Under the pieces are notes generated by a model. It saw only the letters and a list, made by a program, of their open reading frames with translations. It searched no databases and was not told the DNA's origin. DNA of 64,000 bases, taken from an uncultured Acidobacteriota bacterium (GTDB taxonomy: Bacteria > Acidobacteriota > Vicinamibacteria > Fen-336). Shown in pieces: positions 1 through 64,000 of the stretch (the first letter of the stretch is position 1; each line of letters starts with the position of its first letter). The stretch is from positions 81,490 through 145,489 of the forward strand of contig CADEEV010000005.1 of assembly GCA_902826455.1 (NCBI GenBank), written 5' to 3'. Made by a program: the position numbers and the translations under genes.

Positions 1-1
1 G

Positions 2-178
2 ATCCCCGTCGTGGTGCTGACCGCCCGCGGCGGCGAGGGCGACGAACAGCGCGGCCTCGCCCTGGGGGCGCGCCGCTACATGAACAAGCCGTTCGACGTC
101 CGTGAGCTGATCGCCGAGGTGCAGCGGCAGGTCGGGGCGCGGAACACCGAGGAGAAGGGCGGGCGAGCAGCGCTATGA
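2..178 (+). CDS. Response regulator receiver domain, C-terminal part (truncated by window edge)
   Basis: The window opens inside a gene; 58 residues remain. They match the second half of a REC receiver: the beta4 strand IPVVVLTA, then the conserved Lys in NKPF (residue 29 of the fragment), then the last helix. Only about 18 residues follow, so no DNA-binding output domain is fused behind it. The phosphoacceptor Asp lies upstream of the window. Its TGA overlaps the ATG of the next receiver gene (ATGA), so the two are probably translated together. It is either a stand-alone receiver or the last domain of a longer regulator or hybrid kinase. Confidence 0.85.
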   Translation: MPVVVLTARGGEGDEQRGLALGARRYMNKPFDVRELIAEVQRQVGARNTEEKGGRAAL

Positions 179-552
179 GAAAGAAGATCCTGGTCGTCGA
201 CGACGAAGACGACATCTTGAACTTCCTCGAGCTCGTGCTGGGCGAGAAGGGCTTCGACGTGGTGACCGCCTCGGGCGGCCAGGAGGCCCTGACGAAGGCG
301 CAGCTCGAGCACCCGGACCTCGTGCTCCTCGACATCATGATGCCGCAGATGGACGGCTGGGAGGTCCTGAAGCTGCTGCGGGTGGACGAGGAGACCGCGG
401 AGATCCCCGTCGCCATGCTGTCGGCGCGCACCGAGGCCCGCGACCGCGTCCAGGGCCTGCAGGAAGGCGCCATCGACTACATCTGCAAGCCCTTCTCATT
501 GCAGGAGCTGCTGGGGAAGATCGAGGCCATCTTCCAGAACGCCGCCCGGTGA
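175..552 (+). CDS. Single-domain response regulator (CheY-like)
   Basis: 125 residues, one complete REC domain and nothing else. Acidic pair D9/D10, phosphoacceptor D53 in LLDIMMP, Ser83 at the switch position and K105 in CKPF are all present. Such proteins pass phosphate to a partner protein and do not bind DNA. The ATG overlaps the stop of the upstream receiver, and its own TGA overlaps the GTG of the following EAL gene. That coupling suggests it controls, or is read out by, the two EAL proteins that follow. The cognate kinase is not in the window. Confidence 0.9.
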   Translation: MRKKILVVDDEDDILNFLELVLGEKGFDVVTASGGQEALTKAQLEHPDLVLLDIMMPQMDGWEVLKLLRVDEETAEIPVAMLSARTEARDRVQGLQEGAIDYICKPFSLQELLGKIEAIFQNAAR

Positions 553-1865
553 CGACCCAGGCCCCCGAGAGCCGGGACTACTTCCGGCTGCGGGCCGAAT
601 GGCTCCGCTTCAAGAACCACGTCGTCGACGCGAACACGGAGCTGCCGATCCTGGCGGCCGTGATCGACGAGGTGCGCCGCCTGGTCGAGGAGCGCGGCAC
701 CGCGGGGCTCGTGTACATCGACGTGGGCGGCGATCCGCAGGTCGAGGCGGTGCAGGGCTGGCTCGCCTACGACGAGATGCTGCGGACGTTCTCGCGGGCC
801 CTGCGCTCCCTCACCGTCGAGGGCCCGCTGGGCGCCCAGGACCGCCTCGCGGCTCTCTCGATCCGCAGCGACAAGTTCCTCGTGTTCCTCGGCGGCCCGG
901 GCAGCGGCGCCCTCGACGCCCCGGGCCTCGCGGCCCTGGCCACGCACCTTCGCGAGCGCCTGACCCAGGCCCTGGCGCGCGAGGCGCCGGCGCCGATCCC
1001 GTTCCACGACGGGCATGCGCTGCTCCACCGCGAGCCGATGCTCCGGACGGAGCGGCTCATCCACCGGGCCCTCGACGCCGCCATGCTCATGAGCCGGCGC
1101 CGCCGCTCGACCGACGAGGACCTGCGCGCCCGTGGCCTCCAGGCGCTCATCGAGACCGGCGGCATCTCGACGTTCTTCCAGCCGATCGTGGACCTGCGCA
1201 CGCTGGCGGTGCCCGGCCACGAGGTGTTCACGCGCGGGCCGGTCGGCACGCCCCTCGAGGACGCCGAAGGCCTCTTCGCCCTGGCCGAGCGCACGGGACG
1301 CCTGGGCGAGTTCGAGCGCCTGTGCCGCGTGCGCGCCCTGGGCGGCGCCAGGCACCACCTCGGCCGGGGCCAGAAGCTCTTCCTCAACACCTCGGCCCGG
1401 GCCTTGACGGATCCCGAGGTGGCCGGAGCCGGCTTCGTGCGCCTCGTCGAGAGCCACGGCCTCGCCCACCGCGACGTGGTCCTCGAGATCAACGAGCGGG
1501 TCGCCTTCGAGGGCCGGCCCGACTACGGAGCCGTGCTCCGGGAGCTGAAGCGCCAGGGCTTCGGCATCGCGATCGACGACATGGGCGCCGGCTACTCGAG
1601 CCTGCACTCGGTGGTGGAGATGGAGCCCGACTACATGAAGTTCGACGTCTCGCTGGTGCGCAACATCGACCGCAGCCTCATCAAGCGCAGCCTCCTCGAG
1701 ACGCTCGTGGAGCTCGCGGAGAAGATCGGCGCCCAGGTCGTGGCGGAGGGCATCGAGGCCGAGTCGGAGATGCAGGCCGTGCGCGACATGGGCGTGCGCT
1801 TGGGCCAGGGACGCTTCCTCGCCTCGCCGCGCCTCATCGCCGACGGCGGGAGCCTGCGCTCGTGA
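549..1865 (+). CDS. Degenerate-GGDEF / EAL domain protein with variant EAL signature
   Basis: 438 residues, GTG start in a GTGA overlap. The N-terminal part (about 20-185) looks like a decayed GGDEF domain: a D..T.LP entry, a YIDV strand, and RSDKF (106-110) where GGDEF would stand, so cyclase activity is not expected. The C-terminal EAL domain (about 195-430) reads EVF (225-227) at the signature but keeps the Glu, the Asn of FLNTS, EINE, IDDMGAGYSS, the Lys of MKFD, AEGIE and GQG. It could therefore hydrolyse cyclic di-GMP or act as a receptor for it. It is co-transcribed with two receivers and a second EAL protein of the same design. Confidence 0.88.
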   Translation: MTTQAPESRDYFRLRAEWLRFKNHVVDANTELPILAAVIDEVRRLVEERGTAGLVYIDVGGDPQVEAVQGWLAYDEMLRTFSRALRSLTVEGPLGAQDRLAALSIRSDKFLVFLGGPGSGALDAPGLAALATHLRERLTQALAREAPAPIPFHDGHALLHREPMLRTERLIHRALDAAMLMSRRRRSTDEDLRARGLQALIETGGISTFFQPIVDLRTLAVPGHEVFTRGPVGTPLEDAEGLFALAERTGRLGEFERLCRVRALGGARHHLGRGQKLFLNTSARALTDPEVAGAGFVRLVESHGLAHRDVVLEINERVAFEGRPDYGAVLRELKRQGFGIAIDDMGAGYSSLHSVVEMEPDYMKFDVSLVRNIDRSLIKRSLLETLVELAEKIGAQVVAEGIEAESEMQAVRDMGVRLGQGRFLASPRLIADGGSLRS

Positions 1866-3091
1866 TCGAGACGTTCCCCACCTACCACGAGCTCTTGCCC
1901 GACCTCTCGGTGCAGATGGCCGAGCGCGGGAGCCTGGGCCTCCTGGTCCTCGACGCGTCGGCTCTCGCCCAGATCGAGTACGAGTACGGCTCGACCGCCT
2001 ACGAGGAGGTGCGGGCACGGCTCTTCAAGGTGCTCGCCGAGCAGCGCGGCAAGGACTACCGCAACGAGGACATCGTCGCCCTCGACGCGCCGCGCGGGCT
2101 GCGCTTCCTGATCTTCCTCGACCGCAAGCGCCGTCGCGGCCTGCCCTTCGGGGCTTCGGACCTGCGGGTCGTGCGCACGCGGCTCGTGAGCTCCCTCGTC
2201 CCCAACATGGCGCGGGCCGCCTTCCCCTACCGCAAGACCCTGCCGCCGATCGAGGTCGGCCTGGGCCTCGCGATCCACAACCCGCTCGTGCACACCGAGC
2301 GCCTCCTCGTGCGGGCCTTGAAGGACGCGCTGGAGTACGCCGCCCACGAGCGCAACGCCGACGCGCTCCTGACCCGCGAGCGTCTCCAGGACCTGATCGT
2401 GCGCGGCCGGGTCGTGACCGCCTATCAGCCGATCCTCGTCATGAAGGACCGCACGCTGCTCGGCTTCGAGGCGCTGTCGCGGGGCGCCCGCGGCACGGGC
2501 CTCGAGACCGCCGACGAGCTGTTCGGCGCCGCCGAGGACCACGAGCTGCTGGTGGAGCTCGACCGGTTGTGCCGCCACAAGGCGCTCCTCTCGTCGGGTC
2601 GCATCCCTTCGAACGCGCGCATCTTCGTCAACACGCTGCCGGCCACGATCCGCGACCCGCAGTTCCGCGGCAAGCCGCTCATCGACTTCCTCGGCCGAGC
2701 CCAGGTCTCGCCCGAGCGCATCGTCATCGAGATCACCGAGAAGCTGGTGATCGACAACTACGGCCTGTTCCGCGAGACGATGGACTACTTCACCGACCTG
2801 GGCATGTCCTTCGCGGTCGACGACGTGGGCGCCGGCTACTCTGGCCTCGAGTCGATCGCCAAGCTCAAGCCCCACTTCCTGAAGATCGACATCGCCCTCG
2901 TGCGCGACGTGCACCAGAGCCAGGTCAACCGCGAGATGGTGAAGGCGATCATCTCCCTGGGCCGCGGCATCGGCGCGAGCGTCATCGCCGAGGGCATCCA
3001 CAGCGAAGAGGAGCTGAAGGCCCTCGAGGCGATGGGCGTCGACTACGGACAGGGCTTCTACCTGGCGCGGCCCGACTCGGGACCCGAGTGA
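1862..3091 (+). CDS. Degenerate-GGDEF / canonical EAL phosphodiesterase
   Basis: 409 residues; GTG start at 1862 chosen because it overlaps the upstream stop (GTGA) and no homology precedes it. Residues 1-165 resemble a GGDEF fold with the signature lost (around PRGLRFLIFL, 78-87). The EAL domain from about 180 is complete: FEALSR (203-205 is EAL), VNTL, EITE, DDVGAGYSG, LKID, AEGI and GQG. This is expected to be an active cyclic-di-GMP phosphodiesterase (c-di-GMP to pGpG). Same architecture as the preceding gene, so the pair looks like a tandem duplication in which this copy kept the catalytic signature. Confidence 0.9.
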   Translation: MIETFPTYHELLPDLSVQMAERGSLGLLVLDASALAQIEYEYGSTAYEEVRARLFKVLAEQRGKDYRNEDIVALDAPRGLRFLIFLDRKRRRGLPFGASDLRVVRTRLVSSLVPNMARAAFPYRKTLPPIEVGLGLAIHNPLVHTERLLVRALKDALEYAAHERNADALLTRERLQDLIVRGRVVTAYQPILVMKDRTLLGFEALSRGARGTGLETADELFGAAEDHELLVELDRLCRHKALLSSGRIPSNARIFVNTLPATIRDPQFRGKPLIDFLGRAQVSPERIVIEITEKLVIDNYGLFRETMDYFTDLGMSFAVDDVGAGYSGLESIAKLKPHFLKIDIALVRDVHQSQVNREMVKAIISLGRGIGASVIAEGIHSEEELKALEAMGVDYGQGFYLARPDSGPE

Positions 3092-4623
3092 TCAAGGGGC
3101 CGCGGGGCCCGGCCTTCTTCTTCCTCGCGACCGCACTCCTGGGAGCGGCCGTCGCGGCCTGGCTCTACCGGCAGGACCTGCCGCTCCGCGTCGGCTTCGA
3201 CATCGACGCGTTCCATCACATGGCCGCGGTGCGCGAGCTCGCGAAGGGCGAGTTCCCCCCGCGGCACAACCTGGTGCCGGGCTACGTCCACCAGGGCCAC
3301 TACGGCCCGTACCTGGTCACGCTCGGCTTCCTGACGCGGCTGACGGGTCTCGACCCGATCCGCGTGCTGTACATGGCCGGCGTCGCCAACCTCCTGCTCT
3401 ACGTCTTCGCGCTCCATGGGCTCGTCGCGCGCGTCGCCGGGGCCGGCGCCGCCCGCTGGGCCGCCCTGGTCGGGCTTCTCCTCTGGGGGCCCTGGCCCTC
3501 GCTGGACATGACCTGGACCTCGCTGGGCTGGCCCGGCACGACGTCCATCGCCGAGGTCTACAACTTCTTCTATCCGACCCAGGCGGGCGTCGTGTTGTGC
3601 CTCGGGCTCGTCGCGTGGCTCGCCTCGCCGACGCCTCCCGCCAGCCTCGGGCCGATCGACGCGCGCAAGGGAGCTCTCGCGCTGCTCGTCACGGCCCTGC
3701 TCATCACGAGCCATCCGTTCTCGGCAATCCTGTTCGCCGCGTCCCTCGCCGCCCTCGGGCTGGCCCAGCTCGTCACGTCGCGGCTGCGAGCGAGGGACGC
3801 GGCCTGGCTCGCGGCCCTGCCGGCGGGAGGCCTGGCACTGGCGGCGCTCTGGCCGTACTACCCGGTCCTGGCCTTGCTGCCGAGCTTCGGCTGGCGCTGG
3901 TTGCGCGAGACCGGGGGCCCGGTCACACAGGTGGCCGTCGGGGCGACGCAGCGGGTGATGCTGCCGGTGGCGGCGCCCGCCCTCCCGCTGCTCGACGTGT
4001 TCGGGCCCGCGATCTTCGGCGTCGTGGGGCTCCTCGTGCTGGCCCGCCGGCGGCGCCCCTTCGCCCTGTTCTGGTTCCTGATCCTGCTCGGCGTCGTGGT
4101 GTGCCCGTACGTGCCGATGCGGCATCGCTTCACGTTCTTCGCCACCATCCCGCTCCACGTCGGCGCCTGCCTGCTGCTCGAGGAGGCGTGGGCGCGCGGT
4201 CGCGTCGCGCGGGCGGCGGTCGTGGCGCTCCTGCTCTGCGGCGCGACGTCGGCCGGACTGCGCCTCGACTGGGCCCTCGATCGCGAGGCGGTCACGCTCG
4301 ACTTCCTCGACGCGGCGCTTCCCGGGAACGCCGTCGTGCTCGCGAACCAGACGCTGTCCAACGGCGTCGCGGGCCTGACCGGGCGCAAGGTGGTGTGCCC
4401 CCAGAACCCCGACATGTTCCTGATCATGGCCGGGGGCGCGCGGCGCATCAGCGAGGTCCAGGTCTTCCTGGACCCCGCCACGTCGAAGCGGCGTCGCGAC
4501 GAGATCGCGCGGCGCTTCCGGGCGACCCACCTGCTGGTGGACCGCTTCAACGGCTACCAGCGCTTCCCGTATCCGGTCGTCGCCCAGTCGGGCGGCTTCG
4601 TGCTGTACGACCTGCGCCGCTAG
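3088..4623 (+). CDS. Polytopic membrane protein, GT-C-like, function unknown
   Basis: 511 residues with a GTG start overlapping the EAL stop (GTGA). About ten hydrophobic segments: an N-terminal anchor, a large extracytoplasmic loop containing FDIDAFHHM and the HNLVPGYVH region, then clustered membrane helices, and a soluble C-terminal tail from about residue 410 with ATHLLVDRFNG. This outline is typical of GT-C glycosyltransferases that use polyprenyl-phosphate sugars, with an Asp motif in the first loop, but I recognise no specific family. Being last in the cyclic-di-GMP operon it may make or export a surface glycan under that control (inference). Its TAG stop shares a CTAG with the convergent FHA gene. 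Confidence 0.7.
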   Translation: MIKGPRGPAFFFLATALLGAAVAAWLYRQDLPLRVGFDIDAFHHMAAVRELAKGEFPPRHNLVPGYVHQGHYGPYLVTLGFLTRLTGLDPIRVLYMAGVANLLLYVFALHGLVARVAGAGAARWAALVGLLLWGPWPSLDMTWTSLGWPGTTSIAEVYNFFYPTQAGVVLCLGLVAWLASPTPPASLGPIDARKGALALLVTALLITSHPFSAILFAASLAALGLAQLVTSRLRARDAAWLAALPAGGLALAALWPYYPVLALLPSFGWRWLRETGGPVTQVAVGATQRVMLPVAAPALPLLDVFGPAIFGVVGLLVLARRRRPFALFWFLILLGVVVCPYVPMRHRFTFFATIPLHVGACLLLEEAWARGRVARAAVVALLLCGATSAGLRLDWALDREAVTLDFLDAALPGNAVVLANQTLSNGVAGLTGRKVVCPQNPDMFLIMAGGARRISEVQVFLDPATSKRRRDEIARRFRATHLLVDRFNGYQRFPYPVVAQSGGFVLYDLRR

Positions 4624-4919
4624 GCGGGCCCCTCGGCCACGAAGCGGCACTGCGCGCGGCCGAAGCGGATCTCGTCGCCGTCCTTGAGCTCGCGCTCGGC
4701 GACCACGTCGCCGTTCACGCGCGTGAGGTTCGTCGAGCCCAGGTCCACGACGAACCACGCGGCGCCCCGGGGCTCGAGGCGGGCGTGGGCGCGCGAAACG
4801 AGCGGCTCGTTCACGCGCAGGTCCGCGTCGTCCTCGCGGCCGATCGTCAGGACCCTGTTCTCGAGGACGAATTCCTGGGGCTCGCCGCCGGGCCGCGCCC
4901 AGACCAGTCGGGCCGTCAT
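4620..4919 (-). CDS. Small FHA-domain protein
   Basis: 99 residues, almost entirely one FHA domain: TIGREDDAD, then SRAHARL, then the DLGSTN..VNG stretch, which are the phosphothreonine-recognition loops. It should bind Thr-phosphorylated peptides. It is the last gene of the PP2C-kinase-TPR-PEGA operon, so the operon's own kinase targets are obvious ligands. The ATG is joined to the upstream stop (TGATG). Its TAG stop is the complement of the TAG of the convergent membrane-protein gene (CTAG). Confidence 0.92.
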   Translation of the reverse strand: MTARLVWARPGGEPQEFVLENRVLTIGREDDADLRVNEPLVSRAHARLEPRGAAWFVVDLGSTNLTRVNGDVVAERELKDGDEIRFGRAQCRFVAEGPA

Positions 4920-7093
4920 CACTGGGCTCTCCGCGCCGCGAGAGGCGCCACCGCGGGGCCGTCGTTGTTGAACAGCGTCGCGTCCTTCACGGCCGCCGCC
5001 GCGCGGTACGCCTCGGCCGCTTCCTTGCGGTACTCGCTGCCCAGGTTCTCCAGGGACAGGCCCAGGTAGTAGAGGGCCGTGCCCTGGGAGAGCCCGGGCC
5101 TCTGGGGCAGGGCCGTGCGGGCCTTGAGGAGGAAGTCGTGGGCCGCGGCGTAGTCCCCGAAGTGCATCGCGCACAAGGCGAGGTTCAGCGAGGCGAAGGC
5201 GGCTCCCTCGGTGCCCGGATAGCCTTCCGACTGTTGACGCAGGTCCATCATCACCTTGTTGTAGAGGAGGGACGGATCGTTGAGGGGGATCTCCTGGGGC
5301 GTCTGTCCCAGGACGAGCTCGACGGCGCGGCTCGTGCCGGCGGCGTTGCGCAGGTGCAGCGCCAGCTTGTCGCCGATCCGGCTCGACTCGAGGGCCGCGA
5401 GCAGGTCCGCCGTGCGCTTCACGGGCCGGCCCTCGATCGAGTACAGCACCTCGCCGGGCGCGATACCCGAGAGGGCCGCGGGGCTGCCCGGCGCCACCCG
5501 CAGCACCGGCACGCCGTCGTGGAGCAGCGTGTCCACGGTGATGAGGCCGGACCAGGGACGGTACAGGGTCACGTCCTGGTCCACGGCCGAGATGAAGCGC
5601 AGGTACGAGGCGCCCTCGTTCCAGGTCACCTCCCAGGGATCGGGCACGGCGTTGCCCGCGGCCAGCAGGTTCAGCACGGCGGTGCGCTGCAGGCGCTCGT
5701 CGGGCAGCACGGCCACGAGGAAACCCTGCACCTCGAGGGCCTCGGCCAGGCGCTCGGTCGCCTTGCGCACGACGTCGGCGTCGGCACGGTTCGCCGACAC
5801 GAGGCCGAGGCGCGTGACCTTCTCCTGCTCGAGGATGCGGTCGACCGTGTCGCGCGGGGGCGTGAAGAAGTTGAGGGTGGCGATCTTCGACAGGTTCTGG
5901 ACGAGACGCTCCTCGACGGCCGCCAGGTTGCGCTCGCCGGCGGCGCTCTGCGCCACGACGCCGAGGAACGCGAGGCTGGGCCGGATCGGACAGTCGAGCG
6001 TCAGCCCCTCGTCCTTCGCGAGCACGATGTCCTTCAGGAACTTGCCGGCCGCGTGCTTCACCTCGAGGCGGTGCTTGCCGGCGCACACGCCCTCGATCTC
6101 GCGAGGCGTCACGCCCAGGGCCTCGCCGTCGAGGAGGATGCGCGCGCCGGGGGGCTCGGAGGTCAGCGTCAAGGTGGCGAGGGACTCCTCCATGCGCACC
6201 GGCTCGGGAACGTAATCGCGCGGCTCGGGCACATCGAGGGTCACGCTCACGGTCTCGTGGCACTTCTTGCGCAGCTCGACGAGGTGGCTGCCGAGGGACA
6301 GGTTCGCGATCTCGGTGCGGGCCGAGGCACGGCCGGGATCCATGCCCTTCGCCCGGGCCATCTCGAAGAACTCCGGCGAGAGCGACCCCGACGTGACGCC
6401 ACGGGACTCGCCGTCCACCCAGATCTCGACCCCCGGCGGGTCGGTGATGAAGAAAGCGCTCGCCGCCGTCCGCACCAGCTCGACCTGCAACGTCTCCGTG
6501 GCGCGGGGCGCGATGCTCACGTTGCGGATCTCGGTCTGATAGCCCTCACGGGAGATCTCGACGCTGTACTCCCCCGCCAGGACGTCCATGGGGAAGAAGT
6601 CGCTGAGGCTCAGGAACCCCCCGTTCAGCATGACGCGGGCGCCGGCGGGACGCGAGGACACGGCCAGATAGCCTACGAGGGCCTTCTTCACCGAGCCGAA
6701 GAAGTCCACGACCTTCGGCGAGACCTTGTCCTTGCTCATGGCGTACTGGGGCTGGAGCTGGATCAGGAGCCGGAAGCTCTCCGAGGCCTTCTCCTGGAGC
6801 CCGATGTTGTAGTACGCGCGGCCACGCATCTCGTAGGACTGAACCAGGATCTCCTTGCCCCGGGGCGGCAGCGTGCCCTGCCGCCGCAGCTCCTCGAGGC
6901 GCGCGATCATGTCCTCGAAGAGCACGATCGAGCGGCTCTGCTGCGGGCCGTCGAACTCGGCCGAGGCGCGCACCAGGAGCTCCTGCACCGTCTGCATCTC
7001 GCGCTGCTGGGCCTCGCTCGCGTAGGGCGCATCCTGGCCGTAGCCGGGAGTCGCCGACAGCGCGACGAGGAGCAGGAGCAGCCCGGCCCTCAC
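4919..7093 (-). CDS. Secreted PEGA / PDZ / TPR scaffold protein
   Basis: 724 residues; GTG start overlaps the upstream stop (GTGA). A signal peptide (about 1-20, ending GYGQ) directs it across the inner membrane. Helical TPR-like repeats (about 30-115), three PEGA-type beta domains (about 141-205, 212-290 and 306-370, each with the PPG/PAG..V.[LV][DN]G pattern), a middle region of about 150 residues (AVLPDERLQ), a PDZ domain (about 519-582, VAPGSPAALSGIAPGEVLYSIEG) and C-terminal TPR helices (about 625-705). No catalytic motif, so it is a cell-envelope binding or scaffold protein. The kinase in the operon also has a PEGA-like tail, suggesting a shared surface partner. Confidence 0.85.
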   Translation of the reverse strand: MRAGLLLLLVALSATPGYGQDAPYASEAQQREMQTVQELLVRASAEFDGPQQSRSIVLFEDMIARLEELRRQGTLPPRGKEILVQSYEMRGRAYYNIGLQEKASESFRLLIQLQPQYAMSKDKVSPKVVDFFGSVKKALVGYLAVSSRPAGARVMLNGGFLSLSDFFPMDVLAGEYSVEISREGYQTEIRNVSIAPRATETLQVELVRTAASAFFITDPPGVEIWVDGESRGVTSGSLSPEFFEMARAKGMDPGRASARTEIANLSLGSHLVELRKKCHETVSVTLDVPEPRDYVPEPVRMEESLATLTLTSEPPGARILLDGEALGVTPREIEGVCAGKHRLEVKHAAGKFLKDIVLAKDEGLTLDCPIRPSLAFLGVVAQSAAGERNLAAVEERLVQNLSKIATLNFFTPPRDTVDRILEQEKVTRLGLVSANRADADVVRKATERLAEALEVQGFLVAVLPDERLQRTAVLNLLAAGNAVPDPWEVTWNEGASYLRFISAVDQDVTLYRPWSGLITVDTLLHDGVPVLRVAPGSPAALSGIAPGEVLYSIEGRPVKRTADLLAALESSRIGDKLALHLRNAAGTSRAVELVLGQTPQEIPLNDPSLLYNKVMMDLRQQSEGYPGTEGAAFASLNLALCAMHFGDYAAAHDFLLKARTALPQRPGLSQGTALYYLGLSLENLGSEYRKEAAEAYRAAAAVKDATLFNNDGPAVAPLAARRAQ

Positions 7094-8568
7094 TTGAACC
7101 TCACGATGCGCTCGGCCTTCTCGTCGTAGGCGATCACGGCGCCGTCGCCGTCGAGGGTCAGGGCCGACGGCCGGCGGAGCTCGGGGGTCGACAGGGTCAG
7201 GAGCAGGGCCCCCGCCGGGTTGAAGACGTAGACGCCTCCGTCCGCATCCGCGACGTAGGTGTTGCGGAAGGGATCGATGGCGACGTCGAGGGGCTTCTTG
7301 AGCTCGTAGCCCGCGCCGCGCGCGACGATCGAGCGCAGCAGCTTCCCGGCCTCGTCGTACACGCGCACGCTCTTCTCGTCGGTGTCGAGGAGCGCGATGC
7401 CGCCTTCGCCGTCCTGGAGGATGCGCCGGATCTCGCGCGGCCGCGCGTCGAGGAACGCGCCCTTCCACTCGAAAGCCGTGTCGTAGCGCAGCACCCGCTT
7501 GTGCTTGCCGTCGGCGATCAGGATGCTGCCCGCCTGGGTCACCGCGGCGGCCTGGATGCGGTCGAGGACCTCGAGCTCGCCGGGCTTGTCTCCGGGAGCC
7601 GCGAAGGACTTGATGTCGCGGGCGCCCACGCGGACGGCCGAGCGCGCGGCCAGCACGACCTCGTTGCGGGGCGAGAGCGTGAGGGTCCGCAGGTCTTCGC
7701 CCGACAGGGACGCGCCGCGCGTGCCGTCGAGGCCGATGGGCACGGCGCTCTTCACCTTGTCCGAGGCGATCCACAGCGTGCGCTCGGGCGTCATCAGGAT
7801 CGCGCCGACGTCCTTCAGCAGGTCGCCCGAGGCCGGGGCATACGCGACGTCGAGGCCGAAGACGGGCTTGTCGCCGCCGAAGAGCCGGTAGAGGGCGGTG
7901 GTGCGCAGGAGCGCCAGGCCGGCCCAAGAGGACTCGGGGAAGCGGTTGCGGACGTGCTGGAACCCCTCCATCGCCTGGCGGAACTCGCCCTGCAGCGCGA
8001 GGCAGTGGCCGATCTGGAACTGCGCCGCCGCGGCGACGTCGCTCGTCGGGTGCTCGAGCGAGACGCGCCGCTCCGCCTCGACGGCCTCGGCGTAGCGGCC
8101 CGCCTTGCGCTGGGCCAGGCCCGACGCGTACAGCGCCCGCGGCACCCAGTCGCTGCGCGGGTAGAGGCGCTGCACCCGGCCGAACTGCGCGAGCGCGTCG
8201 TCGATCTCGGCGGGGGCCAGCGCCCGGTTCATCGTGAGCAGGCCCAGGTAGTAGTACGCTCCCGGCGCGCCGTCGCTCTGGGGATAGCTCTTCGCCACGC
8301 GGTCGAACGCCTCGCGCGCCTTGGCGGGATCGTTCTCGACCTCGAGGTGGTAGCGGCCGATCTCGAGCCAGGCGTCGTCCACCGAGTCGGTCTGCTGGAA
8401 CCCGCTCACGATCGTGTTGAAGTTGTCGAGCGCCTGCTTGTACTGCTGCTTGAGCCAGTAGGCGCGGCCGTCCTCGAGCAGGCCCTGGGCCTGCTCGTCG
8501 GGCGAGGCCTGGGCGAGCGCCTGCCCGGTCACGAGGAGCAGTGCCGCGAGGACCCCGGCGCGCTTCAC
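7090..8568 (-). CDS. Secreted TPR + NHL-like beta-propeller protein
   Basis: 492 residues. Signal peptide 1-20 (VTGQALAQA), TPR/Sel1-like helices about 25-225 with the tol-pal YbgF-like rhythm (AREAFDRVAKSYPQSD, ALYASGLAQRKAGRYAEA), then six-bladed NHL/SMP-30-like strands to the end (VLRYD, VRVYDEAGKLL, VDVAIDPFRNTYVADADGG). Probably a periplasmic binding protein; no enzyme motif seen. The GTG start lies 3 bases after the kinase stop and its stop overlaps the PEGA/PDZ gene start, so it is a mid-operon gene. The substrate is unknown. Confidence 0.82.
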   Translation of the reverse strand: MKRAGVLAALLLVTGQALAQASPDEQAQGLLEDGRAYWLKQQYKQALDNFNTIVSGFQQTDSVDDAWLEIGRYHLEVENDPAKAREAFDRVAKSYPQSDGAPGAYYYLGLLTMNRALAPAEIDDALAQFGRVQRLYPRSDWVPRALYASGLAQRKAGRYAEAVEAERRVSLEHPTSDVAAAAQFQIGHCLALQGEFRQAMEGFQHVRNRFPESSWAGLALLRTTALYRLFGGDKPVFGLDVAYAPASGDLLKDVGAILMTPERTLWIASDKVKSAVPIGLDGTRGASLSGEDLRTLTLSPRNEVVLAARSAVRVGARDIKSFAAPGDKPGELEVLDRIQAAAVTQAGSILIADGKHKRVLRYDTAFEWKGAFLDARPREIRRILQDGEGGIALLDTDEKSVRVYDEAGKLLRSIVARGAGYELKKPLDVAIDPFRNTYVADADGGVYVFNPAGALLLTLSTPELRRPSALTLDGDGAVIAYDEKAERIVRFK

Positions 8569-8571
8569 GCG

Positions 8572-10197
8572 TCAGTCCTTGCGGCCGGTGACATAGGCGG
8601 GACGGCCCGGCGCGATCTCGACGCTCTCCTCGCGGCGCGTTCCGTCCGGCCACTTGAAGGCGATCGTGTGGGCGCCGGCGGCCACCGCGCGGTCGAGGAT
8701 CGGCGGATAGTCGGCGAAGGCGCCGTCGATCGAGATCTCGCAGTTGTCGGGGCTCGCCTTGATGCTGAGGCGGCCCAGGGCCGGAGCCTCGACCGTGGTG
8801 GTGGCGCCCGCCGTCACGTCCACGGTCACGGTGCGCCTGAGGAAATGGGACGGAGCCACGAGGCCCAGGCTCTGACGCCCCGGGGGCACCTGGACCTCGG
8901 CGGAGGTGGAGCCGGTCGCGAAGACCCGGCCACGCCACGAGACGTCGATCGGGTACGACGAGCGGACCTTCACGATCCCGGGCGCCGGCGCCGCGAGGCC
9001 GCTCGGCGCGCGCACGCTGGCGGGCGCAGGCGCGGCGGGCGCTCCGCTCGCGACGACCGGCGCCTGGCGGTCCTCCGTCACGGCCGTTGCGGCTGCCGGT
9101 CCCGCGCCCCGCCAGAGGGAGACGGCGAGACCGACGCCCACGAGCAGGAGCGCCGCGCCGCCGAGGACCAGGCCGCGGGCCATCGTGGCGGGCGCCGCCT
9201 CGGAGGCCGGCGCCTGGCGCGTGGGCGGCGACTGGAACGTGGCGTCGAGCTCGCTGTACGCGTCGACCTCGACGGCGCGCACGGCGCGCCGGAGGGTCCG
9301 CTCCCGGCGGCGCGCGGCGAGAGCGTCGGCGGACGCTGCCTCGGGATGCTCGCGGCGGTACACGGCCAACGCCTCCGCGAGGGCATCGGCGAAGGCCAGG
9401 GCGCTCGTGAAGCGCTGGGCCGGATCGCGGGCCAGGGCCCGGGCGACGATGCCCTCGAGGGCGGCGCTCACCGCGCCCTGCTCGACGCGCAGCGGCGCCG
9501 CATCCTCGTGGACGATCCTGAAGAGCACCTGGGTCGTGTTCTCGCCCGAGAAGGGCCGTCGCCCGGCGAGCAGCTCGTGGAGGATGACGCCCAGGGAGAA
9601 CACGTCGCTGCGGCCGTCCAGGGGCTTCGCCTGGATCTGCTCGGGGCTCATGTAGTACAGCGTGCCGAGCATCATCCCGCTCTTCGTCAGGTTCATCCCG
9701 CCGAGCTTCGCGATGCCGAAGTCCATGATCTTCACCGAGCCGTCGTCGAGGATCCGGACGTTCGTGGGCTTGATGTCGCGGTGGACGATGCCGTGCTCGT
9801 GGGCGTAGGCGAGGCCCCGGGCCACCTGGATCACCACCTCGAGGGCCTCGGGCAGGGTCAGGGGCAGCGGCGAGCGCATCACGCTCTCGAGATCGGCGCC
9901 GGGCAGCAGCTCCATCGCGATGAAGGCGACGCCACGGTCCTCGCCGAGCTCGTAGACGGTGAGGATGTTCGGGTGCTGCAGGCGGGCCGCGGCGCGCGCC
10001 TCGATCTCGAAGCGGCGCCGGCTCTCGCCGTCCAGGGTGCCCTCGAGGGTCAGGGTCTTGACGGCGACCTCGCGGTCGAGGTGCTCGTCGTGGGCCCGGT
10101 ACACCATGCCCATGCCGCCCCGTCCGAGCCGGCCCGTGACGGTGTAGCGTCCGATCCGGCGCCTGGAGCTTCCGAGGTGTGCGCTCGCGGGAGCCAC
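8572..10197 (-). CDS. Transmembrane Hanks-type Ser/Thr protein kinase (PASTA-less, PEGA-like sensor)
   Basis: 541 residues, GTG start 7 bases after the PP2C stop. Kinase domain about 17-285: glycine loop GRGGMGMVY (25-33), ATP Lys47 in AVK, catalytic HRDIKPTN (139-146), DFG (159-161), activation segment with LTKSG and SPEQ (184-187). A juxtamembrane helix rich in Arg (297-310), one membrane segment about 340-362, then an extracytoplasmic region with two beta modules (VSWRGRVFATG.., ISIDGAFADYPP) of PEGA type in place of PASTA repeats. Likely autophosphorylates and phosphorylates Thr/Ser on partners; the PP2C next door would reverse this and the FHA protein would read it. Confidence 0.95.
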   Translation of the reverse strand: MAPASAHLGSSRRRIGRYTVTGRLGRGGMGMVYRAHDEHLDREVAVKTLTLEGTLDGESRRRFEIEARAAARLQHPNILTVYELGEDRGVAFIAMELLPGADLESVMRSPLPLTLPEALEVVIQVARGLAYAHEHGIVHRDIKPTNVRILDDGSVKIMDFGIAKLGGMNLTKSGMMLGTLYYMSPEQIQAKPLDGRSDVFSLGVILHELLAGRRPFSGENTTQVLFRIVHEDAAPLRVEQGAVSAALEGIVARALARDPAQRFTSALAFADALAEALAVYRREHPEAASADALAARRRERTLRRAVRAVEVDAYSELDATFQSPPTRQAPASEAAPATMARGLVLGGAALLLVGVGLAVSLWRGAGPAAATAVTEDRQAPVVASGAPAAPAPASVRAPSGLAAPAPGIVKVRSSYPIDVSWRGRVFATGSTSAEVQVPPGRQSLGLVAPSHFLRRTVTVDVTAGATTTVEAPALGRLSIKASPDNCEISIDGAFADYPPILDRAVAAGAHTIAFKWPDGTRREESVEIAPGRPAYVTGRKD

Positions 10198-10204
10198 GGG
10201 GTGG

Positions 10205-10969
10205 CTACTCGGCGAAGTGCAGGAGGAGGACGGTGATGTTGTCCTCGCCGCCGCGGGCGTTCGCCTCGGCCACGAGGGCGTCGGCGCCCGCGTCGATGTC
10301 GGCGCCCGCGTCGTTCAGGATCCGGGCGATGTGCTCGTCCGGGACCATCGTCGTGAGACCGTCGGAGCACAGCAGCAGCACGTCCTCCGGCTTCACCGCG
10401 TGGGTCTGCATGTCGACCTGGAGATCGGCCTTGCCACCGAGGGCGCGCGTCACCACGTTGCGCAGCGGATGGGTGCGCGCCTGCTCGGCGGAGATGATGC
10501 CGTTCAGCAGCTGCTCGTTCACCCAGGAGTGGTCGCTCGTGAGCTGGCTCAGCTCGCCGGCGCGAAACAGGTAGATCCGGCTGTCCCCCACGTGGCCCAG
10601 GTTCGCGCTGGCCCCGTCGACGAGCACGGCGGCCACGGTCGTGGCCATGCCCTCGTACTCGCTCTTCTCCTTCGTCGCCTCGAGCACCTTGCGGTTCGCG
10701 AAGCGCACCGCGGTCTTGAGGCGGTTGCCGTCGTAGGAGATGGTGTCGTCGAGACCGAAGGGCCAGGTGATCTCCTGGTCGCCGCTCGTCAGGCAGACGA
10801 ACTCGTTGATCGAGTCGACGGCCACCTTCGAGGCGATCTCGCCGGCCGCGTGGCCGCCCATTCCGTCGGCGACCACGAACAGCCGCTGCTCGGGATTGGT
10901 CACGAGGCTGTCCTCGTTCCCCTTGCGCTTCCGGCCCACGTCGGAAACGGCCTTGAAGGCGATTTTCAT
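10205..10969 (-). CDS. PP2C-family Ser/Thr protein phosphatase
   Basis: 254 residues, soluble. Shows the metal-binding PP2C signature: NED (D20), VVADGMGGH (D35), GHVGDSR, LLLCSDGL and GGEDN near the end. It dephosphorylates phospho-Ser/Thr proteins using two divalent metal ions and should oppose the downstream kinase. It heads the five-gene signalling operon. A TACTCT box 6 bases before the ATG would put the transcript start on the start codon. Confidence 0.95.
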   Translation of the reverse strand: MKIAFKAVSDVGRKRKGNEDSLVTNPEQRLFVVADGMGGHAAGEIASKVAVDSINEFVCLTSGDQEITWPFGLDDTISYDGNRLKTAVRFANRKVLEATKEKSEYEGMATTVAAVLVDGASANLGHVGDSRIYLFRAGELSQLTSDHSWVNEQLLNGIISAEQARTHPLRNVVTRALGGKADLQVDMQTHAVKPEDVLLLCSDGLTTMVPDEHIARILNDAGADIDAGADALVAEANARGGEDNITVLLLHFAE

Positions 10970-10975
10970 CGGGGG

Positions 10976-10981
10976 AGAGTA
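10976..10981 (-). promoter_or_regulatory. -10 box (TACTCT) of PP2C-kinase operon, leaderless
   Basis: On the minus strand TACTCT is followed by CCCCCG (6 bases) and the ATG of the PP2C gene, placing +1 on the A of ATG. No ribosome-binding site would be transcribed. No good -35 is visible. A small inverted repeat (ACACC-N4-GGTGT, 10983-10996) lies just upstream and could be an operator. Confidence 0.5.
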
Positions 10982-11036
10982 GACACCGAAAGGTGTGAAG
11001 CCGCAAGTTGAAGTGGTCGCATCCTGCTCATCCTTA

Positions 11037-11687
11037 TCACTTTCTGCGGAGGAAGCCGCGCAGGCCCCCCTCCCGTCCGGGCTCGGGATCGTCGGGCGGC
11101 ATGAGCTCGGCCACGAGCCGGTTCACGGTGGGGTCGGAGGGGGCCAGGAGGTGGGCGGTCTCGGCGGCTTTCCGGGCCCGGAGCGTGAGCCCCTGGGCCT
11201 GGTAGGCGAGGGCCAGGTCCACGAAAGACTGGGGGTTGGCCGGGTCGAGCCGCGTCGCCTCCTCGAGGGCGTTGACGCTCTCGCGGGCCGTGCGCGGGTC
11301 CCGGGCGAGCACGCGCCCGAGCGCCGCGTGGTTCCGCGCCTCGCGCGGCATCAGGTAGGCCGCCTGCCGGAAGCTCTCGGCCGCGGCCACGAGGTCGCCG
11401 CGCTTCGCCTGTTCCATCCCGTCCTCGTAGGCCTGGTGGGCCTGGTCCTCGGGAGTGCGCGGGATCGGCTTCGCGATCAGCTTGTCGTACTCGCTGCGGC
11501 TGCGATCGTTCGAGAGCGCGTTGAAGGCGGCCGTCGCGTCCTTGAAGAACTCCTGCGCGCGCTCGCGCTCCACGGGATCGCTGAAGCGGTCGGGGTGGCG
11601 CTCCCGGGCGATCTGGGCGTAGGCCTTGCGGACGTCGGCCGAGGTGGCCGTCTTCTGGAGCCCCAGGATCTCGTAGTGATCGGCCAT
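11037..11687 (-). CDS. DnaJ-domain protein with TPR repeats
   Basis: 216 residues. J domain 1-70 with the HPD tripeptide (31-33) that stimulates Hsp70 ATPase activity (HYEILGLQKTAT start, ARERHPDRF). No Gly/Phe or zinc-finger region, so not DnaJ itself; instead about three TPR units follow (about 80-195). Such proteins recruit DnaK to a particular client or complex. The ATG is 1 base past the stop of the helical-repeat gene upstream. Last gene of the RodZ-like operon; it ends 67 bases before the PP2C gene. Confidence 0.88.
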   Translation of the reverse strand: MADHYEILGLQKTATSADVRKAYAQIARERHPDRFSDPVERERAQEFFKDATAAFNALSNDRSRSEYDKLIAKPIPRTPEDQAHQAYEDGMEQAKRGDLVAAAESFRQAAYLMPREARNHAALGRVLARDPRTARESVNALEEATRLDPANPQSFVDLALAYQAQGLTLRARKAAETAHLLAPSDPTVNRLVAELMPPDDPEPGREGGLRGFLRRK

Positions 11688-11688
11688 G

Positions 11689-12765
11689 TCAGTGCTTCCC
11701 TGGCCCGTCCTGCGCGCTCTTGACGAAGCGCTGGGCCTGCTTGCGGATCACCTCGGGCACGTTGCGATCCACGGTGATCGCCTTCATGTCGCGGGGGTTG
11801 AGCCGGGCGACCATGCCGATCGACACCGCCAGGGGCGTCCGCGGGTTCTTCACGAGGTTCGCGATGATGGAGTAGCGCTTCACGAAGTCCCGGTTGGTGC
11901 CGATCTGCCGCAGGATCTCGCCGGACACGTTCTTCATGGCCGAGAAGGACTCGATCTCGGCCTCGGTGACCTTCGGGCTGCCGAGCACGGCGGCCGAGAC
12001 GATGCGATTCGGGTCGCGGATCAGGATCGCGCGCTCCTCGCGCGTTCCCTTGAGGGCCGCCTGCACCTTGCCCACGGTGTTGAGCCGGTAGAGGCGCTGG
12101 ACCGAGCTCACCTTCTCCGTGTCCTGCTGCTCCTCGTCGGTGAGGTAGCGGGTCACGGCCTCGGCGTCCGTCTCGGGCGGCGGCGGCTCGGGCTCGACCT
12201 CCTCCGGCGGCGGCGGGGGCGGCGGCTCGGCCACGACCGGCGCGGGCGGCGGCGCCTCGACGACGCCGATCTTGAACGTCTCGCGCAGCTCGCGCAGGCG
12301 GCGGCGCTGGTCGTTGCTGAGGGTCGGATTCGCCTCGACGGCCTCGAGGAGCGGGATCGAGCGCAGCAGGCGGGTCTGGTTGATGACGACCAGCTCGGCC
12401 AGCTCGGTGGGCAGGCTCGCGACGACGGCCTGGATGTCGACGTCCGCGGTCGAGGTGTTCTGGAGCAGCGGCTCGCGGAGCTCGCGCTCCTTGCGGTTGC
12501 CGAGCAGCCATCCCAGGACGTGGGGCGGCGTCGTGCGATCCACGCAGATCGGCTGGATCTCGTCGACTGGCAGCTTGGCGAGCGCGCCGCTCGCGGTCTC
12601 CGCGACGTCGGGCTCCTGGTCGGCGAGCAGGAAGTGGAGCAGCTCGACGAGGTCCGTCGGCTTCAGGGGCAGCGCACCCTGGGCCGCCATCATCCGGAGG
12701 TCCTTCGGGATTCCGCCCTTGCGGAATTGGTCGACGAGCGGGTTGGGAACCCGGGCTTCAGCCAT
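11689..12765 (-). CDS. Alpha-helical repeat protein with proline-rich linker (acidobacterial-type, unknown function)
   Basis: 358 residues, no signal peptide. N-terminal HEAT-like helical region (about 1-165), a Pro/Glu-rich linker (about 170-205) and a second helical region (about 215-355) containing ILIRDPNRIVSAAVL, then NPRTPLAVSIG and LNPRDM. The gene at 13578-14333 contains the same NP.TPL...PRD unit (QPRTPLALALA, LVPRDL), so the two are paralogous. The helical repeats point to protein binding. The gene sits between the RodZ-like gene (4-base gap) and the DnaJ gene (1-base gap). Confidence 0.75.
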   Translation of the reverse strand: MAEARVPNPLVDQFRKGGIPKDLRMMAAQGALPLKPTDLVELLHFLLADQEPDVAETASGALAKLPVDEIQPICVDRTTPPHVLGWLLGNRKERELREPLLQNTSTADVDIQAVVASLPTELAELVVINQTRLLRSIPLLEAVEANPTLSNDQRRRLRELRETFKIGVVEAPPPAPVVAEPPPPPPPEEVEPEPPPPETDAEAVTRYLTDEEQQDTEKVSSVQRLYRLNTVGKVQAALKGTREERAILIRDPNRIVSAAVLGSPKVTEAEIESFSAMKNVSGEILRQIGTNRDFVKRYSIIANLVKNPRTPLAVSIGMVARLNPRDMKAITVDRNVPEVIRKQAQRFVKSAQDGPGKH

Positions 12766-12769
12766 GGGC

Positions 12770-13558
12770 CTAGCCGCTGTTCGACTTTCCGGAGGGGGGC
12801 TCTTCGATGAGGTTCGGCAGGCTCTGGCGGGTGATGACGATGTTCTTCTTCACCTCGCCGCTCTTGCCCAGGGGCACTCCCGGCCGGTCGTTGACCCGGA
12901 ACGAGAGGCCGCCGGCGTTGCCCACGGACAGCACGATCTCGCCGTGGGCCTCGAGGGTCTGCGTCTCGCCCGCGTTCAGCACCCGGTCGAGCACGCTCTC
13001 GCCGTCCACGGTCACGGAGACCCAGCAGTCCTGGCTCGCCGAGAGGCTCAGCGTGAGACCGTCGTTCTTGGGCTGCACCGACAGCGTGGGCGCGTCGCTG
13101 ACGGCGGCCGGCACCGGCACCGGACGCGGCGCCACGGGCGGGTAGACGTGCTCGGTCGGAAAGCTCGACGGCGGCGCCGAGGCCGCAGCCGTCGGAGCGT
13201 CGTGACGGCCCGCCGTTCCCCAGGGGTAGGCGAGCCAGGCGATCAGGGCGAGCCCGGCCAGGCCAGGCGCCGCCGCGCTCGGGATCGCGAAGGGGCGACG
13301 GCCCGGCGTACTGCTGCCGGTCTCGGAGCCCTGCGTGTAGAGGAACTCGGCCACCACGCGATCCGCGTCGAGGCCGACGTGCTTCGCGTACTGACGCACG
13401 AAGGTGCGCCGGAACAAGCCGCCCGGCAGCACGTCGAAGCGATCCTGCTCGAGAGCCTGGAGGAAGCGCGCGCTGATCTTCGTCGCCTCCGCGATCTCGT
13501 GGAGGCTGATCCCGCGCAACTCACGCTCGCGGCGGAGGTTCTCACCGAAAGTAGCCAT
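12770..13558 (-). CDS. RodZ-like cytoskeletal/transcription-fold membrane protein
   Basis: 262 residues. N-terminal Xre/HTH_25 domain (about 1-70; GENLRRERELRGISLHEIA, then LPGGLFRRTFVRQYA, characteristic of RodZ). A hydrophobic segment about 95-113, a Pro/Ala linker, and a C-terminal beta domain (about 165-235; DCWVSVTVDGESVLDRVLNA) of the DUF4115 type. RodZ couples MreB to the elongasome in rods; some relatives are regulators. MreB is not in the window. Four bases separate its stop from the next gene start. Confidence 0.85.
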   Translation of the reverse strand: MATFGENLRRERELRGISLHEIAEATKISARFLQALEQDRFDVLPGGLFRRTFVRQYAKHVGLDADRVVAEFLYTQGSETGSSTPGRRPFAIPSAAAPGLAGLALIAWLAYPWGTAGRHDAPTAAASAPPSSFPTEHVYPPVAPRPVPVPAAVSDAPTLSVQPKNDGLTLSLSASQDCWVSVTVDGESVLDRVLNAGETQTLEAHGEIVLSVGNAGGLSFRVNDRPGVPLGKSGEVKKNIVITRQSLPNLIEEPPSGKSNSG

Positions 13559-13577
13559 GGCCTAGGGACCGTGAATT

Positions 13578-14333
13578 CTAGCCTTCCTGAGCCTCCCGCG
13601 CCACCCGCGCCGCGGCCGCCTGGATCAGGGGCGGCAGACCGGGCGTCTCCACGAGCCGGCGCAGGTCGCGCGGCACCAGGGACGTGAGCTGGGCCAGGGC
13701 GAGGGCGAGGGGCGTCCGGGGCTGCAGCACGAGGGCGAGCCGCACGGCGTAGGACTTCATCCAGCGCGAGGATGCCGTCACGGCTTCCGACAGCGCGCGG
13801 GTCGCCTCGGCGCCCTGGAGCAGCGCCGACAGGTCGCTCTCGCGCAGGCGCGGGTTGTCGAGTGCCGCGGCCAGGATCTTCGCGTCGCCCTCGAGGAGCA
13901 GCAGGCGCAGCACGGGCGGCGTCGCCAGGCGCGCGAGGGTGATCTTCTCGCCCAGCCGCAGGTCGAGCAGCTGGTCCTTGAGCAGACCCTCGGCCCGCGC
14001 GCGGACGCCGCCTTCGAGGCGAGGGCTCGCGGCCACCTCGGCCAGGTCCCGCCAGTAGAGGACCGGCAGGAGCTTCTGCGAGAGCCCGCGCGGCGTCTTC
14101 GGGTTGAGCACGATGCCGCCGAGCACGCGCGGGCGCTCGGTCCACGGCGGCGTCGCGGCGAGGGCCTCGAGGAAGGCCACGGGCAACGCCCGGCGCAGCA
14201 GGGCGATCACGAGCGTCTCGTCCGCATCGAGGCTCGCGGCGAACGGGCGCACCACGGCGGGGCTCGGGCCGAGCCGGATCACCTGCGCGAACAGGGCGTC
14301 GACGCCGGACTCGGGATCGGGAGGGGGTCTCAC
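13578..14333 (-). CDS. Alpha-helical repeat protein, paralogue of 11689-12765
   Basis: 251 residues, GTG start (codon complement at 14331-14333). Entirely helical with a repeated NP.TP motif: LNPKTPRGLSQKLLPVL followed by YWRDL, and QPRTPLALALA followed by LVPRDL, the latter matching the C-terminus of the protein encoded two genes downstream. No known catalytic motif. First gene of the operon with the RodZ-like and DnaJ genes and divergent from mscL; function unknown, probably a protein-binding solenoid. Confidence 0.75.
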   Translation of the reverse strand: MRPPPDPESGVDALFAQVIRLGPSPAVVRPFAASLDADETLVIALLRRALPVAFLEALAATPPWTERPRVLGGIVLNPKTPRGLSQKLLPVLYWRDLAEVAASPRLEGGVRARAEGLLKDQLLDLRLGEKITLARLATPPVLRLLLLEGDAKILAAALDNPRLRESDLSALLQGAEATRALSEAVTASSRWMKSYAVRLALVLQPRTPLALALAQLTSLVPRDLRRLVETPGLPPLIQAAAARVAREAQEG

Positions 14334-14349
14334 GTGCGCGCCGCCGTGT

Positions 14350-14356
14350 TAGCGTA
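14350..14356. promoter_or_regulatory. Overlapping divergent -10 boxes (TAGCGT / TACGCT) between mscL and helical-repeat operon
   Basis: On the plus strand TAGCGT (14350-14355) would start mscL mRNA about 15 bases before its ATG, just upstream of a good GGAGG (14366-14370). On the minus strand TACGCT (14356-14351) would start the 13578-14333 gene about 11 bases before its GTG. The 43-base intergenic region has no other TANNNT pair placed well for both genes. Confidence 0.4.
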
Positions 14357-14376
14357 GCGCAGCCTGGAGGCGAATC

Positions 14377-14676
14377 ATGCTCAAGGAGTTCGTCGAGTTC
14401 CTGAAGACGTACGGCGTCATCGGCCTCGCGATCGCGGTGATCATCGGCGGCAAGCTCAACGATTTCATCTCGTCGGTCGTGAACGACCTGCTCCTGCCTC
14501 TGATCCTGAAGCCGGCCCTCGAGGCCGCGAACGTCGCGGACATCCGCCTGCTGAGCGCCGGCGGCGTGCTCTACGGGAAGGTCCTGGGCGCCGGCATCGA
14601 CTTCCTGGTCGTGGCGTTCATCGTCTTCGTCTTCGCGAAGACGGTCCTGAAGGAAGAGAAGGTCGCGAAGAAGTAG
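14377..14676 (+). CDS. mscL: Large-conductance mechanosensitive channel MscL
   Basis: 99 residues, shorter than the usual 130-150. N-terminal amphipathic helix (LKEFVEFLKTYGVI), TM1 (about 13-40, GLAIAVIIGGKLNDFISSVV), a short periplasmic loop, TM2 (about 68-88, IDFLVVAFIVFVFAKTVL), and a charged tail KEEKVAKK. The loop and cytoplasmic helix are both trimmed. It forms a pentameric pore that opens under membrane tension to release solutes. ATG preceded by GGAGG at 6-base spacing. Confidence 0.88.
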   Translation: MLKEFVEFLKTYGVIGLAIAVIIGGKLNDFISSVVNDLLLPLILKPALEAANVADIRLLSAGGVLYGKVLGAGIDFLVVAFIVFVFAKTVLKEEKVAKK

Positions 14677-14699
14677 TAGCCGCCTCCCGGGACCTGCGA

Positions 14700-14705
14700 T
14701 AGAGT
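14700..14705 (+). promoter_or_regulatory. Possible -10 box (TAGAGT) of def-thyX
   Basis: TAGAGT begins 24 bases after the mscL stop and ends 13 bases before the def ATG, predicting a leader of about 6-7 bases with no ribosome-binding site. No -35 seen. Confidence 0.35.
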
Positions 14706-14718
14706 CCGCGCCGATTCC

Positions 14719-15270
14719 ATGTCGATCCTCAAGGTCGCCCGCATCGGTCACCCGGTCGTGCGCACGCCGGCCCGGGACCTCACCCTCGCGGAGATCCGCT
14801 CTCCCGAGATCCAGAAGCTCGTCGACGACATGATCGAGACGATGCACGAGTACGAGGGCGTCGGCCTGGCCGCGCCCCAGATCCACGTGGGCCTGCGCCT
14901 GGCGGTGCTCGAGGTGCCCGCGTTCGACGAGCGCGCCGAGCAGGCGGTCCCGCTGCTCGTGCTCGTCAATCCCAGGGTCACCCCCCTGGGCAAGCAGAAG
15001 GTCGAGGGCGCCGAGGGCTGCCTGTCGATCCCCGGGCTGCGCGGCACGGTCCCCCGCTTCCAGAAGCTGCGCCTCGAGGCCCTCGACCGCCACGGGGAGC
15101 CCTACGCCGTCGAGGCCCAGGACTTCTTCGCGCGGGTCATCCAGCACGAGTGCGATCACCTCGGGGGCGAGGTCTACCTCGACCGGATGCATGGCATGCG
15201 CAGCCTCGCGTTCAACGAGGAGATGGACCGCCACCGCGCCCACGACGACGAGGACGAGTCCACGGAATGA
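14719..15270 (+). CDS. def: Peptide deformylase
   Basis: 183 residues. All three family motifs: GVGLAAPQ (47-54), EGCLS (99-103) and QHECDH (142-147). C101, H143 and H147 bind the metal and E144 is the catalytic base. It removes the formyl group from the initiator Met of new proteins. The C-terminal tail is acidic/His-rich (HRAHDDEDEST). Its TGA overlaps the ATG of the ThyX-like gene (ATGA). Confidence 0.97.
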   Translation: MSILKVARIGHPVVRTPARDLTLAEIRSPEIQKLVDDMIETMHEYEGVGLAAPQIHVGLRLAVLEVPAFDERAEQAVPLLVLVNPRVTPLGKQKVEGAEGCLSIPGLRGTVPRFQKLRLEALDRHGEPYAVEAQDFFARVIQHECDHLGGEVYLDRMHGMRSLAFNEEMDRHRAHDDEDESTE

Positions 15271-16814
15271 GCGACGTCGTGGTCTCCGGCGCGCCGGTCG
15301 TGACGCTGCGTCAGGCTCCGGGGCGCGCCTACGACGGCGCCCTCGCGGCGGCGCGCACCTGCTATTCGCCCCGCGTGATCGGGCCCGAGGAGATCACCGA
15401 GGCCCACCGCGAGAACATCGGGCCGCTGACGTTCGAGGGCGGGCACCACACGGTCTTCCAGCACGCCCATTTCGAGTTCGGCCTGGAGAACGTCAGCCGG
15501 CAGTTCGTGTGGTCGTTCCTCCACTCCCATCCCTTCTACAACTCCGAGCAGTCCAGCCAGCGCTTCGTCCGCCTCGACGAGATCCGCGCCTATGTCCCGC
15601 CGCGGCTCGCGGCCGAGGCCCGCGGCGTCTACGAGGCGGCGGTCGTCTCGGCCTGGGAGAGCTACCGGCGGCTGAACGCGCTGCTGAAGGACGACACCCA
15701 CCGCATCCTCGCGGAGCTGCGCCACCTGACGCCGAATGCGGCGGAGAAGCGCCGCAAGAAGGTGGCTCGGGAATCCGAGAAGAAGTCGATCGAGCTGGCC
15801 CGCTACGTGATCCCGATCGCCGCGTTCACGTCGATGGTCCATACCGTCTCGGGCATCGTGCTCCATCGGCTCTGGCGCATGATGCGCAGCGGCGACACGC
15901 CCGGGGAGAACGTGGCGATCGTGACGGCCATGGTGGACCGGGTGCGCGAGGTCGACCCGGCGTTCTTCGATCGCATCGGCGAGGGTCCGCTGCCGGCCGA
16001 GGCGATCGTCGAGAGCCGCTTCCCTGCCGTGGCGGGCGACGGCGACGCCGCGGCGGCTCGCCTCGACGCGCAGCTCGGTGGGCTCACGTCGCGGCTCGTG
16101 GACTACTCCGCACGCGCGGAGGAGACCACGGCCGAGGCGGTACGGGCCGTCTTCGGCGCGACGGCCGAGACGCTGCCCGACGCCGAGGCCCTGGAGCGGG
16201 CGCTGAGCCCCGCGATCAACCGCTACCGGCTCGAGACCCTGCAGATCTCCGTCCATTCACCACTCGGCCGGGCGCTCCACCACGCGAGCTACACGTTCCT
16301 CAAGAAGCTGTCGCACACGGCCGACAGCCAGGACCAGCGGCATCGCATGGTGCCGGCCTCGCGCCCGCTCATGACCCTGACCGACACCGCGCGGCCGGAC
16401 TACGTCACTCCCCCGCTGGTGGCTGCCAACGCCGAGGCGCTCGACGTCTACGTCGCCGCGATGGAGCGCGCCTGGGAGGCGAAGAACCGACTCCTCGACA
16501 TGGGCGTCGCCCTCGAGGATGCCCTCTACCTCCTGCCGAACGCGAAGGCGCTGCGCTTCCACGAGACCGGAAGCCTCGTGTATCTCGCCCACAAGTGGGT
16601 GATGCGCACCTGCTTCAACGCCCAGGAGGAGATCTACCGGGCCTCGATGGACGAGCTCGACCAGCTGCGGGCGATCCACCCGCGGCTCGCGAAGCACATG
16701 GGTCCGCCCTGCGTGCTGCGCGCGGGCCGCATCACGCCGACCTGCACCGAGGGCGAGCACTTCTGCGGCGTGCCGGTCTGGCGCAACTTCCCCGACGTCG
16801 TGCGTCCGCTCTAG
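15267..16814 (+). CDS. thyX: Double-length ThyX-family flavin-dependent thymidylate synthase
   Basis: 515 residues, about twice the usual ThyX length, and internally duplicated. The N-half has HTVFQHAHFEFGLENVSRQF followed by NSEQSSQRF (92-100) and ELARYVIPIAAF; the position of the RHR signature reads LHSH. The C-half has SYTFLKKLSHTADSQDQRHR (RHR at 358-360), then LLPNAKALRF and RTCFNAQEEI, which match the distal ThyX motifs. The signature therefore looks divided between two fused domains. ThyX methylates dUMP using methylene-THF, NADPH and FAD. No thyA is seen here. Overlaps def by ATGA; its TAG shares CTAG with the next convergent gene. Confidence 0.85.
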   Translation: MSDVVVSGAPVVTLRQAPGRAYDGALAAARTCYSPRVIGPEEITEAHRENIGPLTFEGGHHTVFQHAHFEFGLENVSRQFVWSFLHSHPFYNSEQSSQRFVRLDEIRAYVPPRLAAEARGVYEAAVVSAWESYRRLNALLKDDTHRILAELRHLTPNAAEKRRKKVARESEKKSIELARYVIPIAAFTSMVHTVSGIVLHRLWRMMRSGDTPGENVAIVTAMVDRVREVDPAFFDRIGEGPLPAEAIVESRFPAVAGDGDAAAARLDAQLGGLTSRLVDYSARAEETTAEAVRAVFGATAETLPDAEALERALSPAINRYRLETLQISVHSPLGRALHHASYTFLKKLSHTADSQDQRHRMVPASRPLMTLTDTARPDYVTPPLVAANAEALDVYVAAMERAWEAKNRLLDMGVALEDALYLLPNAKALRFHETGSLVYLAHKWVMRTCFNAQEEIYRASMDELDQLRAIHPRLAKHMGPPCVLRAGRITPTCTEGEHFCGVPVWRNFPDVVRPL

Positions 16815-17431
16815 CCCGGGGAGCCGCTGGGTCGGGCGGCGCGCAGCGGGACGAGGCGGCGCAGCACCCACGCCGTGGCCGGGTAGATCACGAGCACGAG
16901 GCTGCCGGCGATGATCGCGACGTGCAGGACCGGCGGCTCGAAGCTGCGCTTGAAGATCGGGTCCGAGAACGCGTGGTTCACGTTGAGCGCCGGCGCGCAG
17001 AAGCGGCCCGCGGCCACCGCCGCGACCGCGATCCCCTGCTGGAGGCGGAGCCCGCGCGGGTCGTAGCCGATCCGTCGCAGGGCGTGGAGGAGCAACACCA
17101 GGATGCCGACGTGGTAGAGCGAGAGCAGCCGCGTCAGGAGGGGCCACTGGGGGTCCCACATGTACTCCGTGCCCCCGATCCAATGGACGCCCGTCGCGAG
17201 GCGCAGCAGCAGGTCGAGGGTCCACGCGGCGCCGATGATCAGGATGCCCACGGCCTGGCTCGACAGGAGCAGCGGGCTCTCGAGCCAAAGCCCGGCCACC
17301 ACCAGGAAGACCGCGAGGTTGCACAGGAACACGAAGTTCTCGAGCCCGTAGGCGAAGGCATAGGACGGGACGTAGACGGCGAGCCACGCGACGCCGACCC
17401 AGCGCAGGACCGGGAAGACGGGCGGCGTCAC
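16811..17431 (-). CDS. Integral membrane protein of the squalene operon, unknown function
   Basis: 206 residues; GTG start overlaps the hpnE stop (GTGA). About six membrane helices (for example LAVYVPSYAFAYG, NLAVFLVVAGLWL, QAVGILIIGAAW, HVGILVLLLHALR, HVAIIAGSLVLVI). Conserved-looking polar stretch WDPQWPLLTRLLSLYH and NVNHAFSDP. I do not recognise the family. Translational coupling to hpnE argues for a role with squalene or another membrane lipid product. Confidence 0.75.
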   Translation of the reverse strand: MTPPVFPVLRWVGVAWLAVYVPSYAFAYGLENFVFLCNLAVFLVVAGLWLESPLLLSSQAVGILIIGAAWTLDLLLRLATGVHWIGGTEYMWDPQWPLLTRLLSLYHVGILVLLLHALRRIGYDPRGLRLQQGIAVAAVAAGRFCAPALNVNHAFSDPIFKRSFEPPVLHVAIIAGSLVLVIYPATAWVLRRLVPLRAARPSGSPG

Positions 17432-18783
17432 GCGGTCGCTTCGAGGAGCCGGGCCGCCGCGCGCCCGCTGCGCACCGCGCCTTCGATCGTCGCCGGCAGT
17501 CCGGTCGCGGTCCAGTCCCCGGCCAGCACGAGGCCGCGGATCGGCGTCGCGGGACCGGGCCGCAGCGTCTCCGCCTCGGGGCCCGACGCGAACGTCGCCT
17601 CCGCCTCGCGCATGACCAGGGAGCGCGCGATCGCCGCGTCCTTCATGGCCGGGAAGTAGCGGCGCAGCGAGGCCTCGGCCGAGGCCACGAGCTCGGAGTT
17701 CGGCCGCGGGGCGCTGCGCAGGGCGGCGCTCACGATGAAGGCCAGGTGCTGGGGCGCGCCCGCACGGCCGAAGATGCGGCCCTTGTCGAAGACCCACTCC
17801 ATCTCGCTGTCGCGCAGCCCGACCATGGCGCGGTCCACCACCACGCGGTCGAGCCACATCTCGACCGACACGATCGGCGAGCCCGTGAGCCGGCCGGCCT
17901 CGGCGAACGGCGAGGTCGGGCGGTAGGACTCGGGTACCAGGGGCGGAAGAGCGCTCCAGGGCACTGCGGCGACGACGGCAACGGCCGGCGCCGTCCGCGT
18001 CTCGGCCTTCTTGCCCGCGCGGATCTCGTCGCGGGTCTCGGCGCGCTGCACGTAGCGCACGCCCGTGACGCGGCCCTCGTCGACGTCGATGCCCTCGGCC
18101 AGGGCGCGCCGCCGGACGACGCCGCCGCGGCGCTCGAAGTAGTCCGCCAGGCGATCGTGGAGAACGCTCCAGCCGCGTTTCAGGAACACGAGGCGCGAGG
18201 CGGCGTGGCTCGCGAGGAATGCCTCGCGGTACACGTTCCAGAACAGGACGGCCGCGGCCCGCTCGGGGGTCTCGTTGAGGATCGCGATCGCAAGCGGGTC
18301 CCAGAGCAGGCGCCGCGCCTCGGCGCCCTGGCCCGTGCGCGCGAAGTATTCCGCGAGGGAGAGGCCCACGGGCGGCGCGCCGAGGCGCACGTGCAGGCCG
18401 AGCTTCACGGCCTGCCAGCGCACGCTCCAGGGCACGCGCAGCCCGAGAAGCCCCGCGAGCAGGTGCAGCGGCGCCACGAGCGGCGGGCAGGCGAGGCGCG
18501 AGAAGCCCCGGTCGTCCACGTAGTCGATGTGGAGGTTCTCCTGGATCGCGAGCAGCTCGGACGCGCCGGCCCGCGCCACGAGGTCGAGGGTGTCGCGGTA
18601 CGCGCCGATCATGAGGTGCGTGCCGTTGTCGACGTCCTCTCCCGACACCGCGTCGCGCGAAGACGACGCGCGGCCTCCGAGGATGCCCCGGCGCTCCAGC
18701 AGCGTCACGTCGTGGCGCTTCTCCTGGAGCGCGATCGCGGCTGCCAGGCCCGCGAATCCCCCGCCGATCACGACGACCTTCAT
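17428..18783 (-). CDS. hpnE: Hydroxysqualene dehydroxylase HpnE (FAD-dependent)
   Basis: 451 residues. N-terminal dinucleotide fold VVIGGGFAGLAAA (4-16), the amine-oxidase/desaturase second motif GRASS...DNGTHLMIG and the C-terminal FAD motif LVLAGDWTATGLPATIEGA. In the three-step HpnCDE route it converts hydroxysqualene to squalene. The ATG overlaps the hpnD stop (ATGA). A squalene-hopene cyclase is not present in the window. Confidence 0.93.
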   Translation of the reverse strand: MKVVVIGGGFAGLAAAIALQEKRHDVTLLERRGILGGRASSSRDAVSGEDVDNGTHLMIGAYRDTLDLVARAGASELLAIQENLHIDYVDDRGFSRLACPPLVAPLHLLAGLLGLRVPWSVRWQAVKLGLHVRLGAPPVGLSLAEYFARTGQGAEARRLLWDPLAIAILNETPERAAAVLFWNVYREAFLASHAASRLVFLKRGWSVLHDRLADYFERRGGVVRRRALAEGIDVDEGRVTGVRYVQRAETRDEIRAGKKAETRTAPAVAVVAAVPWSALPPLVPESYRPTSPFAEAGRLTGSPIVSVEMWLDRVVVDRAMVGLRDSEMEWVFDKGRIFGRAGAPQHLAFIVSAALRSAPRPNSELVASAEASLRRYFPAMKDAAIARSLVMREAEATFASGPEAETLRPGPATPIRGLVLAGDWTATGLPATIEGAVRSGRAAARLLEATA

Positions 18784-19625
18784 GCGCCCAGGGAGGCCGC
18801 GACGAGGGTGCGCGCCGCGATCCAGAGCTTGCGGGGCCGCCCGATCGAGACCTTGGGCCCACCGACGGGATAGCCGCGCCCCGTGAGCTCGTCGAGGAGC
18901 GCGCGATACACGGATCCCATGACGCGCGCCGAGGCCATGGAACGACGGTCCTCACGCGGGAGCAGCGCCGCGGCCCTCTCGTAGTGCTGCCGCGCCCGGT
19001 CGGCCTGGAACGCGAGCGACGCCCGGAGCGGCGCCGGGACGACGCCGGTTCGAGCGGCCTCGAGCACCTCGGCTTCCCCGGCGCCGAAGCGCGTCAGGTC
19101 CTCGAGAGGCAGGTAGATGCGGCCCTTGGCGGCGTCGGGCGCGACGTCGCGCAGGATGTTCGTGAGCTGCAGCGCGAGGCCGAGCTCCCGCGCATACTCG
19201 CGGGTCCGCGGGTTGCGGTACCCGAAGATCTCGATCGTGGCGAGACCGACCGCCGACGCCACGCGCTCGCAGTAGACCTGCAACGCCGCGAAGTCGGCGT
19301 AGCGATTCCGGGTCAGGTCCATGCGGCAGCCGGCGACGATCTCGGCGAAGCAGGCGCGCGGGATCGGGAAGCGCTGGAGAGCCTCCCCGAGCTCGCGGCC
19401 GATGGGAGAGACCGCTGAGCCCGCATACGCGCGGTCGACCTCGGCGAGCCAGGCGTCGAGGCCCGCCGCGCCCCCGCCATCCGCTTCGTCGACACAGTCG
19501 TCCACCTGCCGGCAGAAGGAGTACAGCGCGAAGATGGCGCGACGCTTCGCCTCGGGCAGGATGCGGAAGGCGTAGTAGAAGCTGGTGTTGCTGTCGCGCG
19601 TGAGCCGTTCGGACGCGCTCGCCAC
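18780..19625 (-). CDS. hpnD: Presqualene diphosphate synthase HpnD
   Basis: 281 residues; GTG start at 19625 chosen 5 bases after the cstA stop because homology begins with RDSNTSFYYAFRILP. Squalene/phytoene-synthase fold with both Mg-binding motifs: QVDDCVDE and LQLTNILRDVAPD, followed by GRIYLP. Condenses two farnesyl diphosphates to presqualene diphosphate. HpnC is encoded on the other side of cstA. Confidence 0.93.
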   Translation of the reverse strand: MASASERLTRDSNTSFYYAFRILPEAKRRAIFALYSFCRQVDDCVDEADGGGAAGLDAWLAEVDRAYAGSAVSPIGRELGEALQRFPIPRACFAEIVAGCRMDLTRNRYADFAALQVYCERVASAVGLATIEIFGYRNPRTREYARELGLALQLTNILRDVAPDAAKGRIYLPLEDLTRFGAGEAEVLEAARTGVVPAPLRASLAFQADRARQHYERAAALLPREDRRSMASARVMGSVYRALLDELTGRGYPVGGPKVSIGRPRKLWIAARTLVAASLGA

Positions 19626-19630
19626 GAGGC

Positions 19631-21304
19631 TCAGGCCGCGGTCGCGGGCCGGCCGCGCCAGGCCCGCGCCGCTTCGACCACGAGCAGCGCGGCGAGGCCG
19701 AGCAGGACCACCGACACGAAGCCGTTCAGCGTCTCGGTCCCGAGCCGCATCGGCCAGCGCAGCGTGACCGAGGCCTGGAGCAGCAGGGACCACACCGTGA
19801 TCGCGAGGACGAACGCCATCGGCACGAGCACGTAGGCGGTGCGCTTGCCGCTGCGCTTCAGCCAGACCGAGAGCCCGAGGAGCGAAAGGGCGGCGAGCAG
19901 CTGGTTCGAGGTGCCGAAGAGCACCCAGAACGACCGGTAGGCCCCTTCGCCGGCGGCGAGCAGGAAGACGAGAGGCAGGAACGCGGTGACCGCGGTCGCC
20001 ACGATGGCTCCGGCCTTCGACGACCAGCCGAAGAGCTCCTGCAGGATGTAGCGTCCCAGGCGCGTCGAGACGTCGAGGGTGTCGAACACGAACGTGGAGA
20101 AGGCCATGGCGCCGAACGTGGTGGCGAAGAGCAGGTGCTTCTCGCCGATGACGACGGCGAGGTAGCGGCCGAGGCCCTGCCCGTAGACGACGCCGGGCCC
20201 CTTGCCGGCGAGCTCTCCGGACGTCGCGATCATGACGGTCGAGAGCGCGATCAGGGCCACGAAGGCCTCGAGCAGCATCGCGCCGTAGCCCACGACGCGG
20301 CAGTCGCTCTCCTTCGCGATCTGCTTCGAGGTGGTGCCCGAGCAGACGAGGCCGTGGAAGCCCGAGCAGGCGCCGCACGCGATCGTCACGAACAGGAACG
20401 GAAACAGGGCTCCGGAGACGCCGGGGCCCTGCCAGGTCTTGAAGGCGTCCTGCTGGATCGCGAAGCCGCCGAAGAAGATGCCGACGACGCCCACCGCGAT
20501 GGCCATGTAGAGGACGAAGCCTCCCAGGTAGCCGCGCGGCTGCAACAGCGCCCAGACCGGGGTGAGCGACGCGACGAAGCAATAGACGAGGATCGCGATG
20601 CCCCAGGTGCGCGAGCTCGCGACGAGCCACGTCGAGTGCTGCGTGCCGAGCCACACGACGCCCAGGGTCGCGGGCACGAACACCGCGGTCGACAGCCACA
20701 GTGGCGGCTTCAGGAAGCGCTCGACGAGCCCCATCACGACCGACAGCGCGAGATACAGGACCGAGGCGAGGGCGACGGCGCCTCCCGGGTTGAAGCCCAC
20801 CGCCAGGCCCTCGAGGTCCTCGGTCTTCCCCACGAACGTGGAGGCCGTGATGTCGGTGAAGGCGAGGATCACGTAGAGGAGAGCGATCCAGATGAAGGCC
20901 ATCACGGCCAACCAGGCGCGCCGCCCGAGCTGGAGCCGTACGATCTCGGCGATCGACTTGCCGCCGTGGCGCACGGAGGCCACGAGGCTCGAGAAGTCGT
21001 GGACGGCCCCGATGAAGACGACGCCGAGGCCGATCCACAGCAGGCACGGCAGCCAGCCGAAGACCTGGCAGGCCAGGATCGGGCCCGCGATGGGGCCGGC
21101 GGCGGCGATGGCGCTGAAGTGCTGGCCGAGGAGATAGAACGGCCGCGTGGGCACGAAGTCGTCCCCGTCGTTCACGCGCACGGCGGGCGTCGGAGTGGCG
21201 TCGTCCAGGGCGTACTGCCGGGCGACGAAGCGGCCGTAGAAGCGGTAGCCCAGGGCCAGGCCGACGATCGCCACCAGGGCGATCTGCGGGAGCGAGACCG
21301 TCAT
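19631..21304 (-). CDS. cstA: CstA-family pyruvate/peptide transporter
   Basis: 557 residues with about 16 hydrophobic segments. Family signatures: ALGYRFYGRFVARQYALD near the start, FYLLGQHFSAIAAAGPIAGP, GVVFIGAVHDFSSLVASVRH, and CSGFHGLVCSGTTSKQIAKE. CstA/BtsT proteins take up pyruvate or peptides, usually when carbon is scarce. Here the gene lies between hpnC (ATGA overlap) and hpnD (5-base gap), so it must be co-transcribed with the squalene genes. That position is unusual and might supply carbon to isoprenoid synthesis (inference). Confidence 0.92.
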   Translation of the reverse strand: MTVSLPQIALVAIVGLALGYRFYGRFVARQYALDDATPTPAVRVNDGDDFVPTRPFYLLGQHFSAIAAAGPIAGPILACQVFGWLPCLLWIGLGVVFIGAVHDFSSLVASVRHGGKSIAEIVRLQLGRRAWLAVMAFIWIALLYVILAFTDITASTFVGKTEDLEGLAVGFNPGGAVALASVLYLALSVVMGLVERFLKPPLWLSTAVFVPATLGVVWLGTQHSTWLVASSRTWGIAILVYCFVASLTPVWALLQPRGYLGGFVLYMAIAVGVVGIFFGGFAIQQDAFKTWQGPGVSGALFPFLFVTIACGACSGFHGLVCSGTTSKQIAKESDCRVVGYGAMLLEAFVALIALSTVMIATSGELAGKGPGVVYGQGLGRYLAVVIGEKHLLFATTFGAMAFSTFVFDTLDVSTRLGRYILQELFGWSSKAGAIVATAVTAFLPLVFLLAAGEGAYRSFWVLFGTSNQLLAALSLLGLSVWLKRSGKRTAYVLVPMAFVLAITVWSLLLQASVTLRWPMRLGTETLNGFVSVVLLGLAALLVVEAARAWRGRPATAA

Positions 21305-22185
21305 CGGCGGGAGACGTTATCCGTTCGCGCCGCCTCGCGCCAGCGCCAGGCACGGAAGCCGAGGGCGAGCTTGCCGGCGAGGCCATAGCTCGGCCGCCGC
21401 CGGAACACGTCGTAGCCGTTGGCCTCGATGCGGTCGAGGATGCCGGTGCCCCCGAGCCACGTGAGGCGCATCTCGAAGCGCAGGTCGCGGTCCACGCGGT
21501 CGCACAGCGCGCGGCCGGTCTCGAAGAGCGCCCGGGTGCGGGCGATCAGGTCCTGCATGAGCGCGACGAACCCCGGCGTGATCCGGCCGGCGTTCAGGTC
21601 CCACTCGGCGACGCCGTGCCGGACCAGCAGCGCGCGCGGGACGTAGATGCGGTCCTTGCCCAGGTCGACCGCGAGATCCTGCCAGTGGTTCGCGAGCTGC
21701 AGCGCGGTGCAGATCGCGTCCGAGAGCGGCAGCAGGGCCTCGTCCCCATATCCGAAGACGAGGAGCACGAGGCGTCCGACCGGGTCGGCGGAACGCCGGC
21801 AGTAGTCGAGGAGCTCGTCCCAGGTCTCGTAGCGCGCCTTGTCCACGTCCTGCTTGAAGGCGGAGAGCAGGTCGAGGAGCAGCGCCTTGGGGATGTCGAG
21901 GCGCTTCACGGTCTCGGCCAGGGCCACGAAGATCGGTCCTTCCGCCCGTCCTTCGTAGGCGCCGTGGAGCCGCGCCTCCCACTCGTCGAGCTTCTCGCGG
22001 CGCAGGCCCTCGTAGAGGGGCTCGTCGGCGAAGTCGTCGGCCACGCGGGCGAAGGCGTAGATCGCGTACACGTAGCGGCGTTTCTCCTTCGGAACGAACA
22101 GGCCGACCGGGAAGTTCTCGTAGTGCTGGCGCGCCCGCTCCTCGCAGTGCTTGAAGGCTTCGTCCAGGGTGAACGCGACGCTCAC
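21301..22185 (-). CDS. hpnC: Hydroxysqualene synthase HpnC
   Basis: 294 residues; GTG start overlaps the preceding stop (GTGA). Squalene/phytoene-synthase fold: FPVGLFVPKEKRRYVYAIYA, first Asp motif ARVADDFADE, second motif LANHWQDLAVDLGKDRIYVP. The NHWQD variant is typical of HpnC. It converts presqualene diphosphate to hydroxysqualene. Stop overlaps the cstA start (ATGA). Confidence 0.93.
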   Translation of the reverse strand: MSVAFTLDEAFKHCEERARQHYENFPVGLFVPKEKRRYVYAIYAFARVADDFADEPLYEGLRREKLDEWEARLHGAYEGRAEGPIFVALAETVKRLDIPKALLLDLLSAFKQDVDKARYETWDELLDYCRRSADPVGRLVLLVFGYGDEALLPLSDAICTALQLANHWQDLAVDLGKDRIYVPRALLVRHGVAEWDLNAGRITPGFVALMQDLIARTRALFETGRALCDRVDRDLRFEMRLTWLGGTGILDRIEANGYDVFRRRPSYGLAGKLALGFRAWRWREAARTDNVSRR

Positions 22186-22985
22186 CGGCGGGCGCGCTCC
22201 GCGGCGTTGTCGAGCAGCATCCGCTCGCGAGGCGACAGCTCGAGATCCAGCGGGCCGAGCACGCGGCCGGCGGCGACCCGGGCCGGCAGCGCCGGCCCGC
22301 GCACCACGAGCGGCAACACCGAAGGACGCGACCCGGCGAGCGCGCGCAGGGTGCGCGCGGCCGCGGCGGCCAGGCTGACCGGGCCGAAGCGCGTCGCCTT
22401 CAGGCGCTCGACCGCACGGCCGAGCGCCGACAGGCCCGCCGCCGTCAGGGGCGCGCCACCGAGCGTCACACCCAGGGGCACGAAGTCGGGCGGGGAGCCC
22501 GCCGCGACCGCCGCGATCGCCGATGGCTCGACCTTCAGCTCCTCCGCCAGCAGACGGCGCAGCGCCGCCGACCACGCGACCGGAGCGCTGCCCATCACGC
22601 GATCGGCCGGAACTCCGCGCTCGAGGGCAGCGGCCACCAGGGGTGCCGGCCGGGCATCGGCGATGACGAGGGGCGCCGAGCCCAGATGCGGCGCCAGGCT
22701 GCGCATGAAGTCGGCCTGCCGCAGCGCCGTGACGTCGGCGCCGGCCAGCTCCGTCGGGTCGGCGATCACGATCGCGTCGACGCTGCCGGTGAGGGACGCG
22801 ACGCCCTCGAGCCATGTGTCCGAGCGTTCGACGGGACCGGACTGCATGAGGTCCAGGGCCTTGCCCTGGGCCCGGCTCGCCTCGGGGTCCACGAGGAGGA
22901 TGCGGCGCGCCTGCTCCCGATCGGCGAGCACGCGGGCGAGCGTCGCGCCGAGCTCGTTCGCCCCCACGATCGCCACCGTCTTCAT
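22182..22985 (-). CDS. Degenerate malate/lactate dehydrogenase-fold protein
   Basis: 267 residues versus about 310 in the family. N-terminal Rossmann fold (MKTVAIVGANELGATLA, acidic D33), then ALDLMQ, which matches the LDH/MDH family. The substrate Arg loop (RKPGM in MDH) reads ADPTELAGADV, NPVD reads DARPAP, the DSARFR segment reads WSAALRR, and GGHGD.MVPL with the catalytic His reads GSPPDFVPL. NAD binding may survive but malate oxidation should not. It heads the squalene operon, overlapping hpnC by GTGA. Perhaps a redox-sensing or structural subunit (inference). Confidence 0.75.
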   Translation of the reverse strand: MKTVAIVGANELGATLARVLADREQARRILLVDPEASRAQGKALDLMQSGPVERSDTWLEGVASLTGSVDAIVIADPTELAGADVTALRQADFMRSLAPHLGSAPLVIADARPAPLVAAALERGVPADRVMGSAPVAWSAALRRLLAEELKVEPSAIAAVAAGSPPDFVPLGVTLGGAPLTAAGLSALGRAVERLKATRFGPVSLAAAAARTLRALAGSRPSVLPLVVRGPALPARVAAGRVLGPLDLELSPRERMLLDNAAERARR

Positions 22986-22993
22986 CGCGCGCG

Positions 22994-22999
22994 ACTATA
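22994..22999 (-). promoter_or_regulatory. -10 box (TATAGT) of squalene operon, leaderless
   Basis: Minus-strand TATAGT ends 8 bases before the ATG at 22985; transcription would begin at or within two bases of the start codon. Divergent to the SulP promoter 18 bases away. Confidence 0.55.
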
Positions 23000-23016
23000 A
23001 CCCGCCGCGCGCCGCC

Positions 23017-23022
23017 TATACT
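23017..23022 (+). promoter_or_regulatory. -10 box (TATACT) of sulP gene, leaderless
   Basis: TATACT followed by 6 bases and the GTG at 23029, so +1 falls on the initiation codon. The only A+T-rich hexamers in the 43-base intergenic region are this one and the divergent TATAGT. Confidence 0.55.
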
Positions 23023-23028
23023 CGCGGC

Positions 23029-24756
23029 GTGCTGCTTGCCACGGCGCTGCGCGCGAGCTGGAGGGAGGGCCACGCCTGGTCCGGGATCCGGGCCGACCTG
23101 CTCGCCGGCGTCGTGGTCGGGGTCGTCGCCCTGCCCCTGTCGATGGCTCTCGCGATCGCCTCGGGTGTCGCGCCTCAGCACGGTCTCTACACCGCGATCG
23201 TCGCCGGGGCCCTGATCGCCGTGCTTGGCGGCTCGCGCGTGCAGGTGTCGGGCCCGACCGCGGCGTTCGTCGTGATCCTCGCTCCGATCGTGGCGCACCA
23301 CGGCCTCGGCGGGCTGCTCGTGGCGACCCTCCTCGCGGGCGTCCTGCTCGTCGCCATGGGCCTGTCGGGCCTGGGCCAGTTCATCGAGTTCGTCCCATAC
23401 CCGGTCACCACGGGCTTCACGGCCGGCATCGCGGTCGTACTGGGCACGCTGCAGCTCAAGGACCTGCTGGGTCTCTCGGTCGACGCGATGCCCGAGACCT
23501 TTGCCGAGAAGGTCGGCGTGCTGCTCCACGCGCTGCCCACGCTGCGGGCGCCCGATGTGGCGGTCGGCCTGCTGACGCTGGCGGTGCTGCTTCTCTGGCC
23601 GCGGCTGGAGCGGCGCGTCCCGGCGCCCCTGGTGGCGCTCGTGCTCGCGGCCGTCGTGGCCTTCGCCCTGTCCCGGTGGCGCCCGGATTTCGACGCAGCC
23701 ACGATCGCGACCCGCTTCTCCCACGACGAGGGGGACGTCCGGCGTCCCGGTATCCCGCGGCACCCGCCGCTGCCTCTCCTGCCCTGGCACCTGCCGGGGC
23801 CGAACGGCACCCCGCTCGAGCTGTCCCTGGAGTTGGTGCGGGCGCTGCTGCCGGCCGCCTTCGCGATCGCCGCCCTCGGCGCCATCGAGTCCCTGCTCTC
23901 GGCCGTGGTGGCCGACGGCATGACGGGTGGACGCCACGACCCCAACGGCGAGCTCGTGGGCCAGGGCATCGGCAACATCGTGACGCCGTTCTTCGGCGGC
24001 ATCGCGGCGACGGGAGCCCTGGCCCGGACGGCCACCAACGTGCGCTCCGGGGCGCGCTCGCCGCTCGCGGCGCTCGCCCACGCGGTCTTCGTGCTGGCCG
24101 CCGTCCTCGCCCTCGCGCCGGCCCTCGGCTACCTGCCGATGGCGTCCCTCGCCGCGCTGCTGCTGCTCGTGGCCTGGAACATGGGCGAGGCCCGCCACGT
24201 CCTCCATATCCTGCGGGTCGCGCCGCGCGGCGACGCCGTGATCCTGCTGCTCTGCTTCGGCCTCACGATCGTGTTCGACATGGTCGTCTCCGTCACGGCC
24301 GGAGTCGTGCTGTCCTCGTTCCTGTTCATGCGTCGGATGGCCGAGGTTTCCGGCGTCCGGCTGGTGACCGAGGGACACCCGAGCCTACGCGAGCCGCTGC
24401 CGCGCGGCGTGCTGTTCTACGAGGTCGCCGGGCCCCTGTTCTTCGGGGCGGCGCAGAAGGCGATGACCGCCATCGAGAGCGTCGAGCGCCGCGGCCTCCG
24501 GGTGGTGGTGCTCGACATGCGGGCGGTCCCGGCCATCGACGCCACCGGTCTCGTGGCCCTCGAGTGCCTGGTGAAGACGCTCAACGGCGCGGGCGTCAAG
24601 GTCATCCTGGCGAGCGTCGCGGGCCAGCCGCTCCACGCGTTCGCCCGGGCCGGCTGGCGCAACCGCAAGGGCCGGCTGCGCATCTTCCAGACCCTGGACA
24701 AGGCCCTCGAGAGGGCGCGCGCCCACGTCGCGGTCCCGGATCCGGAAGCTTCCTGA
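23029..24756 (+). CDS. SulP-family anion transporter with STAS domain
   Basis: 575 residues; GTG start at 23029 is fixed by the promoter position and by homology starting soon after ([28 protein letters not shown]). About 12-14 membrane segments carrying SulP signatures: [32 protein letters not shown] and [26 protein letters not shown]. The C-terminal STAS domain (about 455-565) has LFFGAAQ and [14 protein letters not shown]. Family members move sulfate, bicarbonate or dicarboxylates by H+/Na+ symport; the substrate cannot be told from sequence. Confidence 0.93.
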
Positions 24757-24757
24757 C

Positions 24758-24763
24758 TATACT
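24758..24763 (+). promoter_or_regulatory. -10 box (TATACT) of gpmA, leaderless
   Basis: TATACT starts two bases after the sulP stop and is followed by 7 bases and the gpmA ATG (24771). Same hexamer and near-same spacing as at the sulP gene. Confidence 0.55.
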
Positions 24764-24770
24764 TGGCGCC

Positions 24771-25520
24771 ATGCACAAGGTAGTCCTGCTGCGCCACGGC
24801 GAGAGCCAGTGGAACCTCGAGAACCGCTTCACGGGCTGGACCGACGTGGACCTCACGCCGAAGGGCGTCGAGGAGGCGCAGCACGCGGCGCGCCTGCTGA
24901 ACGAGGGCGGCTACACCTTCGACGTGGCCTACACGTCGCTCTTGAAGCGCGCGATCCGCACGCTGTGGATCGTCCTCGACGGCATGGACCTCATGTGGAT
25001 CCCGGTGCATCGCAGCTTCAAGCTGAACGAGCGCCACTACGGCGATCTCCAGGGCCTGAACAAGGCGGAGACCACCGCGAAGTTCGGCGAGGCGCAGGTC
25101 AAGATCTGGCGCCGCAGCTACTCGACGCCGCCTCCTCCTTTGAGCCCGAGCGACCCGCGCTACCCGGGCAAGGACCGGCGCTATGCGGGACTCACGCCCG
25201 GAGAGCTGCCCCTCACCGAGTCGCTCAAGGAGACCGTCGAGCGCTTCCTGCCCTACTGGCACGAGACGATCGCGCCGCGGATCCGCGCCGGCGAGCGCGT
25301 CGTGATCGCGGCCCACGGCAACAGCCTGCGCGCCCTCGTGAAGTACCTCGACGGCGTGTCCGAGGACGAGATCACCGAGCTCAACATCCCGACCGGCACG
25401 CCGCTCGTCTACGAGCTCGACGCGAACCTCAAGGCCCAGGCCCACTACTACCTCGGCGACCCCGAGGCCGTGCGCAAGGCCGCCGAGGCCGTCGCGAGGC
25501 AGGCGGCCGGCAAGAAGTAG
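24771..25520 (+). CDS. gpmA: 2,3-bisphosphoglycerate-dependent phosphoglycerate mutase
   Basis: 249 residues, the normal length. Catalytic LRHGESQWN (His9), [37 protein letters not shown], and the second active-site His in [10 protein letters not shown]. Interconverts 3- and 2-phosphoglycerate in glycolysis/gluconeogenesis by a phosphohistidine mechanism. Transcribed from its own leaderless promoter, followed 4 bases later by the dehydrogenase small subunit. Confidence 0.97.
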
Positions 25521-25524
25521 CGCA

Positions 25525-25854
25525 GTGCCTCTCTCGCGGCGCGCGCTGTTCCGGATCGCCCTCGGCTCCGCTCTCGCCTCGGCTTGTGCGCGCGTGGCTC
25601 CGGCCGAGCCGGCGCGCGCCCGGCTCGCGCGGCGCCTCGGGCTCGAGCCGGCCGAGCGGGCCTGGCTCGACGGCCTGCGCGGGCGCCGGCAGGAGCGTCT
25701 GCTGCGCGCTCTCGAGGCCGGCGGCCCTCTCGACGAGGACGCCCTGCGCTCCCTGCGCGACAGCCTCGGGCCGCGCTCGCGGCTGTTCGCCTACGTCGGC
25801 TATCCCGAGGTCGCCGATCGACGCAGCGTGTGCGATGGCCTCGTCCGCGAGTAG
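25525..25854 (+). CDS. Tat-exported small (gamma-type) subunit of FAD dehydrogenase
   Basis: 109 residues, GTG start. Twin-arginine leader SRRALFR followed by a hydrophobic stretch and ASAC, which could be a lipobox. The remainder is helical with Arg/Leu-rich segments and GYPEVADRR near the end, compatible with a short member of the gluconate 2-dehydrogenase subunit-3 type. These small subunits chaperone and carry a GMC flavoprotein through the Tat system as a hitchhiker. The last 20 bases overlap the following GMC gene, strongly linking the two. Confidence 0.7.
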   Translation: MPLSRRALFRIALGSALASACARVAPAEPARARLARRLGLEPAERAWLDGLRGRRQERLLRALEAGGPLDEDALRSLRDSLGPRSRLFAYVGYPEVADRRSVCDGLVRE

Positions 25855-27385
25855 CCGCGAGACCGACCTACTCGTCCTGGGCGGCGGCATCGCCGGGATG
25901 CTGCTGGCCGAGCGCGCGAGCGCCGCCGGGCGCGAGGTCCTGATCCTGGAGCGCGGCCTGCTGCCCGCGCGCGGCGAGGACGCCGGCCAGGCGCGGCCCC
26001 TGCCGTTCAACGCGCCGCCTTCGGCCGGTCGGGCGCGCGGCGACTACTACTTCGCCCCCGTCTACGCCGTGGGGGGCTCCACGAGCCATTTCTTCGGGAA
26101 CCTGCCGCGCCTTCACCCGGCGCATCTCGAGGCGCGCGCCTTCGGCGGCGCCGATCGCCGCTGGCCGCTGCCCTACGCCGAGCTCGAGCCCTACTACCTC
26201 CAGGCGGAGGCCCGCCTGCGCGTGACCGGGGATTCCGAGCGCACGCCGTTCCGGGGACGTTTCGCGTACCCGCTCCCGCCCCACCGCCTGAGCCCGATGG
26301 ACCGGGCGAGCGCCGAGATCTTCGGCGCCGAGCACGTGCTGCCGGTGCCGTGCGCGCGGCCCTCGCGCCCGGTCGACGAGTGTCCAGCGTGCTGCGGCTC
26401 GAACCGCTGCATGCACTGCCCGATCGACTCGAAGATCACCGCCCTCAACACCGTGCATCCCGCCCTCGGCAAGCAAGTCGAGATCGCCACGGGCCTGCTC
26501 GTGCGCGAGATCCGCTGCGAAGGGCGCCGCGCCGTCGAGGTGCGCGCCCTCGACGCCCGGGGCGAGACGCGCCTCTTTCGCGGACGAGAGGTGGTGGTCG
26601 CCTGCAACGGCGTCGACTCGCCGCTGCTGCTCCTCGCCTCGCCCAGCGTGCCCCGGCACTCCGCCCTCGGCCGCTTCTACATGGACCACGCGTCGTTCCG
26701 CGTCGCGGTCCACGGCTCGGGGCTCGACGCGCGCCCGGGCTACGGCGACAGCGCCCAGACTGGAATGGTGACGACGTTCTTCGAGCGCCTGGCCGCCGAT
26801 CTGCCCGTGTCCATGCTCGGAGAAGTGAAGGGCGCCGACCTCGCGATGGACGCCGGCGGCGGCGACCGCGAGAGCGTCTTCTCGCAGGTGCTCCAGGACG
26901 CCGCGGCTTCGAGGCACGCGACGGGGCCGGATTTCCGCGACCGCTTCCGGGAGCTGTGGCGCTCGACGCTCCTGTTCAACTTCATGCTGGAAACGCAGCC
27001 CCTGGCCTCGAACACGCTGACGCTGCGGGAGGTCACGGCGGCGGGTCAGCCGTTGCCGCAGTTCCGCCTCGAGCTTCCGTCGTACCTGCCGGCGGCGGAA
27101 GCCGCGGTCGAGGCGCGCATCCGCGCGCGCCTGCCGAAGGCCGAGGTCCGCGTGATCCGGCGCACCCAGAGCCTCCAGCACTGGCTCGGCGCGACCCGCT
27201 ACGGCCCGACCCCCGAGACCGGCTGCGTCGACCGCGACCTGCGCTACTACGGGGTCGACAACCTGTTCGTGCTGTCGGCGTCCGTCTTCCCGTCGAGCTC
27301 GAGCGCGAACCCGACGTTGACCCTGGCGGCGCTGTCGCTGAGGCTGGGCGACACGCTCTCGGCCACCGGCGTCGCCAGGGCCTGA
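25835..27385 (+). CDS. GMC-type FAD dehydrogenase catalytic subunit with CCX4C iron-sulfur motif
   Basis: 516 residues; ATG at 25835 lies inside the preceding gene. FAD fold LLVLGGGIAGMLLAERAS (12-29) with E39, then a VGGSTSHFFGN loop (79-89), and the C-terminal GMC segment NLFVLSASVFPSSS..NPTLTLAALSLR. Residues 183-195 contain CPACCGSNRCMHC; C186-C187-X4-C192 matches the [3Fe-4S] motif known from bacterial FAD-glucose dehydrogenase alpha subunits. Electrons would pass from an alcohol or sugar via FAD and the cluster to a cytochrome; no beta cytochrome subunit is adjacent. The last 139 bases are antisense to the convergent glycosyltransferase gene. Confidence 0.87.
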   Translation: MASSASSRETDLLVLGGGIAGMLLAERASAAGREVLILERGLLPARGEDAGQARPLPFNAPPSAGRARGDYYFAPVYAVGGSTSHFFGNLPRLHPAHLEARAFGGADRRWPLPYAELEPYYLQAEARLRVTGDSERTPFRGRFAYPLPPHRLSPMDRASAEIFGAEHVLPVPCARPSRPVDECPACCGSNRCMHCPIDSKITALNTVHPALGKQVEIATGLLVREIRCEGRRAVEVRALDARGETRLFRGREVVVACNGVDSPLLLLASPSVPRHSALGRFYMDHASFRVAVHGSGLDARPGYGDSAQTGMVTTFFERLAADLPVSMLGEVKGADLAMDAGGGDRESVFSQVLQDAAASRHATGPDFRDRFRELWRSTLLFNFMLETQPLASNTLTLREVTAAGQPLPQFRLELPSYLPAAEAAVEARIRARLPKAEVRVIRRTQSLQHWLGATRYGPTPETGCVDRDLRYYGVDNLFVLSASVFPSSSSANPTLTLAALSLRLGDTLSATGVARA

Positions 27386-28950
27386 ACGGCCCAGGCCCGC
27401 GCCGCGATCGCGGCCTCCAGCTCGGCGCTGCGCGTGAGCACGAGGGCCACGAGCTCGCGCCCGTCGCCCATCGGGATCCGCACGAGATAGGAGCCGGACG
27501 GCAGCGCGCCAACCACTTCCAGCTGGCGCAGGGCCACCGGGGCCGACGCCTCGAGACGCGCGCCCGCGTCGACGAGCCAGGGATGGCCGATCACGAGGGT
27601 GACGCCGCGCCGCGCGAGGTACGCGAGGGGCGCGATGCGCGTCGGCCAGCCCGAGCCCGGCCGCCGCGGCGCATGGCGGCCGACCCAGGCGTCGGTCAGT
27701 CCGAACATGTCGATGCTCTCGAGGCCCGAGTAGTACGGGATGGCGCCCGCCGGCGCCAGGGCGATCGAGACGCCGGGAACGCTGCCGAGCTCGCGCTCGA
27801 GGGCCTTGCCGACTCCGATCCAGTCCGAGGCCGGGTCGGTGAGGTGGTCCGCGAGTCCCGCGACCGACTGCAGGTCGAGGGGGTCGCCCGTGCCGCGGAA
27901 GTGGCGGGCGTGACCGAACGAGGCCAGCGGCAGGAGCGCCAGCAGCGCCCACTGGGCTGCCGTCATGGGAACGAGCTCCCGCACCGCCGCGACGCTCACC
28001 AGCGCGAGGGCCGGCAGGATCGGCACGAGCAGCCGGAACTCCATGAAGTCGCCGCCCACCGCGACCACGTAGCCCGCCCAGGCCGACACGAGCGCCAGCG
28101 CGAAGCCGAAGCCGGCCGGCCGGCGCCGCAGCAGCGCGGGCATCGCGGCGAGGGTCAGGACGAGGAACGGGCCGAAGCGGTACGCGGAGACGAACGCGTC
28201 CAGGTAGGCGAAGCCCCGTTCCATCGAGCCGGCCACGGGCACCTTCGCGAAGTAGGTGTTGGGCAGGAGGTGGCCGTAGAAGCCGAGCTTCCAGTACACC
28301 CACGGTCCGACGATCGCGACGACGGGCACGACGGCGATGACCAGGCAGCGCAGCGGTTCCCCCGCGCGGCCCCGCCACACCTGGGCGACGACGAACAGCC
28401 AGGCGAGGCCCACGACCAGCACGGAGTCCGGACGGGTCAGGATCGCCACGGCGCTCCACAGGGACAAGGCGAGCAGGCGGCGATCGGACCAGCGCTCGTC
28501 GCCTGCCACGAGGAACAGCAGGCCGGCGAAGAGGGCCGCCTGGAGCGCGGTCTCGAGCCCGCCGGTGGCGAAGGCCGAGAAGGAGTAGTTGGTGGCCAGC
28601 ACGACCGCGACGAGGGCCGCGGCCGACGAGGACTTGAGCAACGAGCGTGCGGTGACGTGGACCAGGGCGAGCGTGACGCCGCTCGCGGCCAGGCCCAGCC
28701 ACTGGCTCGCGGCCTCGGGCGCGAGGCCGAGACGGATCGCGGCGGCAAGCAGCACCGTCCACGAGAAGTTCGTGTATCCCTCGACGCGCTCGCCCACGTT
28801 GAAGACGAGGCCGTGTCCCGCCGCGAGGTTGGCGGCGTAGCGGAACGAGATGAAGGCGTCGTCCATCAGGAACCGGTTGTGCCAGGCGAGGATCAGCCCG
28901 AAGACGAGGATCCCCCCCAGAACGGCGCCGTCACGCTTCGGATGGAACAT
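27247..28950 (-). CDS. GT-C membrane glycosyltransferase, AftB-like
   Basis: 567 residues, about 10-12 membrane helices. The first extracytoplasmic loop has MDDAFISFRYAANLAAGHGL and GERVEGYTNFSWT, the signature of the AftB-like arabinofuranosyl/GT-C group; the DD pair is the probable catalytic site. A soluble C-terminal part includes SIDMFGLTDAWVGRH and GHPWLVDAG. It should transfer a sugar from a polyprenyl-phosphate donor outside the membrane. The final 45 or so residues are antisense to the conserved end of the GMC gene and look unconstrained (DSTNRLSTP). Leaderless promoter shared with 28983-30365. Confidence 0.82.
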   Translation of the reverse strand: MFHPKRDGAVLGGILVFGLILAWHNRFLMDDAFISFRYAANLAAGHGLVFNVGERVEGYTNFSWTVLLAAAIRLGLAPEAASQWLGLAASGVTLALVHVTARSLLKSSSAAALVAVVLATNYSFSAFATGGLETALQAALFAGLLFLVAGDERWSDRRLLALSLWSAVAILTRPDSVLVVGLAWLFVVAQVWRGRAGEPLRCLVIAVVPVVAIVGPWVYWKLGFYGHLLPNTYFAKVPVAGSMERGFAYLDAFVSAYRFGPFLVLTLAAMPALLRRRPAGFGFALALVSAWAGYVVAVGGDFMEFRLLVPILPALALVSVAAVRELVPMTAAQWALLALLPLASFGHARHFRGTGDPLDLQSVAGLADHLTDPASDWIGVGKALERELGSVPGVSIALAPAGAIPYYSGLESIDMFGLTDAWVGRHAPRRPGSGWPTRIAPLAYLARRGVTLVIGHPWLVDAGARLEASAPVALRQLEVVGALPSGSYLVRIPMGDGRELVALVLTRSAELEAAIAARAWAVQALATPVAESVSPSLSDSAARVNVGFALELDGKTDADSTNRLSTP

Positions 28951-28958
28951 TCGACGGA

Positions 28959-28966
28959 ACTATAGT
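28959..28966. promoter_or_regulatory. Perfectly palindromic bidirectional -10 (ACTATAGT)
   Basis: ACTATAGT is its own reverse complement and gives TATAGT on both strands. On the minus strand it is 8 bases before the ATG at 28950; on the plus strand it lies 16 bases before the ATG at 28983. The 32-base intergenic region holds no other -10-like element. Confidence 0.55.
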
Positions 28967-28982
28967 CGACGCGCAATGTAGG

Positions 28983-30365
28983 ATGCGCCCCGCGATGTCT
29001 CGCTCACCCGGATCGGCGCGCGCTCTCTCGGTCTTCGCCTGGCTCTGGGCAGCGGCGACGCTCTTCCACCTCGCGTCCTATCGGCTCTTCGGCGAGAGCG
29101 CGGCCGATCTCGCGCTGGCGGGGGCGGCCGTCCTCACGCTCTTGCGCCCGGCGTCCACCCCACGTTTCGCCTTCCTGCTGGCGGCGCAGCTCGTCGAGCT
29201 CTGGAGCGCAATGCCCTACGTCGCGAACCACTGGCTCTTCACGGGCTTCGTGAGCCTGACGCTCCTCGTCGCGATGGCCCAGCAGGCGCTCTCGAGCCGG
29301 GTGTTGCGCATCGATCGGGACCGGCTCTGGGCCGCCGCTGCGCCGGTCGTGAGGCTCGAGCTCGTGCTGCTCTACTTCCTGGCGTTCTTCCACAAGCTCA
29401 ACCGCGACTACACGAGCCTCGACGCGAGCTGCGCGTCCTACTTCCTGTCGGCGCTCGAGACGCGCTTCACGTGGCTGCCCGAGGGTCCCGCGTTGCGCGC
29501 CGGCTTCGTGCTCGGGTCCCTCGCGGTCGAGCTCGCGATCCCTTTGCTGCTCCTGTCGCGCTCGCGCCGCGAGCTGGGGATCCTCGTGGGGGTGCTCTTC
29601 CACGTGCTCCTGCCGCTCTCGCCGTTCCCGCCCCACGGCGTCTACAACTTCTCGGCGATGCTGTTCGCCTGCTATTTCACCTTCGCTGCCGCGGCGCGGG
29701 TCGAGCGGATCCTCGAGCTGCGGCCGGTCGGCTGGCTGCGCGACGAGTCGCAGCGGCCGGGTCTCGGGGCGGCCGCCTGGCTCGGGGTCTTGTGCGCCGC
29801 CGGGCTGGTGCTCGCCCCGGCCTGGCTCTGGCTCGCGTACGCGGCGACGCTGCTGCTCCTGTTCCTCGCGTCGCGGAGCGGCCTGCGGGAAAGCCCGGAG
29901 CCGGTGCGTCCCGTGGTCGCCGTCGGAGCCGGCGCCTCCTGGATCGGTCCCGCCCTCGTGCTGCTGACGGGCATGAGCCCCTACCTGGGCCTGAAGACCG
30001 AGACCTCGTTCGCGATGTTCAGCAACCTGCGCACCGAGGGCGGCGCCAGCAACCACTGGATCGTCCGCAAGCCCCTCGACCTGTTCGGCCTGCAGGGGGA
30101 CCTCGTGCGCATCGTCGCGGCGCGGGACCGGCTCCTCGCGTCGTACGCCGCGAGCGGACAGCAGCTGACCTGGCTCGAGTTCCGCGACTACGTGCAGTCG
30201 CGGCCGCGCGCCGACGCGAGCTACGTGCGCGGCAGCGAGGCCCCCCGCTCCATCAAGCGCCTCGAGGACGACCCGCGGCTGCTCGAGCCGGTTCCGTACC
30301 TGGTGCGCAAGCTCGTGCGCTTCCGGCCCGTGCGCCTCGCGAGCCCTGTCGAGTGCGTGCACTGA
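28983..30365 (+). CDS. HTTM-like integral membrane protein
   Basis: 460 residues with about 10 membrane segments and a soluble C-terminal tail of about 110 residues (from [10 protein letters not shown]). [43 protein letters not shown] and [16 protein letters not shown] resemble the HTTM (vitamin-K-dependent carboxylase-like) group of bacterial membrane proteins. No bacterial function is established for most of these. ATG at 28983 used; another Met follows four codons on. It shares a palindromic -10 with the divergent glycosyltransferase. Confidence 0.72.
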
Positions 30366-30380
30366 CGACGCCGGCGCGTC

Positions 30381-32423
30381 CTACTTGAGGCCGAACTCCC
30401 GGGCCCGCAGGTTCTTGACGCGGTCGCGCAGCTCGGCCGCCTTCTCGAACTCGAGGGCCTTGGCCGATTCGCGCATCAGCTTCTCGAGCTTCTTCACCTC
30501 GCGCTCGATGTCGTCGATCGTCTTGAAGCTGTCGACCACCGGCGCGTCGATCTCGGGCACGGCCATGTAGTCGGCCTCGTACACGCTCGAGAGCAGCTCG
30601 CCGATGTTCTTCCGGATGCTCTCCGGGGTGATGTTGTGCTCCTTGTTGTAGGCCTCCTGGATGACGCGGCGGCGCGAGGTCTCGCCGATCGCGGCCTTCA
30701 TCGAGTCCGTCTCCTTGTCCGCGTACAGGATCGCGGTGCCCGAGAGGTTGCGGGCGGCGCGGCCGATGGTCTGGATCAGTGAGCCGCCGGAGCGCAGGAA
30801 ACCCTCCTTGTCGGCGTCGAGGATCGCGACCAGCGACACCTCGGGCAGGTCGAGGCCCTCGCGCAGCAGGTTGATGCCCACGAGCACGTCGAACTCCCCC
30901 TTGCGCAGGTCCCGCAGGATCTTGACGCGCTCCAGGGTCTCGATGTCGGAGTGCAGGTAGCGCACGCGCACGCCGAGGTCGTGGTAGTACTCGGTCAGGT
31001 CCTCGGCCATGCGCTTCGTCAGGGTCGTGACGAGCACGCGCTCGTCCTTGGCCGCGCGGGCGCGGATCTCGGCCAGCAGGTCGTCGACCTGGCCCTGCAC
31101 CGGACGGATCACGACCGGCGGATCCATGAGGCCCGTGGGCCGGATCACCTGCTCGACCACGACGCCCTTCGACTGCTGGAGCTCGTAGGGTCCGGGCGTC
31201 GCCGACACGTAGATGCGCTGGCCGACGCGCTCCTCGAACTCCTCGAAGTTGAGGGGACGGTTGTCGAGGGCCGAGGGCATGCGGAAGCCGTACTCGACCA
31301 GGGTCGTCTTGCGCTGGCGGTCGCCGTGGTACATGCCGCGCACCTGGGGGATCGACTGGTGGCTCTCGTCCACGACGATCACCGCGTCCTTCGGCAGGTA
31401 GTCGAGGAGCGTCGGCGGCGGCTCCCCCGCCTGGCGCCCGGAGAGGTGGCGCGAGTAGTTCTCGATGCCGTGGCAGTGGCCGGCCTCGCGGAGCATCTCG
31501 AGGTCGAACATCGTGCGCTGGTAGAGCCGCTGCGCCTCGAGGAGCTTGCCGTCCCGCTCGAGCTCGCCCTTGCGCTCGAGCAGCTCCACCTCGATCGTCT
31601 TGATCGCCTCCTCGAGGCGCGGCCGCGGCGTGACGTAGTGGCTCGACGGGTAGATCGCGACCTGGGCGAGCCGGCCGAGGGTGCGCCCGGTCAGGGGATC
31701 GAAGGACGCGATCGACTCCACCTCGTCGCCGAAGAGCTCGATGCGGATGCCGGTCTCCTCGTAGGACGGGATGATCTCGACGACGTCGCCGCGCACCCGG
31801 AACGTGCCCCGCTTGAAGTCCATGTCGTTGCGGTCGTAGCGCGCCTCGACGAGCTTCGCGAGCAGGTCGCGGCGGTCCAGGGTCTCGCCCTGGCGCACGA
31901 ACAGCAGCATCCCGTAGTACGCCTCGGGCGAGCCGAGGCCGTAGATGCACGAGACCGAGGCGATGATGACGACGTCGCGGCGCTCGAAGAGGCTGCGGGT
32001 CGCCGAGAGCCGCAGCCGGTCGATCTCCTCGTTGATCGTCGACTCCTTCTCGATGTACGTGTCGGACTGCGGCACGTAGGCCTCGGGCTGGTAGTAGTCG
32101 TAGTACGAGACGAAGTACTCGACCGCGTTGTTCGGCAGGAACGACTTGAACTCCTGGTAGAGCTGCGCGGCCAGGGTCTTGTTGTGGGCGAGGATCAGCG
32201 CCGGCCGGTTCACCCTCGTGAGGACCTGGGCGATCGTGAACGTCTTGCCGCTGCCGGTGACGCCCAGCAGGACCTGGTGCTTGTCGTGGCGCTCGAGGCC
32301 GGCGACGAGCTCCTCGATGGCCCGGGGCTGGTCGCCCTGGGGCTGGAAGTCGCTCACCAGCTCGAAACGGGCGTCGGCGGGGGCGGGGGCGAGGCGCGGG
32401 GCTTCGGGACGGACAGGGCTCAT
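30381..32423 (-). CDS. uvrB: Excinuclease ABC subunit B
   Basis: 680 residues. Walker [14 protein letters not shown], the beta-hairpin region [24 protein letters not shown]-like VVDESHQS, helicase motifs V/VI ([23 protein letters not shown]) and the C-terminal UVR domain ([20 protein letters not shown]). It verifies DNA damage handed over by UvrA and recruits UvrC. ATG at 32423 selected over an in-frame upstream codon at 32486 because GGAG sits 6 bases before it and homology starts after it. The upstream promoter suggests a short leader containing a mini-ORF. Confidence 0.98.
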
Positions 32424-32446
32424 GGACGGCTCCTCGAGAAAGCCAT
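32420..32446 (-). other. Eight-codon mini-ORF overlapping the uvrB start (possible leader peptide)
   Basis: ATG at 32446 opens MAFSRSRP and stops at TGA 32422-32420, which overlaps the uvrB ATG as ATGA. A TATCAT box ends 6 bases before this ATG, so it could be translated as a leaderless peptide, with ribosomes re-initiating on uvrB. The GGAG used for uvrB lies within it. Coding is unproven at this length. Confidence 0.3.
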
Positions 32447-32452
32447 CCCGCG

Positions 32453-32458
32453 ATGATA
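32453..32458 (-). promoter_or_regulatory. -10 box (TATCAT) of uvrB
   Basis: Minus-strand TATCAT, 29 bases upstream of the uvrB ATG and 6 bases upstream of the mini-ORF ATG. TTGAGG lies 15 bases further upstream (32479-32474), a short-spaced candidate -35. Confidence 0.45.
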
Positions 32459-32475
32459 CACGGGGGGTCAGCGCC

Positions 32476-32925
32476 TCAAGGTCCACACCGCTTCAGGACG
32501 GCCGCGGTGATCTGGGCCGAGGTCGGGGGCGCCTCGGGCAGGCCCAGGGTGTGGAGCATCTCGTGGATCACGAGGGCCGCCGCCCGGTCGGGATCTCCGG
32601 CCGCCAGCAGGGAAAAGCGCTGCGCGCACGCAAAGATCACACGGCTTCCGGGAGCGGTGGCGAACAGGACCTCGCTGCGGCGGCAGGCGGCCTGGCCCAC
32701 GCCGTCGGCGAAGACCAGGCGGTCGAGCCACTGATCGGCTGCGAGCCCGCCCGTCTCGAGCCCGAAGTCGCCGAGCACCGCACGACAGCCCGGCTCGCCC
32801 AGGCGCGACCGGGCGTCCGCCACCGCCTGGCGGACCGCCTCTCCCGCGCGCCCTTTCACGTGGACGCGCGCGGCCGGGATCATCGTCAACGTCGTGAGCA
32901 CCGCGAGCAGCGCGAGACCGGGCAT
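32476..32925 (-). CDS. Secreted zincin-like metalloprotease-fold protein
   Basis: 149 residues. Signal peptide about 1-19 ([18 protein letters not shown]). The C-terminal half has [11 protein letters not shown], an HExxHxxG zinc-protease signature; Cys residues at about 47, 81, 100 and 147 could form disulfides. Much shorter than most peptidases, so it is either a minimal secreted peptidase or a non-proteolytic zincin. ATG preceded by GGAGGAA. It is transcribed in the same direction as uvrB but uvrB has its own promoter. Confidence 0.78.
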
Positions 32926-32994
32926 CGCCGTTCCTCCGACGAGCTCGACGGCGCGCGGGCCTCTCTGGGTCTTGAGAGTTCCCTGCGAGTTGTC

Positions 32995-33006
32995 TCAAAG
33001 CTTTGA
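32995..33006. promoter_or_regulatory. Palindromic operator candidate TCAAAGCTTTGA over the -35
   Basis: Perfect 12-base palindrome overlapping the TTGAAA -35 of the winged-helix regulator. Its position suits repression by a dimer, possibly the regulator itself or a partner. A looser inverted repeat (TTGAGA at 32972-32977 with TCTCAA at 32993-32998) lies just upstream. Confidence 0.45.
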
Positions 33007-33030
33007 AAGCGAGCGAAAAGGCTCTCTAAT
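33003..33030 (+). promoter_or_regulatory. Promoter TTGAAA-N16-TCTAAT for winged-helix regulator
   Basis: -35 TTGAAA (33003-33008), 16-base spacer, -10 TCTAAT (33025-33030); each hexamer differs from consensus at one base. It predicts +1 near 33037, which excludes the ATG at 33029 and supports the ATG at 33053. Confidence 0.6.
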
Positions 33031-33052
33031 GCGTCGTAGCGACCTGGCTCCG

Positions 33053-35086
33053 ATGGCTGAACAGTTCCAGACGGTCTACGAGTTCGCTCCTTTCCGCCTC
33101 GAGCCGGCGCGCCGCCGCCTGCTGCGCGACGCCGAGTCCATTCCCTTGACCCCGAAGGCGTTCGACACCCTCGTGCTGCTGGTCCGCCACCGCGACCGCG
33201 TGGTCGAGAAGGACGAGGCGCTGAAGGCGCTGTGGCCCGACGCCCACGTCGAGGAATCGAGCCTCGCCCAGAACGTCTTCGCGGTGCGCAAGGCCCTGGG
33301 CGACGCTCCCGAAGGCTCCCAATTCGTCTCGACGATCCCGCGGCGCGGCTACCGGTTCATCGCGACCGTCCAGGAGCGGGTCGAGGGCCCGGCCGTGATG
33401 GACCCGTCCGAGGGCCGCCCCGCTCCGGGGCGGCCGTGGTGGATGCTGGCCCTCGCCGTCGCGGCGGTGGCGGCGCTCGCCGTGGTGGCCTACCTCGCCG
33501 GCTCGCGCGCGGCGACGCGCCAGGAACCGAGCTATCAGCGGCTGACCTTCCGCCGCGGCATGGTGCGCTCGGCGCGCTTCGCTCCCGACGGCACGAGCGT
33601 CGTCTACAGCGCGTCGTGGGAAGGGGCCATGCCCCGGGTGTTCCTCGCCCGGCCCGAGAGCCCCGAGTCCCAGAGCCTCGACCTTCCCGACGCCGACGTG
33701 CTCTCGATCTCGCGTCGCGGCGAGCTGGCGCTGCTCCTGGGAGCGCCCCAGCTCGACGTCCCGCTCGGGAAGATGGGGACGCTGGCCCGGGTGCCGATGA
33801 CCGGCGGCACCCCGCGGCCGCTGCTCGAGCAGGTGCAGTGGGCGGACTGGGGCCCGGACGGCGAGAGCCTGGCGGTCGTCCGCAACATCGGAAAGACCAG
33901 CCGGCGCCTCGAGTACCCGATCGGCACCGTGCTGTTCGAGACGGTGCCGGCCGCCTGCATCAGCTCGCCGCGGGTCTCGCCCCGCGGCGACAGCGTCGCC
34001 TTCGTGGCCTGCAAGGAGCCCGACGGCCCGGCGATCATGCTCGCCGAGCGCGGCGCCCCGCTGCGCGTGCTGCTGCGGACCCGCAAGTGGATCGGCGCGC
34101 TGTGCTGGAACGCCGCGGGCACGGAGCTGTGGTACACGAGCGGCGCCACGAGCCTGTTCCCCGAGCTGCGTGCCGTCTCCCTGAACGGCAAGGAGCGCCT
34201 GGTGGCGCGGCTGCCCGGGACGATCGAGGACCTCGCTCCGGACGGCCGGGTCCTGCTCACGCGCGGCACGCAGTTCTGGGGCATCCGCGGCGCGGGGCCC
34301 GGGGAGACCGAGGAGCACGAGCTCACCTGGCTCGAGGGCTCGATCGCCGTGGACCTCTCGGAGGACGGTCGTCGCGTGCTGTTCGGCGAGGCCCTCGAGG
34401 GCGGCGGCGTCAACGGCCGCATCTACCTGCGCGGCACCGACGGCTCGCCGGCCGTGCGGCTCGCCGAGGGCTTCCCCGGCAGCCTCTCGCCCGACGGAAA
34501 GTGGGCGATCGTGAGGCGGCCCGGGCTCGAGAGCTTCACGATCCTGCCCACGGGCCCCGGGGAATCGCGCGAGCTCACGATCGCGGGCGTCACGCCGTAC
34601 AAGGTGCAGTGGTTCCCCGACGGCAAGCGCCTGCTGCTCAGCGCCGACGAGGCGGGCCGTTCCGGACGGCTCTGGGTGCAGGACCTGCAAGGCGGCAGGC
34701 CCCGACCGATCACGCCGGAGCGCACCGGCGTCGGCGTGCTCTCGCCGGACGGCCGCTTCGTGGCCACGATCGGCGACGACGGGCACTTCGTCTACCCCGT
34801 CGACGGCGGCCCGCGGCGAGCGCTGGCCGGGGCCGAGGCGGAGGAATGGCCGACCCAGTGGGGCCTCGACGGCGGCGTGTACCTGGTGAAGGAGGGCTCG
34901 CTGCCCCTGCGCATCGTGCGTGTCGACGCGGCCACCGGCGCACGCCGACTGTGGAGGGAGATCCTGCCCTCGGACCGCGGCGGCCTGGTGCGCATCGCGC
35001 CGATCCTGACGCGCGACTCCCGGGCCTACGTGTACACGTACCAGCGCTACCTCTCCGACCTCTACCTCGTAGGGGGCCTCCGGTGA
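33053..35086 (+). CDS. Winged-helix (OmpR/CadC-type) membrane regulator with TolB/WD40-like propeller
   Basis: 677 residues. N-terminal trans_reg_C DNA-binding domain (about 5-100): FRLEPARRRLLRD, PLTPKAFDTLVLLV, VEKDEALKALWPD, SLAQNVFAVRKALGD, FVSTIPRRGYRF. One membrane helix about 125-145, then a C-terminal beta-propeller of TolB-like repeats (FAPDGTSVVYSA, WGPDGESLAV, VSPRGDSVAF, LSPDGKWAI). No receiver domain, so it works as a one-component membrane-bound regulator with an extracytoplasmic sensor, a layout very common in Acidobacteriota. ATG at 33053 chosen because the upstream promoter starts beyond the ATG at 33029. Confidence 0.9.
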   Translation: MAEQFQTVYEFAPFRLEPARRRLLRDAESIPLTPKAFDTLVLLVRHRDRVVEKDEALKALWPDAHVEESSLAQNVFAVRKALGDAPEGSQFVSTIPRRGYRFIATVQERVEGPAVMDPSEGRPAPGRPWWMLALAVAAVAALAVVAYLAGSRAATRQEPSYQRLTFRRGMVRSARFAPDGTSVVYSASWEGAMPRVFLARPESPESQSLDLPDADVLSISRRGELALLLGAPQLDVPLGKMGTLARVPMTGGTPRPLLEQVQWADWGPDGESLAVVRNIGKTSRRLEYPIGTVLFETVPAACISSPRVSPRGDSVAFVACKEPDGPAIMLAERGAPLRVLLRTRKWIGALCWNAAGTELWYTSGATSLFPELRAVSLNGKERLVARLPGTIEDLAPDGRVLLTRGTQFWGIRGAGPGETEEHELTWLEGSIAVDLSEDGRRVLFGEALEGGGVNGRIYLRGTDGSPAVRLAEGFPGSLSPDGKWAIVRRPGLESFTILPTGPGESRELTIAGVTPYKVQWFPDGKRLLLSADEAGRSGRLWVQDLQGGRPRPITPERTGVGVLSPDGRFVATIGDDGHFVYPVDGGPRRALAGAEAEEWPTQWGLDGGVYLVKEGSLPLRIVRVDAATGARRLWREILPSDRGGLVRIAPILTRDSRAYVYTYQRYLSDLYLVGGLR

Positions 35087-35093
35087 GCTGCGC

Positions 35094-35099
35094 TACAAT
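35094..35099 (+). promoter_or_regulatory. -10 box (TACAAT) of bactofilin-lpxD
   Basis: TACAAT lies 22 bases before the bactofilin ATG, just after the regulator stop, and differs from TATAAT at one base. AGGAGG at 35111-35116 then gives a 4-base spacing to the ATG. Confidence 0.5.
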
Positions 35100-35120
35100 G
35101 ACGCCTTTCGAGGAGGCGTG

Positions 35121-35501
35121 ATGGAGCCGGACAAGCCGACGCTGATCGACGCGGACGCCGCGATCGAGGGCAAGCTGACGGGCTCCGAGGCGCGGATCCT
35201 CGGCCGCTTCAAGGGCGAGATCCACCTCTCGGGCCGGCTCCACATCGGCGAGGGCGCCCGCGTCGACGCGAAGGTCGTGGCCGACTCGGCCGAGGTGGCG
35301 GGCGAGTTCGCGGGCGAGATCAAGGTCCAGCGCCTGCTGCTCCTGGAGAAGGCGAAGATCAACGGCACGATCGAGGCCCACACCCTCTCCGTGCGCGAGG
35401 GCGCCGAGGTCAACGGCCCGGTGAGCGCCGGCGAGCCGCCGCGGCCCAAGGCCGCCCCGGCGCCGCCGCTCGCGCCAGCCCCGGCCAACCCGGCCCGGTG
35501 A
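35121..35501 (+). CDS. Bactofilin-family cytoskeletal protein
   Basis: 126 residues. DUF583 beta-helix about 10-100 with the rung pattern IEGKLTGSEARILGRFKGEI, LHIGEGARVDA, VAGEFAGEIKV, INGTIEAHTLSV, VNGPVSAG; a Pro/Ala-rich disordered tail from about 103. Bactofilins self-assemble into filaments without nucleotide and recruit cell-wall enzymes or polarity factors. ATG preferred over an overlapping GTG because of the AGGAGG spacing. Its TGA overlaps the lpxD start (GTGA). Confidence 0.93.
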   Translation: MEPDKPTLIDADAAIEGKLTGSEARILGRFKGEIHLSGRLHIGEGARVDAKVVADSAEVAGEFAGEIKVQRLLLLEKAKINGTIEAHTLSVREGAEVNGPVSAGEPPRPKAAPAPPLAPAPANPAR

Positions 35502-36514
35502 GGTTGTCCGAGCTCGCCCCGAAGCTGAACGCGACGCTTCGCGGCGACGGCTCGATCGAGGTCGCGCGCGTCGCCGGCATCGACGAGGCGGGGCCCGGGG
35601 ACCTGACGTTCGTCTCGAACCCGCGCTACCTGACGAAGCTCGCCACCACCCGCGCCTCGGCCGTGATCCTCTCGCCCGGCATCGACACGCCCCTGCCGAG
35701 CCTGGTCTGCGGCAACCCGTACCTGGCCTTCGCCCACGCCGTCACGATCCTCGAGCCGCCGGCCCGGCCCGCGCCGGGCGTCCACGCGACGGCGCAGGTC
35801 GCGCCGGACGCGGTGCTGGGCGACGGCGTCCACGTCGGGGCCTACGTGGTGGTGGGCGCCGGCTGCCGGGTCGGCGCGCGCACCGTGCTGCGGCCCCACG
35901 TCGTGCTCTACGACGGCGTCGCGATCGGCGCCGACTGCGAGCTGCACTCGGGCGTGCAGGTCCGCGACGGCTGCCGCCTCGGCGACCGCGTCATCGTCCA
36001 GAACGGCGCGGTGATCGGCAGCGACGGCTTCGGCTTCGCCAAGGACGAGGCGGGGCGCTACGCGAAGATCCCGCAGCGCGGCATCGTGGTGGTCGAGGAC
36101 GACGTCGAGGTGGGTGCGCTGACCGCGATCGACCGCGCCGCCCTCAACGAGACGCGCATCGGCCGGGGCACCAAGCTCGACAACCTCGTGCAGATCGGCC
36201 ACTCCGTGACGATCGGCGAGGACACGGTGCTGGCCGGCCAGGTCGGCGTCGCCGGGAGCACGAAGATCGGCCGGCGCGTGACCCTCGCGGGGCAGGTGGG
36301 CGTCGCCGGCCACCTCACGATCGGCGACGGCGTCATCGCGTCGGCGCAGACCGGCATCCCTGGCGACGTCGAGGCGGGCCGCTTCGTCTCGGGCACGCCG
36401 GCCCTCGACAACCGCGCCTGGCTCAAGTCGAGCGCGGTGTTCTCGAAGCTGCCCGAGCTGCAGAAGCGCGTGCGCGAGCTCGAGCGGCAGATCGAGGAGC
36501 TGAAGAAGCGCTGA
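35498..36514 (+). CDS. lpxD: UDP-3-O-acylglucosamine N-acyltransferase
   Basis: 338 residues, standard length. N-terminal UDP-binding domain (about 1-100; LTFVSNPRYLTKLATT), hexapeptide left-handed beta-helix (about 105-310) with the catalytic His in VQIGHSVTIG, and a C-terminal coiled helix (LPELQKRVRELERQIEELKK). Adds the N-linked 3-hydroxyacyl chain in lipid A synthesis, which shows an LPS-type outer membrane. No other lpx gene is adjacent. Separated from the convergent VWFA gene by 21 bases of G+C palindrome. Confidence 0.97.
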   Translation: MRLSELAPKLNATLRGDGSIEVARVAGIDEAGPGDLTFVSNPRYLTKLATTRASAVILSPGIDTPLPSLVCGNPYLAFAHAVTILEPPARPAPGVHATAQVAPDAVLGDGVHVGAYVVVGAGCRVGARTVLRPHVVLYDGVAIGADCELHSGVQVRDGCRLGDRVIVQNGAVIGSDGFGFAKDEAGRYAKIPQRGIVVVEDDVEVGALTAIDRAALNETRIGRGTKLDNLVQIGHSVTIGEDTVLAGQVGVAGSTKIGRRVTLAGQVGVAGHLTIGDGVIASAQTGIPGDVEAGRFVSGTPALDNRAWLKSSAVFSKLPELQKRVRELERQIEELKKR

Positions 36515-36518
36515 CGCG

Positions 36519-36534
36519 GCCGGCCGCGGCCGGC
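36519..36534. terminator. 16-base G+C palindrome between convergent lpxD and VWFA genes
   Basis: GCCGGCCGCGGCCGGC is a perfect palindrome located between the two stops. As RNA it could fold with a 6-base stem and a 4-base loop in either direction, but neither strand has a U-run, so it is at best a weak or Rho-assisted bidirectional terminator. Confidence 0.4.
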
Positions 36535-36535
36535 G

Positions 36536-37456
36536 CTACTCCTTCGGAACGACGTAGCCCTGGCGGTGGCGGACCTGGAGGCCGGGGCGCGTGACCTCGA
36601 CGCGCAGCTTGCGGAACCGGCCGTCGCGCTTCGCGTTGTCGGACACGAAGCCGAGCACGTACTGGGCCGTCAGCTCGTCGAGGATCTTGTCGTAGATCCG
36701 CGGCAGGTCCTTGGACGTCCGGGGCAGGTACACCTGGCCGCCGGAGATGTCCGCCAGGCGCTGCACGAAAGCCCGGGCCGAGAGCGAGCGGTTGTTCCCG
36801 AGGGTGAAGCTGCCGGTGAAGGCGATCGGGTAGATCGTCACGGAGCTGCCCCGCACGAGGTTGATCAGCTCCGGCAGGCTCACGGAGCTCGTGGTGTCCT
36901 CGCCGTCGGTGAAGACGACCAGGATCTTGCGGCCGGTCGAGTCGGCCACGCGCGAGAGGTACACCGTGATCGCGTCGTAGAGCGCGGTGTTCCCCGAGCC
37001 CTTCATGTCCATGATGCGCTCGATCAAGCCCTGCTGGTGCTCGCTGTCGTAGCGCGACACGCGGATGTCCTGGTCGAAGAAGACCGTGAGCAGCTCCCGG
37101 GCGCGCGGGATCGCCTCGAGGAAGCGCACGGCGGCCTCCTGGGAGAGTCGCAGCTCGTTCATCATGCTCTCGCTCGTGTCGAGGAGCAGCCCCAGGTCGA
37201 GGGCCAGGGCCTCCTCCTGGCCCGGCTCGACCGCGCGGGCGAAGAGCTGGACGCTCTGGGACCGCTCGTCCTCGACGACGCGGAAGTCGCCGGGGCCGAG
37301 GTCGTTGACCAGGTTGCCGGCCGCGTCGCGCACGCTGACCGTGAGGTTGACCATCTCGAGGCCGGCGGTGAACGTGGGTGTCGCCGGGCGTTCTTGCGCG
37401 TAGACCGGAAGCGCGGCGGCGGCGGCAGCGGCGAGTGCGACGAGCCCAGTCTTCAT
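36536..37456 (-). CDS. Secreted VWFA-related protein (acidobacterial type)
   Basis: 306 residues; ATG at 37456 taken because a signal peptide follows directly (about 1-21, ending VYAQE). An N-terminal beta domain (LTVSVRDAAGNLVNDLGPGD) typical of the acidobacterial VWFA-related family, then a von Willebrand A domain with MIDAS motifs DTSES (about 94-98), GNTALYDA and FTDGED. It should bind a metal ion and an extracytoplasmic protein ligand. These are numerous in acidobacterial genomes and support the assignment of the host. Confidence 0.92.
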   Translation of the reverse strand: MKTGLVALAAAAAAALPVYAQERPATPTFTAGLEMVNLTVSVRDAAGNLVNDLGPGDFRVVEDERSQSVQLFARAVEPGQEEALALDLGLLLDTSESMMNELRLSQEAAVRFLEAIPRARELLTVFFDQDIRVSRYDSEHQQGLIERIMDMKGSGNTALYDAITVYLSRVADSTGRKILVVFTDGEDTTSSVSLPELINLVRGSSVTIYPIAFTGSFTLGNNRSLSARAFVQRLADISGGQVYLPRTSKDLPRIYDKILDELTAQYVLGFVSDNAKRDGRFRKLRVEVTRPGLQVRHRQGYVVPKE

Positions 37457-37478
37457 TGCGGCGGAAACCGTTGCCGGG

Positions 37479-37484
37479 ATTCTA
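37479..37484 (-). promoter_or_regulatory. -10 box (TAGAAT) of VWFA gene
   Basis: Minus-strand TAGAAT, 22 bases before the ATG; it overlaps the stop codon of the hydrolase remnant. No clear -35. Confidence 0.4.
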
Positions 37485-37604
37485 GACCAATCCGAGAACG
37501 AAGGATTCGATTTCTTTCCGGACCTCTGGACCGGCAAGCACGTCGTTGTGCCCGGCGCCCGGCACGAGGACCAAGCGATTCGGGCAGTTCAACGGATTGA
37601 AGAA
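37482..37604 (-). pseudogene. Remnant of an alpha/beta-hydrolase C-terminus
   Basis: Directly after the TAG of the methionine-synthase gene, in the same frame, 40 codons continue to a TAG at 37484-37482. The translation has LVLVPGAGHNDVLAGPEV and a final amphipathic helix (RKEIESFVLGL), the usual end of a serine alpha/beta-hydrolase including the catalytic His (GHND). There is no start codon and no room for the rest of the domain. It is either the relic of a deleted hydrolase gene or, less likely, a readthrough extension of the upstream protein. Confidence 0.65.
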
Positions 37605-39473
37605 CTAGTGCAGCGCCTCGATGACGCGAACGGCCAGGTCGACCTTGTTGAAGGGCGGCATGATGTACGCGCCGTGGGCCTGCTCCCGCGCGACGAGCAG
37701 CGCCTCCTGCGCGATCCTCACGCCCTCGAGCCGCGCCTCGTCGCCTGAGCCGGCCTTGCGCATGCGCTCGCGGATCTCGTCCGGGATCCGCATCCCCGGC
37801 ACCTCGTTGTGCAGGAACTCCGCGTTCTTGTGGGAGTACAGCGGCAGCAGGCCGACCAGCACGGGCACGCCGAAGGGCTTCGCGGCCTTCAGGAAGGTCT
37901 CGAGGGTCCGGGGATCGTAGATGGGCTGCGTCATGATGTATTCCGCGCCCGCCTTCACCTTGGCCTCGAGCCGCTGGATCTCCTTCTCCTGGTCCGGCTT
38001 GCTCGGATCGGCGCCGCAGCCGATGTGGAGACCCAGGGCCGGCCCGATCAGGTTGCCCGCGAGATCGCAGCCGTGGTTCAGGTGGTCCATGATCCGGATC
38101 AGGCCCACCGAGTCGACGTCGTAGACGGCGGTCGCGTCGGGATAGTCGCCGAGCTTGGGCGGGTCCCCCGTGATCGCGAGGACGTTGCGCAGGCCCATGG
38201 CGTAGGCGCCGAGCAGGTCGGACTGGATGCTGAGCAGGTTCCGGTCGCGGCAGGTGTAGTGAAGGATCGTGTCGATGCCGACCTTGTCCTTCAGCAACAG
38301 GCACAGGGACTGCGCGCTCATGCGCGCCGAGGCGCGCGGGCCGTCGGCCACGTTGATGACGTCGACCTCGCTCTCCTTGCAGTACTGCGCCTTCTCGAGA
38401 ATGGCGCCCGCGTCGGCGCCGCGCGGAGGGTCGAGCTCGACCGAGACCACGAAGCGCTGCTGGGCGAGCTTGCGCGCGAGCGGGCTCTTCTCGGCCCGGG
38501 CGACCGGCGCGGGGGCTTCCTTCGCGCGCGTCGGCGGCAGCACGGTCACGGCCTCCCGCGACGGCTGTCCCATGCGCACGGAGCGCACCAGGTTCTTGAT
38601 GTGGGCCGGCGTCGTGCCGCAACAACCGCCCACGAGGCTGACGCCCGCGGCCAGGAAGCGCCGCGCGTACGAGGCCATGTACTCCGGCGTGCACAGGTAG
38701 ACGTAGCGGCCTTCGACGAAAGCGGGAGCCCCGGCGTTGGGCATGGCCGACAGCCGCGCGGACTTCGCCGCGGCCGCCATGCGCTGCACGGTCTCGAGCA
38801 TCGGCTGCGGACCCTGGCTGCAGTTGGCGCCGATCACCGGGACGCCGAGGTCCTCGAGCTGTCGCACCACGTCCTCGGGCTTGTCGCCGTAGAACGTCGT
38901 GCCTTCCTCGTTGAAGGTCACGGAGACGACCGCGGGCAGGTCGGAGACGGAGCGCACGGCGGCGAGCGCGGCCTTCGCCTGGTCCAGGGACGGCATGGTC
39001 TCGATCAGGAACAGGTCGACGCCGCCCTCGACCAGGCCCTCGGCCTGCTCGCGCCAGGCCGAGGTCGCCTCGGCCGCGCTGATGTTGCCGAACGGCTCGA
39101 GGGGCTTGCCCAGCGGTCCCAGCGCCCCGGCGACGTAGGCGCGGCCCGCGGCGGCCTCGCGCGCCAGCCGCGCGCCCTCGGCGTTGATGCGGCGCACCTG
39201 CTTCTCGAGGCTGTGGGGCCCGAGCTTGAAGCGGTGCGCGCCGAAGGTGTTGGTCTCGATCAGGTCGGCCCCGGCGTCCACGTACTCCTCGTGGACGCCG
39301 CGCACCAGGGCCGGGTTCGAGAGGTTGAGCTCGTCGAAGCAGCGGTTGAGGAAGACGCCGCGCGCATAGAGCATCGTGCCCGTCGCGCCGTCGGCCACGA
39401 CGACGCCTTCGGCGATGCGCTCCAGGAACGGCTTCAACGCCACGACCTCGGCTTTTCCGCTGCCCGCGCTCAT
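37605..39473 (-). CDS. Bifunctional homocysteine S-methyltransferase / methylenetetrahydrofolate reductase
   Basis: 622 residues. N-terminal Zn-dependent homocysteine methyltransferase domain (about 10-310): GATGTMLYARG, NTFGAHRFKL, GANCSQGP and the zinc motif GGCCGTTP. C-terminal MetF-like TIM barrel (about 335-620): VSVELDPPRGAD, LAITGDPPKLGDY, IGCGADPSKPD, YIMTQPIYDPR. No cobalamin or adenosylmethionine-activation domain, so it is the YitJ-like fusion, not full MetH. It reduces methylene-THF and methylates homocysteine. ATG at 39473 fits the leaderless promoter. No other methionine gene adjoins. Confidence 0.93.
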   Translation of the reverse strand: MSAGSGKAEVVALKPFLERIAEGVVVADGATGTMLYARGVFLNRCFDELNLSNPALVRGVHEEYVDAGADLIETNTFGAHRFKLGPHSLEKQVRRINAEGARLAREAAAGRAYVAGALGPLGKPLEPFGNISAAEATSAWREQAEGLVEGGVDLFLIETMPSLDQAKAALAAVRSVSDLPAVVSVTFNEEGTTFYGDKPEDVVRQLEDLGVPVIGANCSQGPQPMLETVQRMAAAAKSARLSAMPNAGAPAFVEGRYVYLCTPEYMASYARRFLAAGVSLVGGCCGTTPAHIKNLVRSVRMGQPSREAVTVLPPTRAKEAPAPVARAEKSPLARKLAQQRFVVSVELDPPRGADAGAILEKAQYCKESEVDVINVADGPRASARMSAQSLCLLLKDKVGIDTILHYTCRDRNLLSIQSDLLGAYAMGLRNVLAITGDPPKLGDYPDATAVYDVDSVGLIRIMDHLNHGCDLAGNLIGPALGLHIGCGADPSKPDQEKEIQRLEAKVKAGAEYIMTQPIYDPRTLETFLKAAKPFGVPVLVGLLPLYSHKNAEFLHNEVPGMRIPDEIRERMRKAGSGDEARLEGVRIAQEALLVAREQAHGAYIMPPFNKVDLAVRVIEALH

Positions 39474-39480
39474 TTCGGGC

Positions 39481-39486
39481 AGTCTA
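39481..39486 (-). promoter_or_regulatory. -10 box (TAGACT) of methionine gene, leaderless
   Basis: Minus-strand TAGACT, 7 bases (GCCCGAA) before the ATG at 39473. It lies within the 52-base gap after the sulfatase-like gene. Confidence 0.5.
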
Positions 39487-39525
39487 GCATGCGGCTCCGG
39501 GGCCTCCCGGCGGCCATGACACGCT

Positions 39526-41193
39526 TCAGTGGACGTAGCCCAGGGCGCGCAGGGCCTCGATCTCCTGGGCATCGAGCGGCGCTTTTTCCAGCGCGACGCC
39601 GGCGCTGCGGCCGCGCTCCAGGAAGCCGTCGACCTCGCGGCGGAACGGCGCCAGGTCCCGGGCGACGGGCCGGCGCTCGTCCGGATCGGCCTCGAGATCG
39701 AAGAGCTGCTCGCGGCGCAGCACGCGACCGGAGGTGGGCGTGTCGTAGAAGGCCGTGTACTTCCAGCGGCCATCGCGCACCGCCACCTGGTGATGCGCCT
39801 CCGTACGGGCCGTCTCGGAGTAGAGCGGCACGGGTGGCAGGGTCGCGCCGCGGACCAGCGGCAGGAGGCTGCGTCCCTGGAACGACGGCGGGCCGGCGAC
39901 GCCCAGGGCCTCGAGCAGCGTCGGGGCGAGGTCGACGAGCGACACGGGCTCGGCCACGCGGCGCGGCGCCTGTCCCGGGACGCGCAGCGCGAAGGGCACG
40001 TGGACGAGCTCCTCGTGGAGCGTGTGGGCGTGGCCCCACGCGCCGCGATCGAAGAGCTCCTCGCCGTGGTCGGCCGTGTACGCCATCACCGCCTTCGCCA
40101 GCAGGCCGCGCTTCTCGAGCTCGGCCAGGAGCGCCGCGATCTCGGTGTCGGTGTAGGCGATCTCGCCGTCGTAGAGCGCGCGCACGTGGTGCCGGTCCGC
40201 GTCGGTCTTCGCTGCCGACTGGTAGTTGTAGCCGTCGACGAGGCCCGAGTAGGGCTCCCCGAAGCGCGTGTCGAACGGCGGCGGCGGCTGGTACGAGCTA
40301 TGGGGGTCCATGTAGTGCACGAAGAGGACGAGATCGCCGCCTCCCCACTGCTCGACGGCGCGCAGCGCGAGGCGCGAGATCACGTCGGCGCGCAGGCCGC
40401 TGTAGACGAGGGAGTCGAAGCCGCGGGCCAACCCGTACTTCTCGGACACGAAGGGGTTGCCGGTGACCCCGGCGACCGCGAAGCCCTGGGACGCGAGGAC
40501 CTCGAACAGCGTCGGAAAGCGGTCGTCCGCGCGGCGCAGGTGGTTCGTGGCCCCATGGAACGAGGGATACCGCGACATCATCTGCGAGGCGAGGCTCGGC
40601 AGCGTCCACGAAGCGGCGGACAGGCCCCGCTCGAACAGCGTCCACTGGCCCGCGAGCCTCGCGAACTCCGGTGTCGTCTCCCGGGAGTAGCCGTAGGTCT
40701 GGAGGTGGTCGGCCCGCACCGTGTCCTGGGAGATCCACACGAGGACGCGGCCCGGGGTGGGAACGGCGGGAGCGAGCCGCGGTCCGGCGAGGACGACTCC
40801 CTCGCCGGAGATCTCGAGCTCCAGGCGGCCGTTCGAGACGGGACGCACGGTGACCGAGCGATTCCACCAGCGCATGCGGCCGGCGGGGAACGCGTCGCGC
40901 AGCACCTCCTGTCCCTCGAGACGCACGCGCACGGTGACGTCGCCTTCGCGTAGAGACCCCGGGAGCACGCCCAGCGCGAAGGCGAACTGCGCATCGCGGC
41001 CGACGTTCACCTGCCACGAGCGGGTTTCCCCGGAGCGCAGGCGCGTGACCGGACGCGTGTCGGCGTCGAGCGTGACGAACTCCGCGCCCGAGGTCGCGAG
41101 GAGCCGCTGCAGGCGCTGCGGGCGCACGGCTGGTGCGGGGTCGCACCCGACCACGACGAGGACGGCCAGAGCCGCGAGAGCGACCCGCGGCAT
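39526..41193 (-). CDS. Sulfatase-like lipoprotein of the alkaline phosphatase superfamily
   Basis: 555 residues. Lipoprotein signal (LAVLVVVGC, Cys17), an N-terminal beta domain (about 20-145), then a sulfatase fold from about 150: ISQDTVRADHLQTYGY, HYMDPHSSY, TADHGEELFDRGAWGH and a C-terminal DGRWKY. The segment that carries the formylglycine cysteine or serine (C/S-x-P-x-R) reads SAASWTLPSLAS, so the strict maturation motif is absent. It may be a phosphodiesterase or phosphonate-type hydrolase of this fold. Starts 5 bases after the aspartokinase stop. Confidence 0.82.
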   Translation of the reverse strand: MPRVALAALAVLVVVGCDPAPAVRPQRLQRLLATSGAEFVTLDADTRPVTRLRSGETRSWQVNVGRDAQFAFALGVLPGSLREGDVTVRVRLEGQEVLRDAFPAGRMRWWNRSVTVRPVSNGRLELEISGEGVVLAGPRLAPAVPTPGRVLVWISQDTVRADHLQTYGYSRETTPEFARLAGQWTLFERGLSAASWTLPSLASQMMSRYPSFHGATNHLRRADDRFPTLFEVLASQGFAVAGVTGNPFVSEKYGLARGFDSLVYSGLRADVISRLALRAVEQWGGGDLVLFVHYMDPHSSYQPPPPFDTRFGEPYSGLVDGYNYQSAAKTDADRHHVRALYDGEIAYTDTEIAALLAELEKRGLLAKAVMAYTADHGEELFDRGAWGHAHTLHEELVHVPFALRVPGQAPRRVAEPVSLVDLAPTLLEALGVAGPPSFQGRSLLPLVRGATLPPVPLYSETARTEAHHQVAVRDGRWKYTAFYDTPTSGRVLRREQLFDLEADPDERRPVARDLAPFRREVDGFLERGRSAGVALEKAPLDAQEIEALRALGYVH

Positions 41194-41198
41194 CGCCG

Positions 41199-43703
41199 TC
41201 AGTGAGACCGGGCCAGGAACTGGATGTCGTTCAGGATGCCGGCCGCGGTCACGTCGGCGCCGGCGCCGGGGCCGGTGATGACGAGAGGCTCCGCGCGGTA
41301 GCGGCGGCTCGTGAACGAGATCAGGTTCCGGGTTCCCGTGAGGGACCCGGTCGGGCTCGCGAGGGGCACGGCCACGAGGCGCGCCGTCACCGAGCGTCGG
41401 GTCGCGGTCACGACGTAACGATACACGCGGCCGCGCGCCTTGGCCTGGGCCACGCGCGCGCGCCAGGCGTCATCGAGGCGCTCGAGCTTCGCCAGGAACT
41501 CGGGCAGCGGCAGGCGGCGCAGCGACGGCGGCGTGAGGTCCTCGGCTTCGGGCTGGGCGCCCTTGTAGCCCATGAGCCGAGCCAGGATGAGCCCCTTGCG
41601 CGCGGCGTCGCGGCCCGAGAGGTCCTCGCGCGGGTCGGGCTCCGCGTAGCCGCGATCGACGGCTTCGCGCACGGCCTCCGAGAACGGCCGGCCATCGGAG
41701 ACCGCGGACAGCACGTACCCGAGGGTGCCGCTCACGCAGCCCTCGATGCGCTGCACCACGTCGCCGCTCTCGGCCAGCTTGCGGTACGTGTCGAGGATCG
41801 GCAGGCCCGCGCCGACCGTCGCCTCGAACAGCACGTGGCGGCCGGCCTTCGCCGCCGTGCCGAGCAGGCGCTCGGCGCTCTCCTCGGAGCCGGCGAGCGG
41901 CTTCTTGTTCGCGAGCACGAGGTCGAAGCCGCGGCCGAGCGCCGCGAGCAGCACGTCGCTCGTCTCCTCGGCCGTCACGTCCACGAGGACCGGGCGCGAG
42001 ACCGCGTGGGCGCCGATGTCGGCGAGGGCCGACCGGGCGTCGGCACGTCGGCCGCCGAGGGACGACAGCAGGCGCCCGGCGTCCTTGCCTTCGGCGAGCT
42101 TCAGGAGCCGCCGGCGCGACAGGCCCTTCGCGTCGAACACGTAGCCGGAGCGGTCCACGGCGCCCACCACGCGCAGCCGGCCATGGCCGTTCTGCTGGGC
42201 GATCTGGTCGGCCAGGGCGCGGCCGACGCGGCCGAACCCGAGCAGCACCACGTCGCGGCGGGCGCTCTCGGCGGAGCGACCGCCGCCGATCTTCGAGAGC
42301 TGGAAGGCCTCGTGGATGCGGCGCGCCGCCTCCGAGGCCTGGACCTGCTCCACCACGAACGAGATGTTCCGCTCCGAGGAGCCCTGGGCCACGGCGATCA
42401 CGTTCACGCCTCCTTCGCCCATCGCCGCGAACACGCGCGAGGCGATGCCGGGTGTGCCTGCCATGCCTTCGCCGACGACGGCGATCACGGCGAGGCCGTC
42501 ACGGGCGGAGACGGTGTCGATGAGCCCGGCGTGGAGTTCCTCGCGGAACGCCCGCTTGATCGCGACCACGGCGCGGTGGGCTTCGCCCGCCGCCAGCGTG
42601 AATCCGATCGAGCTCTCCGAGGACGACTGGAAGATGGTCGAGACCGACAGCCGCTCGGCGTGCACGGCGCCGAAAGCGCGGGCGGCGATGCCGGGGACGC
42701 CCAGCATGCCCTTCCCCGAGACCGTCACGAGGGCCTGGCCGGAGATCGTGGCGAGCGCCTTCACCGGATAGCCGGGAAGCGTGCGGCGCGACGAGACCTC
42801 GGTGCCCGGCTTCGTCGGGTCGAGGAAGGAGCGCACGTCCAGGATCACCCGCGTCTCCGAGAGCGGCATGAGGGCGCGCGGGTGCAGCACCTTGGCGCCG
42901 TAGTAGGCGACCTCGGCGGCCTCGCGGTGATGGAGCTGCGGGATGAGACGCGCGTCGGGAACGGCGCGCGGATCAGCGGTCAGGATGCCCGGCACGTCCT
43001 TCCAGAGCACGACGCGGCTGGCCCCGAGACAGCGGCCGAGCAGGGTCGCGGTCATGTCGGAGCCGCCGCGGCCGAGCGTCGTCAGGAGACCCTCGGAATC
43101 CTGGCCGATGAACCCGGGGACCACGACCGTGAGGCCGCGCCTCAGGAGCCGCACGACCACGCGGCGCGCGCGCAGCCGCGTCTCCTCGACGTCGGGCGTC
43201 GCGTTGCCGTGGCGCGCGTCCGTGGCCACGAAGTCGGTGGCGTCGACCCAGCGCGTGGCGCGCCGGGACTCGGCCACCACGGCGGCCACGAGGGCGCTCG
43301 CGAGGCGCTCGCCGCGCGACACGAGGCGATCGCTGACGAGGGCCGGGACGGACCGCAGGGCCGCGAGGGCGCGCGTCAGGTCCTGGTACTCGTCCGCCGC
43401 CACGTCGACGAGCTGGTCGAGCCGGCGCCGCTCGCGCGCCGAGCGAACGAGGACGGCGTTCAGGCCGCGGTGCCGGCGGCGCAGCGTCTCCGCCGTCGCC
43501 GCGCCGGCCGCGGCGTCGCCCGCGGCCGACTTCTCGGCCCCGGCCAGGAGCAGATCGGTGATGCCCCCGAGGGCCGAGACCACCACGACCAGCGGGCCGC
43601 GGTGGGCGACGACCAGGCCCGCGACGCGGCGGATCGCCGCGGCGTCGGCCACGGACGCGCCCCCGAACTTCCACACCTGCAACTTGCCGCCCGCCTTCGC
43701 CAT
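41199..43703 (-). CDS. thrA: Bifunctional aspartokinase / homoserine dehydrogenase
   Basis: 834 residues, standard for ThrA/MetL fusions. N-terminal kinase domain (about 8-290; VWKFGGASVAD, FIGQDSEGLLTTLGRGGSD), two ACT domains (about 315-470), then NAD(P) fold VVLLGFGRVGRALADQ and homoserine dehydrogenase catalytic segment (ANKKPLAG, EATVGAGLPILDTYRKL, GCVSGTLGYVLS, DLSGRDAARKGLILARL). Catalyses the first and third steps from aspartate to threonine and methionine. Feedback by Thr or Met through ACT domains is usual in the family; which applies here is not visible. Heads an operon with the sulfatase-like gene. Confidence 0.96.
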   Translation of the reverse strand: MAKAGGKLQVWKFGGASVADAAAIRRVAGLVVAHRGPLVVVVSALGGITDLLLAGAEKSAAGDAAAGAATAETLRRRHRGLNAVLVRSARERRRLDQLVDVAADEYQDLTRALAALRSVPALVSDRLVSRGERLASALVAAVVAESRRATRWVDATDFVATDARHGNATPDVEETRLRARRVVVRLLRRGLTVVVPGFIGQDSEGLLTTLGRGGSDMTATLLGRCLGASRVVLWKDVPGILTADPRAVPDARLIPQLHHREAAEVAYYGAKVLHPRALMPLSETRVILDVRSFLDPTKPGTEVSSRRTLPGYPVKALATISGQALVTVSGKGMLGVPGIAARAFGAVHAERLSVSTIFQSSSESSIGFTLAAGEAHRAVVAIKRAFREELHAGLIDTVSARDGLAVIAVVGEGMAGTPGIASRVFAAMGEGGVNVIAVAQGSSERNISFVVEQVQASEAARRIHEAFQLSKIGGGRSAESARRDVVLLGFGRVGRALADQIAQQNGHGRLRVVGAVDRSGYVFDAKGLSRRRLLKLAEGKDAGRLLSSLGGRRADARSALADIGAHAVSRPVLVDVTAEETSDVLLAALGRGFDLVLANKKPLAGSEESAERLLGTAAKAGRHVLFEATVGAGLPILDTYRKLAESGDVVQRIEGCVSGTLGYVLSAVSDGRPFSEAVREAVDRGYAEPDPREDLSGRDAARKGLILARLMGYKGAQPEAEDLTPPSLRRLPLPEFLAKLERLDDAWRARVAQAKARGRVYRYVVTATRRSVTARLVAVPLASPTGSLTGTRNLISFTSRRYRAEPLVITGPGAGADVTAAGILNDIQFLARSH

Positions 43704-43712
43704 GGAGCAGGA

Positions 43713-43741
43713 AGCCTACGGACTGCGCCCGCCGCGGTCAA
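43713..43741 (-). promoter_or_regulatory. Promoter TTGACC-N17-TAGGCT of thrA
   Basis: -35 TTGACC (43741-43736), 17-base spacer, -10 TAGGCT (43718-43713), then 9 bases to the ATG. One of the clearest sigma70-type promoters in the window and almost leaderless. Confidence 0.6.
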
Positions 43742-43803
43742 GAATTCGGGGCAACGTTTCTGTGACATGGTGCGTCTCAGGTGGGACCCTGGAGGGCCGC
43801 GCC

Positions 43804-46260
43804 ATGTCCCTGATCTCCGACCTCGCGACCGACGTCGTCCGTGCCGCCCGGACCCTCGGCAAGAACCCGGGCTTCGCCGCGGCGGCGATCGTGACCCTGG
43901 CCCTGGGCATCGGCGCCAACAGCGCCATGTTCAGCGTGCTGAATGCGGTCGTGCTGCGGCCGCTGCCGTATCGCGCTCCCGAGACGCGGGTGATGATCTG
44001 GAGCCGTTGGGCCGGGTTCGACAAGACGTGGGTCTCCGACTCCGAGCTCCAGGACTACCGGCGGCTGTGCCGCAGCCTGAAGCAGGTCGCGGGCTGGTCG
44101 ACGGGCCAGGTCAACCTCACGGGCGACGGCGAGCCGCTCCGCGTCGGGTGGGCCGCGATCACGCCCAACACCTTCTCGGTGCTCGGCGCGGAGCCGCTGC
44201 TGGGCCGCGGCTTCGTGGACGGAGAAGCGGTACCCGCGCCGGCCGACGTCGTCATCCTCGGCTTCGAGCTGTGGCAGAGCCGCTTCGGCGGCGCTCCCGA
44301 CGCCGTGGGCCGCAGCCTGCAGCTCGACGGCACCGCGCACACGATCGTCGGGGTGATGCCGCCGGGCTTCCGGCTTCCGACGGACTTCGGCGTCGACGCG
44401 ACCGAGCCCACGGGCGTGTGGACTCCGTACACCCTCGACCCGGACCCGAGCAACCGCGGCAACCACGGGCTGTACGCCGCGGCGGAGCTCGCGCCGGGCG
44501 CCACGGCCCGGCAGGCGAACGCCGAGCTCCAGACCGTCACGGCGAACTTCACGAAGGAGGGCCTGTACCCCGCGCCGATGCGCTTCTCGGCGCTGGCGGT
44601 GCCGCTCGTCGAGGAGGTGCTGGGCTCGGTCCGGCAGACCGTCACGCTGCTGTTCGCGGCGGTCACGCTGCTGCTGCTGATCGCGTCGGCGAACGTGGCG
44701 AGCCTGCTCCTGGCCCGCGCCGAGGTGCGGCAGCGCGAGATGGCGCTGCGGGCCGCCCTCGGCGCAGGCCGCTCGCGGATCCTGCGCCAGCTCTTCGCCG
44801 AGGGCCTGGTGCTCGCGGCGCCGAGCGCCGTCGCCGGCGTCGTGCTCGCGTGGGCCAGCCTGCGCCTCCTCGGCTCCCTCGGCGTCGCGGGCATCCCGCG
44901 TGTCGCCGAGGCCGGAGTGGATGCCCGGGTGCTGGCCTTCACGGCGCTCGCGGCCTTCGCCTCGACGCTGCTGTTCAGCCTCGCCCCCGCCCTGCGCGCG
45001 CTCCGTGTGAACCTCGTGGAGTCGCTGCGCGAGGGCGGTGCCCAGGGCACGGTGAGCGGCCGCGGCATGCGGATGCGCGGCGTGCTCGTGGCCGGCGAGA
45101 TGGCGCTCTCCGTGATGCTGCTGCTCGGCGCCGGCCTGCTGCTGCGCAGCCTGTGGAACCTGCAGCGGGTGGACCTGGGCTTCGAGCCCCGCGGCGTGCT
45201 CACGCTGCGCTTGTCGCTGCCCGAGGTCGGCTACGACGCGAACGAGAGGGTGGTGGCGTTCTACCGCCAGCTGGCCGCGGAGGCGCGGGCCCTGCCGGGA
45301 GTGGAGAAGGCCGGCGTGATGCGCCTGCTCCCGCTGGGCGCCCCGATCGGGGACTGGGGCGTCGACGTCGACGGCTTCGTCGAGACGCCGGGCGACGACG
45401 CCAAGGGCGACTGGCAGATCGTGTCCGACGACGCGATCGAGGCCCTGGGCGAGCATCTCGTGCGGGGCCGCACGTTCACGGCGGGCGACACGAGCGACGG
45501 CCAGCTGGTGGCGCTCGTCAACGAGACGATGGCGAGCGCGTATTGGCCGAAGGGCGACGCCCTCGGAGGACGCTTCCGCATCGGCTCGAGCCAGGAGCGC
45601 CCCTGGGTCACGGTCGTGGGCGTCATGAAGGACGTGCGCCACAACGGCGTCGTGGCGCCGATCAAGACGAAGTTCTACGTGCCTCACGCGCAGTTCCACG
45701 TCTCGACCGGGTTCGCGCCGCGCACCATGAACCTCGTGATCCGGACCGCCGGCGATCCCCTGGCGCTCGTGCCCGACGTGCGGGCGACGCTGCGCCGGCT
45801 CGATCCCAACGTGCCGGCCGCGGCGATCCGGTCGATGACGGACGTGGTGGCGGCCTCGCTCTCGACGTCGCGCCTGGCGGGACTCCTGCTGGCATTGTTC
45901 GCGCTGCTGGCGCTGTCGCTCTCGGCGGTCGGTATCTACGGGCTGCTCTCCTACCTGGTCAACGAGCGGCGCCAGGAGATCGGCATCCGCCTCGCGATCG
46001 GGGCCGGCGAGCGCGACGTGTTGCGGCTGATCCTCGGCCAGGGCCTGCGCCTGACCCTCGCGGGGCTCGCGGCCGGCTGGGTGGCCGCGTTCGCCCTCGC
46101 TCGCATCGTCGCGAGCCTGCTCCACGACGTGGCGCCCCACGACCCCGTGACGTTCGGGCTGGCGCCCGCCGTGCTGCTGGTCGCGGCGCTCGTCGCGAGC
46201 TACCTGCCCGCGCTGCGCGCGTCGCGCGTGGATCCCGTCGCGGCCCTGCGCTCGGAGTAG
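43804..46260 (+). CDS. ADOP-type duplicated ABC permease (MacB/FtsX-like)
   Basis: 818 residues; start at 43804 with GGAGG 11 bases upstream. N-terminal helix LGKNPGFAAAAIVTLALGIGANSAMFSVLNAV, a MacB periplasmic core (about 45-240), FtsX helices (about 265-390), then a second core with MRGVLVAGEMALSVMLLLGA, and a second FtsX block at the end (ALSLSAVGIYGLLSYLVNERRQEIGIRLAIGAG). That is the acidobacterial duplicated orphan permease layout. No ATPase partner is encoded nearby, as is usual for this family. Probably drives efflux or envelope transport. Divergent from thrA. Confidence 0.93.
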   Translation: MSLISDLATDVVRAARTLGKNPGFAAAAIVTLALGIGANSAMFSVLNAVVLRPLPYRAPETRVMIWSRWAGFDKTWVSDSELQDYRRLCRSLKQVAGWSTGQVNLTGDGEPLRVGWAAITPNTFSVLGAEPLLGRGFVDGEAVPAPADVVILGFELWQSRFGGAPDAVGRSLQLDGTAHTIVGVMPPGFRLPTDFGVDATEPTGVWTPYTLDPDPSNRGNHGLYAAAELAPGATARQANAELQTVTANFTKEGLYPAPMRFSALAVPLVEEVLGSVRQTVTLLFAAVTLLLLIASANVASLLLARAEVRQREMALRAALGAGRSRILRQLFAEGLVLAAPSAVAGVVLAWASLRLLGSLGVAGIPRVAEAGVDARVLAFTALAAFASTLLFSLAPALRALRVNLVESLREGGAQGTVSGRGMRMRGVLVAGEMALSVMLLLGAGLLLRSLWNLQRVDLGFEPRGVLTLRLSLPEVGYDANERVVAFYRQLAAEARALPGVEKAGVMRLLPLGAPIGDWGVDVDGFVETPGDDAKGDWQIVSDDAIEALGEHLVRGRTFTAGDTSDGQLVALVNETMASAYWPKGDALGGRFRIGSSQERPWVTVVGVMKDVRHNGVVAPIKTKFYVPHAQFHVSTGFAPRTMNLVIRTAGDPLALVPDVRATLRRLDPNVPAAAIRSMTDVVAASLSTSRLAGLLLALFALLALSLSAVGIYGLLSYLVNERRQEIGIRLAIGAGERDVLRLILGQGLRLTLAGLAAGWVAAFALARIVASLLHDVAPHDPVTFGLAPAVLLVAALVASYLPALRASRVDPVAALRSE

Positions 46261-46269
46261 GCCCGCCGC

Positions 46270-46275
46270 TAGAAT
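46270..46275 (+). promoter_or_regulatory. Possible -10 box (TAGAAT) of DUF4440 gene
   Basis: TAGAAT begins 10 bases after the permease stop and 15 bases separate it from the ATG; GGAGG lies between. Read-through from the permease gene is also possible. Confidence 0.35.
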
Positions 46276-46290
46276 GGCCGCGGAGGCCCC

Positions 46291-46743
46291 ATGCTGCTCG
46301 CGGCCGTCGCCCTGGCGTTGTCGTCGCTGGCCACTGCCGGCCCGTCGCACTCCGAGCGCGCCGCGATCGCGCGGGCGCTGGTGGCGCTCGAGGCCGAGTG
46401 GATCGGCGTGTATGCGAGCCACGACCTCGCCCCTCTCGAGCGCCTGATCGCCGACGACTTCGTCGGGACCCTCGCCGACGGCACGATGCGCGGCAAGCGC
46501 GCGCACATCGAGTCCTACGCGGCCGACTTCGAGGCGCTGGCGAGCGTCACGAGCGCCGAGGTCGTGGTGCACGTCTTCACCGCCGATACGGCGGTCGTGA
46601 CCGGCCTGTACACGGCGACGCTGCGCGATCCGAAGGGCGCCGCACCCGGCCGCTTCCGCTACACCGACACCTGGCTCAAGCGCAGCGGACGCTGGCGATG
46701 CGTCGCCACCCACGAGAACGCGCTACCGATCGACGCGCGTTAG
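46291..46743 (+). CDS. Secreted SnoaL/DUF4440-type (NTF2-fold) protein
   Basis: 150 residues. Signal peptide about 1-17 (MLLAAVALALSSLATAG), then a cone-shaped NTF2-like domain: LEAEWIGVYASHDLAPLERLIADDFVGTLADG, VVHVFTADTAVVTGLYTAT, RYTDTWLKRSGRWRCVATHENAL. Members are ligand-binding or small-molecule enzymes of mostly unknown role. Its last 21 bases overlap the end of the convergent 46723-47076 gene. Confidence 0.85.
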   Translation: MLLAAVALALSSLATAGPSHSERAAIARALVALEAEWIGVYASHDLAPLERLIADDFVGTLADGTMRGKRAHIESYAADFEALASVTSAEVVVHVFTADTAVVTGLYTATLRDPKGAAPGRFRYTDTWLKRSGRWRCVATHENALPIDAR

Positions 46744-47076
46744 CTGGAACCCCCGTACGCCGTCACGCTCGACGACCTGACCCTCGACGGTCACGCGTTG
46801 GCCCGCCAGGCCCGCCACGACCTCCTTGACCGAGACCGGCCGCTCGGCGAGGAGCAGGTAGACGCGGCCGTCTTCCGCGACGAAGCCCGGCGTCACGCCG
46901 CGCCCGATACAGGCATTGGCGCAGCCCGCGTGTCCGGGCCCGCGCTCGCCGCGCACCAGGTAGCAGTGCATGTCGACGATCTCTCCCGTCAGGCGCTGCA
47001 TCGCCGGACCTTCCTGCGCCCCTGACGACGCTCCGAGCCCTGCGATCACGACCCATCCCCACCAGCGTCCGCGCAT
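46723..47076 (-). CDS. Small exported Cys-containing OB-like protein
   Basis: 117 residues. N-terminal export signal (about 1-20, WVVIAGLGASSGAQ), then LTGEIVDMHCYLVRG, a GHAGCANACIGRGVTPGFV segment with three Cys in all (one in MHCYL, two spaced CxxxC), and beta strands ending VTVEGQVVERDGVRGFQL. The GEIVDM..GHA.CA..CI..G pattern looks like a conserved family whose function I do not know; the Cys/His set could bind metal or haem. It follows the di-haem peroxidase gene by 21 bases with an AAGGAGG site, so the two probably act together. Confidence 0.72.
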   Translation of the reverse strand: MRGRWWGWVVIAGLGASSGAQEGPAMQRLTGEIVDMHCYLVRGERGPGHAGCANACIGRGVTPGFVAEDGRVYLLLAERPVSVKEVVAGLAGQRVTVEGQVVERDGVRGFQLTRVDR

Positions 47077-47097
47077 CTGGCCTCCTTGTAGACGTTC

Positions 47098-48099
47098 CTA
47101 CGGCAGTTCCGGCTGGCTGATCTCGGCATCCACGTCGAGCGCGCGCAGGAAGGCGAGCAGGTCGGAGCGCTCGGCGAGCGTGAGGGCGACGGGCTTGAGG
47201 GCGGCGTCGAGGTGCGGGTTGCGCAGGCCGCCGCCGGCCATGACGTCGACGGCCTCCTCCAGCGTCGCGACGCTCCCGTCGTGGAAGTAGGGGGCCGAGC
47301 GCCCGACGTTCAGCAGCGTCGGCGTCTTGAAGGCGCCGCGGTTCGCCTCGACGCCGGTGATCGCGAAGCGTCCCGGGTCGGGCTTCGCGGCCTGGGAGCC
47401 GATGCCCACGTTGTGGAATTGCAGGTCCGTCAGGAGCACGCCGTTGTGGCACTGGGTGCAGCGCGCCTTGCCGTCGAAGAGCGCGAAGCCACGGCGCGCC
47501 TGGGGGGAGAGCGCCGCGCGGTCGCCGTCCTGGAACCGCACCCAGGCCGAACGGTCGGCCACGAGAGTGCGCAGGAAGCTGGCGAGGGCCCTGGGCAGGT
47601 TGGTGAGCGTCGCCGGCTCCCCGAACGCCGCCTGGAACGCCGCGCGGTAACCGTCGATCGCGTTGAGGCGCGCGATCACGTCCTCGGGCGTCGCACGCCC
47701 CGGTCCCTTGGGGACGAGGATGTACGTCCACACGCCCGACACCGCCTGCTCGAGGGACGTGGCCGAGCCCTCCCAGAAGAACGCCTGCTGGTAGCCGACG
47801 TTCCACAGCGTCGGGCAAGCCCGACCGCTGGCGATGCCGTAGGAGCCGACCGGGTTCTTGCGTCCGTCCGTCAGGCCGTTCGCCGGACGGTGGCACGAGG
47901 TGCAGGCCGTGCTCGAGTCGCCGCTGAGGCGCTTGTCGAAGAACAGCTGCTTGCCCAGTTCCACCTTGGCGCGCGTGAGCGGGTTGTCCGCCGGAACCGC
48001 CATCGGCTCGTAGCGCCTCAGGGCGGGCCAGCGGGCCGGCTCTTCCGCGGCCATGGTGAAGGCGAACGCGAACAGGATCGCGACGAGGCTGGTTCTCAT
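47098..48099 (-). CDS. Di-haem cytochrome c peroxidase (CcpA/MauG family)
   Basis: 333 residues. Signal peptide about 1-18 (LVAILFAFAFTMAAEE). Two haem c motifs, CTSCH and CTQCH, with LGKQLFFDKRLSGDSSTACTS and RGFALFDGKARC around them; GAFKTPTLLNVGRSAPYFHDGS is the family's C-terminal block. Such proteins reduce hydrogen peroxide or oxidise partner proteins in the periplasm. In front of it are a leaderless -10 box and a 21-base inverted repeat shared with the divergent two-component genes. Confidence 0.93.
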   Translation of the reverse strand: MRTSLVAILFAFAFTMAAEEPARWPALRRYEPMAVPADNPLTRAKVELGKQLFFDKRLSGDSSTACTSCHRPANGLTDGRKNPVGSYGIASGRACPTLWNVGYQQAFFWEGSATSLEQAVSGVWTYILVPKGPGRATPEDVIARLNAIDGYRAAFQAAFGEPATLTNLPRALASFLRTLVADRSAWVRFQDGDRAALSPQARRGFALFDGKARCTQCHNGVLLTDLQFHNVGIGSQAAKPDPGRFAITGVEANRGAFKTPTLLNVGRSAPYFHDGSVATLEEAVDVMAGGGLRNPHLDAALKPVALTLAERSDLLAFLRALDVDAEISQPELP

Positions 48100-48105
48100 G
48101 CCCGG

Positions 48106-48111
48106 AAGCTA
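48106..48111 (-). promoter_or_regulatory. -10 box (TAGCTT) of peroxidase gene, leaderless
   Basis: Minus-strand TAGCTT followed by 6 bases (CCGGGC) and the ATG at 48099. Confidence 0.5.
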
Positions 48112-48144
48112 GCAGTCCGGCCGCTCGCGGCGCATCGCCCGGGC

Positions 48145-48165
48145 GTCGTAGGCGCCGCCTACGAC
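48145..48165. promoter_or_regulatory. Operator candidate: 10-1-10 inverted repeat GTCGTAGGCG-C-CGCCTACGAC
   Basis: Perfect inverted repeat with a single central base between the divergent peroxidase and histidine-kinase promoters, centred about 45 bases from each -10. Size and position fit a dimeric regulator such as the NarL-type protein encoded two genes away. Confidence 0.5.
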
Positions 48166-48198
48166 TTTCGACCTATTCTCCCGCCGCGTGCGCGGGAG

Positions 48199-48204
48199 TA
48201 ACGT
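48199..48204 (+). promoter_or_regulatory. -10 box (TAACGT) of histidine-kinase operon, leaderless
   Basis: TAACGT followed by 8 bases and the ATG at 48213. A second TATTCT hexamer at 48175-48180 could also serve, giving a 20-30 base leader. Confidence 0.45.
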
Positions 48205-48212
48205 AGGCGTCC

Positions 48213-49322
48213 ATGCCCGGCCTGTCGGACACGTTGCGCGTGCTGCGTCTCTCGGGGCTGTTCGCCTGGCTGCTGGTGGCGGCTCCGGCCGTGGTCCAGG
48301 GCACCGGCAACCCGAGGGCGTTCGTCCCCTGGCTCGGATCGCTGCTGGTGTTCGGGATCCTGTTCGCCGTGAGCACGCGGACGTCCGCGCGCCCCGGCCC
48401 GTCCCACCATGCGGCGCTCGCCGCCGAGAGCGCATGCGTGATCACGATGGTCGCGATCCAGTGCCGGGGTCTCGAGGGCACGCTGCTCGTGCTCGTGGCG
48501 CTGCAGCTCGCCCTCGCCGCCGAGCGGCGCGCGGGGCTCGTCGTGATCGTGGCGCAGTCGGCGGCCCTCGCGGCCGCGCTCTCGTACCACTGGACGCCGC
48601 GGCAGGCCTTCCTGCTGGTGCCGCCCTACTTCGGCTTCCAGCTGCTGGCCTTCCTGCTCATGGAGCGCGTCGTCCTCGAGGGCCGCGGGCGCGCAGAGCT
48701 GGAGCGCCTGAACGCCGAGCTCGCCGCGAGCCGCGAGCGCCTCGCCGAGGGCGCGCGGCTGGGCGAGCGCCTGCGCATCGCGGGCGAGCTCCACGACGCG
48801 ATGGGCCATCAGCTGGTCGCTCTCAGCCTGAACCTCGAGGCGCTGGGCTCGACGCCTCGCAGCGCGCCCCTCGAGACCGCGCGGACCCTGACGCGGCGCC
48901 TGCTCGACGACGTGGAGCGCGTCGTCCACGCCCTCGATCGCGACCCGGGACTCGATCTCCCGGCCGCGCTCCGCGCGCTCGCCGCCGACATCCCGAAGCC
49001 CCGCGTCCACGTCGAGGCCTCGGAGCTGCGGCCCGACGCGGCGCGCGCCCACACCCTGCTGCGCTGCTGCCAGGAGATCGTCACCAACGCTGTGAAGCAC
49101 GCCGATGCCTCCAACCTCTGGATCACGATCCAGGCGGGGCCGAACGGCGTCGTCCTCGAGGCCCGTGACGACGGCGCCGGCACCGACCGCCTGGTCCTCG
49201 GCCACGGCCTGAGCGGAATGCGGCGGCGCGTGGAGGAGCTCGGCGGCGCCCTCGATCTCGAGACGCGGCCCGGCGCCGGCTTCCGGCTGCGCGCCCTGTT
49301 CCCCGCCGCGGCCGGCGCGTGA
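48213..49322 (+). CDS. NarL-class membrane histidine kinase (HisKA_3)
   Basis: 369 residues. Five or six membrane helices (about 10-150) form the sensor with no large loop, then a coiled linker, the HisKA_3 phosphoacceptor GELHDAMGHQLVALSLNLE (His194), and an HATPase fold: QEIVTNAVKHADASN, DDGAGTDRLVLGHGLSGM. Likely senses a membrane or lipid-soluble signal and phosphorylates the response regulator that follows, whose GTG overlaps its stop (GTGA). Confidence 0.93.
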   Translation: MPGLSDTLRVLRLSGLFAWLLVAAPAVVQGTGNPRAFVPWLGSLLVFGILFAVSTRTSARPGPSHHAALAAESACVITMVAIQCRGLEGTLLVLVALQLALAAERRAGLVVIVAQSAALAAALSYHWTPRQAFLLVPPYFGFQLLAFLLMERVVLEGRGRAELERLNAELAASRERLAEGARLGERLRIAGELHDAMGHQLVALSLNLEALGSTPRSAPLETARTLTRRLLDDVERVVHALDRDPGLDLPAALRALAADIPKPRVHVEASELRPDAARAHTLLRCCQEIVTNAVKHADASNLWITIQAGPNGVVLEARDDGAGTDRLVLGHGLSGMRRRVEELGGALDLETRPGAGFRLRALFPAAAGA

Positions 49323-49957
49323 TCCGGGTGCTCATCGCCGACGACGAAACCCTGGTGCGCGCCGGGTTGCGGACCCTCGTCGAGCAGCAGCCCGGCCTGG
49401 AGGTCGCCGCCGAGGCCCGCGACGGCGACGAAGCCCTGGAGCGCCTCGGCGAGGGCATCGACGTGGGGCTGCTCGACGTGCGCATGCCGAAGCGCAGCGG
49501 GATCGACGTGCTGCGCGCGCTGGGCGAGCGGCCCCAGGCGCCGCCGTGCCTGCTGCTCACGACGTTCGACGACCGCGAGGCGCTCCTCGCGGGGCTGCGC
49601 GTGGGCGCCCGCGGCTACCTTCGCAAGGACGTGACGGTCGCGACGCTGACGCGCGCGGTGCACGTGCTCCACTCCGGGGGCACGTTCTTCCAGCCGTCGC
49701 TGACCGAGAAACTGCTGCGCCGGGTGCACGAGCGGCAGGAGCGGCCGGATCCCGCGGAACTCGTCGAGCCCCTGACGTCCCGCGAGACCGAGGTCATGCG
49801 GCTCGTCGCGAGCGGCTGCAGCAATCGCGAGATCGGCGAGGCGCTGGGCACGGCGGAGGCCACCGTGAAGGTCCAGGTCTCGAGCATCCTGTCGAAGCTG
49901 GGCGTGCGCGACCGCGTGCAGGCCGTGCTCCGTGTCCTGGAGTCGGGCCTGATCTGA
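49319..49957 (+). CDS. NarL/FixJ-family response regulator
   Basis: 212 residues. Receiver about 1-118 (D8/D9, phosphoacceptor D53 in LLDVRMP, Lys in YLRKD) and a LuxR-type helix-turn-helix (about 148-208: LTSRETEVMRLVASGCSNREIGEALGTAEATVKVQVSSILSKLG). It would bind DNA as a dimer once phosphorylated. The palindrome at 48145-48165 in front of the operon is a natural candidate site. Confidence 0.95.
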   Translation: MIRVLIADDETLVRAGLRTLVEQQPGLEVAAEARDGDEALERLGEGIDVGLLDVRMPKRSGIDVLRALGERPQAPPCLLLTTFDDREALLAGLRVGARGYLRKDVTVATLTRAVHVLHSGGTFFQPSLTEKLLRRVHERQERPDPAELVEPLTSRETEVMRLVASGCSNREIGEALGTAEATVKVQVSSILSKLGVRDRVQAVLRVLESGLI

Positions 49958-49965
49958 GCGCCGTC

Positions 49966-51447
49966 CTAGAGGCCGACGGGCTGACGCTCGGGCGGTGTCG
50001 GCACGACGGCGCGGCGCGGCTCGGGGGCGGCACCCACGACGGGCTCCACGAACAGCCGGTAGGCGTCCTTGTAGCCGCGCTCGATCAGGTCCTCGGGCGT
50101 CTCCAGGACCTCGCTCGCGGGATCGCGGGCGCCATCCCACTCGAGGGGTCCGAGGCCACGGCGCTCGGGGCGCACCACGTACAGCGCGAAGTCGCGGTAC
50201 AGGCGGCCGGTGGCCGGGTCCTGCCAGGCGCGGCCGCTGGCGGTGTCGTGGCCGAGGGTCTGCACCATGCGGTTGATGCGCTCGGCCTGGGCGAGGTCAC
50301 GATCCACCGCCTGGCGCTCGAGCAGCGCCAGGGTGCCGTCGGCCTGGGCGCGCGGGCCGCGGCGCCGCGCCGGCGGCGCGGGCTCCTCCGGCGTCGCCGA
50401 CACCACGAGCACCTGCTCGGCGCCGGCGGCGATCGCCTCGCCGAGGCCGCAGCCGGAGACCAGCGTCGCGTCGGTCAGCCGGTGCGTCTCGCCGCCGTAC
50501 AGCCCGCCCTTGGGAAACGCGACGCGGCGCACGGGCGCCACGAGGGGCGGCAGCAGGCCGGTCATCACGGCGTCGAACAGGAGCGTGTCGCTGCCCGGGG
50601 CCCGCAGGTCGATCGCGTCGGGCATGCCGTCCAGCCGCGAGCGCACCCCGCGCGAGCGCGAGGCGGCGAAGGAGTTGCGGTGGGCGTCCTGGAGCAGCAC
50701 GAAGGCGAGGGCGCCGCCCGTCTCGAGATCGGCCGCCCGCAGGATCAGCTCCCGGAAGCTGGGCTGGCCCAGGTTCTCGGAGGCGAGGGCCACGTAGCGG
50801 CGCCCCAGCTCGGCCTCGGCGGGCGGCGCGTCGGAGAGCGCCGGGCCGCGGGCGATCTCCCACAGCGCCCGCGACAGGCGATCGCGGCCGCGCTCGGTCT
50901 CGAGCAGCGACTCGAGGGACTCCGCGAAGCGCCGCCGGTCCCGGACGAAGACGCGCAGGGCGGCGAAGGACGCGATCACGCACAAGGCGAAGACCGGGAC
51001 CGTGAGGGCCGCGAGGTACGGCCCGCCGACGACCGCGGGCGCCGCGGCCAGCTGGGAGATCAGGCGCGCGAACGTCCCCGGCAGGAAGAGGTCCACGACC
51101 AGCGCCGGCAGGAACAGGACGAAGCCCACGATCGCGAGCGCCAGGGGCAGCAGGAACACCCCGTACGACGAGCCGACGAGCAGCAGCGCGATGCGCGCCG
51201 CGAGCCGCAGGCGGTAGAGCGTGTTCCAGCCGACGCCGGCCCAGAAGCCGTCCTCGCCGTAGAGCCGAGCGCTGCCCGCCACCGCCGCGAAGGCCGCGCC
51301 GATCGTGCCCGAGCCGGAGCCGACCACGACGTCGATCTTGACGCCGCTCTCGTCCAGGGCCCGCAGCACGCCGGCGTGGTAGGCGGCGGCGGTGCCGCTG
51401 CCGGTCAGCACGAGCGCGGTGCGTCGCTTCGGCGAGTACTCCTTCAA
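49966..51447 (-). CDS. Membrane patatin-fold protein lacking the catalytic dyad
   Basis: 493 residues, TTG start overlapping the upstream stop (TTGA). Patatin-like start LVLTGSGTAAAYHAGVLRAL, where active enzymes have GGGxRG; the nucleophile elbow GxSxG reads GSGSG with Gly45 in the serine position by alignment to GTSAGA; the DGG/DGA motif reads DAT (326-328). Three or four membrane segments (about 83-165) are inserted after the elbow. The fold is recognisable but lipase activity looks lost or altered. A shifted register using a neighbouring Ser cannot be excluded. Last gene of the greA operon. Confidence 0.78.
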   Translation of the reverse strand: MKEYSPKRRTALVLTGSGTAAAYHAGVLRALDESGVKIDVVVGSGSGTIGAAFAAVAGSARLYGEDGFWAGVGWNTLYRLRLAARIALLLVGSSYGVFLLPLALAIVGFVLFLPALVVDLFLPGTFARLISQLAAAPAVVGGPYLAALTVPVFALCVIASFAALRVFVRDRRRFAESLESLLETERGRDRLSRALWEIARGPALSDAPPAEAELGRRYVALASENLGQPSFRELILRAADLETGGALAFVLLQDAHRNSFAASRSRGVRSRLDGMPDAIDLRAPGSDTLLFDAVMTGLLPPLVAPVRRVAFPKGGLYGGETHRLTDATLVSGCGLGEAIAAGAEQVLVVSATPEEPAPPARRRGPRAQADGTLALLERQAVDRDLAQAERINRMVQTLGHDTASGRAWQDPATGRLYRDFALYVVRPERRGLGPLEWDGARDPASEVLETPEDLIERGYKDAYRLFVEPVVGAAPEPRRAVVPTPPERQPVGL

Positions 51448-52403
51448 GAGGCGCCTAACTTATCACGCAGCCGCGCGGCCAGATCCCGCTCGTTTTCGTC
51501 CGCGCGCGCGGCGACGTAGAGGCCGGTGCGCTTCTTCTTGTGGAGCCACGCCGAGAGCCAGGCCGTGTCGTCGCGGCCGCTCGCCGGAGCGGCGCCGTCG
51601 AGCGCCGCGAGCGCCGGCTCGAGGCCCGATGCGTCGGGCACGACCCGGCGCGCCTCGTCGATCACGGCGCCTTCCACGACGGGGTACAGCTCGAGCCCGC
51701 CGCGTCCCTTCTCCACGACGAGGCCGCGGCTCCTCGCGAGAGGCGCGACCCAGTCGCCGCGCCAGGCGGCCTCGCCCCCGGAGAGCAGGACGGTCGCCGC
51801 CCGGGCCCGGCCTCGATACTCGTCGCCGGAGATCCGCTCGAGGCACGGCGCGCTGCAGCTCCGCACCTGGGCGAACAGGCAACCCAGGCCCAGGGGCAGC
51901 CGCGGCGAGGGCTCGAAGACGTAGTCGCACGGCCGGAGGCCGAGCTCCTTGTTGAGGGCGTCGCGTGCGCGCTCGGCCGCGCGCTTGTCGCGGAACGGGC
52001 CGAAGAGCGCCTCGGGACCGGAGTCGAGAGCTGCGACGCCCACCCGCGGGAAGCGCTCGCCGGCGTCGAGCCGCAGCCAGGCGGCGGGCTTGAGGTCGCG
52101 GCGGCGCGCCAGGGGAACCAGGCTCGCCATGTGCCGCTCGAAGACGAGGAGCTGGTGGAAGTCCGAGGTCGTCGGCTCGAAGCGCACCGCCGTCGCGATG
52201 CCGCGCAGGTCGAGGGCGGGCCGTCCCGTCTTGCGCGCCGGCTTGCCGCCGCCGAGGCTCTTGCCCGCCCACCGGCGCAGGTTCGCCGCGCGGCCCAGCA
52301 TCAGGCTCTTGCCGCCGGCGCCGAAGAGCTGCCCGACGCCGGGGCCGGTCGGGAGAGCGGAGAGCGCCGCCTCCAGGTCGCCCGCGAGGGCGACCTCGTT
52401 CAC
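51444..52403 (-). CDS. UvrC-like protein: degenerate GIY-YIG plus UvrC middle region
   Basis: 319 residues, GTG start overlapping the greA stop (GTGA). The N-terminus (about 10-95) aligns with the UvrC GIY-YIG nuclease (LPTGPGVGQLF, SLMLGRAANLRRW), but both signature Tyr are gone (GVG, LMLG). Residues about 145-210 match the UvrC Cys-containing middle segment: FGPFRDKRAAERARDALN, LGCLFAQVRSCSAPCLERIS. There is no UVR domain, RNase-H-like domain or helix-hairpin-helix end. Possibly a non-nuclease DNA-binding relative. Neighbouring greA suggests a link to stalled transcription (inference). Confidence 0.78.
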   Translation of the reverse strand: MNEVALAGDLEAALSALPTGPGVGQLFGAGGKSLMLGRAANLRRWAGKSLGGGKPARKTGRPALDLRGIATAVRFEPTTSDFHQLLVFERHMASLVPLARRRDLKPAAWLRLDAGERFPRVGVAALDSGPEALFGPFRDKRAAERARDALNKELGLRPCDYVFEPSPRLPLGLGCLFAQVRSCSAPCLERISGDEYRGRARAATVLLSGGEAAWRGDWVAPLARSRGLVVEKGRGGLELYPVVEGAVIDEARRVVPDASGLEPALAALDGAAPASGRDDTAWLSAWLHKKKRTGLYVAARADENERDLAARLRDKLGAS

Positions 52404-52873
52404 TCGGCGACCTGGTCGTGGATCGTGACGAGCTTGACGATGTCGTACTCGCGCGTGCCCGAGGGGGCCTTCACCTCGACGGTGTCGCCCTCCTCGTGGC
52501 CGAGCAGGCACTTGCCGATCGGCGACGAGGGCGAGATGCGCCCCACGCTCGGGTCGGCCTCTTCCGGCGTCACGAGCTCGTAGGTGATCTCCTCGTTCGT
52601 CGAGGTCTCCCGCAGGCTGACGGTCGAGCCGAGGCCGACCTTCCCCACCGGGATCTTGTCGAGGTTCATCATCGAGAGCGCCGCGAGCCGGCGGTGGATC
52701 TGGCCCTGGCGCGCCTGCAGGTAGCTCTGGCGCTCCTTGGCAGCCTTGTACTCGGCGTTCTCGCGCAGGTCCCCGTACTCGCGGGCCCTCAGGATCTCCT
52801 TGGGCAGGGTGATCTTGAGCTCGTGGTCGAGGACCTTGAACTCTTCTTCGAGGCGCTTCTTGATATGGTTCAT
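52400..52873 (-). CDS. greA: Transcription elongation factor GreA
   Basis: 157 residues, normal length. N-terminal coiled-coil (about 1-75; AREYGDLRENAEYKAAKERQ, with the acidic D/E tip) and C-terminal FKBP-like domain (about 80-155; VSLRETSTNEEITYELV, SPIGKCLLGHEEGDTVEV). It enters the RNA polymerase secondary channel and stimulates cleavage of backtracked RNA. First gene of an operon with the UvrC-like and patatin-like genes. A run of A/T (ATTTTATACG on the minus strand) directly before the ATG is the likely promoter. Confidence 0.97.
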   Translation of the reverse strand: MNHIKKRLEEEFKVLDHELKITLPKEILRAREYGDLRENAEYKAAKERQSYLQARQGQIHRRLAALSMMNLDKIPVGKVGLGSTVSLRETSTNEEITYELVTPEEADPSVGRISPSSPIGKCLLGHEEGDTVEVKAPSGTREYDIVKLVTIHDQVAE

Positions 52874-52885
52874 AGCGTATAAAAT
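52874..52885 (-). promoter_or_regulatory. A+T-rich -10 region immediately upstream of greA
   Basis: Minus-strand ATTTTATACGCT abuts the greA ATG. TTTTAT at 5-base or GATTTT at 7-base spacing could act as the -10 of a leaderless transcript; the exact hexamer is ambiguous. Confidence 0.35.
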
Positions 52886-52915
52886 CCAAACCCCGCGCAG
52901 TACGGCACGGGGCGA

Positions 52916-52928
52916 GTGATAGTATCAC
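52916..52928 (+). promoter_or_regulatory. Inverted repeat GTGATA-G-TATCAC containing -10 TAGTAT, before rRNA methyltransferase gene
   Basis: Perfect 6-1-6 inverted repeat whose centre supplies TAGTAT (52920-52925), 10 bases before the ATG at 52936. A protein bound here would block the promoter. Confidence 0.4.
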
Positions 52929-52935
52929 GGTGCCC

Positions 52936-53733
52936 ATGGCTCCCGCCGAGGTGATCCGCAGCCGGAGCAATCCCCTCTACAAGCGCCTGACGGGCCTCAA
53001 GGAACAACTGGAGCGCGACGCGTGCCTCCTCGAGGGCCCGCGTCTCGTGGCGGAGGCCCTGGACGCCGGGGTCGCGATCCGCGAGGCGATCGCCGGGCCC
53101 CGGGGCGAGGAGCGCTCGGGCGCGCTGCTCGCCATGCTGGCCGCCCACGGGGTTCCCGTGAGCCGGCTCGACGACGCGCTCCTCGCGTCGCTGTCCGAGA
53201 CCGAGACGACCCAGGGCATCCTCGCGATCGCGGAGCGGCCGGCGACGAGCCTGGCGTTCCTGGACGCGCCGCGGCCCCTCGTCCTCGTGGCGGTCGCGAT
53301 CCAGAACCCCGGCAACCTGGGCGCCCTGTTGCGCACGGCCGAGGCGGCCGGCGTGGCCGGCGCGTTCCTGACCCGCGGCTCGGCCGACCCGTTCTCCTGG
53401 AAGGCCCTGCGCGGCTCGATGGGCAGCGCCTTCAGGCTGCCTCTCGCCACGGGCCTCGAGCTCGAGGCCGTGCTGGAGCGGCTCCGGGAGCGCGGCGTCC
53501 CGACGGTCGCCTCGAGCGCCGAGGCCGCGACGCGCTACGACGCCTTCGACTGGAGCGGCCCGGCGGCGCTGCTCCTGGGCAACGAGGCGGCCGGCCTTCC
53601 CGCGGCCGTGGCGCGAGCGGCGACTGCCACGGTCTCGATCCCGATGGCCGGCGACGTCGAGAGCCTCAACGTCGCGGCGGCGGCGGCGGTGCTGCTGTTC
53701 GAAGCCGCGCGCCAGCGCCGCGCCGCGCCATGA
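52936..53733 (+). CDS. SpoU/TrmH-family RNA 2'-O-methyltransferase
   Basis: 265 residues with ATG at 52936 (a GTG two codons earlier is possible). N-terminal substrate-binding domain (about 1-95; IRSRSNPLYKRLTGLK, LLEGPRLVAEAL) and SPOUT catalytic domain with the three motifs NPGNLGALLRTAEAAG, LLLGNEAAGLP and VSIPMAGDVESLNVAAAAAV. Transfers methyl from AdoMet to a ribose in rRNA or tRNA. Its TGA overlaps the rarA ATG. Confidence 0.92.
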   Translation: MAPAEVIRSRSNPLYKRLTGLKEQLERDACLLEGPRLVAEALDAGVAIREAIAGPRGEERSGALLAMLAAHGVPVSRLDDALLASLSETETTQGILAIAERPATSLAFLDAPRPLVLVAVAIQNPGNLGALLRTAEAAGVAGAFLTRGSADPFSWKALRGSMGSAFRLPLATGLELEAVLERLRERGVPTVASSAEAATRYDAFDWSGPAALLLGNEAAGLPAAVARAATATVSIPMAGDVESLNVAAAAAVLLFEAARQRRAAP

Positions 53734-55094
53734 GCCCGCGCGACGAGACGACGGGCTCCCTCTTCGGTCCCTCCGAGGCCCCCCGCGACGAGCCGCGCTC
53801 CGACGCGCCCCTCGCCGACCGCATGCGCCCCCAATCCCTCGAGGAGATGAAGGGCCAGGACGAGGTGCTGGGGCCTGGCACGCCGCTGCGCCGCGCGATC
53901 GAGGCCGACGCGCTGCGCTCGCTGATCCTGTGGGGCCCGCCCGGCTCCGGCAAGACCACCCTCGCCCACGCGATCCGGCGCCGCACCAAGGCCCACTTCG
54001 AGGCCCTGTCCGCCGTGCTCTCGGGCGTCAAGGAGCTGCGCGAGTCGCTGAAGCAGGCCGAGTACCGGCGCCGCCAGAGCGGGCGCCCCACGATCCTTTT
54101 CATCGACGAGATCCATCGCTACAACAAGGCGCAGCAGGACGCGCTGCTCGCCCACGTCGAGTCGGGCGACGTCGCCCTCATCGGCGCGACCACGGAGAAC
54201 CCGTCCTTCGAGGTCAACGCGGCGCTCCTCTCGCGATCGCGGGTCGTCGTGCTGAAGGCGCTGGCCGAGCCCGACCTCGCTGCGATCCTGGAGCGCGCTC
54301 TCGAGGACGTGGAGCGCGGCCTCGGCTCGCTGCGGCCTGCAGTGAGCGACGAGGCCGTGACCTTCCTGGCCCGCGCGGCCGACGGAGACGCCCGTACCGC
54401 CCTCAACGTCCTCGAGCTCGCGGTGACGACGGCGCCCGCCGAAGCCGACGGCCGGCGCCCCGTGGACCTCGAGGCCATGCGCCAGGCCTTCGCGCGCAAG
54501 GCGCTGCTCTACGACCGCGCCGGCGAAGAGCACTTCAACATCATCAGCGCGCTCCACAAGTCGATCCGCAACTCCGACGCGGACGCGGGTCTGTACTGGC
54601 TCGCGCGCATGCTCGAGGCGGGCGAGGACCCGCTCTACGTGGCGCGGCGCCTGGTGCGGTTCGCGTCCGAGGACGTGGGCATGGCCGACCCGCAGGCCCT
54701 CGTGCAGGCGATGGCCGCGCAGCAGGCCGTGCACTTCGTCGGCCTGCCCGAGGGAGCCCTTGCGTTGGCGCAGCTCGTCGTCTACCTGGCCGCCGCCCCG
54801 AAGAGCAACGCGCTCTACATGGCCTACGGCGCCGCCGCGCGCGAGGCCCTGGAATCCCGCGCGGAGCCGGTGCCGCTCTGGATCCGCAACGCGCCCACGG
54901 GCCTGATGAAGGATCTGGGCTACGGCAAGGGCTACAAGTACGCCCACGACGAGGCGGAGGGCGTCGCGGCGATGGACTGTCTGCCCGAGGCCCTCGCGGG
55001 CCGGCGCTTCTACGCGCCCACGGAGCGCGGCGCGGAGCGCGAGATCGCCGCGCGCCTCGAGGCGGCGCGCCTCGTCCGCACGCGCCGGGGCTGA
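53730..55094 (+). CDS. rarA: Replication-associated AAA+ ATPase RarA (MgsA)
   Basis: 454 residues. ADRMRPQSLEEMKGQDEVLG entry, Walker A WGPPGSGKTTL, Walker B LFIDEIHRYNKAQQD, sensor 1 LIGATTENPSF, and the family's C-terminal helical domain (KALLYDRAGEEHFNIISALHKS, GSDADAGLYWLA-like segment, YPHD-equivalent YAHDEAEGVA). Clamp-loader-like protein acting at stalled forks and single-strand gaps. ATG overlaps the methyltransferase stop (ATGA). Confidence 0.95.
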   Translation: MSPRDETTGSLFGPSEAPRDEPRSDAPLADRMRPQSLEEMKGQDEVLGPGTPLRRAIEADALRSLILWGPPGSGKTTLAHAIRRRTKAHFEALSAVLSGVKELRESLKQAEYRRRQSGRPTILFIDEIHRYNKAQQDALLAHVESGDVALIGATTENPSFEVNAALLSRSRVVVLKALAEPDLAAILERALEDVERGLGSLRPAVSDEAVTFLARAADGDARTALNVLELAVTTAPAEADGRRPVDLEAMRQAFARKALLYDRAGEEHFNIISALHKSIRNSDADAGLYWLARMLEAGEDPLYVARRLVRFASEDVGMADPQALVQAMAAQQAVHFVGLPEGALALAQLVVYLAAAPKSNALYMAYGAAAREALESRAEPVPLWIRNAPTGLMKDLGYGKGYKYAHDEAEGVAAMDCLPEALAGRRFYAPTERGAEREIAARLEAARLVRTRRG

Positions 55095-55108
55095 ACGCAG
55101 CGCCGTGG

Positions 55109-55114
55109 TAGGAT
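55109..55114 (+). promoter_or_regulatory. Possible -10 box (TAGGAT) of response regulator / radical SAM genes
   Basis: TAGGAT lies 14 bases before the ATG at 55129, predicting a leader of about 8 bases without a ribosome-binding site. Confidence 0.35.
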
Positions 55115-55128
55115 CGCGGCCTGTCCCG

Positions 55129-55578
55129 ATGAGCCGCAAGAGCGCCGAACCCCAGGCCGAGCGCAAGAGGATCCTGGCCGTCGACGACGACGTCAACGCC
55201 GTGGGGGCGCTCCGGCAGATCCTCACGAGCCGCGGTTACGACGTGGTGGTCGCCCACACGGCCGAGGAGGCGATCCCGCTCTCCCTCGACGGCGTGTGGG
55301 ACCTCTTCATCCTCGACGTCGCGCTCCCGGGCGTGTCGGGCTACGACCTGTGCCGGAAGATTCGCGAGAGCCCGCAGACCAAGGACGTGCCCGTGGTCTT
55401 CCTCACCGCCAAGGGACGGCTGATGGACATGGCCGAGGGCCAGGACGCCGGCAGCGACCTCTACCTGATCAAGCCGGTGCTCGCGAGCAAGCTGCTGCAC
55501 ATGATCGGCCTGTTCCTGACCGCCGACGCGCCGCTCTCCAAGAAGCCCCGCCCCGCGCTTCCCGAGCCCACGGTCTAG
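55129..55578 (+). CDS. Single-domain response regulator
   Basis: 149 residues; ATG at 55129 used rather than an in-frame GTG at 55105, which would overlap the promoter. REC domain about 14-135: D19/D20/D21, phosphoacceptor D63 in ILDVALPG, Thr in LTAKG, Lys in LIKPV. A Pro-rich tail (LSKKPRPALPEPTV) has no output domain. Followed 16 bases later by the radical SAM gene, which carries its own AGGAG site. Confidence 0.9.
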   Translation: MSRKSAEPQAERKRILAVDDDVNAVGALRQILTSRGYDVVVAHTAEEAIPLSLDGVWDLFILDVALPGVSGYDLCRKIRESPQTKDVPVVFLTAKGRLMDMAEGQDAGSDLYLIKPVLASKLLHMIGLFLTADAPLSKKPRPALPEPTV

Positions 55579-55594
55579 TGCCCTCCAGGAGCCG

Positions 55595-57201
55595 ATGAAG
55601 GTCTTCCTCGTCCACGTCCGCGATCCCCAGTTCTACGCGATCCCCTCGAAGACGCGGGGCAAGAACGGCCGCATCCAGGTCATGGGCTTCCCGCCCATCG
55701 GCATCATGTCGCTCTCGGCGGTGCTGAAGCGCGCCGGTCACGAGTGCACGATGTTCGACCAGGCGAACCCCGACACGCCCGACGACGTGATCCTGGCCGC
55801 GATCGCCCGCGAGAAGCCCGACCTGATCGGGCTCAGCTTCCTGTCGACGACGAGCTATCCGTACGCGAAGCTGATCGCCCGCCAGATCCGCGCCGCGAAC
55901 CCCGACGTGAAGATCGCCATGGGCGGCGTGTTCGTGAGCTTGAACGCCCAGCTCGTGAAGCTGCAGTGTCCCGAGGTGAACTTCGTGTGCCGCGGCGACG
56001 GCGAGCAGCTGCTCCTCGACCTGCTGGAGCGTCTCGACGATCCCGCCGGGGTCGCGGGCGTCACGTGGCAGGACGCGGACGGCGCCCTGCGCCACAACCC
56101 GAACCGGCCTCTCGGCCGCGACCTCGACCAGTGGCCCTTCCCGGATCGCGAGAGCCTCGAGCTCGACTTCGTCGAATCGATGCCCCTCGACGTCCCGGCG
56201 GTGCTGTCGCGCGAGCGCTTCACGACCATGCAGACCTCGCGCGGCTGCCCCTGGCCGTGCGTGTTCTGCGACATCCCGATCTTCAACGAGGGCAAGTGGC
56301 GCTCGCGCAGCCCCGAGCACGTCCTCGCCGAGTTCCGCCAGCTCCAGAAGGAAGGCTACGGCTCGGTCTATTTCGTGGACGACCACTTCCTGCTCCAGCC
56401 CAAGCGCATCGACGCGATCTGCAAGGGCCTGATCGAGCAGGGCAGCACGATCCAGTGGGGCTGTGAGGGCCGCGTCGACTCGACCTGCATGCAGCTCTTC
56501 CCCATCATGGCGAAGGCGCTCTGCCGCACGATCATGTTCGGGATCGAGAGCGGCAGCCAGAAGATCCTCGACCGGCTCAAGAAGGAACAGACCCTCCAGG
56601 AGATCGAGACCGCGGTCACCAACGCCAAGGAGGCCGGGATCGAGATCGTCCACGGCTTCTTCGTCGTCGGCATCCCCGACGAGACCGAAGAGGACATGCG
56701 CGAGACGTTCCGCTTCGCCTCGAAGCTGCGCATCGACAGCTTCGGCTTCAACCGCCTGTGCGTCTACCGCGGCACGCCGCTGTGGCAGGAGTACGTGCGG
56801 CGCGGCCTCGTGAACGACGTCGAGGACTGGTACAAGTACTTCAAGTGCTCGTCGATCGACCCGACGGTGCTGCCGGGCGAGGAGATCCACCGCATCCGCT
56901 CCGAGGAGATGCAGAAGCTCATCGTCTACAAGCTCACGCGTCACACCCGGCAGACCTTGCGGCTGCTGCGGCGCTTCACGCGCTACATGCCGCTGCGCGA
57001 CGTGCTCTACCTGATCGTGAAGCCGTTCCTCGGCAACAAGAAGGGCTTCACGAAGGCCGAGGTGATCTCGCGCGCGGTCGAGCACGGCGACGTGAAGAGC
57101 GCCGCCGCCGACATGACGCTGATCTCCGACGCCGCCCTCGAGCACGCGATCACCGAGTCGCGCGCCGAGCGGGCCCGCATCCAGGCCCAGGCCGAAGCCG
57201 A

Positions 57202-57205
<4 letters not shown>
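55595..57205 (+). CDS. B12-binding-fold radical SAM enzyme (BchE/HpnJ-like class)
   Basis: 536 residues. N-terminal cobalamin-binding-type Rossmann fold (about 30-150; [45 protein letters not shown]) but without DxHxxG. Radical SAM core (about 205-420) with the cluster motif CPWPCVFC (C218, C222, C225), GxIxxG-like [15 protein letters not shown] and [15 protein letters not shown]. The C-terminal region (about 440-536) is helical and basic. This class does methyl transfers, ring closures and C-C bond formation on lipids and tetrapyrroles; the substrate is not evident. AGGAG 4 bases before the ATG. Its TAG shares CTAG with gcvP. Confidence 0.88.
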
Positions 57206-60084
<2,879 letters not shown>

Positions 60085-60108
60085 GGTCCTCGCTTCGGGA
60101 ATGGAGGG

Positions 60109-60495
60109 CTACTTGGATTCGCTCTCGACGAACGCCTTGTAGGCGGCCGCGTCCATGAGCGCTGCGACCGCCGCGGGCTCGGCGAGCTTCACGACGAGCA
60201 TCCAGCCGGCGCCGTAGGGATCGGTATTGACGGCCTCGGGGCCCTTCACCAGGGCGGCGTTGGCCTCGACGACCTCCCCCGCCACGGGCGAGAGCAGCTC
60301 GGACACGGCCTTCACCGACTCGACCGTGCCGAAGTTCTCGCCGGCCTTCAAGGCGCGCCCCGCGTCTGGCAGCTCGAGGAACACGACGTCGCCGAGCTGC
60401 TTCTGGGCGTAGTCGGTGATCCCCACGGTGCCGCGATCGCCCGCGACGCGGACCCACTCGTGGTCCTTCGTGAAGCGCAGGTCCTCTGGATACAT
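60109..60495 (-). CDS. gcvH: Glycine cleavage system H protein
   Basis: 128 residues. DLRFTKDHEWVRV entry, GITDYAQKQLGDVVFLELP, lipoylation Lys in GTVESVKAVSEL, and NTDPYGAGWMLVVKL. Carries the aminomethyl-lipoyl arm between P, T and L proteins. Nine bases after gcvT. The L protein gene is not in the window. Confidence 0.97.
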   Translation of the reverse strand: MYPEDLRFTKDHEWVRVAGDRGTVGITDYAQKQLGDVVFLELPDAGRALKAGENFGTVESVKAVSELLSPVAGEVVEANAALVKGPEAVNTDPYGAGWMLVVKLAEPAAVAALMDAAAYKAFVESESK

Positions 60496-60504
60496 GCCGG
60501 GCTC

Positions 60505-61617
60505 CTACTTGACGCGCTTGTAGAACGGGGTCGGAACGACGCGGGCCGGAACGAGCCGGCCGCGGATCTCCACGTCGAACTCGGTGCCGACCGCGGACTG
60601 CGCCGTGGGCAGGTAGCCGAGGCCGATGTTCTTCTGCAGGAACGGGGCGAAGGTGCCCGAGGTGACGGCGCCGACGCCCTGGCCCTTGAGCAGGATCGGA
60701 TAGCCGTGACGCGCGATGCCGCGGCCGACCATCTCGAAGCCCACCAGCTTGCGGGGCGGGCCGCTCTTCTTCTGGGGCTCGAGGACCGGGCGGCCGAGGA
60801 ACTCGCCCTTGGCCTCGTCGAGCGACACGATCCAGCCGAGACCGGCCTCGACCAGCGTGGTGCTCTCGTCCATGTCGTTGCCGTAGAGGCACATGCGGGC
60901 CTCGAGCCGCAGCGTGTCGCGGGCCCCGAGGCCGGCCGGGACGAGGCCGAGCGGCTGCCCGACCTCGATCAGCTTGCGCCAGAGCGGCTCGGCGCGGTCG
61001 GCGCTCACGAGGATCTCGAAGCCGTCCTCGCCCGTATAGCCCGTGCGCGAGACCGTGGCCTCGCTGCCGTCCACGGTGCCGGTCGCGAAGTGGTAGTAGC
61101 GGATCGACGCCAGGTCGAGGCTGGTGAGGCCCTGGAGGATCTCCTGGGACTTCGGGCCCTGGAGCGCCAACAGCGCGAACTCGTCGCTGCGGTTGCGCAG
61201 CTCGCAGCCAGTCGGCTCCTGGTCCTGCAGCCAGCGGTAGTCCTTGTCGATGTTGCTGGCGTTCACGACGAGCAGGTAGCGATCCGCCGCCCGCCGCGAG
61301 ACGATCACGTCGTCCACCGGGGCGCCCGTCGGCATCGGCAGGGCCGAGTATTGCGCCTGACCGTCCACGAGCTTCGCGACGTTGTTGGACGTGACCCGTT
61401 GCAGGAAGGCGAGGGCGCCCGGTCCCGACACCTCGAACTCGCCCATGTGGGACACGTCGAAGAGGCCGGCGGCGGTCCGGACGGCCATGTGCTCGGAGAT
61501 CAATCCCGAGTACTCGACCGGCATCTCCCAGCCGCCGAAGGGGACCATCTTGGCGCCGCTCTCGCGGTGCACGGGGTAGAGCGGCGTCTTGCGAAGGACG
61601 GAGGCGGCGCTTTCCAT
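60505..61617 (-). CDS. gcvT: Glycine cleavage system T protein (aminomethyltransferase)
   Basis: 370 residues; ATG at 61617 preferred to an in-frame TTG at 61632, which lies inside the promoter. [41 protein letters not shown], the catalytic Asp in the [20 protein letters not shown] region, [10 protein letters not shown] and [12 protein letters not shown]. Releases ammonia and forms methylene-THF, feeding the thymidylate and methionine enzymes also encoded in this window. First gene of the operon. Confidence 0.97.
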
Positions 61618-61630
61618 TCGAAGGGCGCTC

Positions 61631-61660
61631 AAGCTATCACACGGCCCGACCCAGGGTCAA
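61631..61660 (-). promoter_or_regulatory. Promoter TTGACC-N18-TAGCTT of gcvTHP
   Basis: -35 TTGACC (61660-61655), 18-base spacer, -10 TAGCTT (61636-61631), 13 bases to the gcvT ATG; predicted leader about 6 bases. The same -35 hexamer is used by thrA. Confidence 0.55.
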
Positions 61661-61671
61661 TGACTGCAGCG

Positions 61672-61686
61672 CGTTGTCCGACAACG
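61672..61686. promoter_or_regulatory. Operator candidate CGTTGTC-C-GACAACG between gcvT and the GspE-like gene
   Basis: Perfect 7-1-7 inverted repeat overlapping the -35 of the plus-strand gene and 12 bases upstream of the gcvT -35. It could control one or both divergent units. Confidence 0.45.
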
Positions 61687-61702
61687 AGTTATGGGCTATC
61701 CT
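61674..61702 (+). promoter_or_regulatory. Promoter TTGTCC-N17-TATCCT of GspE-like gene
   Basis: -35 TTGTCC (61674-61679), 17-base spacer, -10 TATCCT (61697-61702). Predicted +1 near 61709, about 24 bases before the GTG at 61733. Confidence 0.45.
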
Positions 61703-61732
61703 TGAGGCTGGTCCCTCCTCCGAAGGGTACGG

Positions 61733-63340
61733 GTGCGCGTGGCCGTCGAGACCTACATCACCACCTGCTGGAACTGCCTGGGCGACTTCGATGCGCTGAG
61801 CGCGGTCTGGTGCTCGGACGACCCCAAGAACCCCACGAAGCTCTGCCCGTTCTGCTTCCGCTGCTTCTGCGACGGCAGCGAGAAGTACAAGCAGGAGTTC
61901 TGGAAGAAGGCCCCGGCCAAGCTCGTCGAGGAGGTCCAGGTCCTGGCTCGCAGCAAGGACCGCCTGGGCGACGTGCTCATCCGCATGAAGAAGCTGCAGA
62001 CCCCGCAGCTCCTCGAGGCGCTCGTCGAGCAGAAGAACACCGGCAAGAAGCTGGGCGAGATCCTCGTCGACCGGAAGCTGGTGCGGCCCGAGGACATCGC
62101 CGCCGCCCTCAAGAGCCAGGGCGTCAGCCCGCTGACCGACACGATGGGCGCCGAGTACGCGGCGAGCCCGGTGTGGGACCAGAGCGGCCCCGACGCGATC
62201 ATCCAGTACATCCTGTCCCTCGCGGCCCGCAAGGGCGCGTCCGACGTCCACATCGAGCCCAAGGAAGACGCGATCTCGGTCAAGTACCGCATCGACGGCT
62301 TCTTCTTCCGCGTCGACCCGATCCCCAAGAGCTTCCAGGCCGCCTTCACGCAGAAGCTCTTCGAGGTCTTCCGGCTCGATCCCGAGCGCTCGACGCGCCC
62401 GCAGACGAGCCGCACGAGCGGGCGCCTCGCCGAGGGCGACTACGACCTCGTGACGCAGACGCTGCCGACGCCCCACGGCATCTCGGCCACGATCAAGCTG
62501 ATCAACCGCTCGACGTTCATCAAGGACTTCGCGACGCTGGGCCTCGAGCTCGAGGACCGCGTGCGGCTCCTCGAGGAGCTGCGCAACCACTTCGGCCTCG
62601 TGCTGGTCACGGCGCCCGTCTACAACGGCGCCGGCACCACCGCGTACTCGATCATGAACTTCCTGGCCCAGGCCCAGCGCGACGTGGTCTCGCTCGAGTC
62701 GCCGATCCACTGGCCCCTCGAGGGCGTCCGCCAGGTCGAGGTGGAGCAGGGTCCCCAGGGCCTGAAGATGGAAGAGACGCTGCGCTCGGTGGTGGCGGTG
62801 CGCCCCGAGGTCGTGATGCTGTCGTCGATCCCCGACCGGGCGACGGCGCTGCTCGCGAGCCAGCTCGCCTCGAGCGTGCTGGTCGTCGCGGTCATCCCGG
62901 GCCAGAACGCCGGGGGCGCCGTGAGCGGCCTGATCGAGATGGGCGTGCCGCCGCAGATGCTGTCCGGGGCCGTCGCGGCAGTGACCTGCCAGCGCCTGGT
63001 GCGCCAGATCTGCCGCATCTGCCGCGAGCCGGGCGAGGCTCCGGCGCCCCAGACCCTGGCAAACCACGGGATCAGCGCCGAGGAGTCGGCGAAGCTCCAG
63101 TTCTTCCGGGGCCGCGGCTGCCCCACCTGCAACAAGGTCGGCTACCGCGGCCGGCGCGCGATCTTCGAGGTCATGAACGGCGCGCCCGAGATCCGCACCT
63201 CGATCCAGAGCGGCCTGTCCGCCGCCGAGATCGAGTCGATGGCGATCGGCGCCGGCATGACGACGCTGCGCGCGCGCTGCCTGCAGCTCGTGGCCGAGGG
63301 CGCCACGACCTTCGACGAGTTCGCGAAGCTCAGGCTCTGA
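61733..63340 (+). CDS. GspE/PilB-fold protein with inactive ATP site and N-terminal zinc-ribbon-like domain
   Basis: 535 residues, GTG start. N-terminal Cys cluster (C12, C15, C27, C38, C41, C44, C46; CWNC and CPFCFRC), then a GspE_N-like region (about 75-130; RLGDVLIRMKKLQTPQLLEA, KLGEILVDRKLV), and a secretion-ATPase fold. The PilB-type core is clear (GASDVHIEPKEDAISVKYRIDG), but Walker A reads APVYNGAGTT (294-303, Lys replaced by Ala300) and the Walker B GEIRD reads SSIPD (364-368). The tetracysteine pair CRIC..CPTC (C427, C430, C463, C466) is kept. Expected not to hydrolyse ATP; may be a regulatory partner of a true pilus or secretion motor or a c-di-GMP reader. Confidence 0.87.
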   Translation: MRVAVETYITTCWNCLGDFDALSAVWCSDDPKNPTKLCPFCFRCFCDGSEKYKQEFWKKAPAKLVEEVQVLARSKDRLGDVLIRMKKLQTPQLLEALVEQKNTGKKLGEILVDRKLVRPEDIAAALKSQGVSPLTDTMGAEYAASPVWDQSGPDAIIQYILSLAARKGASDVHIEPKEDAISVKYRIDGFFFRVDPIPKSFQAAFTQKLFEVFRLDPERSTRPQTSRTSGRLAEGDYDLVTQTLPTPHGISATIKLINRSTFIKDFATLGLELEDRVRLLEELRNHFGLVLVTAPVYNGAGTTAYSIMNFLAQAQRDVVSLESPIHWPLEGVRQVEVEQGPQGLKMEETLRSVVAVRPEVVMLSSIPDRATALLASQLASSVLVVAVIPGQNAGGAVSGLIEMGVPPQMLSGAVAAVTCQRLVRQICRICREPGEAPAPQTLANHGISAEESAKLQFFRGRGCPTCNKVGYRGRRAIFEVMNGAPEIRTSIQSGLSAAEIESMAIGAGMTTLRARCLQLVAEGATTFDEFAKLRL

Positions 63341-63986
63341 CGGCCGCCAGCATCCGCTCGATCACCTGCTCGGGCGTGAGCTCCGTCGTGTCGACGAGGA
63401 GGGCGCCCGGCGCCCTCGTCAGCGGCGAGTCGCTGCGGGTCATGTCCGCGTGGTCGCGCTCGCGGATCTCGTGCTCGATGGCCGCGAGGTCAGCGGCGGC
63501 GCCCGCCGCCTGGAGTTCCGCGCGGCGTCGCTCGGCCCGGTGCCGCACGTCGGCGTCCACGTAGAACTTCACGTCCGCGTCGGGGAACACGGCGGTGCCG
63601 ATGTCGCGGCCGTCGAGCACGACGCCGCCGTCGCGCCCCAGCTCGCGCTGCCGCGCCACCATCTCGCGGCGCACGGCCGGGTGTACCGAGACGCGGGAGG
63701 CCAGGGCGCTGACGTCGCGGGTGCGGATCGACGCGGTGACGTCCTCGCCGTCGAGCAGGACCTGGCGGCCGCCCTCGCGCAGCTCGATGCGCGAGGCCTT
63801 CAGCAGCTCCGCCAGGACGGCAGCGTCACCGGCGTCGATCGACCGGCGCGAGGCCTTGAGCGCGAGGGCCCTGTACATGGCGCCGGTGTCGATGAAGACG
63901 TAGCCGAGTCGCGCCGCGAGGGCCCGGCCGGCCGTGGACTTGCCGGCCCCGGAAGGGCCGTCGATCGCGATGACGAGCGGCTTCAC
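63330..63986 (-). CDS. cmk: Cytidylate kinase
   Basis: 218 residues, GTG start at 63986. P-loop AIDGPSGAGKST, DTGAMYRALAL, VSVHPAVRREMVARQREL, DGRDIGTAVFPDADVKFYVDAD and the lid RDHADMTRSDSPL. Phosphorylates CMP and dCMP. The last 11 bases overlap the end of the convergent GspE-like gene. Only 14 bases remain beyond its start, so its upstream context and promoter are outside the window. Confidence 0.97.
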   Translation of the reverse strand: MKPLVIAIDGPSGAGKSTAGRALAARLGYVFIDTGAMYRALALKASRRSIDAGDAAVLAELLKASRIELREGGRQVLLDGEDVTASIRTRDVSALASRVSVHPAVRREMVARQRELGRDGGVVLDGRDIGTAVFPDADVKFYVDADVRHRAERRRAELQAAGAAADLAAIEHEIRERDHADMTRSDSPLTRAPGALLVDTTELTPEQVIERMLAAVRA

Positions 63987-64000
63987 GCGCGCGGGACGTC

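Follow-up and report, generated by a model that had tools for sequence, protein, structure and literature searches.

A PilB/GspE homologue of Acidobacteriota that lacks its catalytic residues and carries a cysteine-rich head and an MshEN-type motif

PilB and other traffic ATPases have a known role as motors and, in M. xanthus, a second one in signalling. A member of this family that has lost its catalytic motifs raises the question of whether it is a decaying relic or a protein maintained for some other role, and if the latter, which. Such a gene lies in the window, the whole 64,000-nucleotide stretch of DNA from an uncultured Acidobacteriota bacterium (Vicinamibacteria) that was analyzed here. 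Open reading frame analysis places a GspE/PilB homologue of 535 residues at 61733–63340 on the plus strand, between gcvT and cmk, in agreement with the initial annotation of this DNA. An alternative GTG start at 61739 agrees with orthologue starts such as MAFETY. The protein has three parts: a Cys-rich head (residues ∼6–72), an MshEN motif pair (77–129) and a T2SSE domain (156–530). Homologues carrying this head are referred to as headed, and residue counts compare 43 full-length headed homologues, drawn from across Acidobacteriota, with 19 intact PilB/GspE proteins. Families f1, f10, f19, f24, f30, f38 and f60 and genus g7 are working labels. The features of the locus are as follows:

60505–61632, minus strand: gcvT, divergent neighbor (TIGR00528, 440 bits), kept in families f1, f10, f30 and f60
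61633–61732, no strand assigned: divergent gcvT/head-gene promoter region, aligned with that of orthologues and containing the palindrome CGTTGTCCGACAACG at 61672–61686
61733–63340, plus strand: headed pseudo-PilB/GspE gene, GTG start, 535 residues
61748–61948, plus strand: N-terminal Cys-rich head, residues 6–72, with C12, C15, C27, D29, C38, C41, C44 and C46
61961–62119, plus strand: MshEN-type c-di-GMP motif pair, residues 77–129 (24 + 5 + 24), scoring 55.5 bits with NF053729 (cut-off 38)
62198–63322, plus strand: T2SSE (PilB/GspE) domain, residues 156–530, PF00437 at 2.6e-59, AlphaFold model resembling PilB 5tsh
62612–62641, plus strand: destroyed Walker A, APVYNGAGTT (294–303), Lys replaced by Ala300; Lys in 0/43 headed and 19/19 intact proteins
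62690–62710, plus strand: degenerate Asp box SLESPIH (320–326); equivalents of Asp323 and Glu326 in 0/43, Glu322 retained in 88%
62804–62842, plus strand: degenerate Walker B region PEVVMLSSIPDRA (358–370); catalytic Glu365 retained in only 21% of headed homologues
63011–63130, plus strand: tetracysteine C427, C430, C463, C466, kept in 86–88% of headed homologues and in all intact relatives
63330–63986, minus strand: cmk, convergent neighbor (TIGR00017, 235 bits), its 3′ end overlapping that of the headed gene by 11 bp

The motor body and its catalytic residues

Membership in the T2SSE family is clear, as the PF00437 match over residues 156–530 scores 201 bits against a curated cut-off of 24.9. 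The AlphaFold model (mean pLDDT 77.8) has a PilB-like body that Foldseek aligned with Geobacter PilB 5tsh at a TMt of 0.90 and an rmsd of 2.5 Å, and the top PDB matches of the protein were PilF, PilB and GspE. Scores against the NCBIfam equivalogs TIGR02538 (253 bits) and TIGR02533 (249.7 bits) fell below the respective cut-offs of 675.65 and 630.25 bits.

Alignment with the 19 intact relatives bore out the motif changes read by the initial annotation: the Walker A Lys is Ala, the Walker B Gly-Glu is Ser364-Ser365, and the EDPVE of the intact Asp box reads ESPIH (322–326). The C-terminal zinc tetracysteine that it described as retained is likewise present. Catalytic loss extends across the family. 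The Walker A Lys is missing from every full-length headed homologue (43/43), as are several other residues expected of a functional ATPase: the Asp and the second Glu of the Asp box, Arg240, Arg367 and His382; His389 persists in ∼2% and Arg221 in ∼7%. Among 90 columns that are invariant in the intact relatives, 28 are lost (<15%) in the headed set, in which fold residues and the tetracysteine remain despite the catalytic loss. The initial annotation had named an intact Walker A in orthologues, or a loss limited to this genome, as evidence against a pseudo-ATPase; no orthologue among the 43 has an intact Walker A, and the loss recurs in other genomes.

Within the family of the source genome, 9 of the 13 other genomes carry an orthologue, as do four from a second family of the class, and the named orthologue records are Vicinamibacteria or Acidobacteria MAGs. 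A profile of the head matches 47 of 396 sampled Acidobacteriota genomes, in some of which the sole head sits on a response regulator. A search of three genomes from genus g7 of the same family did not recover the gene, so it is dispensable. In a tree, one branch with 100/100 support parts 39 headed from 19 intact T2SSE domains. A single loss is the simplest reading of this split, not a proof, since the root of the tree is not fixed.

Close pairs of headed genes gave Nei-Gojobori dN/dS values of 0.16 (L013/L014), 0.19 (L017/L018) and 0.07 (L020/L021, with dS near saturation), and three further close pairs gave 0.19, 0.18 and 0.12. Comparison of the window gene with its nearest, more distant relatives gave 0.37–0.40; every value is below 1. 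The strongest constraint in the two closest same-family pairs falls on the head (pN/pS 0.07–0.09). That purifying selection maintains these pseudo-ATPases is therefore well supported by the coding sequences, in line with the initial view of a pseudo-ATPase that is conserved and not decaying.

Several headed proteins depart from the common form. In six loci of family f30 (L075–L080) the T2SSE match ends ahead of the tetracysteine, apparently with replacement or loss of the C-terminal part. A very divergent headed protein (L087:2496–4142, plus strand) has no Pfam T2SSE match at E≤0.1; its C-terminal CxxC...CxxC pair resembles the tetracysteine. Two loci carry two tandem headed pseudo-PilB paralogues, both lacking the Walker A Lys (L050:5524–7251 and 7261–9135; L051:4215–5927 and 5937–7787), near aspS/hisS-like genes named by eye.

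The Cys-rich head and the MshEN motif

The seven-Cys cluster noted in the initial annotation is present at positions 12, 15, 27, 38, 41, 44 and 46; an eighth Cys, found at position 29 in most other lineages, is replaced by Asp in the window protein. W26, F56-W57 and A60-P61 are invariant, and with 24 of the 58 columns that are invariant in 18 homologues the head (first 72 residues) is the most conserved part of the protein. It is an undescribed domain, absent from Pfam and NCBIfam: no model of either collection matched it (none at E≤1 for the window protein, and sub-threshold 14-bit matches only for L084 and L087). No convincing PDB fold match was found for the head with a head+MshEN model, for which the Foldseek/VIA rows covered mostly residues 75–136. 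The Cys pattern suggests that the head probably binds metal. A zinc-ribbon-like head, as first proposed, is plausible on the same grounds, but no Pfam zinc-ribbon family scores above its gathering threshold.

The same Cys pattern, followed by an FW..AP-like tail, is found on response-regulator receivers at nine further loci (L082, L083, L085, L086, L088–L090, L095 and L096). PF00072 was confirmed for two of these, L082 from the window's own genome and L083, and the remaining ones were assigned by sequence. The head also occurs on proteins of ∼220–230 residues in family f38 that consist of head and MshEN without an ATPase domain (L084:1547–2242 and L094:1770–2435, both minus strand). Its recurrence on receiver (REC) and MshEN-only proteins is the main reason for reading the head as an adaptor.

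In the window's genome the second headed protein (L082:4490–5122, minus strand; G000:C10:21189–21821) has the head fused to an intact-looking REC, and its gene lies immediately downstream of the gene for a putative sodium/solute symporter (L112:1695–3152, named by eye). Several headed REC genes adjoin receiver-like or kinase-like ORFs, as judged by eye from their first residues. When genome contigs were searched with two strict peptides, matches were confined to Acidobacteriota, although with so narrow a query a wider spread is conceivable. A mobile origin was considered and rejected: plasmids gave no head match, and the second query matched only the MshEN region.

Between head and body lies a feature that the initial annotation had overlooked, an MshEN motif of the exact 53-residue architecture, defined as two (R/K/L)LGxx...LxxxLxxQ 24-mers with a 5-residue spacer. 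The 24-mers R77–Q100 and K106–Q129 fit this consensus, with Ile122 replacing one Leu. As read from the alignment, motif I has all six of the key residues named in PMC5013675 (R77, L78, G79, L93, L97 and Q100). Motif II begins with K106, a Lys for Arg that the extended consensus permits (R/K/L at the first position; PMC11731258), and its first Leu is I122. NF053729 matched all 18 family members scanned. In the predicted head+MshEN structure, the MshEN part superposes on c-di-GMP-bound PilF-GSPIIB and on MshE with an rmsd of ∼1–2 Å over 53–59 residues. The two turn glycines (G18 and G47) are replaced by Lys86 in motif I and Lys115 in motif II, the second position being Gly in many orthologues. 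Because of these substitutions, c-di-GMP binding by the window protein is likely but not certain. The remainder of the MshEN/N1 domain is missing in f1 and f10 and present in f19, f30, f24 and others.

Genomic context and possible roles

PilB and GspE ATPases are usually, not obligatorily, encoded in or near a pil or gsp locus. Consistent with the initial annotation, the neighbors of the headed gene at the loci examined, part of which were family-scanned, yielded no identified pil or gsp gene. A PilT match at E <∼1e-100 was found in 46 of 47 head-positive genomes and in ∼290 of 349 others (Fisher p=0.004), a comparison in which the strong/weak split was counted by eye, phylogeny is a confounder and genomes with the head only on a response regulator are included. 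PilT is too common in the phylum for a strong test, and its co-occurrence with the head is only suggestive. The original proposal of a regulator or adaptor of a pilus motor thus divides in two: the regulatory or adaptor part gains from the MshEN motif in 18/18 members and from the head on REC and MshEN-only proteins, while a pilus motor as the target is plausible but unproven, as no pilus neighbors were identified and the PilT signal is only suggestive.

The account that we favor, and consider somewhat probable, is that of a conserved PilB/GspE-family pseudoenzyme that no longer hydrolyzes, and probably no longer binds, ATP and serves in signalling or as a scaffold. The Cys-rich head, probably metal-bound, would dock on a shared partner, and the MshEN motif would bind c-di-GMP. 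The dead motor body, which may oligomerize and be fixed in one nucleotide-free-like conformation, would pass c-di-GMP occupancy to the partner, for which the machinery of the pilus or of type II secretion and a polysaccharide pathway are candidates. More tentatively, one metal-binding head might dock phosphorelay receivers, c-di-GMP-binding MshEN proteins and the dead pilus-motor body on the same partner in Acidobacteriota, and the inputs from c-di-GMP and from phosphorelays would thereby converge via a natural pseudo-motor.

An alternative is that the dead subunit restrains the motor by entering mixed hexamers with intact PilB or GspE. The window's own genome encodes several intact PilB/GspE proteins, the fold and tetracysteine are retained, and the PilT association points in the same direction. 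However, that association is confounded as described above, the headed proteins are far from PilB (branch length 1.02), and head+MshEN proteins without any ATPase domain exist. The conserved arginines are also lost (R221, R240 and R367), so the headed protein is an unlikely source of a trans-acting finger. We regard mixed hexamers as unlikely.

A role tied to glycine cleavage or one-carbon metabolism, and not to pili, is suggested by the divergent gcvT, which is found at 12 or more of 27 loci in four families (f1, f10, f30 and f60), two of them outside the window's class; the count is a lower bound, as some gcvT copies and the gene in the window escaped automated ORF picking, and the window genes were entered by hand. 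In other lineages, however, the neighbors are unrelated housekeeping genes (aspS/hisS, named by eye, gltX-pgm, icd, selA, pyruvate kinase and speE), and adjacency can be inherited without functional meaning. We regard such a tie as improbable.

The intergenic region was originally credited with a promoter and an operator of its own. Its promoter-like layout looks conserved within the family on one reading of an alignment of 200-bp upstream windows, which were taken from match starts with approximate orthologue start codons; a sigma-70 scan of the region gave nothing above threshold. The operator did not hold up. The palindrome CGTTGTCCGACAACG occurs in perfect form only once in the genome, and the aligned orthologues do not retain it as a perfect palindrome; an operator or regulon was therefore rejected.

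It is improbable that nucleotide is still bound or hydrolyzed through a non-canonical site. A P-loop-shaped loop does persist, since P295, G299, T303 and E322 are kept in 88–100% of headed homologues, but the sampled family as a whole lacks the Lys, both distal acids of the Asp box, R240, R367 and His382. It is conceivable that some members still bind nucleotide, because 21% keep the Walker B Glu and in one lineage (L104:6815–8776, minus strand) the Walker A reads GPVMSGRTTT, where Arg takes the place of the Lys in what may be an intermediate. A decaying pseudogene or an assembly artefact, which the lost catalytic motifs might suggest, is rejected as highly improbable in view of full-length open frames in dozens of genomes, dN/dS well below 1 and an invariant head.

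If the favored signalling or scaffold role is correct, a natural lineage that has kept the body and the c-di-GMP motif and lost the motor would separate the motor and signalling roles of PilB, allowing the latter to be studied alone. Through its partner, the shared and uncharacterized head domain may connect two-component signalling with c-di-GMP in this little-studied phylum.

Comparison with known systems

The headed protein shares the T2SSE fold, the tetracysteine and an MshEN-type motif with PilB and PilF (Geobacter PilB 5tsh, Thermus PilF 5oiu). It differs from them in lacking the Walker A Lys, the distal Asp-box acids, the His box and conserved Arg residues, and in having a Cys-rich head; no pil genes were identified beside its gene. 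With GspE (V. cholerae GspE/EpsE 1p9r, 4ksr) it has the N2D+CTD fold in common at ∼28% identity; unlike GspE it lacks catalytic residues and carries the Cys-rich head, again with no pil genes identified nearby, and in the window's class the head and the 53-residue MshEN motif stand in place of the N-terminal domain. The MshEN receptors (V. cholerae MshE 5htl, PilF-GSPIIB 8pdk) have the same 24 + 5 + 24 pair, on which the predicted helices superpose, whereas the window protein has Lys at the turn glycines and f1 and f10 lack the rest of MshEN/N1. The headed response regulators of Acidobacteriota have the same head and FW..AP-like tail, with REC replacing MshEN and T2SSE.

A search of openly accessible papers found no description of a natural pseudo-PilB. 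One counterpart is M. xanthus PilB K327A, in which the Walker A Lys is likewise changed to Ala: this mutant has no ATPase activity, acts as a signal, and supports EPS production more than wild type does without pilA, and the nucleotide-free form of PilB has been proposed as the signalling state (PMC5544727). K327A is a laboratory mutant of an active PilB, and a Cys head is not described there (PMC5544727). It is a precedent for a signalling pseudo-motor of the kind that the headed proteins appear to represent.
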